A stretch of DNA of 32,933 nt from Candidatus Obscuribacterales bacterium (GTDB taxonomy: Bacteria > Cyanobacteriota > Vampirovibrionia > Obscuribacterales > Obscuribacteraceae). Positions 1-32,933 of the stretch are shown here, piece after piece. Under the pieces are notes generated by a model that saw only the letters and a program-made list of their open reading frames with translations, did no database searches and was not told the origin of the DNA. Position 1 is the first letter of the stretch. Each line of letters begins with the position of its first letter. The position numbers and the translations under genes were made by a program. The stretch is from contig JAGVKB010000027.1 in assembly GCA_020050835.1 (NCBI GenBank), positions 1 to 32,933 on the forward strand. Reading direction: 5' to 3'.

Positions 1-272
1 AATCAAAATTTGCCTGTACGTTAACCAAAACAAATCGCTTGGAATGCCCATTTCGCGCCAGTCCTCGCTTGACATACTATATGTATGAATAAATCGGGGG
101 ATCAAAAAAGCCGATCAGCAGCCAAGCGTCTGCCAGGCTGTCTGTCGGCCAACCGGCAATGGCGTGACGACCAAGAGCCGGGAAAGGAGAGCCGTGAAGC
201 TCCCCTTTCCCGGCGGCAGCTTGATCGGTTGCGAGCGGAGCACAGGCAACGATCTCTAGCAGGCCAGACTAA
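1..272. other. Gene-free left edge
   Basis: No convincing gene is seen. The segment starts AT-rich and then holds the downstream flank of the first minus-strand gene, including the hairpin listed at 177-214. A short inverted repeat CATAC-TATAT-GTATG lies at 73-87 but is too short to call an operator. An open frame reading rightwards from 85 runs antisense into the gene at 273 and has no ribosome binding site, so it is not called. Confidence 0.6.
177..214 (-). terminator. Hairpin downstream of first gene
   Basis: A 16-nt arm (177-192, GCCGGGAAAGGAGAGC) pairs with 199-214 with a single mismatch around a 6-nt loop. It lies about 60 nt past the stop of the minus-strand gene at 273. It is a plausible terminator or 3'-end stabiliser. 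No clear U-tract follows on the minus strand, so intrinsic termination is not certain. Confidence 0.5.
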
Positions 273-1733
273 TCAGCTCGTCGGAACCAACTCGGCCACA
301 AAGCGCAAGTGCGGGAACACAGCTTGCAGGAAAGCAACTGCGGCCTGCACATCCTCGTTGGTTGGCCGGTATGTCCCGCTGTTGCCGCTGACGTGAATGA
401 TGCCGTCGGCATCTTTCCACAACTCACCGGCGAAGCCGACGGCCGGATCGTAGCCGCTCATCAGCACGTGCTTGCTGAGCACCCAGTCCACCAGCTTGGA
501 CTTCACCGTAGTGCGAGCGATAATCACCCGCGAGTCGCCCGCCGTCCCATCGGCAGCAACCGCCCCGGTCAGCACGAGGTTGTACTTGTTAGGACTCTGC
601 TCGCTGTGCGTACGCAACATGTCGTAGACGTGGCGCTCGTTGGTGATACCGAGCTCGGCGTACTTCGGAACGAGCAGCTTGCGAATCAACCAGATCACAG
701 GACGGGCGAAGAGCACCCGCTTCTTGATCCGCGTGGGCAGGCTGGGGTTCTTCTGCGGGAATGCCGTAAGCGGAGTCGACAGGTAGTCGGCAAGATGGAC
801 GCGTTGCTGCTGCGCTTCAAACAGCGCATGCGGTCCCCAGATCTGGCGCAGCAGAGTGCCGAGGAAAGAAGCGGTGGACACACGCACGCGCAAGTCCGCC
901 GAGTACTCCTGGCTGTCAGGCAGCGCCGGCGCCACCGGTCCTGTCACTCGCTGACCGGGCTTTTGACCGATAACTGCCGTCACGAGCCGGCCGGGCGCAT
1001 GGAGCAAGAAAGCGATGGCCGCGAAAGACCAGCTCTTCTTGGCACGCGCGTCGACGGCCCGGTTGAAGTGCCGGCGAAACGTCGACAGCTCGGCGCCGAT
1101 GATCTCGCGCGTGTACTGCTCCATATTTTGCGGAGAGGTCCGAATCACCTGGAACTCGACCGGCTTGCCCTGGAAGGTGAGCCCGTAGCGCAGCAGATGC
1201 TTCATCAGCGAGTACGGCAGATAGAGCGAGCTGAGCGGCCTGTCGCCGCAAGCGAAGCCGGCCCGTTCCATCACCCGCAAGCAGGCGTTGACGCAGGTCC
1301 AGTACTTGATGCCGTTGTGCTCGTCCATCGCCTTGCGTAGCGCCTCGGCAGCATCCGGAGGCAGGTTGCGGAAGCGGAAGAGGATGCCTGACTGCACGAA
1401 GTTGCGCGTGTCCTGCACCACCGACGGCGCTCGCTTGAGCGACTTACCGGCGAATTTCTGATAGCCGCCCTTGCCGTCTGGACAGACCAGATAGGCGTTC
1501 GGCTTGCCGAAGCCGAGGAAAATCTCGTCCTTGCCGGCAAACACGTGCGGGATGTGGACGACTTTTAGATCATCGACGCTCCGCTCGCGGACGGTAGACG
1601 CATCCAGCACCCGAAAGACCGGCAGGTTGTAGAAGAGAAACTCAGGGCGGCACTCGAAGCGAGAAGCAAGTCCGTCTTCAGCAACGGACTGCTTGACCGG
1701 ATTTGCTTGTGAGCGGACATCGCGTTCGTTCAT
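273..1733 (-). CDS. Uncharacterised 486-aa protein
   Basis: I do not recognise this protein as a whole. The start at 1733 is chosen because GGAG lies 8 nt upstream; the frame stays open for 50 more codons upstream but has no ribosome binding site there. There is no signal peptide. A stretch around residues 139-160 (HNGIKYWTCVNACLRVMERAGF in two parts: HNGIKYWTC, then VNACLRVMERAGF) has a Cys (C147) followed by a helix, vaguely like circularly permuted papain/NlpC folds. The C-terminal end carries SGTYRP (452-457) after a GY..AVGFAGE stretch, resembling the 'AGE...SGHYRP' signature seen in assorted bacterial effector-like proteins. Both resemblances are weak and are inference. It is the last gene of the left minus-strand block. 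The hairpin at 177-214 follows it. Confidence 0.75.
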   Translation of the reverse strand: MNERDVRSQANPVKQSVAEDGLASRFECRPEFLFYNLPVFRVLDASTVRERSVDDLKVVHIPHVFAGKDEIFLGFGKPNAYLVCPDGKGGYQKFAGKSLKRAPSVVQDTRNFVQSGILFRFRNLPPDAAEALRKAMDEHNGIKYWTCVNACLRVMERAGFACGDRPLSSLYLPYSLMKHLLRYGLTFQGKPVEFQVIRTSPQNMEQYTREIIGAELSTFRRHFNRAVDARAKKSWSFAAIAFLLHAPGRLVTAVIGQKPGQRVTGPVAPALPDSQEYSADLRVRVSTASFLGTLLRQIWGPHALFEAQQQRVHLADYLSTPLTAFPQKNPSLPTRIKKRVLFARPVIWLIRKLLVPKYAELGITNERHVYDMLRTHSEQSPNKYNLVLTGAVAADGTAGDSRVIIARTTVKSKLVDWVLSKHVLMSGYDPAVGFAGELWKDADGIIHVSGNSGTYRPTNEDVQAAVAFLQAVFPHLRFVAELVPTS

Positions 1734-1822
1734 GAGTAGATCTCCAATTGAGTTCCAAACCGAGCACTTGGGCAGCCACGAACGCAGCCCAAGCCGATTG
1801 TCGAAACTGACAGCGTGGCGAG

Positions 1823-2080
1823 TTACTGCGAGTTGCGCCGCATATACTTGCGGACTCCGGAGCCGACAGTCACCAGCCCGCACAGGACGACGCCGGCGCT
1901 AAGGAGCTGATAGACGGCGGAATGCTGATTGAGCACCAGCAAGAGGAACAGCCCCAGCAAAAGCGTTGAGAGGCCGCCGGCGATTCGACCCGATCCCCTG
2001 AGCGCCTCGGCCTTGGCCAGAAGACTGAGCGCCGAAAGCAGCCCCAGCACCACTGCAATCAAGAACAGCCAGAATTCCAT
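1823..2080 (-). CDS. Small membrane protein, 85 aa
   Basis: Short hydrophobic protein with about three membrane segments (roughly residues 2-20, 32-50 and 56-75) and a basic C-terminus (VRKYMRRNSQ). The start MEFWLF at 2080 is preceded by AGGAG at 7-nt spacing; a longer upstream frame is rejected because it is low-complexity and lacks a ribosome binding site. Function unknown. It sits between two other genes of the same strand, about 90 nt upstream of the 486-aa gene. Size and topology suggest an inner-membrane accessory protein, but nothing more specific can be said. Confidence 0.7.
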   Translation of the reverse strand: MEFWLFLIAVVLGLLSALSLLAKAEALRGSGRIAGGLSTLLLGLFLLLVLNQHSAVYQLLSAGVVLCGLVTVGSGVRKYMRRNSQ

Positions 2081-2204
2081 TGTGTTTCTCCTTTGCTTGA
2101 AAGAGGACGAACTCCGCCGGCCGACGGTTGCCGGCGCTTCTCGAGCGGGAGACGGAGCACCCACAAGCGCTCCATCCGAAGTTACAACGGCAGCACCGCC
2201 AGCC

Positions 2205-2576
2205 TTAGCTGCTCGTCTCCGAGCGCTCGCTCTTGGCGCGCAGCTTGATGCGGCTGAAGACGTTCTGGAGAATGGCAACCACGATGATCCCCCAGGCTGC
2301 ACCGCCGATGATGGCATAGGCCTGAGTGGCCTGAGCCCAGTGGTTGATCACGGACAGCACGACGTAGGTCAGGAAGCCCGCGGTGAACACGATATTGAAC
2401 CCGTAGTCCCAGGGCCCCCAGACAGCACTCTGGTCGAGCGACTTGAAGTAGTCGCAGAGGAACGCCAGCGCACCGCCGAGAATACCGCAGGGAATCGAGT
2501 TGGTCAGTGCCCAGGCGAAAAGTCCGGCGAGCGCGACTTGCGCCGCGACGGTGGCAGACGAAAGAACCTTGTTCAT
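2205..2576 (-). CDS. Membrane protein, 123 aa
   Basis: Hydrophobic protein with three or four predicted membrane spans (around residues 9-24, 28-43, 58-78 and 86-104), ending in a charged, Ser/Glu-rich tail after RIKLRAKSERSE. The start at 2576 has AGGA about 7 nt upstream. It lies 124 nt upstream of the 85-aa membrane protein on the same strand, with a short GC hairpin (GCCGGC pairs at 2116-2121 and 2130-2135) in the gap. No family recognised. The Trp/Tyr-rich central loop (VWGPWDYGF) may be a useful search handle. Confidence 0.7.
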   Translation of the reverse strand: MNKVLSSATVAAQVALAGLFAWALTNSIPCGILGGALAFLCDYFKSLDQSAVWGPWDYGFNIVFTAGFLTYVVLSVINHWAQATQAYAIIGGAAWGIIVVAILQNVFSRIKLRAKSERSETSS

Positions 2577-2873
2577 GGACTATCCTTCCGCCCCAAAGGG
2601 GCATTAAGCAAACAGCAGTCGATCCGAAATGTGCGAATCGACGAGCGAACCGAGCGATTATTTACCGCCAGCCGGCAGCGCCGGTGGATCAAGCATGCCG
2701 TCTGCAAATTGATCCATCGACGCTGCCGAAATACTCGTATCCAGCAGCTCAGCGAACATTGCCCATCAGCCCGCGCGGGTGACCACCGAGCCCGCCGGTG
2801 TCGCGCACTGGAGCGGGACCCGACGCAAGCCCGGTGCTCGAACGCCGACGAGAGCTGTCCACGCGTCTGGCTG
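2577..2873. other. Intergenic region with long hairpin
   Basis: About 300 nt without a gene, between the secreted-protein gene and the 123-aa membrane protein gene. Its main content is a two-part hairpin: GGCAGCG (2674-2680) pairs with CGCTGCC (2721-2727), and TGGATCAA (2685-2692) with TTGATCCA (2709-2716), all perfect, separated by a 4-nt internal loop on each side. It could end transcription of the upstream minus-strand gene or process the transcript. No U-tract is seen. Confidence 0.55.
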
Positions 2874-3806
2874 CTACTTCGCTTTGTCATCCTTGCCGAA
2901 CGGCAGGTCCTTCAAGTCGACAGGTACAGTCATCGTCTTGCCTGGCGTCAGTGGGCTGGTGACCTCCGCCTTCGCCGCGAGGCTTCCGTCCTTCTCCTCG
3001 AACAGAACGAACGACTTGAGCTCGACCGTCACCGCCTGCTTGAGCACTTCCGCATTGACCTTCACGTTCTTGATGTTTTCAAGCTTGATCTCTTTGCCGT
3101 CGTCGGTCAGCCGGAAAGAAACTTCCTTACCGAGTTCGATGCTCTTGACCATCGGCTTGTCCACATCGATCTTCTTGGCGGCCGTTGCCGTGAGCGTCAC
3201 ATCATATTGACCATCTGCGACCCGCTCGATGCTGACCTTCTCAAGCAGTTGAAGCGACTTCAGCTTGTCTTTGAGCTTTTGGAACGCCCCTTCCTCCTTC
3301 ATCTCTTTGAGCAGCTCGTCGCCCGGGCAATTCTGCTCCGTCAAGATGCCCTCCCGCCAGCGCTCCCGACCGAGCAGCCCGTGGTACATCGTCTTGGTCC
3401 GGTAATGCGGAGTCCCTCGCCGGTCCACTTCCAGAGCCAGACTTTTGAGATAAGTAGTTCTGGTTTTGAACGGGCCGGAAACCGGAGTCGTGACATTCTG
3501 CAGGCAGTCCAGCCGGATAGCGTTGTCCGTCAGAGTAAGGACGAAGGACAGCTCCTTTCCCCAATCGGTGTGGGTGGCTCGCTGGTTGCCGTCCCGCCAG
3601 TTGAGCGGAACTTCGGTGCCCTTCTCACGGCGAATCTTCACGCGAAACGCGCCGGATTTTTCCTTGCTGAGGTTGATAGCCTCGACTCCGTCCAGTTTTT
3701 TGATGACCTGCCGAACCTGCTCGATCTGATTGTCGGTACCGGTGTCTTTGCCTTCACCGCCGCCCACGGCAACGGCCACACCCAGCATGAAGCAGAGGGT
3801 ATGCAT
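2874..3806 (-). CDS. Putative exported protein, 310 aa
   Basis: The start at 3806 is set by AAGGAG 6 nt upstream; the frame extends 42 codons further without a ribosome binding site. The first 17 residues (MHTLCFMLGVAVAVGGG) form a short hydrophobic segment, possibly a signal peptide, though an arginine/lysine N-region is missing. The rest is soluble, Lys/Glu-rich and apparently two similar halves: each has a phrase of the type 'GKELSF.LT...I.L..ln.V' (around residues 82-104 and 223-245), followed by a beta-rich stretch. This suggests a tandem duplication of a beta domain, perhaps a periplasmic lipid- or ligand-binding fold. No named family is recognised. It ends in DLKDLPFGKDDKAK. Confidence 0.7.
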   Translation of the reverse strand: MHTLCFMLGVAVAVGGGEGKDTGTDNQIEQVRQVIKKLDGVEAINLSKEKSGAFRVKIRREKGTEVPLNWRDGNQRATHTDWGKELSFVLTLTDNAIRLDCLQNVTTPVSGPFKTRTTYLKSLALEVDRRGTPHYRTKTMYHGLLGRERWREGILTEQNCPGDELLKEMKEEGAFQKLKDKLKSLQLLEKVSIERVADGQYDVTLTATAAKKIDVDKPMVKSIELGKEVSFRLTDDGKEIKLENIKNVKVNAEVLKQAVTVELKSFVLFEEKDGSLAAKAEVTSPLTPGKTMTVPVDLKDLPFGKDDKAK

Positions 3807-3864
3807 GTTTGCTCCTTCCCCTGAAATGAGGGGACTGATTCTGAATTCTTTTGTTTTGTCCCGT

Positions 3865-3881
3865 AAGCCCGCAGCGGGCTT
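3865..3881. repeat. Short GC hairpin
   Basis: AAGCCCG (3865-3871) and CGGGCTT (3875-3881) pair perfectly around a 3-nt loop. It lies upstream of the 310-aa gene on the minus strand. A T-rich stretch follows on the plus strand (TTGTTTTG), so it looks more like a plus-strand terminator although no plus gene ends here. Confidence 0.4.
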
Positions 3882-3930
3882 CGGGTTGTTTTGTGAGGCG
3901 AAGAGACGGTGGGCGAGCGCCCTCCGCCAC

Positions 3931-3952
3931 ACTAAACGGACGTAGTTTAGTG
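3931..3952. repeat. 8-bp inverted repeat CACTAAAC/GTTTAGTG
   Basis: CACTAAAC (3931-3938) and GTTTAGTG (3945-3952) are perfect inverted copies with a 7-nt spacer, located 125-146 nt upstream of the 310-aa minus-strand gene. Moderate AT content and spacing would fit an operator, but a simple stem-loop is equally possible. Confidence 0.35.
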
Positions 3953-4044
3953 CGCGACTCTAATCGCGCCTGGTGGCGCCGATAGTGCGCGAGTAGCCGG
4001 ACGATCACACTCCTTTCTACAACACATGCCCGAGCCAGCTGTCC

Positions 4045-4084
4045 GCATCTGCTGTGCAGGCGAGATTACTTGCGCAGCAGATGC
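4045..4084 (-). terminator. Hairpin after the WD40 gene
   Basis: GCATCTGCTG (4045-4054) pairs perfectly with CAGCAGATGC (4075-4084); a wobble pair and three more pairs extend the stem inward. It begins 13 nt past the stop of the WD40 gene on the minus strand. No U-tract follows, so a 3'-end structure is certain but intrinsic termination is inferred only. Confidence 0.5.
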
Positions 4085-4096
4085 AAAACCGGCAGC

Positions 4097-5059
4097 TCAG
4101 GCAACCACGATGTAGCAGGTGTTGACGAACTGGCGCACGGCAAGCACGCGCTTGCCGGCCGGAACCGGAAAGAAACTGGTTCGCCGCCGCGAGATTGTGC
4201 TCCACAACTCCACCCCTTGCGACCCGAGAACGGCGAAGCAGCCGTCGCTCAAGAAGCAGACCTTGCGAATGAAGCCGGTCTGGTTTGTGTGAAGCGGGAC
4301 GATTGGATCGTCGCTGTCCATGGTAAGCCACCAGGCTGTCGGTCCGCTCCCGCCCAGAACGAGCTGCGGACCCTTCGGATGACAGGACAGAGCAAGACAA
4401 TCCCAGTCAAACGGCAGTCCGTAGGAACACTTGTCGCTCGCCTTTAACGGCTTGGGTGCCGTATCGCCGCCGCTGTGCTGGAAGCAATCACCACTGGCAG
4501 TGGCATAGTAGAGGAGATCGTTGGCGGCGCTGATGGCTACTTCGGTGATGCAGCTTTCGCCGGAGAGCGCGCTCCAGATCTCCTCCGGCTCCTCCTGGCA
4601 GACAGCCCAGACCTTCATCCGTCCGTCCTTGCCTGCGGCCGCCATCAGCTGTCCGTCCGGGCTGAAGGCGACTGCGCGAACCTTGGGCATCGGAATCTTG
4701 CGTTCGACCGTCCACTTGCAAAGCATGCTCTTCTGGGTGAAATGGACGATCTCGTCGCCACGAGCCACGAACAGCTCCGGATAGCGAGCCTTGTTGCCGA
4801 CTGATGCCAGCACCTCCGGTCGAAAGACGGCGTCCTGCCAGTTATCCGTTTCCGGAAGCTCGACCGGCTCGACGGTCGGTTGGTCGCCGCACATGCCGAA
4901 CATCCTGAAAAGAGAGCCGGCACCGTCGACCGATGAAACCGCCAAAAAGTTGCCGAGGCGCGAGAAGCGCGCGGAGCGAGCCTGAATCACACCGGATAGC
5001 GAGAGGTCGATCAGGCAAGCGACCTTTTCCAGCTTTCTTGAGACCGTTTTGGTAGCCAT
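4097..5059 (-). CDS. WD40 repeat protein, 320 aa
   Basis: A beta-propeller protein. The clearest repeat is at residues 127-152 (VRAVAFSPDGQLMAAAGKDG, then RMKVWAV), with degenerate repeats around 26-53, 172-197 and two or three later, including IRKVCFLSDG followed by VELWST. About six blades fit the length. WD40 propellers act as protein-interaction platforms; no catalytic domain (kinase, peptidase, AAA) is fused. The start MATKTVSRK at 5059 has GGAG 8 nt upstream. There is no signal peptide, so it is probably cytoplasmic. It is a stand-alone gene with roughly 550 nt of non-coding DNA upstream. The partner and role are unknown. Confidence 0.8.
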   Translation of the reverse strand: MATKTVSRKLEKVACLIDLSLSGVIQARSARFSRLGNFLAVSSVDGAGSLFRMFGMCGDQPTVEPVELPETDNWQDAVFRPEVLASVGNKARYPELFVARGDEIVHFTQKSMLCKWTVERKIPMPKVRAVAFSPDGQLMAAAGKDGRMKVWAVCQEEPEEIWSALSGESCITEVAISAANDLLYYATASGDCFQHSGGDTAPKPLKASDKCSYGLPFDWDCLALSCHPKGPQLVLGGSGPTAWWLTMDSDDPIVPLHTNQTGFIRKVCFLSDGCFAVLGSQGVELWSTISRRRTSFFPVPAGKRVLAVRQFVNTCYIVVA

Positions 5060-5550
5060 AACTAAAGCTCCAGGTAAACCGGCATCACTTATACCGGCTA
5101 GCCAATGAAATGGAAAAATCACGAAGACACCCGCGGCTTGATCGACCTGCTCCTTTCCTCAGGTTGGTAAGGCAAAATCTCGCAGGTAAGCGAGGGTGAT
5201 GGAGGTACATTGGTCGACTGTCTGCTGAGGGCTGCGGTTTGGAGATCTCGTAGTTGCAAAGAAACAGAAACGTCAAAAATCTACGTTGCACTGGTATGGT
5301 TAATCAATCAGAATTTTCGCTTTATGTCATTCCAGTTATAAACTCATGAGCTCATGCCAGGCTCGCTTCCAGACCAAAACGGAGGCAATTGCAGACCACA
5401 GTTAGTCTCCCGAAACGGCCGCATCGACTGGGCATTCAGAAACCACTTTCGCATCTCGAGCTAGCGAGGTTAGCAGATGTGTCCACAAATTGAACCAATG
5501 TTAGCTTCCGGGCAAACGTTTTCACTATCTTATATCGTATTTCTCGCCTC
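5060..5550. other. Long AT-rich intergenic region
   Basis: About 490 nt separating the terminator of the 273-aa gene from the WD40 gene; no coding frame with a ribosome binding site is seen. It becomes AT-rich between 5290 and 5560, as expected for a promoter region of the WD40 gene, but I cannot point to a good -35/-10 pair. A perfect 12-bp palindrome CATGAGCTCATG lies at 5345-5356. Confidence 0.5.
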
Positions 5551-5599
5551 CAAAAAAACTTCGAACCGAGCCGGGTGCCTTGACAGGCCCCAGCTCGGT
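5551..5599 (-). terminator. Intrinsic terminator, minus strand
   Basis: ACCGAGC (5565-5571) pairs with GCTCGGT (5593-5599), with imperfect further pairing inside. On the minus strand the stem is followed after 6 nt by seven T (A-run at 5552-5558). It starts 11 nt past the stop of the 273-aa gene. This is one of the few hairpins in the window with a proper U-tract. Confidence 0.75.
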
Positions 5600-5609
5600 C
5601 GCGAAGTAT

Positions 5610-6431
5610 TTAGAGCTCGTCGGAGAAGCGTTGCTCATCGGTCATCGCCTCCGGCTCGGCAGTTTGCACCTGCGGCTTGCGCTTGGTCTCGGTTTGCGTC
5701 TGCCGCTGGCGAACCAGACCGCTGGTTAGTGCGTCCTGAACGTAACGGCGAAGATCCAGCTCCAGCTCTTCCAGCTCGGTGCTGAGGGCGCCGGCGTAGT
5801 GCAGGTTCTCCACCAGAACTTGCATCTGTTCGGTCAGCTGGTCGTGCGCCTTGCGCAGATGGCGAACAGCAGCCCGGATGGCATCAGCTACCCGCTCCTG
5901 CGGATCATCTTGTGCGTCGTCCTGGATACTGGCCAGCAGCAACTGGCAGACGGTAACGGCCCTGTTCCAGGCAGCCGGATGCCGGTAGCTCTCCGCTTCC
6001 TTGCGAAGCAGCTCCAGGTCCAGTTTACCGTCGGCCCGCAAGCGGCAATCGTCGATCGCCCGGGCGGCATCGAATACCTGTCCGGAGCTGCGCCAGGCGA
6101 AGGCGAGAGCAGCCAAGCCGTTCGGTTTGTTCGGAGCTAGCAGATGGTCGAAACGCAGGTCGGCCACCAGCTGGGAAAGTTGGCAGCGAACATCGTCAGC
6201 CAGAGAGTTAAGGACTATTTCCAGGCAGAAGCTCTCGCGAAGCTCGTTCAAAACCTTGCCAAGCTCGCCTGCAGCCAGGGAGTACTCGGCATCGGCGGTC
6301 AAGAAGGTCGCTCTGGCAGCGGCCCATGCAGGAGACCCGGCCGGTTTTTGAGACGCCCAATTTTGCTTGGCTTCGTCTTTGACCCGGCGGGCGGCGGCAA
6401 CGGTTTCGATCACTTGAGTCAAAGTATTCAT
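5610..6431 (-). CDS. Helical uncharacterised protein, 273 aa
   Basis: Soluble protein rich in Ala, Leu, Glu and Arg, almost entirely helical by composition; likely coiled coil at residues 15-70 and 180-235, with a polar Gln/Thr/Glu tail (about the last 35 residues). Two ATGs are possible. The first, at 6437, abuts AGGAGG directly; the second, at 6431, is 6 nt from it and is chosen. No family recognised. It has no signal peptide or membrane span. It resembles, in size and style only, other Ala/Leu/Arg-rich helical proteins of this window (11521-12018 and 12038-12841). Confidence 0.75.
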   Translation of the reverse strand: MNTLTQVIETVAAARRVKDEAKQNWASQKPAGSPAWAAARATFLTADAEYSLAAGELGKVLNELRESFCLEIVLNSLADDVRCQLSQLVADLRFDHLLAPNKPNGLAALAFAWRSSGQVFDAARAIDDCRLRADGKLDLELLRKEAESYRHPAAWNRAVTVCQLLLASIQDDAQDDPQERVADAIRAAVRHLRKAHDQLTEQMQVLVENLHYAGALSTELEELELDLRRYVQDALTSGLVRQRQTQTETKRKPQVQTAEPEAMTDEQRFSDEL

Positions 6432-6965
6432 CTCCATCCTCCTTCTGATTCAAAGTCGACAGACCGCGCGCCCAAAGCCGGATTCCGGCGACACAAGACG
6501 AGCGCGGCGAAACGCAAACGAACCCCGAATCAGCAGATTGCTGCTAATTCAAAAAGGCTCAATTACGTCCGAAGCGCTTGTGTTGTGTTTCTTGGGCTGG
6601 TTCTATCGAAGACGCTTGTGTTTTAAACTTGTCTCGACCATAGAGAATCGGCCGAACAGATCACAAGCTCTTCGCTCAGAAGCCAGTCAAGTAGCGGGAG
6701 CGGGCGGTTTTGTTAACTTTTTCTTTAGAATTGAGGCGTGGAGCGGGACTTTAGAGTCAGCCGACCCGAAAAAAGGGGTAGTTGGCCGAACGAAGCCGCT
6801 ATGTCAAGAACTCCAACTGGTGGGGTAAGTACGCAATTCAGCGAACTTTAACCGCTAGCACACATGCGCAAGCGCATTGCGGCAAGCGCTCTTCAGCGCC
6901 TAACAATCGCCTTGTCCTGACTGAGATGCAGTCTGGATTGAGACCACCGGCGCCAAGCAAGCACC
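6432..6965. other. Intergenic region without gene
   Basis: About 530 nt. It becomes AT-rich around 6690-6740 (a TTTTGTTAACTTTTTCTTTAG stretch begins near 6708). A short near-repeat, CGAAG(a)CGCTTGTGTT, occurs near 6571 and again near 6609. ATGCGC-AA-GCGCAT forms a small palindrome at 6864-6877. Presumably it holds the promoter of the 273-aa gene and the 3' end of the 79-aa gene's transcript. Open frames here lack ribosome binding sites and look random. Confidence 0.5.
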
Positions 6966-7205
6966 TTAAGGAATGCCGAGAAAGACCCGCCAACGCTCAG
7001 CAAAGTAATAGGCGACACCAAACAAGAGCAAGAGCAGAACAGCCGTCTCAAGCACCGCTACGGAGACAGCGAGAGCCGGACTGGTCCGCCAGGTTTGGAC
7101 GAAGAGATCGTAGACCGACAGCACCGCGAACGAAAACGGAATCGTCGAGAAGATCGCCAGCATTACCAGGCAGAACAAGGGGATCATCAATTTCATGATA
7201 ATCAT
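6966..7205 (-). CDS. Small membrane protein, 79 aa
   Basis: Two hydrophobic segments (about residues 5-30 and 44-66) separated by a short polar loop (YDLFVQTWRTSP), ending in AERWRVFLGIP. The start at 7205 has AAGGAG 10 nt upstream; an internal ATG three codons later would be 19 nt away and is less likely. It begins 24 nt after the stop of the 142-aa membrane protein, so the two are probably cotranscribed. Function unknown; a small two-span protein next to a four-span one could be a partner subunit. Confidence 0.7.
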   Translation of the reverse strand: MIIMKLMIPLFCLVMLAIFSTIPFSFAVLSVYDLFVQTWRTSPALAVSVAVLETAVLLLLLFGVAYYFAERWRVFLGIP

Positions 7206-7229
7206 CGGCGGACGGCTCCTTAAGGTTCT

Positions 7230-7658
7230 TCAGTTTTGGGTGGATTTCCAGCGGCGCGGCAACTTGTGAATACGGGCGTACTGGAAGTCCTTGTCGAGGA
7301 AATAGAGGGTTTGCCAGCTGTTGAGCAAAATGAAGAGCACCGCGACCATCAGCATGCCGTCGGTAACTCCAGGCGCTCGAAAAGAAAAATTGGCTGGATA
7401 AAAGGAGAGCAGCGGAAAGCCGCAAGCGAAATTGAATCCGCACAAGGTCAGGGTCAAACCCAGCTTCGAGTCGGGGCGCAGGCTGTCGACGAAGTATCCA
7501 CTGGCCATCACCATCGGGCCCATTTCAATCAGAGCGATCGTCCGCAGGACATCCGATTGCGCCGCGGACCAGGAGATAGCCACAATTCCCGCCAGCGCAG
7601 CCGACATTGCCAGAGCAATTCTGAGCAGGAAAGTCCAGGGTACAGCTTCATACCACAT
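7230..7658 (-). CDS. Membrane protein, 142 aa
   Basis: Four probable membrane spans (around 8-28, 40-56, 66-88 and 98-118), with a basic, Trp-containing C-terminus (LPRRWKSTQN). The start at 7658 has AAAGGTGA upstream. The gene directly precedes the 79-aa membrane protein (24-nt gap) and follows a hairpin at 7700-7740 that separates it from the thioredoxin-fold gene. Family not recognised. Confidence 0.7.
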   Translation of the reverse strand: MWYEAVPWTFLLRIALAMSAALAGIVAISWSAAQSDVLRTIALIEMGPMVMASGYFVDSLRPDSKLGLTLTLCGFNFACGFPLLSFYPANFSFRAPGVTDGMLMVAVLFILLNSWQTLYFLDKDFQYARIHKLPRRWKSTQN

Positions 7659-7699
7659 GGAAAATCACCTTTCTAATCAGTTTTAGATCAGCGAAGAGC

Positions 7700-7740
7700 C
7701 TCGAGCTCCGGTCCGCTGGCGGCGGTCCCCGGGGCTCGAG
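7700..7740 (-). terminator. Hairpin after the thioredoxin-fold gene
   Basis: CTCGAGCTCCGG (7700-7711) pairs with CCGGGGCTCGAG (7729-7740) over 12 positions with one wobble/mismatch. It lies 9 nt past the stop of the 286-aa gene on the minus strand and upstream of the 142-aa gene. No U-tract. Confidence 0.5.
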
Positions 7741-7748
7741 ACACTAAT

Positions 7749-8609
7749 TCAGGGAGCGACCGGCTGGGCAACAGCAGGCTTGGGAAGCACGCTCTCCATC
7801 CCTACGCTGTCATGGAATCCAATCGCTTGCGCAGTGGCAGTGATCTCACCCCGGCCGTTGTCCTGGTACACCACCACCGAAGGAACACCGCCCAGGCTCG
7901 TGGTACCCTGCTCGTCCTGAATGACGTCGATCTTCATGAAAGACATCTCTTTGGCATGCGCGCGACTGACTTGCTCGAAGATCTGCTCCTCGACCAGTCC
8001 CAGGAACGAGTCGCTGCGGTAGTAGAGCACGACCGCTGGACGCTGCGTGCGCTGAATCTCGCAGGCGACATCGGAGGCGTTAGCTTTGATCACCACGCTC
8101 GGCTGCTTCACAACTGGTGGGTTCTTCATACTCTGCACGAAGAAGTCATAGGTCTCAGCCTGGCTGCGAGCGCCGACAGCGGCATTGAGAACGATTAGCT
8201 TGCCGCTTGGGTCCGGAACCACCATGATCATTGTCGGTTGATCGGACGTGTGCGAACTCTGGTCGGTGTCGCCGGCGGCATCGACTTTGTAGTAGCGCAC
8301 GATGTCCTTCCAGGGCTGGCGGTAGCAGGCTTCCTGAACACGCATCTCCTGCTTGGCGGACCGGACATCGCCGTTGCGGTAGTAGAGAACGAACATCCGG
8401 CCGGAGCTGGGCAGCGCATCCTGCAAGACGGCATCGGAGGTTGAGTCGTGCCAGAGCGGCCAGGGATAGAGCGAAGTCTGGTCCGGCCAGAGCTGATTTG
8501 GCGCTACCTGTGGTGCCGGCCATCCGGATTGACCGAAGGCCGGCGGCGTGAACAGAACGATTCCCAGCAGCGCTGAGAACAGCCCGATTGTGATTGCAAA
8601 CTTTTTCAT
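7749..8609 (-). CDS. Exported protein with two thioredoxin-like folds
   Basis: Residues 1-26 form a clear Sec signal peptide (MKKFAITIGLFSALLGIV..., cleavage likely after AFG). Two repeats follow, about residues 68-160 and 180-268. Each has a beta strand ending in LYYR (75-78 and 195-198), a helix, then a strand ending before a cis-proline-type motif (DQPTM at 123-127; GVPSV at 241-245) and VPDPSGK or YQDNGRG turns. This is the thioredoxin order, but the CXXC active site is missing in both repeats (RNGD and RSDS at that position). It should therefore be a periplasmic binding or chaperone-like protein rather than a redox enzyme; this is inference. The start at 8609 has GGGAG 9 nt upstream. Confidence 0.65.
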   Translation of the reverse strand: MKKFAITIGLFSALLGIVLFTPPAFGQSGWPAPQVAPNQLWPDQTSLYPWPLWHDSTSDAVLQDALPSSGRMFVLYYRNGDVRSAKQEMRVQEACYRQPWKDIVRYYKVDAAGDTDQSSHTSDQPTMIMVVPDPSGKLIVLNAAVGARSQAETYDFFVQSMKNPPVVKQPSVVIKANASDVACEIQRTQRPAVVLYYRSDSFLGLVEEQIFEQVSRAHAKEMSFMKIDVIQDEQGTTSLGGVPSVVVYQDNGRGEITATAQAIGFHDSVGMESVLPKPAVAQPVAP

Positions 8610-8760
8610 AAAAATTGACTCCCTTCAAACTGTTGAGCACACAGACGCGCTCTTTCGGAGAAGAACCAGCATTCAACGGACTTCTCAGTTGGTCGTTCTA
8701 GTAGTCGTTGGACTTGTATCTCGTTTCGGAAATGATGCGCCAATGTAGGAGCTGGGCATG

Positions 8761-8794
8761 GTCCGGCCCGGGCGATGCATGGCATCGCCCCTAC
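8761..8794 (-). repeat. REP-like element, copy 1
   Basis: On the minus strand the sequence begins GTAGGGGCGATGCCATGCAT and continues CGCCCGGG. GGCGATGC pairs with GCATCGCC around a 3-nt loop (perfect 9-bp stem at 8770-8790). A second copy lies at 26017-26042. The stop codon TAG of the adjacent minus-strand gene is the TAG of the repeat's GTAG. The 'GTAGGGGCGA...TCGCCC' form resembles intergenic palindromes scattered through many bacterial genomes. Confidence 0.65.
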
Positions 8795-9504
8795 TTTGTC
8801 GCGCTACCGCCAGGAGGTTTCAAAATCGACTGAGCGCGCTTGAGAATCAAGCAACGCTGAATGTTTTGTCGAGCAAGAACCGGACTCTTCAACCGGTCCA
8901 GAAGCGCCGTCGGATCCAGCAGAACCAGCGCTACCGAATCGAGCTTTCTGCCGACTTCCTTTTCGGCGGTCTGGTCGACATCAGCTGCACTGATGAAGAG
9001 GAGATGCTCCATCTGGCCGAGCGCCTGGCCGAGCGTCCGGCAGCCTTCTCGAATCACTGCGAGCGGCTCTGAAATTGCTTTGGCCACAGAGCAAGTCGAC
9101 AGCCGTTCCAACCTTCGCTGCAATGCTCCAACCGCTGCTTGTCTTGCTTGAAGACGTTCTATCTCTACTTGGGCAGCGCGGGACAGCTTGCTTGCCAGCA
9201 ATTGGCACCACAAGTGGTTAACGGCAGCAGCGTTGAGATCATTTTCCGGGGCGCCGGTAACGATTCCTCGTTCGAACTGCTTCTCGAGTCCAATCGCGGC
9301 TGCCTTCAAGTCTGCGAGTTGCATCACCAGTGTGGAGCCCGAGCTGGCGATCTTTCCGCAATCGTCAGCCTCGCGATGAAGATCTTCCAGCAGCTGCAGG
9401 CACGCCAGCTTCTCCCTCCTCTTGCGCTCGCGCGCGAACCCAAAGGCCAAAGCAGCGATTGCCGTTACAACCAGCAAGGCAAAGTAAACATGTAGCAATG
9501 TCAT
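8791..9504 (-). CDS. Membrane-anchored coiled-coil protein, 237 aa
   Basis: One N-terminal membrane span (residues 3-23, then FARERKRREK, so N-out/C-in by the positive-inside rule), followed by a long helical, Leu/Ala/Gln/Arg-rich region likely to form coiled coils (about 30-70 and 105-150). The start at 9504 is used because GGAAGGAG lies 11 nt upstream; the 10-codon-longer frame would have that site inside its own coding sequence. The stop codon is part of a REP-like hairpin. Function unknown; a scaffold or envelope-associated protein is possible. Confidence 0.7.
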   Translation of the reverse strand: MTLLHVYFALLVVTAIAALAFGFARERKRREKLACLQLLEDLHREADDCGKIASSGSTLVMQLADLKAAAIGLEKQFERGIVTGAPENDLNAAAVNHLWCQLLASKLSRAAQVEIERLQARQAAVGALQRRLERLSTCSVAKAISEPLAVIREGCRTLGQALGQMEHLLFISAADVDQTAEKEVGRKLDSVALVLLDPTALLDRLKSPVLARQNIQRCLILKRAQSILKPPGGSATK

Positions 9505-9955
9505 GAAGTGCTGTGCTCCTTCCTGATCCTGCACTCGCTAACCTTTCAACGTCCGACTGCTGCTTGAGGGGCTGGTTGGATCTCCTCATAGCAATCTCCG
9601 TGCGCCTCCCGAGCAGCAATTTCTGCAGCTCGAGCGTCGGACAAACTGTCTCGTTAATGATTTGCTGAATTATTTGGATCCGAAATAAAGTTTCGATCAA
9701 GCCCAGGGAAAGCGAATACTCGTTTAGCCTATTCAAGACTGCATGCAGAACTCAAAGCAGTAAGCGCTGATGTAAATTGTTGTCAGGCAAGTAAGCAAGC
9801 GGATCTATACTGATGAGTGTGGATTTTACGAACTACAGATATTTTTTTTCGATCGTTGCAGTTATCGCTGCCAGATTTGCGAGAGTTAGCGCAAACCATG
9901 GTCTGGTCACGGTTTCAATCATGAGTTCTCGAACTTACGCGCGTGAACAATAGGC

Positions 9956-9995
9956 AATATTAGCTAGCGCTTAGAAGTGTTCAATCGCTAATATT
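9956..9995. repeat. Inverted repeat AATATTAGC/GCTAATATT
   Basis: Perfect 9-bp arms at 9956-9964 and 9987-9995, AT-rich, with a 22-nt spacer that itself starts and ends with TAGCGC- and AATC-like sequence. AT-rich separated arms inside a divergent promoter region suggest a repressor or activator site rather than a terminator. Confidence 0.45.
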
Positions 9996-10081
9996 CGGAC
10001 AGATCACCACAGTTGCTTTTGTACAGGGACAAAATCACCACCAAAAGTTCCATCAAGCCGATTTTTCAAGAATCAGCAAGC

Positions 10082-10095
10082 CACTACTAGTAGTG
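10082..10095. promoter_or_regulatory. 14-bp perfect palindrome, candidate operator
   Basis: CACTACTAGTAGTG reads the same on both strands. It lies 71-84 nt upstream of the chosen start of the next plus-strand gene. A dimeric DNA-binding protein site is a reasonable inference. No other copy was noticed in the window. Confidence 0.45.
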
Positions 10096-10165
10096 TAGTT
10101 TGTTATCTCCTTGTGCCTGCGATTTTAAGATCTATCTAAAAAAAGCCGAAAGGGGACTAAGTACA

Positions 10166-10957
10166 TTGAACTTCCAGATCGGAGGCCGCTTCATCCTTTC
10201 TTTTCGAGCCGAAGCTCCCCAAAAGGAGCTCCGGTTTACCTACGAGGACAGAGAAAGCCAGTGGTCCGCCATTATCCAAATCGAAGAAGCTCGTCAGGCC
10301 CACAAGTTGGCTATTGTCTCGGCCCGCCTCGAGGGGCCATCCTGGCAAGAGCAGGGCAAAGCGTCTGGCAAGGTATCATTCGCCATCGCCCCCACCGTCG
10401 TCCTGACCAGCGAGCAGCTGGACGAGCTCAAGCTGATTTATGCAACCTGTTACGACCTGGCCGGTTTAGCCTTTGCTTTCCGGATCGATCCCTGCACCTA
10501 TCTCGCTGATGACGGCGGCACCACCATCTACAGCTGCGGCGACCGGGACAACGCTGCTTTTCAACAAAGGGCTGAAAGAGAGCTTCAACTTTACTACATC
10601 ATGCGCTCTCTGACAGCAAAACCAGAGGCTTCGAACAGCCCGGACCACGCCGAGCGAATCGGTCGATTCAGAATTATGAACTACGGCGCAGTCGGTCTGG
10701 CGACTCATTTCCACGACCAGGTCTCCAACCGGCACATTCTGGTGTGGTGCTACCTTCCGAACGAAGGTCGACCGGCGCCGATCCATGCGTGCCTGGAAAG
10801 GGACGCCGACAACCAGACCGGACAGATCGAGCGCACCTATCTGCCGGTCACCATGGTGATGACTCCAGCCGAACTCGCTCAGTTCAAGTCGCGCTTCATT
10901 GAGATCCGCGAATCCAGGGAAGGCTCGGGCGATACTTTCTTCCTGGTTTCCTTCTAG
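10166..10957 (+). CDS. Uncharacterised protein, 263 aa
   Basis: No ATG exists near the 5' end. The frame is open from a TTG at 10100, but the TTG at 10166 has AGGGG 10 nt upstream and is preferred; translation then begins with NFQIGGRFILSF. The protein is soluble with alternating beta segments and no signal peptide. A Cys/Tyr-rich part around residues 95-125 (YATCYDLAG, RIDPCTY, YSCGDRD) is notable. No known family is recognised. It opens the plus-strand block of five genes and ends 98 nt before the next, with a hairpin between them. Confidence 0.65.
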   Translation: MNFQIGGRFILSFRAEAPQKELRFTYEDRESQWSAIIQIEEARQAHKLAIVSARLEGPSWQEQGKASGKVSFAIAPTVVLTSEQLDELKLIYATCYDLAGLAFAFRIDPCTYLADDGGTTIYSCGDRDNAAFQQRAERELQLYYIMRSLTAKPEASNSPDHAERIGRFRIMNYGAVGLATHFHDQVSNRHILVWCYLPNEGRPAPIHACLERDADNQTGQIERTYLPVTMVMTPAELAQFKSRFIEIRESREGSGDTFFLVSF

Positions 10958-11001
10958 GAGCCGGAAACGTCCCGCCGTCTCCACTCACAACAACGACTCG
11001 A

Positions 11002-11036
11002 CTCCGGCAACACGACAGATATTGCCGGTGCCGGAG
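11002..11036 (+). terminator. Hairpin between two plus-strand genes
   Basis: CTCCGGCA (11002-11009) pairs perfectly with TGCCGGAG (11029-11036). It lies 45 nt after a stop codon and 20 nt before the next start. No U-tract. Confidence 0.45.
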
Positions 11037-11055
11037 ATCGCAAAGAGGTAGAACC

Positions 11056-11460
11056 ATGAAACCTAAATCGGTGCTCGCTCAGCTGCTCTTACCTGTGTTG
11101 CTGATTTTCTGTACTGCACCCGCGCAGGCCGAAGGTGGTGTCGGAATCGGCATCACCATTGGTGGCAACCGCGGCTCCTCCCTGCAAATCTTCGTAGGAC
11201 AGAATCAGGATCCTGGCTGCGGCTGGGGTTGGGGGCTGTCCACTCCTTACGGCGTAAACGGCCGCCCGACCTGGGGTGGAGCCGGCTACGGACTGTGCCC
11301 ACCCCGACCTTACCCTCAACCAATACCGCAGGACGTCGAAACGGACATGAAAGTCCCAGTCTACGGCTGGACCACCGACCCGCAAACCGGCGACATCTGT
11401 TATAGCCGGACCGGCTGGCGGATAGAAAAAGTCAAAGTCCGCCGGTACATCTACCCTTAG
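11056..11460 (+). CDS. Small secreted protein, 134 aa
   Basis: Clear Sec signal peptide: basic start MKPK, hydrophobic LAQLLLPVLLIF, cleavage likely after AQA (residue 25). The mature part of about 109 residues is Gly-rich at first (GGVGIGITIGGNRG), then holds three Trp/Gly/Pro-rich stretches (CGWGWGLSTPYG, PTWGGAGYG, CPPRPYPQPIP) and ends in a basic beta segment (VKVRRYIYP). It has three mature-region cysteines. Probably extracytoplasmic or surface-located. No family recognised. Start supported by GAGG upstream. Confidence 0.7.
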   Translation: MKPKSVLAQLLLPVLLIFCTAPAQAEGGVGIGITIGGNRGSSLQIFVGQNQDPGCGWGWGLSTPYGVNGRPTWGGAGYGLCPPRPYPQPIPQDVETDMKVPVYGWTTDPQTGDICYSRTGWRIEKVKVRRYIYP

Positions 11461-11520
11461 AACGCAGCCTCAGAATTACAGCCGCAATCAAACCGGCAGA
11501 TATGAAGGGAGACTCCAAAC

Positions 11521-12018
11521 ATGAATGAAGAGGCGAACAACACTCAGGCCGCGGTCAATCCCGCCCAATCCACCGTCGACAACCTGATGAACAAGATCAA
11601 GCCGAAGCTCGACCGACAGATCGTCCGCCACCAGACCTTGTATCAGCGTGCGCTCGAAATCACTCGCTCACACAACTCCGCCATCGGCCACCCGGCTGCC
11701 CTGGCCGTTTTCAATCTGGAGTGGGCCGACGATTACATTCGGCGCACTTACCGCTTGCTGGCCATGCTGCACTCGCCCGACCAGATCGCCATCATCCAAA
11801 GCCCGGACCAGACGAACCGGATGCTTGCCCAGAGCCTGCTCGCGCTCAAAGTACACAGCGACGCCTGCGAAGACGCCATCGTCGTCGCGCAGATGTGTCT
11901 CGATCTCGCTGAAAAACGCCTGCGAACTGCGGAGTCTGTGCTCCGTTGCGCCGGCTCGACCGCCGTACCCAGCCCGCAAAGTCCGGGAGAACTCAAAGTG
12001 ACCGACTTGATCCTGTAA
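11521..12018 (+). CDS. Helical uncharacterised protein, 165 aa
   Basis: Ala/Leu/Gln-rich soluble protein, mostly helical, with two Cys in the C-terminal half. GGGAG lies 9-13 nt upstream of the ATG. The next gene starts 19 nt downstream, so the two form an operon. Both encode helical proteins with repeated 'A..SL' and 'LAEKRLR' type segments, so they may interact. No family recognised. Confidence 0.7.
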   Translation: MNEEANNTQAAVNPAQSTVDNLMNKIKPKLDRQIVRHQTLYQRALEITRSHNSAIGHPAALAVFNLEWADDYIRRTYRLLAMLHSPDQIAIIQSPDQTNRMLAQSLLALKVHSDACEDAIVVAQMCLDLAEKRLRTAESVLRCAGSTAVPSPQSPGELKVTDLIL

Positions 12019-12037
12019 GCATTCGAAAGAGGTATCA

Positions 12038-12841
12038 ATGCCCAAAGAAAAAGACGATCCCGATCAACGCCTCGCTGCCCTCAGCGCTAAGCACCGGGAG
12101 CACCAGCAGGAATTCCGCCGCTCGTTGGCGAAAATCCCCGCCAGCGACCTGAAGGTTGGCAAAGCGTTTCGCCGGGCACCGAAGAAGCGCGCCCTGGTAA
12201 TGCTCGCTTCAGTGCTGGCGAATCAAGCGAGAGCAAGCCTGCGCGAGACTGAAAGCAGGCTGGCGCACCTGTCCAACAAACTCTATCTCAAGGGGCGCGC
12301 CGATACGCTCGGAGTCGAGCCCGACACGATTAGAAACACCCTTCATTTCCTCTGCGAGTTCTTCATGGCGGAAGCAGGAAGAGTCTCCTTTCAAGCGCAA
12401 GGCGCCATGGCGGAAGCGATGCTCAAGGGCGACGACCAGTACGATGAAAGCGAACTACCAACTTGCGAACAGCTCAGGCAGAGCATCAAGGAGATCGGCC
12501 AGCAGCTGAAAAAATTGGCAAAACTGTCGCCTCGAGAGTTTCGCGAAAGCCCAGAGGCGGTTGCCCTGGCCGAACAGGCGACTGTTCTCTGCCGACTGGC
12601 CCGCACGAATCTCGGAGAAGCGCATCGCGCCATGCGCAACATTTGCACCGGCCAGCTCGATGGGCAGCGGCTGGTGGCCGAAATACTCGGGCTCGATTCG
12701 CTCAGCTATTCCTGGCTCCAATTCCGACTGTCGCAGCACTGGCTGGGACACGCGGACTGGCTGGTTTTCCAGGCGCAGGAGCTGCTGTCACGGGCGGTGA
12801 CGGCATCCCTGCAAGCTGTGACGAAGGAAGCTTGCTGTTGA
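12038..12841 (+). CDS. Helical uncharacterised protein, 267 aa
   Basis: Long helical soluble protein, basic near the N-terminus (FRRAPKKRALVML at 48-60), with coiled-coil-like stretches around 66-85 and 147-165. It ends in KEACC. The ribosome binding site is GAAAGAGG. It follows the 165-aa gene by 19 nt and precedes a Cys-rich small protein by 71 nt. I recognise no domain; the size and charge pattern would suit a structural or nucleic-acid-associated protein, but this is speculation. Confidence 0.7.
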   Translation: MPKEKDDPDQRLAALSAKHREHQQEFRRSLAKIPASDLKVGKAFRRAPKKRALVMLASVLANQARASLRETESRLAHLSNKLYLKGRADTLGVEPDTIRNTLHFLCEFFMAEAGRVSFQAQGAMAEAMLKGDDQYDESELPTCEQLRQSIKEIGQQLKKLAKLSPREFRESPEAVALAEQATVLCRLARTNLGEAHRAMRNICTGQLDGQRLVAEILGLDSLSYSWLQFRLSQHWLGHADWLVFQAQELLSRAVTASLQAVTKEACC

Positions 12842-12912
12842 CATACAGAATGACTTGAAGCTTGCCCATCGTCGCCAGACAAATTCTCAGGGCAGGCCGG
12901 AAAGGTACGGCT

Positions 12913-13392
12913 GTGGACATTAACAAGAAGCAGCTCGATTCGCTCTATGGTCATTTGGTCAAAGAGACGGCACGCGGTGACTTCTACCTGGACAACAACA
13001 CACCGGTTGACAAACGGAACCCCAGACTCTGCAAAGGCTGTGGTGCAAAAGTTCAACCGGGACAACACGATCCTTGCATCGCCAACCTGCCCCAAACACG
13101 TCAAGCCTGCTGCGGACACGGGCTCGCCCGAGAAGCGCTGGACAAGCACACCGGATACGTCGGATTGAATGACGGAAGAATCCTTCGCTTCTCCGGGTTG
13201 CATGGTCCGGCGATTCGTCAACTTGTCACCGACACGCTGGCAGAAAAGCCACTGCCAGACGGCGTCGAACCGGACGAAAAGTTGAGCTGGTGGGCCGGTC
13301 TGACCGACCAACAATACAACTTCGTCTGGGAGCGCTGGGTCTCACCAGGCGATATCGCTCAACTGGTGGAAGAGGCTCGCAAGCTGTCTTGA
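12913..13392 (+). CDS. Cys-rich protein of the DPCIANLP/ACCGHG family, 159 aa
   Basis: The conserved core is LCKGCG (39-44), QHDPCIANLP (51-60), ACCGHG (65-70), then GYVGLNDGR (81-89). Similar short proteins with 'DPCI..LPGV..ACCGHG' are known to me as hypothetical proteins in phages and many bacteria; their biochemical role is unknown. Cys40, Cys43, Cys55, Cys66/67 and His69 could bind zinc. The start is a GTG at 12913 with GGAAAGG 7 nt upstream; the 17-codon-longer frame begins at a TTG with no ribosome binding site. It closes the plus-strand block and is followed by a strong terminator. Confidence 0.7.
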   Translation: MDINKKQLDSLYGHLVKETARGDFYLDNNTPVDKRNPRLCKGCGAKVQPGQHDPCIANLPQTRQACCGHGLAREALDKHTGYVGLNDGRILRFSGLHGPAIRQLVTDTLAEKPLPDGVEPDEKLSWWAGLTDQQYNFVWERWVSPGDIAQLVEEARKLS

Positions 13393-13402
13393 AAGAGCTG
13401 GT

Positions 13403-13456
13403 CGAGGGGGGAAGCAACTGTGTAAAAAGTCTGCTTCCCCCCTCGCGTCCCTTTTT
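13403..13456 (+). terminator. Strong intrinsic terminator
   Basis: CGAGGGGGGAAGCA (13403-13416) pairs perfectly with TGCTTCCCCCCTCG (13432-13445), followed by CGTCCC and five T (13452-13456). It begins 11 nt after the stop of the Cys-rich protein gene and ends the plus-strand block. Confidence 0.85.
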
Positions 13457-13526
13457 AAAACCGATTATTACTATCACGTCTCGTATCTCCTCGGCAAAGC
13501 AAAAGCGGCATGCGGACAAGATCGCA

Positions 13527-13570
13527 GCGGAGCACGGCAGTTAGCCCGAAAGCCTTCCACCGTACTCCGC
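13527..13570 (-). terminator. Hairpin after the TPM-protein gene
   Basis: GCGGAGCACGG (13527-13537) pairs with CCGTACTCCGC (13560-13570) with one mismatch. It lies about 70 nt past the stop of the minus-strand 863-aa gene and faces the plus-strand terminator at 13403-13456, so the two blocks converge here. Confidence 0.5.
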
Positions 13571-13637
13571 TTGATCCCGTTAATCAGCAGTCGTTGGATA
13601 AACGACCGCGTGGACGAAGTCCAGGCAACGCTGGTGA

Positions 13638-16229
13638 TTAGCCGCCGCAGCCGCCGCCGCCACAACCGCCGCCACCACAGCTGCTACCGCCGCCGCAACT
13701 GCTGCCTGAGCTGCAACTGCTGCCCGAGCTGCCACTGCCGCTGCTGCAGCCGCTGCCGCTATCGGACGACCGCGAGGACAGATACGACCCGGCGATGTAT
13801 CCGACCAGCATGCCGTCGATCGCCGAGAAGTTGCCGCCGTCGGCCGAGGACTCGGCCGCGGCCAGCTTGTCCTTGGGACAGCCATGCCGGCGCGCGTCGT
13901 CGAGCTTTTTCTGCGCTGCGTCGTAGCTCTTCTTATCGGCTTCCATGCTGACTCCGAGCTGAACCAGCGCCGCGTCGACCCGATCGGCTTGCGATGCCGC
14001 GCTCCGCCAATCGGGCTTGTCCCTGCTTACGACTGTCGCGAACGCATCGAGCAGCACCAGAGCCGCCACCCGTTGCTGCTTGGTTGCTTCCGAAGTACCC
14101 TTGGGCTGGGCTTTCGTCAGCTGCTCACGCAAAGCCGATTCCGCCTCACGCGTTTTGGCGACTCGGTTGACCAGACCCTGCAGCTCGGTGGACTTCTGAA
14201 CCACCGTCATGCGGTAGGCCGCAGCTGTCTGGACGAATTGTCGAGCCCGTTGCAGGCTACGCTCGGCCGCCTTGAAACGCTGCTCCAAGTAAAACTGAGC
14301 ACATTGCCTCAGCTGCTGGCCGGCATCGACGGTCGCCCTGATCGCCTGCTCGTACCCCTTGTCCAGGTCGTCAAACGACTCGTGGATGAATCGCCCCTTG
14401 AGCGCTTCCAAGTCGCGGTCCGCCAACTTCAGCTCGCCGGGCAGGTAAGCGTCCAGCTTCGACTCCAGGCCGAGCACAGCCTCATCCGAAAGGCCGCCCT
14501 TCTCGACTGCTTGACGGGCATTGTCGTAGTCGGCCAGCCCCTGCTTGCCGAGCTCGCATTGCTCGACAGCCTGGTTGACCAGCTGATCGGCCTCGGCGGT
14601 GCGACCGGCTTTGAGAGCCGCGCGCCCCTCCTTCAACCGGTCTCCGGCCAGCCGAATGTGCAGATCGGGATCGAAGCCATCCTCGCGAACTGTGGCTGAC
14701 ACACTCCTTACGGAGACGTCGAGGTCGCCCACGACAGCACCTGGATAACTCAGAACAATCTGGCCTGAACGCCGCTCATCGACAACCTTTCGAAGAGCCG
14801 CCAGTTGGGCTCCGGCGTCCGGTAGCAGCTTGCTCGCCCGCAGTCCGGCTTCGAGGCGGTCGCCAAGCCAGTTCATGGCATCCAGAATGGCCGCATACTC
14901 GACCACACCGGCGATCGGATCAGCCGCCAGCTTCGCCTGACATGCCGCGAGACGGCCGGCCAGGTTGTCGTCGGCGCTCTTGAACGGCTCGAAGTTGAGC
15001 GCTTCGGCCAGATACTTCTCCTTGCGAGCTTGATGCTCGGCCAGCGAACGCTCGCAGGCTTGAGCAGCCGACAGCTTCTCAGCCAGCGTCGCGTTGGCCT
15101 GCTTCAGTCTGCCGACGCCGTTCTTGACGTAGTCGCGCAGAGTCGGCACGGTCACCGGCTGGCCAGTCACGAAGTTGCGACCGCCTTCGGCACCACCGAC
15201 GGTGACGTGTCCGGTGGCGATCATCCGCGCCGCTTCCCCGCTGCCGAACCAGCTGGACAGCGATTGCTCGGCCTTTTGCAGCTGTTCGCCCCAGAGCGCA
15301 AAGGCGGTCTGCTGATCTGCATACTGCGCGCGCAGGGCAGAGAGCTGATCCTTGGTCGTTCCGGTTTTTGCGATGGCATCGCCTGGCCGCACGCCGGCCA
15401 CCAACTCCGGATCGAGCTTTTTGAGCTCGGACTTGGCCTGTTCGAGTTCGCGCTCGAGCACATCGATCTCTCGGCGACCTTTGCTCTTGCGTTCCTGTTC
15501 ATTGCTGAACACCGTCGAGACAATGGCTACTAAGCCGAGCACCGCCGCTCCGAGAACAAACACGATTAGAATGGCGATCAGCGCGCCTCCGCCCGAAGAC
15601 TGTCCGGAACCGCCGCCGGTGCCGGGCGACGATGGCGAGGGCTGGTTCTGCGATTCCTTGTAGCCGGCGATCTCTTCGTTGACGTGGTCGACTACCGCCA
15701 GGATGAATCGCTCGTGGTCCGGCTGAGAGACCTTCATGTGCTCGTAGACCGCCCGCATGACCGGACCTTGCATCGAGTCGAAACGGTTGCCGGTCAGCCC
15801 CATCTTCTTCAGAGCGGGGCCGGCTTCCGCCGCGGTCTTGCCTTTGAATTCGGTGCCCTTCTGGCGAACATGGACGATCAGCAGGTGGCGATCGCGGTCG
15901 AAGCCAGGCTCATTCCACCAGGCTTTCTTGATGTCGATCAGCACCGGCAAGGCCATGTTTTTGTTGGAGTCAGCATCGTCGCCCTGCTCGGCGAAGACGA
16001 CATAAACGGTGATCCCTTGCTGCTCCGCCTTCTCCTTGAGCTTCTTTTCCAGGTCGGAAAAGACGATCGGTCGAGTCGGATGCGCGCTCGACTGCGGATC
16101 GACATAAACCACCTTGTTGCGATCGAAGCCGGGGCGATAAGTACCGGCAGCCATCGCCGAGCCGCTGGACAACGAGCAGAATACGACTGCAACCATCGTT
16201 GTCAGAATAACCTTGATCCAGCGAGACAT
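13638..16229 (-). CDS. TPM-domain membrane protein with Cys/Gly tail, 863 aa
   Basis: Order of parts: signal peptide (1-28, cleavage near AMAA); TPM domain (about 35-190; TLP18.3/Psb32/MOLO-1 family, beta/alpha fold with ITVYVVFAEQG and HLLIVHVRQKG strands); Pro/Ser/Gly linker (195-214); one membrane span (215-240); a long charged helical region of more than 500 residues with several coiled-coil stretches; and a final low-complexity tail of Ser, Gly and Cys ending GGGGCGGGGCGG. The N-terminal TPM domain should be outside the membrane and the long helical part inside. TPM proteins of plastids are linked to photosystem repair; in bacteria the role is mostly unknown. The start MSRWIKV has GGGGGA upstream. 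The unusual feature is the very long cytoplasmic coiled coil between TPM and Cys/Gly tail. Confidence 0.75.
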   Translation of the reverse strand: MSRWIKVILTTMVAVVFCSLSSGSAMAAGTYRPGFDRNKVVYVDPQSSAHPTRPIVFSDLEKKLKEKAEQQGITVYVVFAEQGDDADSNKNMALPVLIDIKKAWWNEPGFDRDRHLLIVHVRQKGTEFKGKTAAEAGPALKKMGLTGNRFDSMQGPVMRAVYEHMKVSQPDHERFILAVVDHVNEEIAGYKESQNQPSPSSPGTGGGSGQSSGGGALIAILIVFVLGAAVLGLVAIVSTVFSNEQERKSKGRREIDVLERELEQAKSELKKLDPELVAGVRPGDAIAKTGTTKDQLSALRAQYADQQTAFALWGEQLQKAEQSLSSWFGSGEAARMIATGHVTVGGAEGGRNFVTGQPVTVPTLRDYVKNGVGRLKQANATLAEKLSAAQACERSLAEHQARKEKYLAEALNFEPFKSADDNLAGRLAACQAKLAADPIAGVVEYAAILDAMNWLGDRLEAGLRASKLLPDAGAQLAALRKVVDERRSGQIVLSYPGAVVGDLDVSVRSVSATVREDGFDPDLHIRLAGDRLKEGRAALKAGRTAEADQLVNQAVEQCELGKQGLADYDNARQAVEKGGLSDEAVLGLESKLDAYLPGELKLADRDLEALKGRFIHESFDDLDKGYEQAIRATVDAGQQLRQCAQFYLEQRFKAAERSLQRARQFVQTAAAYRMTVVQKSTELQGLVNRVAKTREAESALREQLTKAQPKGTSEATKQQRVAALVLLDAFATVVSRDKPDWRSAASQADRVDAALVQLGVSMEADKKSYDAAQKKLDDARRHGCPKDKLAAAESSADGGNFSAIDGMLVGYIAGSYLSSRSSDSGSGCSSGSGSSGSSCSSGSSCGGGSSCGGGGCGGGGCGG

Positions 16230-16365
16230 TTGATGTCCCCCTTCATACTGTGGACAAATGCGCTCCATTGCCGGAGCCTCCTTGTGAAACGACGCGGTTT
16301 GTTACGAGGCTAATGTGCATCGGCGAGCGGCAAAACCCGACCGACTCACACGCCTTGATGCTTGC

Positions 16366-16995
16366 TCAGACCGGACCTTGCTTCAACCGCTCCGCCGCCT
16401 GCCCGATTAGAGCAAACAGCGCGCGGTCATCGGCAGCGGAGGCAACCGGAGCTGCGCTCAACTCCTTGCCGACAGCCTGATTTGGCTTGCTCTGACGTCG
16501 CCCCCAGATATCCTCAGGAGGCTCGCCGAAGATGCCGGCGTAGAGGTCGAGCGTACGGACGTAGAGTCCGGAAAACTTCTCGTCTTCCTGCTGGCCTCCG
16601 GTGGAAGGCTGGTGATGAATCAGCCGTCCCAGCGTTTTGACGCAGAGCTCCTGCCAGTAAGAACGCGTATAGAGCAGATGCAAGTGCCACGCCTCGTCGA
16701 CGCGCAGCGAAGGCGTCACCATCTCCGGTGACACCATCGAGAGAAAAAGGAATTTGCGGTATTCCTCGATCACGCGCAATGCGAAGTCGTGCGTCCACTC
16801 CTGCTCTTTGGCAAGGCGCATCGAGAGTTGGAATTGAGCGGACGGATCATCGATTGGGAAGGCAGCCAGCTTTTCCCAGAGCGCGGCATGTGCAAGCGGA
16901 ATCTTGAAGCGAGGCGCATCAGAGCCACGCTCCGGTCGACCAGCATCCGCTTGAGCGGGCTTGCGCTCTCGAGCAGACGGTCTCAACCAAAACAT
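16366..16995 (-). CDS. GRDP-like (DUF1399-type) WHxH protein, 209 aa
   Basis: The diagnostic part is VDEAWHLHLLYTRSYW (99-114), followed by LCVKTLGRLIHHQP (117-130), Y...TL..Y (145-152) and FGEPPEDIW (156-164). This matches the bacterial 'WH.H...T..Y...C...G...HH.P' pattern of glycine-rich-domain-containing-protein-like families (plant GRDP/DUF1399 relatives). The histidines may form a metal site; no enzymatic function is established. The start at 16995 has GGAG 5 nt upstream; ten extra codons upstream are not used. It lies between the S49 peptidase and TPM-protein genes on the same strand. In other bacteria, as I recall it, such proteins sit beside membrane proteins with Cys/Gly-rich tails, which fits this context. 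Confidence 0.7.
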   Translation of the reverse strand: MFWLRPSARERKPAQADAGRPERGSDAPRFKIPLAHAALWEKLAAFPIDDPSAQFQLSMRLAKEQEWTHDFALRVIEEYRKFLFLSMVSPEMVTPSLRVDEAWHLHLLYTRSYWQELCVKTLGRLIHHQPSTGGQQEDEKFSGLYVRTLDLYAGIFGEPPEDIWGRRQSKPNQAVGKELSAAPVASAADDRALFALIGQAAERLKQGPV

Positions 16996-17094
16996 AATTC
17001 TCCACCTCCAGCTTTTCAAAGTCACCTGTACACGGTAGGCGGCGAGCAGGGCGGCACCGCAGACGGTACCACCCCGCTTCGCACGCCCGTACGC

Positions 17095-18171
17095 TTACTG
17101 CATCCCGCCGGTAATCATCGACTTGGCCCGCAGCAGGGCGTAGTCGACCAGCCGGGTCAGGAAGCGGAAGATGCCCCTTTCCCAGGGGTTCTGCTTGACA
17201 CCCAGGAAGACCAGATCGTTGGTCTGGTTGAGATTGAAGAGCAGCTCCTGAGTGGTGGCCAGCTCATCGACCAGCCCGAGCTTGAGCTCAACGCTCTCCT
17301 GCGCGGTCCAGTGGGCGCCGCTGCATACCAGCGCAACCTTCTCGTCGCTGTCGATCCCCTTGCGGTACTTCTTGACCGCATCGATGAACTGGCGGTGAAT
17401 CGAACCGAGTTGATCGAGATAGTGCTTCTTGCCCTCCTCGGTGACCTCGCCGTTCATCGTCACGGTGCGCTTGAACTCGCCGGCCGTCAGCGTCATCGGC
17501 TCGACGCCGATGCCCTTCCAAAACTTGTTGAAGTTGAGAAATTCGCTGACCACGCCGATCGAGCCCACGATCGACAGCGGCGAGGCGACGATCTTGTGGC
17601 AGGGCAGCAGCTCGAGCATACCGCCGGAGGCTCCGTAGGTGCGGATCGAACCGATCAGCTCGATATTGGAGGCGTCGCACACCTTGCGCAGGCGCTCCAT
17701 CTCCGAGTACATCAGACCGTACTCGGCAACCGAGCCGCCCGGCGAATTGGCCGCGACGACTACCTTGCTGAAGCGATCCTTGTTGGCAATCACCTCGTTG
17801 ACCAGGCGAGCGAACGGCCCGCTGTAACTGGCCATCATGTCATTATCGAAGCGAATGACGGCGATCGGTTTGGTGGCCGCCGGCGGCACCGCCTCCGCGA
17901 CCTGCGAGTCGCCGCCCAGCTTCTCGTGCGCCTTGCGCGTCAAGATCGCCGGCTTGCGATCGTAGTCGGTCGTTTCGTGCACGTGGAAGTAGCCGTGCTT
18001 GCTGCCGTGCTGCCGCTTCTTGCCCACGATCTGCACACGCTGCACGACCGAGCCGAGCACCGCGAGCGCGATCAGCACCAGTACCACCCAGAACGCGACG
18101 TGAAGCGCGCCGCCGAGCAGGTGGAATGTGCCGTCGAAGAAATTGTAGAGACTGCTGAAAAATCCTGACAT
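17095..18171 (-). CDS. sohB: S49 family serine peptidase (SohB/SppA-like), 358 aa
   Basis: Membrane-anchored signal-peptide-peptidase-like enzyme. A membrane span occupies about 22-48; the S49 domain runs from about 100 to 320. Seen motifs: VVVAANSPGGSV (137-148), YGASGGM (179-185) with the expected nucleophile Ser182, IVGSIGVVSEF (201-211), and TAGEFKRT (229-236) with the general-base Lys234. The Ser/Lys dyad is therefore intact. Length and the KRT-type lysine motif fit SohB better than the double-domain SppA. The start at 18171 has GGAG at 6-nt spacing; an ATG directly touching the GGAG is rejected. Likely role: cleaving signal peptides or membrane-protein fragments at the inner membrane. 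It is the second gene of a four-gene minus-strand cluster. Confidence 0.85.
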   Translation of the reverse strand: MSGFFSSLYNFFDGTFHLLGGALHVAFWVVLVLIALAVLGSVVQRVQIVGKKRQHGSKHGYFHVHETTDYDRKPAILTRKAHEKLGGDSQVAEAVPPAATKPIAVIRFDNDMMASYSGPFARLVNEVIANKDRFSKVVVAANSPGGSVAEYGLMYSEMERLRKVCDASNIELIGSIRTYGASGGMLELLPCHKIVASPLSIVGSIGVVSEFLNFNKFWKGIGVEPMTLTAGEFKRTVTMNGEVTEEGKKHYLDQLGSIHRQFIDAVKKYRKGIDSDEKVALVCSGAHWTAQESVELKLGLVDELATTQELLFNLNQTNDLVFLGVKQNPWERGIFRFLTRLVDYALLRAKSMITGGMQ

Positions 18172-18249
18172 GGTCATCTCCTTAAGCAACGACGTCAAAG
18201 CGACCGGCCACTCACCAAGAGCCGTCGCGTCTGCGCCATCACAAAATTG

Positions 18250-18287
18250 GAGAGCCGCAGCCATCACCAAGACGGCCTGCGGCTCTC
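18250..18287 (-). terminator. Hairpin between two minus-strand genes
   Basis: GAGAGCCGCAG (18250-18260) pairs perfectly with CTGCGGCTCTC (18277-18287), 11 bp. It lies 57 nt past the stop of the 97-aa gene and upstream of the S49 peptidase gene on the minus strand. No U-tract. Confidence 0.5.
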
Positions 18288-18343
18288 ACTACTGGGGTTG
18301 GGAAGTTGAGAAGAAAACGCGGAGCGCCTTTGCAATCAGGCGC

Positions 18344-18637
18344 TTACTGCTGTTCGTCGTGTTTCTCGACCAGGCCGATCACGACGGTTTCGATCGGAAA
18401 GCCGCCGAACTTCATGTTCGGCGTCACCTTTTTGATCTCTTCGATGACCTGCTCATCGCGAATCCGAAGAACGATTCTTTCCGGCTGAATCTCGCTGCCG
18501 AACACTCCGTCGATGCTCGCCAGCTGCCTGGTGACGGCAGCTTTCAGCGCGATTGCCGGCGTACCGCAACCGATCAATCCGAGCGGCTTGCTCTGCTTGA
18601 TCCGGCTGCGTCTCTTTCTGTACTTGTCGGAGCCCAT
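18344..18637 (-). CDS. Small basic-N-terminus protein, 97 aa
   Basis: Begins with a very basic stretch (KYRKRRSRIKQSK, residues 5-17) that could bind nucleic acid, followed by a small alpha/beta part with ERIVLRIRDEQVIEEIKK (53-70) and a final FPIETVVIGLVEK. No membrane span. The start at 18637 has AGGAG upstream. It is the first gene of the minus-strand cluster that continues with the S49 peptidase. No family recognised; the basic tail plus a compact beta/alpha domain would fit an RNA- or DNA-binding protein, but this is inference. Confidence 0.65.
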   Translation of the reverse strand: MGSDKYRKRRSRIKQSKPLGLIGCGTPAIALKAAVTRQLASIDGVFGSEIQPERIVLRIRDEQVIEEIKKVTPNMKFGGFPIETVVIGLVEKHDEQQ

Positions 18638-19470
18638 TGGCTTGTCTCCTGATTTACTTTGTAGTCGCTCAAAGGTCTTTGGGTAACTTGCGCATCCTGC
18701 GCTTACCGGCCGAGACAGTTGATACGAGGTTTTCTGCAAGCAAGTGCACCAACTTCAGCTCCGGACAGAGCAAGGCGATTTACGTGAGCTTTGGTGCTGG
18801 CTTGAGTCTGAAGCGGTGGCAGTCGATTGCAGGGTGAGTAATATGCAGACTGAACCTATCTAACTGGTATGTATACGTTCAATCCAGGTGTAGCGTCTTG
18901 AACATGACTTGGACGAATAACTCATTCAGTTCCCTTAATGTGCGCCTGCTCCCTTGCGCAGCTAGCGCCGTCGGTGCCGGGCAATCGGTGAGCCGGCAGC
19001 GCGAGCTGCGTTATCGTATTCCCCCCCAGCAGAGCACTTTATTAGGAACATTTGATGTTCAAGATAAAAGCTTAGATGTCCACGCGAAGCTTCGGGCCAT
19101 CTCAGGCACTTTCAGCTTTCTCAAAGACCAGCTCAGCTCTTAGCGGGGTTAACAGTAAGTATTAGTCTATTGCTCCGAACTCTTGATAACAGGTAGGTTA
19201 GCTCGTTCGCTTTTCTTGTCTTTGAATGTACACAGGCACCATCCCAAAAACCCTGTAGAAAAGCCAGTTTTAAACAACCCTTCTCCATTCACACGGGGAT
19301 TGGCAAAGCTCTTCGCGAAGTTGATCTGAAGTGAGCAACAACCCGGAACTGCTTGCAGCAAGCCCGGACTGTCTCGTTTCGCATTAAATCGCGCTCTTTC
19401 ACATCTGAGCTGAGCACCGGCGGTCAGTCCGCTCGTGCCGGTGTTCAAAAGCTTATTGGAGGGTACGAAC
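18638..19470. other. Long divergent intergenic region
   Basis: About 830 nt between a minus-strand cluster and the plus-strand NAD block, AT-richer than the genes. It must contain promoters for both, but I see no convincing -35/-10 pair. Two small frames (18898-19143 on plus, 19167-19478 on minus) lack ribosome binding sites and have random composition. A hairpin at 19415-19443 precedes nadD. A decayed gene or an unannotated small RNA cannot be excluded. Confidence 0.5.
19415..19443 (+). repeat. Hairpin upstream of nadD
   Basis: CACCGGC (19415-19421) pairs perfectly with GCCGGTG (19437-19443). The ribosome binding site of nadD follows 14 nt later. It lies at the leader of the NAD cassette, so a leader-RNA role is possible. 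Confidence 0.4.
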
Positions 19471-20229
19471 ATGAGCAAAACGATTGAAATCGGTTGGATG
19501 GGAGGAACTTACAACCCGCCCCACGACCTGCACATGCTTGGCGGACAGTCGGTCGTCGAGCAACTCGACATGGAAAAGCTCTTGATGGGACCGAACGGCA
19601 TCCCACCACACAAAAGCAAGGCCGGCATCTTAGATGGACCGGTCCGCCTGCACCTGCTTCAACTCTCGATTGAGGGCAACACCAGGCTGGAAGCCTCCTC
19701 GCTCGAGCTCGATCGCTCGGCGCGCACAGGCGAGCCTTCCTTCACCGTCGACACCCTGAAGGAGCTCACCGAGCACTTCGACACCGTCTACGGCCCGGGA
19801 TGCATTCGCGGCAGTGGTCGGTGGCGGCTCAACTGCGTGGTCGGCGAGGACGTCATCCCGGATTTCCGCCACTGGCGCGACGCCGAGGGCATCAAGAAGC
19901 TGGCGCGCCTGGTGATCATTCCGCGCTATTCCGGAGTCGATGCCGCCAAAGAGGAGAAATGGCGCGAGCAGCTGGCCGGCGCCGAAATCCTCATCACGCG
20001 CGGTCACGCCGCACTGGATGTCTCCAGCACCTGGATCCGCCAGATGATCAAGGCCGGAAGCCAGGCCTGGCGATACCTCGTCCGTCCGAAGGTCTACGAC
20101 TACATCGTGACCAACGGGCTGCTATTGGACCAGGCCGACCCCGCGCAGAAAACGCCGCCTGCCGCCAGCGCTCCGGTTGTCGTCGTACCGCCTGCTGCTC
20201 CGGCCAGCGCCAACGAGCCACAGTCGTGA
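19471..20229 (+). CDS. nadD: Nicotinate-nucleotide adenylyltransferase
   Basis: Transfers AMP from ATP to nicotinate mononucleotide, giving deamido-NAD. Seen: nucleotidyltransferase signature GGTYNPPHDLH (11-21) with the HxxH pair His18/His21; PSFTVDTL (89-96), matching the family's S.T.dTL; a GEDVIPDFRHW segment (125-135) like 'GaD....W'; and the second signature SSTWIR (185-190), equivalent to ISST.IR. After residue 220 there is a Pro/Ala/Val-rich tail of about 30 residues not typical of NadD. The start at 19471 has GGAGG at 8-nt spacing. First gene of the plus-strand NAD cassette; the product is the substrate of the NadE encoded three genes on. NMN adenylyltransferase activity cannot be excluded from sequence. 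Confidence 0.85.
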   Translation: MSKTIEIGWMGGTYNPPHDLHMLGGQSVVEQLDMEKLLMGPNGIPPHKSKAGILDGPVRLHLLQLSIEGNTRLEASSLELDRSARTGEPSFTVDTLKELTEHFDTVYGPGCIRGSGRWRLNCVVGEDVIPDFRHWRDAEGIKKLARLVIIPRYSGVDAAKEEKWREQLAGAEILITRGHAALDVSSTWIRQMIKAGSQAWRYLVRPKVYDYIVTNGLLLDQADPAQKTPPAASAPVVVVPPAAPASANEPQS

Positions 20230-20256
20230 GCACTCCTCCCGTTTCCGCCAGCCAAG

Positions 20257-20276
20257 CACGCTCGCCACGAAGCGTG
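20257..20276 (+). repeat. Small hairpin between nadD and prs
   Basis: CACGCT (20257-20262) pairs with AGCGTG (20271-20276); an alternative CCACG/CGTGG stem overlaps it. It is weaker than the other intergenic hairpins of this block. Confidence 0.35.
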
Positions 20277-20345
20277 GGGCCGGTGGAATTCTCATTGTTC
20301 AAACTCACACCATGCCATGAAACCAGGCAAAGGAAGGGATAAGAG

Positions 20346-21278
20346 ATGAGCACGAAAAGAAGGCCGCTGGTGTTCCATACCGCCAGCTATCAGTACATGG
20401 CCGAAGCGCTGGTGGCGACCGGTCACTTCCTGCACGGACAGCTGGAGCAGCGACCATTCCCGGATGGGGAGAGCTATCACCGGCTCTTGAGCCCGATCAA
20501 CCAGCGCGACATCATCCTGGTCGGCGGCACCGTCACGGATGCCGACACGCTCGACCTGTTCGACCTCGGCTGTGCGCTTTCCAAGTACGGCGCGCGCACG
20601 CTCTCGATGGTGCTGCCCTACTTCGGCTACTCCACCATGGAGCGGGCGGTAAAGATGGGCGAGGTGGTGAAAGCCAAGACGCGCGCCCGCCTTCTGTCCG
20701 GCATTCCGCAGGCTGTCGAGGGCAACACCGTCTACCTGCTGGACCTCCACAGCGAAGGCATCCCGCACTACTTCGAAGGGCGCACCACCACCCGCCACGT
20801 CTACTGCAAGGATCTGATCGCCAAGCTCGCTCGCCGCCTGGCTGGCAAACGCAACTTCGTGCTCGGCTCGACGGACGCCGGGCGCGCCAAGTGGGTCGAG
20901 TCGCTGGCCAGCGACATGGGAGTGACGCCGGCGATCATTCTCAAACGGCGAATCAGCGCCACCGAAACCAAGGTGACCGGCGTCTCGGCCGATGTCGACG
21001 GTGAGACGGTCGTCATGTACGACGACATGATCCGCACCGGCGGCACCGCCATGAAGGCCGCTCAGAAGTACCGCGAGTTCGGAGCAGCGAAGGTTTTCCT
21101 GGTAGCCACGCACGGCGTCCTGCCCGGCGGTGCTCTGGACAAGCTGACCGACAGCGGTCTCTTCAACGGGATCGCCTGCACCGACACTCATCCGCGCGCG
21201 GTCGCCTTGCAAGGCGCCAAGCTGACGGTCGAGCCGGTGTCCGAGCTGCTCGCTTCCGAGTTGCGGACGAAACTGTAG
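20346..21278 (+). CDS. prs: Ribose-phosphate pyrophosphokinase (PRPP synthetase)
   Basis: Makes PRPP from ribose-5-phosphate and ATP; PRPP is the co-substrate of the phosphoribosyltransferase encoded next. Length 310 aa is typical. Seen: FPDGESY (38-44), DLHSEGIPHYF (133-143, the DLH.....FF site), KRR (200-202, flexible-loop Lys/Arg), and the PRPP-binding loop DDMIRTGGT (226-234). One deviation: the usual PYARQDRK ATP-site region reads PYFGYSTMERA (91-101), so it is a divergent Prs of the kind I associate with phages and atypical bacteria. Ribosome binding site GGAAGGG. It lies between nadD and pncB, which supports a dedicated role in NAD synthesis. Confidence 0.85.
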   Translation: MSTKRRPLVFHTASYQYMAEALVATGHFLHGQLEQRPFPDGESYHRLLSPINQRDIILVGGTVTDADTLDLFDLGCALSKYGARTLSMVLPYFGYSTMERAVKMGEVVKAKTRARLLSGIPQAVEGNTVYLLDLHSEGIPHYFEGRTTTRHVYCKDLIAKLARRLAGKRNFVLGSTDAGRAKWVESLASDMGVTPAIILKRRISATETKVTGVSADVDGETVVMYDDMIRTGGTAMKAAQKYREFGAAKVFLVATHGVLPGGALDKLTDSGLFNGIACTDTHPRAVALQGAKLTVEPVSELLASELRTKL

Positions 21279-21408
21279 ACCCTATCCAGGCTGCAGGCTT
21301 CTGATCGCCACTACCGGCAGTATCATCCTGCAGTCCGTTGAAAGTATTCGGTACGCCAAGCGCAAATCGAATGCTGACGACCGGATTCTCTCTTTGAACT
21401 TACACCCT

Positions 21409-21448
21409 GCGCCGGCACACCTGCTCTTGCGAGCAGGTGTGCCGGCGC
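21409..21448 (+). repeat. 18-bp perfect hairpin upstream of pncB
   Basis: GCGCCGGCACACCTGCTC (21409-21426) pairs perfectly with its complement at 21431-21448 around the loop TTGC. It ends 22 nt before the start codon and close to the ribosome binding site GAAGGAG. No U-tract follows, so intrinsic termination is not expected; a processing or stability element is more likely. Longest perfect stem found in the window. Confidence 0.6.
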
Positions 21449-21470
21449 GCATGTCGAAGGAGACAGAACC

Positions 21471-22991
21471 ATGGGTAATGATTTACAGCCAAACGACCGC
21501 TTTGCCGCCAAGCGCGCGGCCATGATCGACGAACTGTTCGCCAAGCTCTTCCTGTTGGGCGGCTGGGTAGGCGCGACCGACACTTACAAGCGCACCATGT
21601 TCGCCGCATTCGCCGATATCGCCACGGCGCACGCCGGCTACAGCCTGACCATGCGCCGCGGCTTGCCCGAGCCGGGCGCAGGCGACCAGCTGGTGATGGC
21701 CGGACACGAAGCGATGCTGGCCCAGTGGTTCCACCGCCCGCTCAAGCGGTCGGACAACGAGCTGGCTCGACTCTGGTACAGTCAGCACTCCAACGTGAAA
21801 GCTTTCCCGCACGAGCTGTGGGACGCCATCCACGCCAGCCAGACCGGCGAGGACATTCATCTGCCGGTGGACATCTGGGGATTCCCAGGCGGGCAGACCT
21901 TCCTGAAGGGCGTGCCTTGCCTGTCCTTCGAGGGCATGGGCGGCGCCATCTCCTATCTGGAACCGGCGATGTGCCGGTACTTCGCGCCGGTCATCTTCGC
22001 CACCAAGGCCCGCTTGATGAAAGAAGCCAGTCCGCGCGATGCCGAGTTCGGTCTGCGAGCCGCTCCGGTCGAGGTCTGCAACTTGATCCTGCTGCTGGCG
22101 CGTTACGTCGGCGGCGGCGGCAAGCTCACCTCGAATGACACCGCCGAGTTTCTCTTCCCCGAACTCTTCGCCTCCATCGGCACGATCGGTCACGAGCTGA
22201 TGTGCTCCAACCAGTCGTTCGATAAGGCGCTCGGTCTGGCCGAACGCGAGATGATGGACCGCTTCGTCAGCAAGATGGGCTCGGCATCGCTCCTGTGCGA
22301 CCTGGTCGACGCTGAAACCGTCGGACTGGAAAACGCGCTGTGGGTGATCAAGAACCATCCGGAGACGGACCGGGTCGGCATTCGCGTCGACTCGGGAAAC
22401 ATCGCCGAGCAGTGCGTGCTTTACTTCAACCGCATCAAGGCGCTCGGCATCAAGCCGCGCACGATCGTGTTCGAGGACGAAGTGGAGCCCGAGAAGGTCA
22501 AGGAGGTCTACCGGCATTTCCGGGCAGCTACCGGCGAAGAGCCCACCATGCTGTTTCCCGGTGCCGGCGGTTACTGGTGGCGTCTGGTTCACCGGGACAC
22601 GCTCTCGACCGCCTTCAAGCGCAGCGCCACCGGCGCCAACCCGAACGTCAAGTTCTCCAACAGCCCGGGCAAGGAGTCGCTGGGCGGCTATCTGCGCGTC
22701 TACGGCAAGGATGACAGCCTGGTAATCGCCGACAAGTCCGAGACTGTCGACGGCGAGCCGCTGTTCGTCAAGCTCGTGGAGAACGGGCGGGTAGTCTACG
22801 ACGAAAGTTACCAGCAACAAGCGGCGCGCACCGAGCGCACCTGGAGCAAGTACACGAAAGTGACGCTTTCTCCTCTGGTGCGGCGATACAAGGACAAGTT
22901 CAACGCCATGCGGGACCACGAGATCGCCGAGGCCAAGGCTCGATTGACCGCTGGACAAAGCGAATCTTCGCCAGCCCAACCGGCAGCCTGA
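21471..22991 (+). CDS. pncB: Nicotinate phosphoribosyltransferase-like enzyme
   Basis: Converts nicotinate and PRPP to nicotinate mononucleotide. The 506-aa protein has the NAPRTase order: AEFGLRAAP (191-199, the E.GLR nicotinate/phosphate site), GGGGKLTSNDTA (214-225, like GGF.GTSN..A), GTIGHELM (237-244) with the histidine that is phosphorylated in the family (His241), LVDAETV (278-284, like LVDTY), and GIRVDSGN (303-310, the conserved RxDSGD). It is longer and divergent compared with classical PncB (about 400 aa). Nicotinamide phosphoribosyltransferase (NadV/NAMPT) was considered but its G.G..HL/GTDT motifs are absent. The neighbouring nicotinamidase and NadD agree with nicotinate as substrate. 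The C-terminal 60 residues are basic, then Ser/Ala/Pro-rich. Start preceded by GAAGGAG. Confidence 0.8.
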   Translation: MGNDLQPNDRFAAKRAAMIDELFAKLFLLGGWVGATDTYKRTMFAAFADIATAHAGYSLTMRRGLPEPGAGDQLVMAGHEAMLAQWFHRPLKRSDNELARLWYSQHSNVKAFPHELWDAIHASQTGEDIHLPVDIWGFPGGQTFLKGVPCLSFEGMGGAISYLEPAMCRYFAPVIFATKARLMKEASPRDAEFGLRAAPVEVCNLILLLARYVGGGGKLTSNDTAEFLFPELFASIGTIGHELMCSNQSFDKALGLAEREMMDRFVSKMGSASLLCDLVDAETVGLENALWVIKNHPETDRVGIRVDSGNIAEQCVLYFNRIKALGIKPRTIVFEDEVEPEKVKEVYRHFRAATGEEPTMLFPGAGGYWWRLVHRDTLSTAFKRSATGANPNVKFSNSPGKESLGGYLRVYGKDDSLVIADKSETVDGEPLFVKLVENGRVVYDESYQQQAARTERTWSKYTKVTLSPLVRRYKDKFNAMRDHEIAEAKARLTAGQSESSPAQPAA

Positions 22992-23056
22992 CGTTCTACT
23001 CGGCACCGCCTGCGGGCGATGTCCGATTGCTTTCGACTGAACAGATAGAGACTACA

Positions 23057-23078
23057 ACCGGCGGTCTAGGCCGCCGGT
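23057..23078 (+). repeat. Hairpin upstream of nadE
   Basis: ACCGGCGG (23057-23064) pairs perfectly with CCGCCGGT (23071-23078), loop TCTAGG, immediately before the AGGAGG ribosome binding site of nadE. Confidence 0.5.
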
Positions 23079-23098
23079 CCTCTAACAGGAGGTTCGAC

Positions 23099-25138
23099 AT
23101 GTCTGCAAACAAAGCTGCCCGGCGGCGAGCCAAGGTGCCGCAGACGAACTACGGTTTCGTTCGCGTGGCCACGGCTTCGCCCAAGATCAAGGTAGCCGAC
23201 TGCCAGTACAACGCCGCGCAGGTAATCGACGTGATGGCTGAGGCCGGAAAAGAGGGAGCGACCGTGCTCGTCTTTCCGGAGCTCAACCTGACCGGCTACA
23301 CCTGCGCCGATCTCTTCCACCAGCGGCCGCTGCAGCAGGGTGCGCTCGACGCGCTCAAAACAGTCACGGCCGCATCAGCAAAATGGTTCGCCGGCGTCGT
23401 CTTCGTCGGCATCCCGCTGGTGGTGGACGAACAGCTCTTCAACTGCGCCGTGGCAATCTGCCGCGGACAGATTCTCGGTGTGGTGCCCAAGCTGTTCCCG
23501 CCGACCTACAAGGAGTTCTACGAGGCACGCTGGTTTCGCAGCGGAGCCGCGGCGATCAGTCGGGAGGTGGTGCTAAACGGTCAAACCGTACCGTTCGGCA
23601 CCGACCTGCTCTTCTGCGCCACCGACGTGGAAGACCTGGTTATCGGCGCCGAAATCTGCGAAGACCTCTGGACGGCCGTGCCGCCCAGCTCGATGCATGC
23701 GCTGCACGGAGCGACAGTGCTCGTCAACTTGTCGGCCAGCAACGAGCTGATCGGTAAAGCGAGCTATCGCCGCCAGCTGGTCAGCAACCAGTCCGCGCGC
23801 TGCATCGCCGCCTATCTCTACAGCTCCTGCGGCGTGCACGAGTCGACCACCGATGTTGTCTTCGGCGGGCATTGCATGATCGCTGAAAACGGCGCGATGC
23901 TGGCCGAGTCGAAGCGCTTCCGGCGCGACAACGTGCTGTTGCTGGCTGACATAGACCTGGAGCGGATGCACATCGATCGCGTGCGCACCAACAGCTTCGG
24001 CAACTCGCTGCTCTACCTGTCGCTCAAGCGAGAGTACCGTCGCATCCCGTTTGCCGCCGGCAAGCTGGTGGCGCCGGCTCGCCTGCTGCGCGAGATCGAA
24101 GCGCATCCGTTCGTGCCGCGCGGCGAAAGCCAGCTGCGCGAACGTTGCGAAGAGATCTTCAACATCCAGGTGGCGGCGCTGGCCAAGCGGCTGGAACACG
24201 TCAACTCCACGCACGTGACTGTCGGCGTATCCGGCGGGCTCGACTCGACGCTCGCGCTTTTGGTGATGTGCAAGGTGGCGGACCTGATCGGCTGGGAGCG
24301 CAGCCGGATTCATGCCTACACCATGCCGGGCTTCGGCACCACCAAGCGCACCAAGCGCAACGCTCATGCGCTGATGGAGCAACTCGGAGTCACCGTCAAA
24401 GAGGTGGACATCCGCAAGATGTGCATCGAAGAGATGGTGGCGGTCGGTCACAAGCCGTTCGGCATCGATCTGACCGGCCTGAGCCTCGACCAGCTCATGG
24501 AGCAACTGGTCAATCTGCCGCCTGATTGCAAAGACCTGGCGTTCGAGAACGTGCAGGCCAGGATGCGCACGCTCATCCTGATGAACGCCGGTTTCACGGT
24601 CGGCACCGGTGACCTCTCCGAACTCATTCTCGGCTGGTGCACCTACAACGCCGACCACATGAGCGGCTACAACCCGAATGCCAGCATTCCCAAGACTCTG
24701 GTGAAATTCCTGGTCCGCTGGGCTGCCGGCAACGAGTTCGAAGGTCCGGTCAGGGACACTCTGATGGACATCTTCAACACGGAGATTTCGCCCGAGCTCT
24801 TGCCCACCACGAAGGACGGGCAGATCGCGCAGAAGACGGAGTCGGTCGTCGGTCCCTACGAACTGCACGACTTCTTCATCTACTACGTGCTCCGCTTCGG
24901 GATGTCACCGGAAAAGATCCTCTACCTGGCATCACAAGCGAAGTTCGACGCGGCCTACTCGGACGAGACGATTCGCCGGTGGCTGAAGGTAATGATCACT
25001 CGTTTCTTCAGCCAGCAGTTCAAGCGCTCCTGCCTGCCGGACGGGCCCAAAGTCGGCTCGGTAAGCGTGTCGCCGCGCGGCGACCTCCGAATGCCGAGCG
25101 ATGCCCTGGCCACGCTCTGGCTGAAATGGGCTTCCTGA
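23099..25138 (+). CDS. nadE: Glutamine-dependent NAD+ synthetase
   Basis: Amidates deamido-NAD to NAD+ using glutamine and ATP. The 679-aa length and two-domain plan match the long glutamine-dependent type known from mycobacteria. Glutaminase (nitrilase-fold) domain: FPELNLTG with Glu61, VPKLFPPTYKEFYE with Lys131, GAEICEDLW with the nucleophile Cys187, so the Glu-Lys-Cys triad is intact. Synthetase domain: P-loop SGGLDS (378-383), MPGFGTTKRTKRNA, ENVQARMRT, GTGDLSELILGW and the C-terminal TTKDGQIAQKTE and YELHDFF stretches. The start at 23099 has AGGAGG at 6-nt spacing; 24 upstream codons are excluded. It is the last biosynthetic step of the cassette. Confidence 0.93.
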   Translation: MSANKAARRRAKVPQTNYGFVRVATASPKIKVADCQYNAAQVIDVMAEAGKEGATVLVFPELNLTGYTCADLFHQRPLQQGALDALKTVTAASAKWFAGVVFVGIPLVVDEQLFNCAVAICRGQILGVVPKLFPPTYKEFYEARWFRSGAAAISREVVLNGQTVPFGTDLLFCATDVEDLVIGAEICEDLWTAVPPSSMHALHGATVLVNLSASNELIGKASYRRQLVSNQSARCIAAYLYSSCGVHESTTDVVFGGHCMIAENGAMLAESKRFRRDNVLLLADIDLERMHIDRVRTNSFGNSLLYLSLKREYRRIPFAAGKLVAPARLLREIEAHPFVPRGESQLRERCEEIFNIQVAALAKRLEHVNSTHVTVGVSGGLDSTLALLVMCKVADLIGWERSRIHAYTMPGFGTTKRTKRNAHALMEQLGVTVKEVDIRKMCIEEMVAVGHKPFGIDLTGLSLDQLMEQLVNLPPDCKDLAFENVQARMRTLILMNAGFTVGTGDLSELILGWCTYNADHMSGYNPNASIPKTLVKFLVRWAAGNEFEGPVRDTLMDIFNTEISPELLPTTKDGQIAQKTESVVGPYELHDFFIYYVLRFGMSPEKILYLASQAKFDAAYSDETIRRWLKVMITRFFSQQFKRSCLPDGPKVGSVSVSPRGDLRMPSDALATLWLKWAS

Positions 25139-25179
25139 CGTCTGCAGAAATGCGGGCAGATCGTCATCGCTGATGCTAT

Positions 25180-25197
25180 CTTCTTTCTCGGAAGAAG
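25180..25197 (+). repeat. Weak hairpin between nadE and pncA
   Basis: CTTCTT (25180-25185) pairs with AAGAAG (25192-25197), loop TCTCGG. Weak compared with the other intergenic stems. Confidence 0.25.
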
Positions 25198-25256
25198 GAA
25201 GCAAGTGTGAGACGAGGGTGAACGCGTCAAACCTTATCTCTTAAAAGGACGGGACC

Positions 25257-25928
25257 ATGACCACCATGCAGATCAAACGCGCCCTCGTGCGCGTCGATAT
25301 CCAGAACGGCTTCATGCCGCTGGACCCGGGCATCCCTGGCACCGGCGAACTACCGGTCGAAGGCGCTCCGGCGATTGTTGCCGCAGTCAATGCGCTCTCG
25401 CGCTCGCCGTTCTTCGACCTGGTAGTGGACACGCAGGACTACCACCCGGCGGACCACGGCAGCTTCTACACGATGCATCCCGGCAAGAGCGCCAACGAAG
25501 TCGTCGACCTGTTCGGGCTCAGTCAGATCCTCTGGAACCCGCATTGCCGGCAGAACACGCCTGGTTGCGAGTTCTATCCGACGCTCGACCGCTCGCGCGT
25601 CGCCAAGGTGATTCAGAAGGGCACGGACAAGACGGTCGACAGCTACAGCGGCTTCTGGGACAACGGCAAGCGCAAGTCGACCGGACTGGCCGACTACCTG
25701 GTGAGCGAGGGCGTCACCCACGTCTACGTCGTCGGCGTCACCCGTCCGTTCTGCCCGTCATGGACCGCCATCGACTCGGCCGAAGCAGGCTTCAAGACCT
25801 TCCTGGTGGTCGACGCCTGCAGCCTGCTCGAGCTTGCGCCGGGCGCCGGAGAGACAGACCTGCTCGCCCTCAGGGGTAAGCAGGTTGAAATCGTAAGCAG
25901 CTCCGACATCCTTGGACAAACTGCGTAA
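25257..25928 (+). CDS. pncA: Nicotinamidase (isochorismatase fold)
   Basis: Hydrolyses nicotinamide to nicotinate and ammonia, feeding the PncB-like enzyme. 223 aa. Seen: catalytic Asp14 in VDIQNGF (13-19), metal site DTQDYHPADHGSF (58-70) with Asp61, His63 and His67, catalytic Lys121 in IQKGTD, DSYSGF (128-133), and nucleophile Cys166 in VGVTRPFCPSW (159-169). The last motif normally reads GLATDYCV; here the cysteine is kept but flanking ATDY is replaced by TRPF, an unusual change near the active site that could alter rate or substrate choice. The C-terminus has ELAPGAGETDLLAL in place of the usual acidic helix. Start at 25257 has AAAAGGA upstream. Last gene of the NAD cassette. Confidence 0.85.
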   Translation: MTTMQIKRALVRVDIQNGFMPLDPGIPGTGELPVEGAPAIVAAVNALSRSPFFDLVVDTQDYHPADHGSFYTMHPGKSANEVVDLFGLSQILWNPHCRQNTPGCEFYPTLDRSRVAKVIQKGTDKTVDSYSGFWDNGKRKSTGLADYLVSEGVTHVYVVGVTRPFCPSWTAIDSAEAGFKTFLVVDACSLLELAPGAGETDLLALRGKQVEIVSSSDILGQTA

Positions 25929-26016
25929 GCCGCAACAAGGCGGAAACCACCTGCTGCAGGGGCGGTTACTTTTAGCGGGAACTGTTGCAGTGACTGAAGA
26001 TTGAAAGTCCTGCTGT

Positions 26017-26042
26017 AGCGGCGATGCCGTGCATCGCCCGGC
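26017..26042 (+). repeat. REP-like element, copy 2
   Basis: GTAGCGGCGATGCCGTGCAT followed by CGCCCGG; GGCGATGC (26020-26027) pairs with GCATCGCC (26031-26038). It differs from the copy at 8761-8794 (read on the minus strand) at only two positions over about 27 nt. It lies roughly 90 nt downstream of pncA, in the same orientation relative to that gene as copy 1 has to its own gene (downstream, same sense). Confidence 0.65.
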
Positions 26043-26076
26043 TGCCGCCGTGCCAGACCGCTCCGGCGGATAACAT

Positions 26077-26112
26077 CAGCCGCCTGCCACTCGCACGGGC
26101 AGCAGGCGGCTG
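26077..26112 (+). repeat. Hairpin downstream of pncA
   Basis: CAGCCGCCTGC (26077-26087) pairs perfectly with GCAGGCGGCTG (26102-26112). Nearby, ACCAGCGCTGGT at 26204-26215 is a perfect 12-bp palindrome. Together with the REP-like copy they fill the 315-nt gap before the rhomboid gene; no U-tract is seen. Confidence 0.5.
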
Positions 26113-26243
26113 CGACGCTGGAGCTTCGATTGCAAACAGCGCCACATTGCGTGCTCAAAACGGGCGAAGCCGACCGCTTCGCTCGAGACTTCAGCGGCAT
26201 GACACCAGCGCTGGTATCACGCCGCTGGCAGTGGAGACTACCC

Positions 26244-26924
26244 ATGAAGGACCACTTCTTCTTCGACCCGGGCGACGGCGACGAGCCCCGTCCGGAAACA
26301 TCAAGCGAAAGGCTCGAGCCGATCACCGCCGACCCAGGCTTCATTGCGCTGCTCTGGGCGCTCGGTCTGGCCTACCTGGCGACCTGCTGCCTGGAGGAAG
26401 TCGGACTTGTCCTGCGCTCTCGAACCTTGGTTGGCTTCGCCCGGCTCCTGATGGACGCCGGCGCGCTCGACACTCGCCTGCTCGACGGCGACCTCTGGCG
26501 ACCGCTGACCAATATCTTCCTGCATGCCGACTTCGGCCATCTGTTCGGCAACCTGGTCTGCCTGCTGCCGCTGGCGGCGATCGTCAGGCACTGGACGCGC
26601 TGGTGGCTGGGAGCGTTCATCGCCTGCGGAGTCGCCGGCGGTCTGCTGCAGATCATCATCCACCCCGACACCAGTGTGATCGGCGCCTCCGGCGGCATCT
26701 CCGGATTGGCAGGAGTCGGCATCGTCTGCGCCTGGCGCTTGATCAAGTCCGGCCAGCGGCTCTCGCTGGCGGTACCGGTGCTGGTGCTGATTGCCGTCTT
26801 CATCTACCTGCAATTCATCGGCGCCGCCTCCGGCAAGGCTCAGAACGTAGCCCACATGGCACACCTGGGCGGACTGCTTGCCGGACTGCTGATGGGCCGG
26901 TGTCTGCCGCTCAGGCTGCCCTGA
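26244..26924 (+). CDS. Rhomboid family intramembrane serine protease
   Basis: 226-aa membrane protein with about six spans. Rhomboid signatures: WRPLTNIFLHADFGHLFGNL (85-104) with His94, His99 and Asn103; GASGGISG (147-154) with catalytic Ser149; AHMAHLGG (203-210) with catalytic His207. The Ser/His dyad is intact, so it should be active, cutting transmembrane substrates near their lumenal edge. A charged N-terminal tail (1-30, acidic) precedes the first span. The start at 26244 has GGAG 8 nt upstream; a 38-codon-longer frame has no ribosome binding site. It sits after the NAD cassette on the same strand. Its natural substrate cannot be told. Confidence 0.9.
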   Translation: MKDHFFFDPGDGDEPRPETSSERLEPITADPGFIALLWALGLAYLATCCLEEVGLVLRSRTLVGFARLLMDAGALDTRLLDGDLWRPLTNIFLHADFGHLFGNLVCLLPLAAIVRHWTRWWLGAFIACGVAGGLLQIIIHPDTSVIGASGGISGLAGVGIVCAWRLIKSGQRLSLAVPVLVLIAVFIYLQFIGAASGKAQNVAHMAHLGGLLAGLLMGRCLPLRLP

Positions 26925-26977
26925 CGGTCTTTCTTTCGCCGAGCCGTGTTTGTCAAAGCACCGGCCGGATTCGCCCA

Positions 26978-27004
26978 GCCGGGCAGGCAGTCCGCCTGCC
27001 CGGC
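26978..27004 (+). repeat. Hairpin upstream of the radical SAM gene
   Basis: GCCGGGCAGGC (26978-26988) pairs perfectly with GCCTGCCCGGC (26994-27004), loop AGTCC. The ribosome binding site AAGGAG follows about 12 nt later. Confidence 0.5.
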
Positions 27005-27028
27005 ATTGATAGCGCAAGGAGATACGAC

Positions 27029-28075
27029 ATGAAAATCACGACTCTCTCGATTGTCGCGGGCAGCCTGGCTTGCCAGGCGAAATGCCCGTTCTGCGTTGCG
27101 CGCATGACGCCGAGCAACAACATGACCAACAAGCTGCCCGCGGTCAACTGGCGCAACTTCCGCAAGGCATGCCTGCTGGCCCAGTCCGGAGGCGCATCGA
27201 CGGTGCTGATCACCAGCAAGGGCGAACCGACGCTCTTTCCCGAGCAGGTGACGCAGTACCTCGAGCAGCTCTGGAGCTTCAACTTCCCGATCATCGAAAT
27301 GCAGACCAACGGCATCGCGATCGTCGAAGGGAAGGTGACCGAAGAGCAACTTCAGAAGTGGTACGAGCTCGGGCTGACTACTGTCGCCATCTCGATCGTC
27401 CACTACGACCCGGCCAAGAACCACGAGATCTACCTGCCTCACCGCAAACGCAAGGCTGCACCGCAGCTGTCGGCAGCTTGCACCCCCGGCGCCACCAACG
27501 GCGAGGCCAAGCCCGCCGGCACGCTGATCGACCTGCCGGTGCTGAACGGGCCGGCAGCAGAGACCACCTCACTCGGCGCCCAATTGACTGCGCGGGCGGC
27601 TGAAGGAGAAGCCGCAGGGTACATCGACCTGCCGAAGCTCTTCAAGCTGCTCCAGAAGCCGGAGCGCCGCTTCTCGATCCGGCTGACCTGCATCGCCGCC
27701 GACGGCTACATCGACAGCGGCGCCGAGCTCGAGAAGCTCCTGGCCTTCGCCGCCGCCAACCAGGTAGAGCAAGTCACCTTGACTCCGGTCACCAAGCCGT
27801 TCGACGCCGAGGACAAGGAGGCTTTCGACTGGGTGTCCAAGAACTTCCTGAAGCCGGATCAGCTGGCGAACATCAAGGAGTTTCTCGCCAAGAACGGCAA
27901 GATTGTCCGCCCAATGCCGCACGGAGCGGTAGTCTACGACGTCGGCGGGCAGAACCTTAACCTCTCCAACTGCTTGACCCGCGACTTGCAGCCGGATGAA
28001 GTTCGCAGCCTGATCTTTTTCCCGGACGGTCACGTCCGAACCAACTGGGACCTCGCCGGTTCGCTCCTGTTCTGA
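27029..28075 (+). CDS. Radical SAM protein of unknown substrate, 348 aa
   Basis: The iron-sulphur site CxxxCxxC is CQAKCPFC (Cys15, Cys19, Cys22), very close to the N-terminus. SKGEPTLF (63-70) takes the place of the GGEPT SAM-binding motif and EMQTNGI follows the next strand, both in the right order. An unusual insert of about 55 residues (around 150-195; Ala/Pro/Gly-rich, including TPGATNGEAKPAG) interrupts the barrel. The C-terminus has SNCLTRDL with one Cys, and FFPDGHVRTNWDLAG, which resembles the auxiliary part of molybdopterin- or peptide-modifying enzymes but lacks a Cys-rich SPASM cluster. The start at 27029 has AAGGAG 8 nt upstream. No precursor peptide gene is seen beside it. Substrate unknown. 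Confidence 0.8.
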   Translation: MKITTLSIVAGSLACQAKCPFCVARMTPSNNMTNKLPAVNWRNFRKACLLAQSGGASTVLITSKGEPTLFPEQVTQYLEQLWSFNFPIIEMQTNGIAIVEGKVTEEQLQKWYELGLTTVAISIVHYDPAKNHEIYLPHRKRKAAPQLSAACTPGATNGEAKPAGTLIDLPVLNGPAAETTSLGAQLTARAAEGEAAGYIDLPKLFKLLQKPERRFSIRLTCIAADGYIDSGAELEKLLAFAAANQVEQVTLTPVTKPFDAEDKEAFDWVSKNFLKPDQLANIKEFLAKNGKIVRPMPHGAVVYDVGGQNLNLSNCLTRDLQPDEVRSLIFFPDGHVRTNWDLAGSLLF

Positions 28076-28100
28076 GCGCGCCCCGCGAATCTCCCGCCCG

Positions 28101-28124
28101 GACCTGCTCCGATGGGAGCAGGTC
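28101..28124 (+). repeat. Hairpin between radical SAM and FtsH-like genes
   Basis: GACCTGCTCC (28101-28110) pairs perfectly with GGAGCAGGTC (28115-28124), loop GATG. It lies 26 nt after one stop codon and 41 nt before the next start. Confidence 0.5.
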
Positions 28125-28165
28125 CTGACTCCAGCCGCATCGTTACTGAAGGGAGTGATACAACC

Positions 28166-28675
28166 ATGACCTTTGCCCCATTGAAAGACGAGCAACGGCG
28201 ACGGATCGCTTGCCGCGAGGCAGGCGTATCGGTTGCCACCGTCAAACTCGCTACGCGCCGCGGACTCGTGCGCGTGCAGATCTACCCGAAATGTCGAGTG
28301 TTCGGGCAGACCGAATCACGCGCCAATCCGATCCAACGCCTCGCCAGCAAAGACGATCAGCTCGCCGACCTGTACATCGTGCTGGCCGGTCGCGCCGCCG
28401 AAGAGGTGCTCTTCGAGGACAAGTCTCCGCTGTCGGAGACGCACCTGCTCCAGGCCACGCGCATGGCGGAACTGCTTGCCACCAGATACGGTGTGAAAGC
28501 CAGCCCGGACGAGATCATCGCCCAGGCCTATGAATTCGTGAAGAAGTTCATCGAGCAGCACCGCGCAAGCGTGACTAACGTCGCCGAAGCGCTGCTTAAG
28601 CAAGGCGAACTCTCGGCCGAACAGGTCGAGGCGATCATCGACCGCACGCCGAGCGTGCTGCCGCCGACCACCTGA
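28166..28675 (+). CDS. FtsH peptidase-domain-like pseudoenzyme, 169 aa
   Basis: Resembles only the C-terminal M41 peptidase part of FtsH, with no AAA+ ATPase and no membrane span. The helical core LAGRAAEEVLF (73-83) and LQATRMAELLATRYGV (95-110) match the FtsH pattern 'laGRaAEe..f' and '..AT..A..M...yGm'. The zinc motif HEAGH is replaced by CREAGV (16-21): both His ligands are gone (Arg17, Val21), the Glu is kept, and the third ligand Asp is His93. It should not be an active zinc peptidase. It could bind substrates or FtsH itself as a decoy or adaptor; this is inference. Start at 28166, ribosome binding site GAAGGGAG. The neighbours are a radical SAM protein and a DUF4013 membrane protein. 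Confidence 0.75.
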   Translation: MTFAPLKDEQRRRIACREAGVSVATVKLATRRGLVRVQIYPKCRVFGQTESRANPIQRLASKDDQLADLYIVLAGRAAEEVLFEDKSPLSETHLLQATRMAELLATRYGVKASPDEIIAQAYEFVKKFIEQHRASVTNVAEALLKQGELSAEQVEAIIDRTPSVLPPTT

Positions 28676-28686
28676 AGTTCTTGTCG

Positions 28687-28737
28687 GGGCGGCTTTGACA
28701 ACCGCCCAGGCGTCGCGCTCCGTTTTGAAACGGAGCG
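28687..28737 (+). repeat. Double hairpin before the DUF4013 gene
   Basis: GGGCGG (28687-28692) pairs with CCGCCC (28702-28707), and CGCTCCGTTT (28716-28725) with AAACGGAGCG (28728-28737). The second has TGTTT after it, a short partial U-tract, so it may be a true terminator. Confidence 0.55.
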
Positions 28738-28765
28738 TGTTTCCAGCCAAAGAAAGGAGAGCAAC

Positions 28766-29500
28766 GTGAAATTCAAGCTCTTCAGCCTGCAACTCAAGAG
28801 AGCGTTCAAGCTACCCTGGCAGGGCGACTCGCGCTGGCAGCGCTTGCTCGTCGGAGCGCTTCTCTGGGCGCTACCGATGGTAGGCGCCGCAATTACCCCC
28901 TGGGTCGGCGCCGCGCTGCTGCTGCCGACGGTGATTCTGACCGGAGGCTACTGCCTGCGCGTCATGCGCTACGAAGTGTCGGCGCCGGCCGAACAACCGC
29001 CGACCGAGCTGCCGCCCTGGACTGACTGGCCGAACCTAGTTCGAGACGGAATATGGCTAGTCCTGCTGGCGCTGTCCTATCTGGCTGGTCTAGCCGGAGT
29101 GATGTTTCTCGCATGGCTTGCCACCGGAACGTCGCTGCTCGATTTCAACCAGTTGGAGTCCGAATCGGCCGACTCCTTCGTCAACTTCCTGTTCATCTTT
29201 GTTGCGATACTGCTCATCTGTGAATACTTCCCGCTGATGGTCGCCCATATCGCCCGAACGGGAGACTTCAAAGCAGGCTACGACTACCGGTACATCCTGA
29301 AGCGGATTTTGAGCAACCACAGCGAATGCTATCAGGCCACGGCTGCCTCAATCCTGCTGCTGGAGCTTTCACTGCTGGCCATTATCGTGCTTCCGCTCCT
29401 GCCGCTGGCTGTCTTTGCCGCCCAGATGATATCAAGCAATCTCTGGGCTCAGGCTTACAAGTTTGTCCCCGAGAAGGACAGCACAGCTGCCCCCAAGTAG
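28766..29500 (+). CDS. DUF4013 family membrane protein, 244 aa
   Basis: Multi-span membrane protein. The DUF4013 hallmark is seen at residues 60-97: GGYCLRVMRYE, then ELPPWTDWPNLVRDG (a 'GG....R.......LP.W.dw..l..dG' pattern). About five hydrophobic segments: 27-42, 45-63, 97-118, 138-160 and 190-222. Function of the family unknown. The start is a GTG at 28766 with AAAGGAG 6 nt upstream. The TAG stop lies inside the loop-side of the hairpin at 29483-29509. No signal peptide. Confidence 0.8.
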   Translation: MKFKLFSLQLKRAFKLPWQGDSRWQRLLVGALLWALPMVGAAITPWVGAALLLPTVILTGGYCLRVMRYEVSAPAEQPPTELPPWTDWPNLVRDGIWLVLLALSYLAGLAGVMFLAWLATGTSLLDFNQLESESADSFVNFLFIFVAILLICEYFPLMVAHIARTGDFKAGYDYRYILKRILSNHSECYQATAASILLLELSLLAIIVLPLLPLAVFAAQMISSNLWAQAYKFVPEKDSTAAPK

Positions 29501-29509
29501 GGCAGCTGT
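29483..29509 (+). terminator. Hairpin overlapping a stop codon
   Basis: ACAGCTGCCC (29483-29492) pairs perfectly with GGGCAGCTGT (29500-29509). The TAG stop of the DUF4013 gene (29498-29500) is in the loop and first base of the right arm. No U-tract. Translating ribosomes would open this stem, so it could couple translation of the end of the gene to RNA folding. Confidence 0.5.
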
Positions 29510-29607
29510 CGGCGAAGCGCTCGCTGCCGCCGTCATCGCTCAGCCGTCCGCCGCTCGCCTCGAACGGCGGGGCAATCGCCCCTTTCCACTCACTGGAGTC
29601 CCCATCA

Positions 29608-30027
29608 ATGATGACTGCCTTGATCGCGCTGGTCGCGACTTTCGGCGCGATCGGAGTCCTGAAGATACTGGACAGCGTTACCTTTCGGCTGTTCAGCGGA
29701 AACGTAAAGGACGAGGAACTCTCACCGGCGCAAGCCGACCTCGTCAAAAAGCAACAAGCGCTCGCCGGTCTCGAGCTGGACCTGGCCGTGGCCGAAGAGC
29801 TCGGCGGTTTCGATCCGGTCACTCTGAATGCGATGAGCGAACGAGTCGATCTGGCAAAGGACGATGTCGCCAATGCTCAGATCGCTCTGACCGCCGAAGA
29901 AGCCCAGCAGGAGGCTGCTGCCGAGTCCGTTGCCGGCTGCGATCTCCAGCCGATCCTGAGGGCACCTGCGCTTAACCCGGCCCACCTGGCGGTCCGGATC
30001 ACGAGCAGCAGCAACGCCAAGCAGTAG
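29608..30027 (+). CDS. Single-span coiled-coil protein, 139 aa
   Basis: One N-terminal membrane span (about 3-20) followed by a polar helical stretch (DEELSPAQADLVKKQQ and onward, roughly 35-105) likely to form a coiled coil, then a Cys-containing, Pro/Ala-rich tail. Two adjacent ATGs (29608 and 29611); GGAG lies 9 nt before the first. Family not recognised. Overall plan resembles the 237-aa protein at 8791-9504 (short span then coiled coil), but there is no obvious sequence match. Confidence 0.65.
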   Translation: MMTALIALVATFGAIGVLKILDSVTFRLFSGNVKDEELSPAQADLVKKQQALAGLELDLAVAEELGGFDPVTLNAMSERVDLAKDDVANAQIALTAEEAQQEAAAESVAGCDLQPILRAPALNPAHLAVRITSSSNAKQ

Positions 30028-30042
30028 CCAGCTGTCAGCACC

Positions 30043-30072
30043 GGCGTAGCCGCGAATGCGCGCGGCTACGCC
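30043..30072 (+). repeat. 12-bp hairpin
   Basis: GGCGTAGCCGCG (30043-30054) pairs perfectly with CGCGGCTACGCC (30061-30072), loop AATGCG. It lies 15 nt after the previous stop codon and well before the next ribosome binding site. Confidence 0.5.
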
Positions 30073-30136
30073 TAAGTTGAGATGAACGCGTCGCGTCGTT
30101 AGGAAAACCGAAAGACTCTCTTCACAGGAGAATGCC

Positions 30137-30586
30137 ATGTCACCGCGATCTGTCAGCCGGCACCACGAAAACCGCTCGGACGACAACGCTGTACAGGAGC
30201 TGGTTGCCGCCGGCATCAAGGTGCTCGAAGGACCGGAGGTGCGCGCCCAGGCGGCTGCACCTTTGGTGCCGACCACGATGATCTTCGGCGTGCTGCAATT
30301 CGCCAACAGCAGTCAAGCAGTCGTCTTTCAGCGGCTGGCCAGCTGTTGGAGCGTCCGCTTCAAGCATCAACTTCCCGCGAACATCACCAGCAACCTGGAA
30401 GCGACCTGCCCCGGCAAGGTTAGCTCCCTGAACGCCCAGGTCGACGGCAACCAGGTCGAATTCCTCCTTTTGACCGGCGATTGCCTCAGCCAGCTCACCC
30501 GGGAACTCTTTCGCTCCTACGGACCGCAGGCGATGTTCGTCTACTGGCACGAGATCCAACCACTGCTGACCTGCCGCGCCTGCTGA
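30137..30586 (+). CDS. Uncharacterised protein, 149 aa
   Basis: Soluble protein with a polar N-terminus (SVSRHHENRSDDN) and a beta-rich core containing four cysteines, including the C-terminal TCRAC. AGGAG is 6 nt upstream of the ATG. No family recognised. It precedes the RNA ligase gene, separated by a 110-nt gap with a strong hairpin. Confidence 0.6.
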   Translation: MSPRSVSRHHENRSDDNAVQELVAAGIKVLEGPEVRAQAAAPLVPTTMIFGVLQFANSSQAVVFQRLASCWSVRFKHQLPANITSNLEATCPGKVSSLNAQVDGNQVEFLLLTGDCLSQLTRELFRSYGPQAMFVYWHEIQPLLTCRAC

Positions 30587-30620
30587 TTCTGTAGCAGCTG
30601 CATCAGGCAACGCACACTCG

Positions 30621-30663
30621 CAACGGCAGAACACCTGGCGATCGCTGCCAGGCTCTGCCGTTG
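30621..30663 (+). repeat. Hairpin upstream of the RNA ligase gene
   Basis: CAACGGCAGA (30621-30630) pairs with TCTGCCGTTG (30654-30663) and CCTGGC (30634-30639) with GCCAGG (30647-30652), with a small asymmetric internal loop. AAAGGAG of the next gene begins about 16 nt later. Confidence 0.5.
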
Positions 30664-30696
30664 CCATTTCAGATTCGCAAAGGAGCCCAATCAGAT

Positions 30697-31875
30697 ATGC
30701 AGATCATGAATGGCATCCGGAAGCTGCGCAGCTTCGTCAAGCGGCTCGTTTCGGACCGCGTCGACAGTCGAGAGAAGTTTCGCGCCTGGAAGAAGCAAGC
30801 CGAAAACGAAGAGTTCATGGCCAGTTGCTTCGACTACAAGCGCGAAGGCGATATGCCCAAGGTTACCGCGTTGGTCGACCTGGACTTCCACCCGAGCCTC
30901 CCGCTCATCCTGCTCAACTACTCGAAGACCGCTCACAACACGCTGCACCGCTTCGGCGTTATGGGCTGGACCGAGCCGCTCCGGCTCTGTCGCGGCACCG
31001 TCTTCGACCGGCGGAGCACGCTGGTCGGTCTGCCCTTTCGCAAGTTCTTCAATTACGGCGAGCACCGCGAAACTCTCGCTCTGCCGGACGAGCCGTTCGA
31101 CGCCACCACCAAGCACGACGGGCATCTCGGCATCATCTTCTGGTACAAGGGCCAGCTGGTGCTCACCACCCGTGGTGTCTTTGCCAGCCGCTCCTCCAAA
31201 CTGGGGGCCGAGATGCTGGAGACAATCGCTCGGCGCGGCGACTGGCGGACGAACATGCCGCAGAACGTAACTGTGCTGGTGGAGATGATCCACCCCAATA
31301 CGAAGGTACACGTCGATTATGAGGGTCGCGAAGACTTCATCTTGATCGGCGCCTTCAACTGCCGCAACGGTCATGACTACAACTACCAGGAGCTCGGCTC
31401 GCTGGCGGATACGCTCCAAGTAGCCGTCGCCGAGCGCTGGACCGGCAACAACATCGCCGATCTCAAAAGACTGCTGGCAGACCTCTCAGTCAAGAACCGC
31501 GAGGGCTTCGTCGCCCGCTTCGCAAGCGGCTTGCGCGTCAAGTTCAAGTTCGCGGCTTACATCAACGAGATGGTTAAGGACAAACTGAAGGAGGCGCCTC
31601 ACCGCTACCTGATGATGCGGATGATGACTGGAACGCTCGACAAGATGACCGGCAATCTCGAAGGAGAGATCTATCTCGAGACCAGCCGGATGGTCGAAGC
31701 GCTGAAAGCCGCTCCCCAGAAAGGCGCCACTCGCCGACAACAGCTCGCCTACCTGCGCAGCATCGTGCCGGAAGAGCAATGCACTCCATACTACCGCACG
31801 GTTGCCGGTAAGTTTCTGACTTACCTGACCACCGGCGAAACCGACGAAAGCGTAGGCGAAGAAGACAGCGAGTAG
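30697..31875 (+). CDS. T4 Rnl1-type RNA ligase, 392 aa
   Basis: ATP-dependent RNA ligase, joining 3'-OH and 5'-phosphate RNA ends; T4 Rnl1 repairs tRNA cut by the host anticodon nuclease PrrC. Nucleotidyltransferase motifs in order: motif I KHDG (139-142, KxDG with adenylated Lys139); upstream CRGTVFD and LPFRKFFNYGEH (98-123), typical of the Rnl1 family; TVLVEMIHP (192-200) with Glu196; motif IV EGFVARF (269-275); motif V RVKFKF (280-285) with Lys282 and Lys284. Length is close to T4 Rnl1 (374 aa). The start at 30697 has GGAG 11 nt upstream. No polynucleotide kinase-phosphatase gene is visible in the window, though T4 Rnl1 needs one for some breaks. The C-terminus is acidic (TDESVGEEDSE). 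Confidence 0.85.
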   Translation: MQIMNGIRKLRSFVKRLVSDRVDSREKFRAWKKQAENEEFMASCFDYKREGDMPKVTALVDLDFHPSLPLILLNYSKTAHNTLHRFGVMGWTEPLRLCRGTVFDRRSTLVGLPFRKFFNYGEHRETLALPDEPFDATTKHDGHLGIIFWYKGQLVLTTRGVFASRSSKLGAEMLETIARRGDWRTNMPQNVTVLVEMIHPNTKVHVDYEGREDFILIGAFNCRNGHDYNYQELGSLADTLQVAVAERWTGNNIADLKRLLADLSVKNREGFVARFASGLRVKFKFAAYINEMVKDKLKEAPHRYLMMRMMTGTLDKMTGNLEGEIYLETSRMVEALKAAPQKGATRRQQLAYLRSIVPEEQCTPYYRTVAGKFLTYLTTGETDESVGEEDSE

Positions 31876-31949
31876 GCAGTCACCGCGCATCTCCTTACGG
31901 TGTTGCTGCATCACGCCGCCGTCCTCCCAGCCGGCTTTCCGGTATCGAC

Positions 31950-31983
31950 CTGCAACGAGCGCTTGCGCTTGCTGCAGAGTTTT
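31950..31983 (+). terminator. Probable intrinsic terminator
   Basis: CTGCA (31950-31954) pairs with TGCAG (31973-31977) and AGCGC (31958-31962) with GCGCT (31965-31969); a T-run follows at 31980-31983. It lies 75 nt after the RNA ligase stop. GTCTGCAGAC at 32034-32043 is a further perfect palindrome. Confidence 0.5.
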
Positions 31984-32089
31984 CTCTCACCTGAACGCGC
32001 AGAGGGCTAACCGCTCTTACCGCTTGGACGCCGGTCTGCAGACGCGGGCCGGTTATTTGCACTCACATTGAGAAAAGGAGCAAACCACT

Positions 32090-32933
32090 ATGTCTCTTTT
32101 GAAATCCACCCGCCTGGCCGCCGAAGTCAACCGGCTCGAAACCGAAGCGCGCATCATCGAGTCCAAGGCAGCCAGCTTGCAAGAGAAGGAAGAGCGCCTG
32201 GTCATGCTGTCCAGCAACGGCTTCGGATCCGCTCTGGCGACGGAAGTGTTGACGGCGCTCAGCACGTACCAGATGCTGGATGCCGGACGCAAGGACAAGA
32301 AGCCGATCCACATCAGCATGAACATCGGGCCGGAGCCGGCCCGCACCTATGTCAGCCCGTACATCGACATGTTCGCGGTGATCGACTACATCCGCATCAT
32401 GCAGAAGCAAGGCTTCAAGTTCACCGTACAGGTGACCGGCATGGCCACGCAACAGGCCGCCTGCCTGCTGCAGGTCGCGGACCAGCGCCTGATGACGGCC
32501 CACAGCCGTCTGATGTTCGCGGAAGAGGAGTTCGGCTTCCGCGCCAACAGCGCCGATTCGCGCAAGAAGCTGCAGTTCCACAAGCGGCTCGAAGAGTGCG
32601 CCCGCCAGCTCGTCTGCAAGCGCTCCAAGGTGACCATGGAGCAGTTCGGGAAGGCAGCGGCCTACAAGAAGCAGTGGTGGCTCGGCTCCAAGGAAGCGCT
32701 CGAACTCGGGCTGATCGACGGCATCGATGTTCGCCTGCTGCCCGCGCCGACCTGGACTCCCGACAAGAAGTTGCTGCCGTCCGACCGCGACACCCTGGAA
32801 ACGCGCAAGCTGAAGGCCGAGGCCCGCAAGGACTTCGCCGCCACAGCGATCGTCGCCCAGGACGCCGACATCGCCGAGGCGGCGCTCAAGCCCGGACCTT
32901 ACCTGTTCGTCGGGCAGGTCGACCCGCAGTCCT
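32090..32933 (+). CDS. ClpP-like pseudoprotease (partial, runs off the window)
   Basis: Opens at 32090 (AAAAGGAG 9 nt upstream) and continues past the end, 281 residues visible. After a coiled-coil-like N-terminus (1-40), residues about 45-190 follow the ClpP/crotonase order: ISMNIG (75-80) strand, FAVIDYIRIM (95-104), VTGMATQQAACLL (115-127), then RLMTAHSRLMFAEEEFG (133-149), and EALELGLIDGI near 190. The catalytic residues are changed: at the Ser of GxAASMGA there is Gln121, and at the His of the 'miHq' stretch there is Ala144. It is therefore probably an inactive ClpP-type subunit, like plant/cyanobacterial ClpR. It is the second protease relative of this block with a disabled active site. 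Confidence 0.75.
   Translation, partial: MSLLKSTRLAAEVNRLETEARIIESKAASLQEKEERLVMLSSNGFGSALATEVLTALSTYQMLDAGRKDKKPIHISMNIGPEPARTYVSPYIDMFAVIDYIRIMQKQGFKFTVQVTGMATQQAACLLQVADQRLMTAHSRLMFAEEEFGFRANSADSRKKLQFHKRLEECARQLVCKRSKVTMEQFGKAAAYKKQWWLGSKEALELGLIDGIDVRLLPAPTWTPDKKLLPSDRDTLETRKLKAEARKDFAATAIVAQDADIAEAALKPGPYLFVGQVDPQS

Follow-up and report, generated by a model that had tools for sequence, protein, structure and literature searches.

The window analysed here, a stretch of 32,933 bases that makes up the entire contig C54 of a 7.01-Mb MAG in 154 contigs, carries a full set of genes for the predicted conversion of nicotinamide to NAD+, together with a Prs gene. The source is an uncultured, non-photosynthetic relative of cyanobacteria (Melainabacteria). 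With a probability of roughly 0.7, we read the locus as an operon for Preiss-Handler NAD+ salvage that is accessory, lies on the chromosome and belongs to a family of Melainabacteria (probably Obscuribacteraceae). This reading draws directly on the identities of the genes by homology, their conserved order, the NadE-PncA fusions that relatives carry and the presence of another, standard set of NAD genes in this genome; the reactions, co-transcription, chromosomal placement in the window species and the role are what we infer. The observation made in a preliminary description of this DNA was confirmed, and its interpretation was partly supported. In what follows, G000 denotes the window's own genome, other G numbers denote genomes of the same family, and L numbers denote fetched neighbourhoods or contigs.

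The five enzymes of the cassette

Five open reading frames lie on the plus strand between positions 19471 and 25928, and curated HMMs and matches to solved structures bore out the names proposed for them. NadD, nicotinate-nucleotide adenylyltransferase (19471..20229), scored 114.1 bits against TIGR00482 (cut-off 112.5) and resembles the solved NadD 8aih. It is followed by Prs, a divergent ribose-phosphate diphosphokinase (20346..21278; TIGR01251, 171.5 bits, cut-off 113), a nicotinate phosphoribosyltransferase (NAPRT; 21471..22991), the glutamine-dependent NAD+ synthetase NadE (23099..25138; NF002730, 870 bits, over the cut-off; 506 bits to the solved synthetase 3dla) and the nicotinamidase PncA (25257..25928). 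PncA fell slightly under its equivalog cut-off (NF008623, 142 bits against 174), despite which it aligned end to end with the solved nicotinamidase 2wt9 (145 bits). The wording "PncB-like" chosen earlier for the NAPRT was apt, as this protein scored only 73 bits against TIGR01513, below the cut-off of 297. By homology, genes for all four steps of the Preiss-Handler pathway lie side by side, PncA, NadD and NadE homologues together with a putative PncB, and no gene of other metabolism is mixed into 19471-25928.

The intergenic gaps in the cassette span 105-200 bases. A ribosome binding site for each gene had been described, and a Shine-Dalgarno-like sequence indeed precedes each of the five, one to a gap, with AGGAGG upstream of the NadE start at 23099. 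A hairpin of its own for each gene could not be upheld: terminator-like sites numbered 9, shuffled sequence gave 5.7 +/- 2.7, and no more than two of the sites (23013 and 25951) lay on the plus strand within gaps.

The position between NadD and Prs is filled in the family by three distinct types of NAPRT, one of which comprises relatives of the window protein. The occupant in L062 is of the TIGR01513 type (415 bits) and that in L056 of the TIGR01514 type (382 bits), both over the cut-off. A TSN motif, which we take to be the NAPRT form at the position where NAMPT has GTD, is kept across all three types in the alignment, as are histidine H241 and an R-DSG motif. Conservation of the slot and these shared motifs together support, rather than prove, nicotinate as the probable substrate of the PncB-like enzyme. 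Searched alone against solved structures, the window NAPRT gave E = 0.04-0.1 at best; the wider profile that we also used on solved structures contains true NAPRTs and hence is not independent evidence. An AlphaFold2 model built from 16 sequences was set aside (pLDDT 44). The window protein is 71-75% identical to sequences from Gemmataceae (Planctomycetota) and 58-66% identical to those of its own family, and in the tree its neighbour is the Gemmataceae group, at modest support (94/89). This greater closeness makes transfer of the NAPRT between phyla likely. The window type is widespread in Planctomycetota (L019-L032, mostly Gemmataceae), where it occurs near a NadE.

The cassette Prs is a paralogue in which the RQDR motif of the ATP site reads STMER. 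The standard Prs of the window genome reads GYGRQDRKAAGREAITAKL, with RQDR, whereas the cassette Prs proteins show GYSTMERA in the alignment, followed by conserved GE and AK. It is possible that the donor or substrate of the cassette enzyme is other than the usual one.

A family-wide operon and a second set of NAD genes

Neighbourhoods from about 20 further genomes, spread over many genera of the family, showed the order NadD-NAPRT-Prs-NadE-PncA or as much of it as the contig contains; Prs precedes NAPRT in the window only. As exceptions, NAPRT was not detected in L059, neither NAPRT nor Prs was detected in L057, and extra genes lie inside the cassette of L035. NadE and PncA form a single open reading frame in L036, L038, L056, L058, L061, L069, L070, L123, L134 and L135, a fusion that NCBIfam models confirmed in L036 and L056. 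L035 and L036 have an NAD kinase gene adjoining the operon, and L036, L060 and L063 have a NUDIX gene nearby. For L124, L125 and L130, NAD kinase was assigned with a local HMM of two sequences, whose L035 seed matches several NAD kinase models at scores under their cut-offs.

The preliminary description had compared the locus with phage NAD-repletion pathways and advised a search of plasmids and large phages. No match to the window NAPRT was found among the phage and plasmid records and viral contigs searched, and the cassette proved to be a family-wide operon, carried in the relatives by contigs of 237-805 kb. By analogy, the window species would also have it on the chromosome, although its own contig spans just 33 kb. 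We considered and discounted the possibility that this contig is chimeric or mis-binned, because relatives of its TPM-like, Prs, NAPRT, NadE, RNA ligase and radical-SAM genes were all found within the one family. The TPM-like protein (876 aa; 13638-16268, minus strand) has a C-terminal tail rich in Ser, Cys and Gly, and its closest relative (L120, G011:C36) lies 4-5 kb from the RNA ligase gene of G011.

The preliminary description had asked whether the host holds a second, standard set of NAD genes, and this is the case. The window genome encodes a standard NadE (554 aa) and a standard Prs (412 bits) on C4, NadD on C32 and C73, NadC on C17 and a NAPRT-Prs pair on C105, whose Prs belongs with the cassette type (54% identity). 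The cassette is therefore accessory in this genome. Both types of NadE are also present in at least G015, G016, G019, G054 and G055. The standard NadE of about 560 aa was not found in G006, G009, G011, G052 and others, which are incomplete assemblies and yielded only the cassette type; in such relatives the cassette is probably housekeeping. A host with the cassette as its only NAD genes, which would have counted against the preliminary description, is not what the window genome shows; in many relatives, the cassette NadE is the sole convincing one found. No convincing NadE match at all was obtained in G005, G040-G044, G046, G047, G008 and G001.

Two further features recur in the family. Single open reading frames with two NadD domains in tandem occur in L065 (433 aa, at 7360) and L130 (645 aa, at 6705), and also in G053, G057, G059, G061, G062, G004, G011, G012, G023 and others. 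Protein families c4 (about 380 aa) and c9 (about 270 aa), which have no Pfam or NCBIfam match and were not found in the window, recur as neighbours of both the RNA ligase and the cassette (L034:5531-6670 and 15909-17018, L056:2828-4897, L061:2799-4963 and L123).

RNA ligase and radical-SAM neighbours in bacteria and large viral contigs

An RNA ligase gene had been described as following the cassette; it does not do so directly and lies 4.8 kb further on, at 30697..31875, with its start assigned by the Shine-Dalgarno sequence. Between the two, all on the plus strand, are genes for a rhomboid-family membrane protease (26130..26924; PF01694, 77.7 bits), which is part of the same gene run, a radical-SAM protein (27029..28075; PF04055, supported by alignments, linkage and predicted fold), a protein resembling Peptidase M41, the FtsH protease domain (28112..28675; PF01434, 62.5 bits), and a DUF4013 membrane protein (28766..29500; PF13197, 59.9 bits). 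For the rhomboid, M41-like and DUF4013 genes, any link to NAD would be hypothetical.

The ligase carries the T4 Rnl1-type domain RNA_lig_T4_1 (PF09511, 57 bits, cut-off 28) and scored 29 bits against the equivalog TIGR02308, which requires 242. Close relatives were present in 10 genomes of the family, and 7 of these have the gene next to the cassette (G000, G004, G006, G009, G010, G052 and G053). Relatives of the radical-SAM protein were found in 15 genomes; in 10 the gene is close to the cassette, to NadD or to NAD kinase, with the linkage in G053 assigned by coordinates. Counted by genus, linkage was seen in 5 of 7 genera for the ligase and 6 of 9 for the radical-SAM protein, for which rough binomial estimates of ~1e-7 and ~1e-8, respectively, assume that genera are independent and that genes are placed at random, with the sets counted after looking. 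In genus g13, the radical-SAM gene lies apart from NAD genes, within a conserved run that by eye includes a ThiF/E1-like gene and long open reading frames (L127:5233-11354, L128:5307-11901 and L136:6237-12831).

An AlphaFold2 model of the radical-SAM protein, built from 24 sequences, had a pLDDT of 83 and a pTM of 0.81. The closest solved folds were viperins (Z ~21, rmsd 2.8 A over ~238 residues), with GDGT-MAS tied, and MoaA followed with a Z of 19.6. The likeness to viperin and MoaA is one of predicted fold; the window protein differs in its low identity (14-16%) and its linkage to NAD genes, and it is far under both model cut-offs. Against the curated viperin models it scored 20.6 bits (NF038283, cut-off 180) and 20.3 bits (PADLOC pVip), the latter weak match being all that the PADLOC defence search returned. 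The substrates of viperin and MoaA are nucleoside triphosphates, and on that account a nucleotide is a reasonable guess, and only that, for the substrate of the radical-SAM enzyme.

The radical-SAM family extends to viruses. The window protein itself had no match in INPHARED, and an alignment query retrieved relatives from 32 IMG/VR contigs of up to 435 kb. One of these, L144 (234 kb), carries in order PncA, radical SAM, NAPRT, NadD and NadE, with an RNA ligase (PF09414) further on; the enzymes are supported by Pfam, and the contig also has a terminase. The same order was seen in L154-L156. When NAPRT was used as the seed, 80 viral contigs were obtained (60 non-redundant), and within about 8 kb of the gene, local HMMs built from few seeds identified NadE in 36, PncA in 29, NadD in 13 and radical SAM in 13. 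All four pathway genes were present in 8 (L144:2071-8854, L154:7406-11584, L229, L182, L184, L226, L233 and L236, on IMG/VR contigs of 29-508 kb), three of which also have the radical-SAM gene (L144, L154 and L229) and two an RNA ligase (L144 and L154). NAPRT is annotated in some sequenced phages as well. Of 37 viral contigs checked, 12 had a terminase match, two of these under the cut-off; contigs with no terminase match are viral only by the IMG/VR call.

A phage connection was not seen for the window NAPRT and takes a different form, as large phages with Preiss-Handler cassettes of their own, some including a radical-SAM gene. These cassettes (L144, L154, L229, L182 and others) have PncA, NAPRT, NadD and NadE in common with the window, and differ in usually having no Prs within 8 kb, a short ammonia-type NadE, a TIGR01514-like NAPRT and an RNA ligase of PF09414 rather than PF09511. 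Only 7 of 27 radical-SAM viral contigs have NAPRT and most do not; the phage link is therefore partial. Several of the radical-SAM genes found from the NAPRT seed (120-140 bits) lack the motifs KGEPT or GQN and may represent another subfamily.

Proposed role and alternative readings

The enzymes would act in sequence, PncA deamidating nicotinamide to nicotinate, the cassette Prs making PRPP, the PncB-like enzyme joining nicotinate and PRPP to give NaMN, NadD forming NaAD, and NadE converting NaAD and glutamine to NAD+. Most likely, the cassette serves to re-synthesise NAD+ from nicotinamide freed by NAD-cleaving enzymes. The recurrent neighbours, namely the RNA ligase, the radical-SAM enzyme, NAD kinase and NUDIX, suggest, and do not show, a tie to RNA and nucleotide repair. 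Weighing against the salvage-operon reading are the score of the PncB-like protein, far below the NAPRT cut-offs, the altered ATP-site motif of Prs, the shortness of the window contig, and the gaps, each with a Shine-Dalgarno sequence, which fall short of proving a single transcript.

Published NAD-repletion pathways offer a comparison. NARP1 consists of Adps and Namat, and is found in phages and some bacteria (PMC12774641). The window resembles it in having adjacent Prs-like and PRTase-like genes, and may likewise rebuild NAD+ from nicotinamide, but uses a nicotinate route with PncA, NadD and NadE. The Prs-like/Nampt-like pair of phage Andreotti, which we infer to be NARP1 by kinship to phages named in that work, shows little similarity to the window proteins: Prs is 27% identical to its counterpart, and the PncB-like protein scored 28.9 bits against the Nampt-like partner and so is not a Namat-type Nampt homologue. 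The claim of a full set with its own Prs and enzymes unlike those of NARP1 stands. Phages with NadV and NadM or NadR also make NAD+ from nicotinamide with a PRTase and an adenylyltransferase, and have no PncA or NadE step (PMC9503650; PMC7824862); PncA and NadE are present in the window, which sets it outside the NadV-NadM/NadR definition (PMC9503650), and its locus is bacterial.

A nicotinate version of NARP1 could be envisaged, in which Prs acts as an ADP-ribose pyrophosphokinase of the Adps kind, NaAD arises directly from nicotinate and ADPR-pyrophosphate through the PncB-like enzyme, and NadE amidates the product. NARP1 does employ Prs-like and Nampt-like enzymes (PMC12774641), and the RQDR of standard Prs is absent from the cassette proteins; however, NadD would then be superfluous, Prs is over the TIGR01251 cut-off, the same Prs is paired with ordinary NAPRTs in other cassettes, and the kinship to the Andreotti enzymes is distant for Prs and almost nil for the partner. 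We consider this route highly improbable. A plainer alternative, rather unlikely but to be taken more seriously, is that the operon is simply the lineage's own housekeeping NAD salvage, with no special function under NAD+ depletion or in RNA repair, and that the genes for the RNA ligase and the radical-SAM protein adjoin it incidentally. Every step is indeed ordinary, and the relatives with only the cassette-type NadE fit such a view. Against it, both NadE types are kept in the window genome and at least five others, the ligase and radical-SAM genes are linked far more often than random placement would give, and some viral contigs likewise have the radical-SAM family linked to NAD genes. Set against both, an accessory salvage operon remains our preferred reading.

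It is a tentative further idea that bacteria and large phages share a Preiss-Handler NAD-repletion module that works alongside RNA ligation and a new radical-SAM enzyme, the substrate of which would be NAD(P) or a nucleotide related to it. If so, phages would gain a further route for rebuilding NAD+ against NAD+-depleting immunity, beside the published pathways. Two surveys of phage NAD systems describe NadV, NadM and NadR, and neither "NadE" nor "radical SAM" occurs in them (PMC9503650; PMC7824862); full Preiss-Handler cassettes in large viral contigs go unmentioned there, and we found no paper on phage Preiss-Handler cassettes in the open full-text literature.

The chemistry of the cassette is ordinary; what is new is how the genes of this known pathway are arranged in a bacterial genome. 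Compared with the Preiss-Handler pathway as known, the window adds a divergent Prs, an unusual NAPRT type and a second standard set, and relatives add NadE-PncA fusions. The part worth following is the conserved linkage to the RNA ligase and radical-SAM genes, partly common to large phages; the radical-SAM family beside NAD genes in bacteria and phages is a concrete, testable and unstudied enzyme. For the family itself, the dedicated divergent Prs, the second set and the conservation of the operon indicate that a poorly known lineage invests unusually in rebuilding NAD+.
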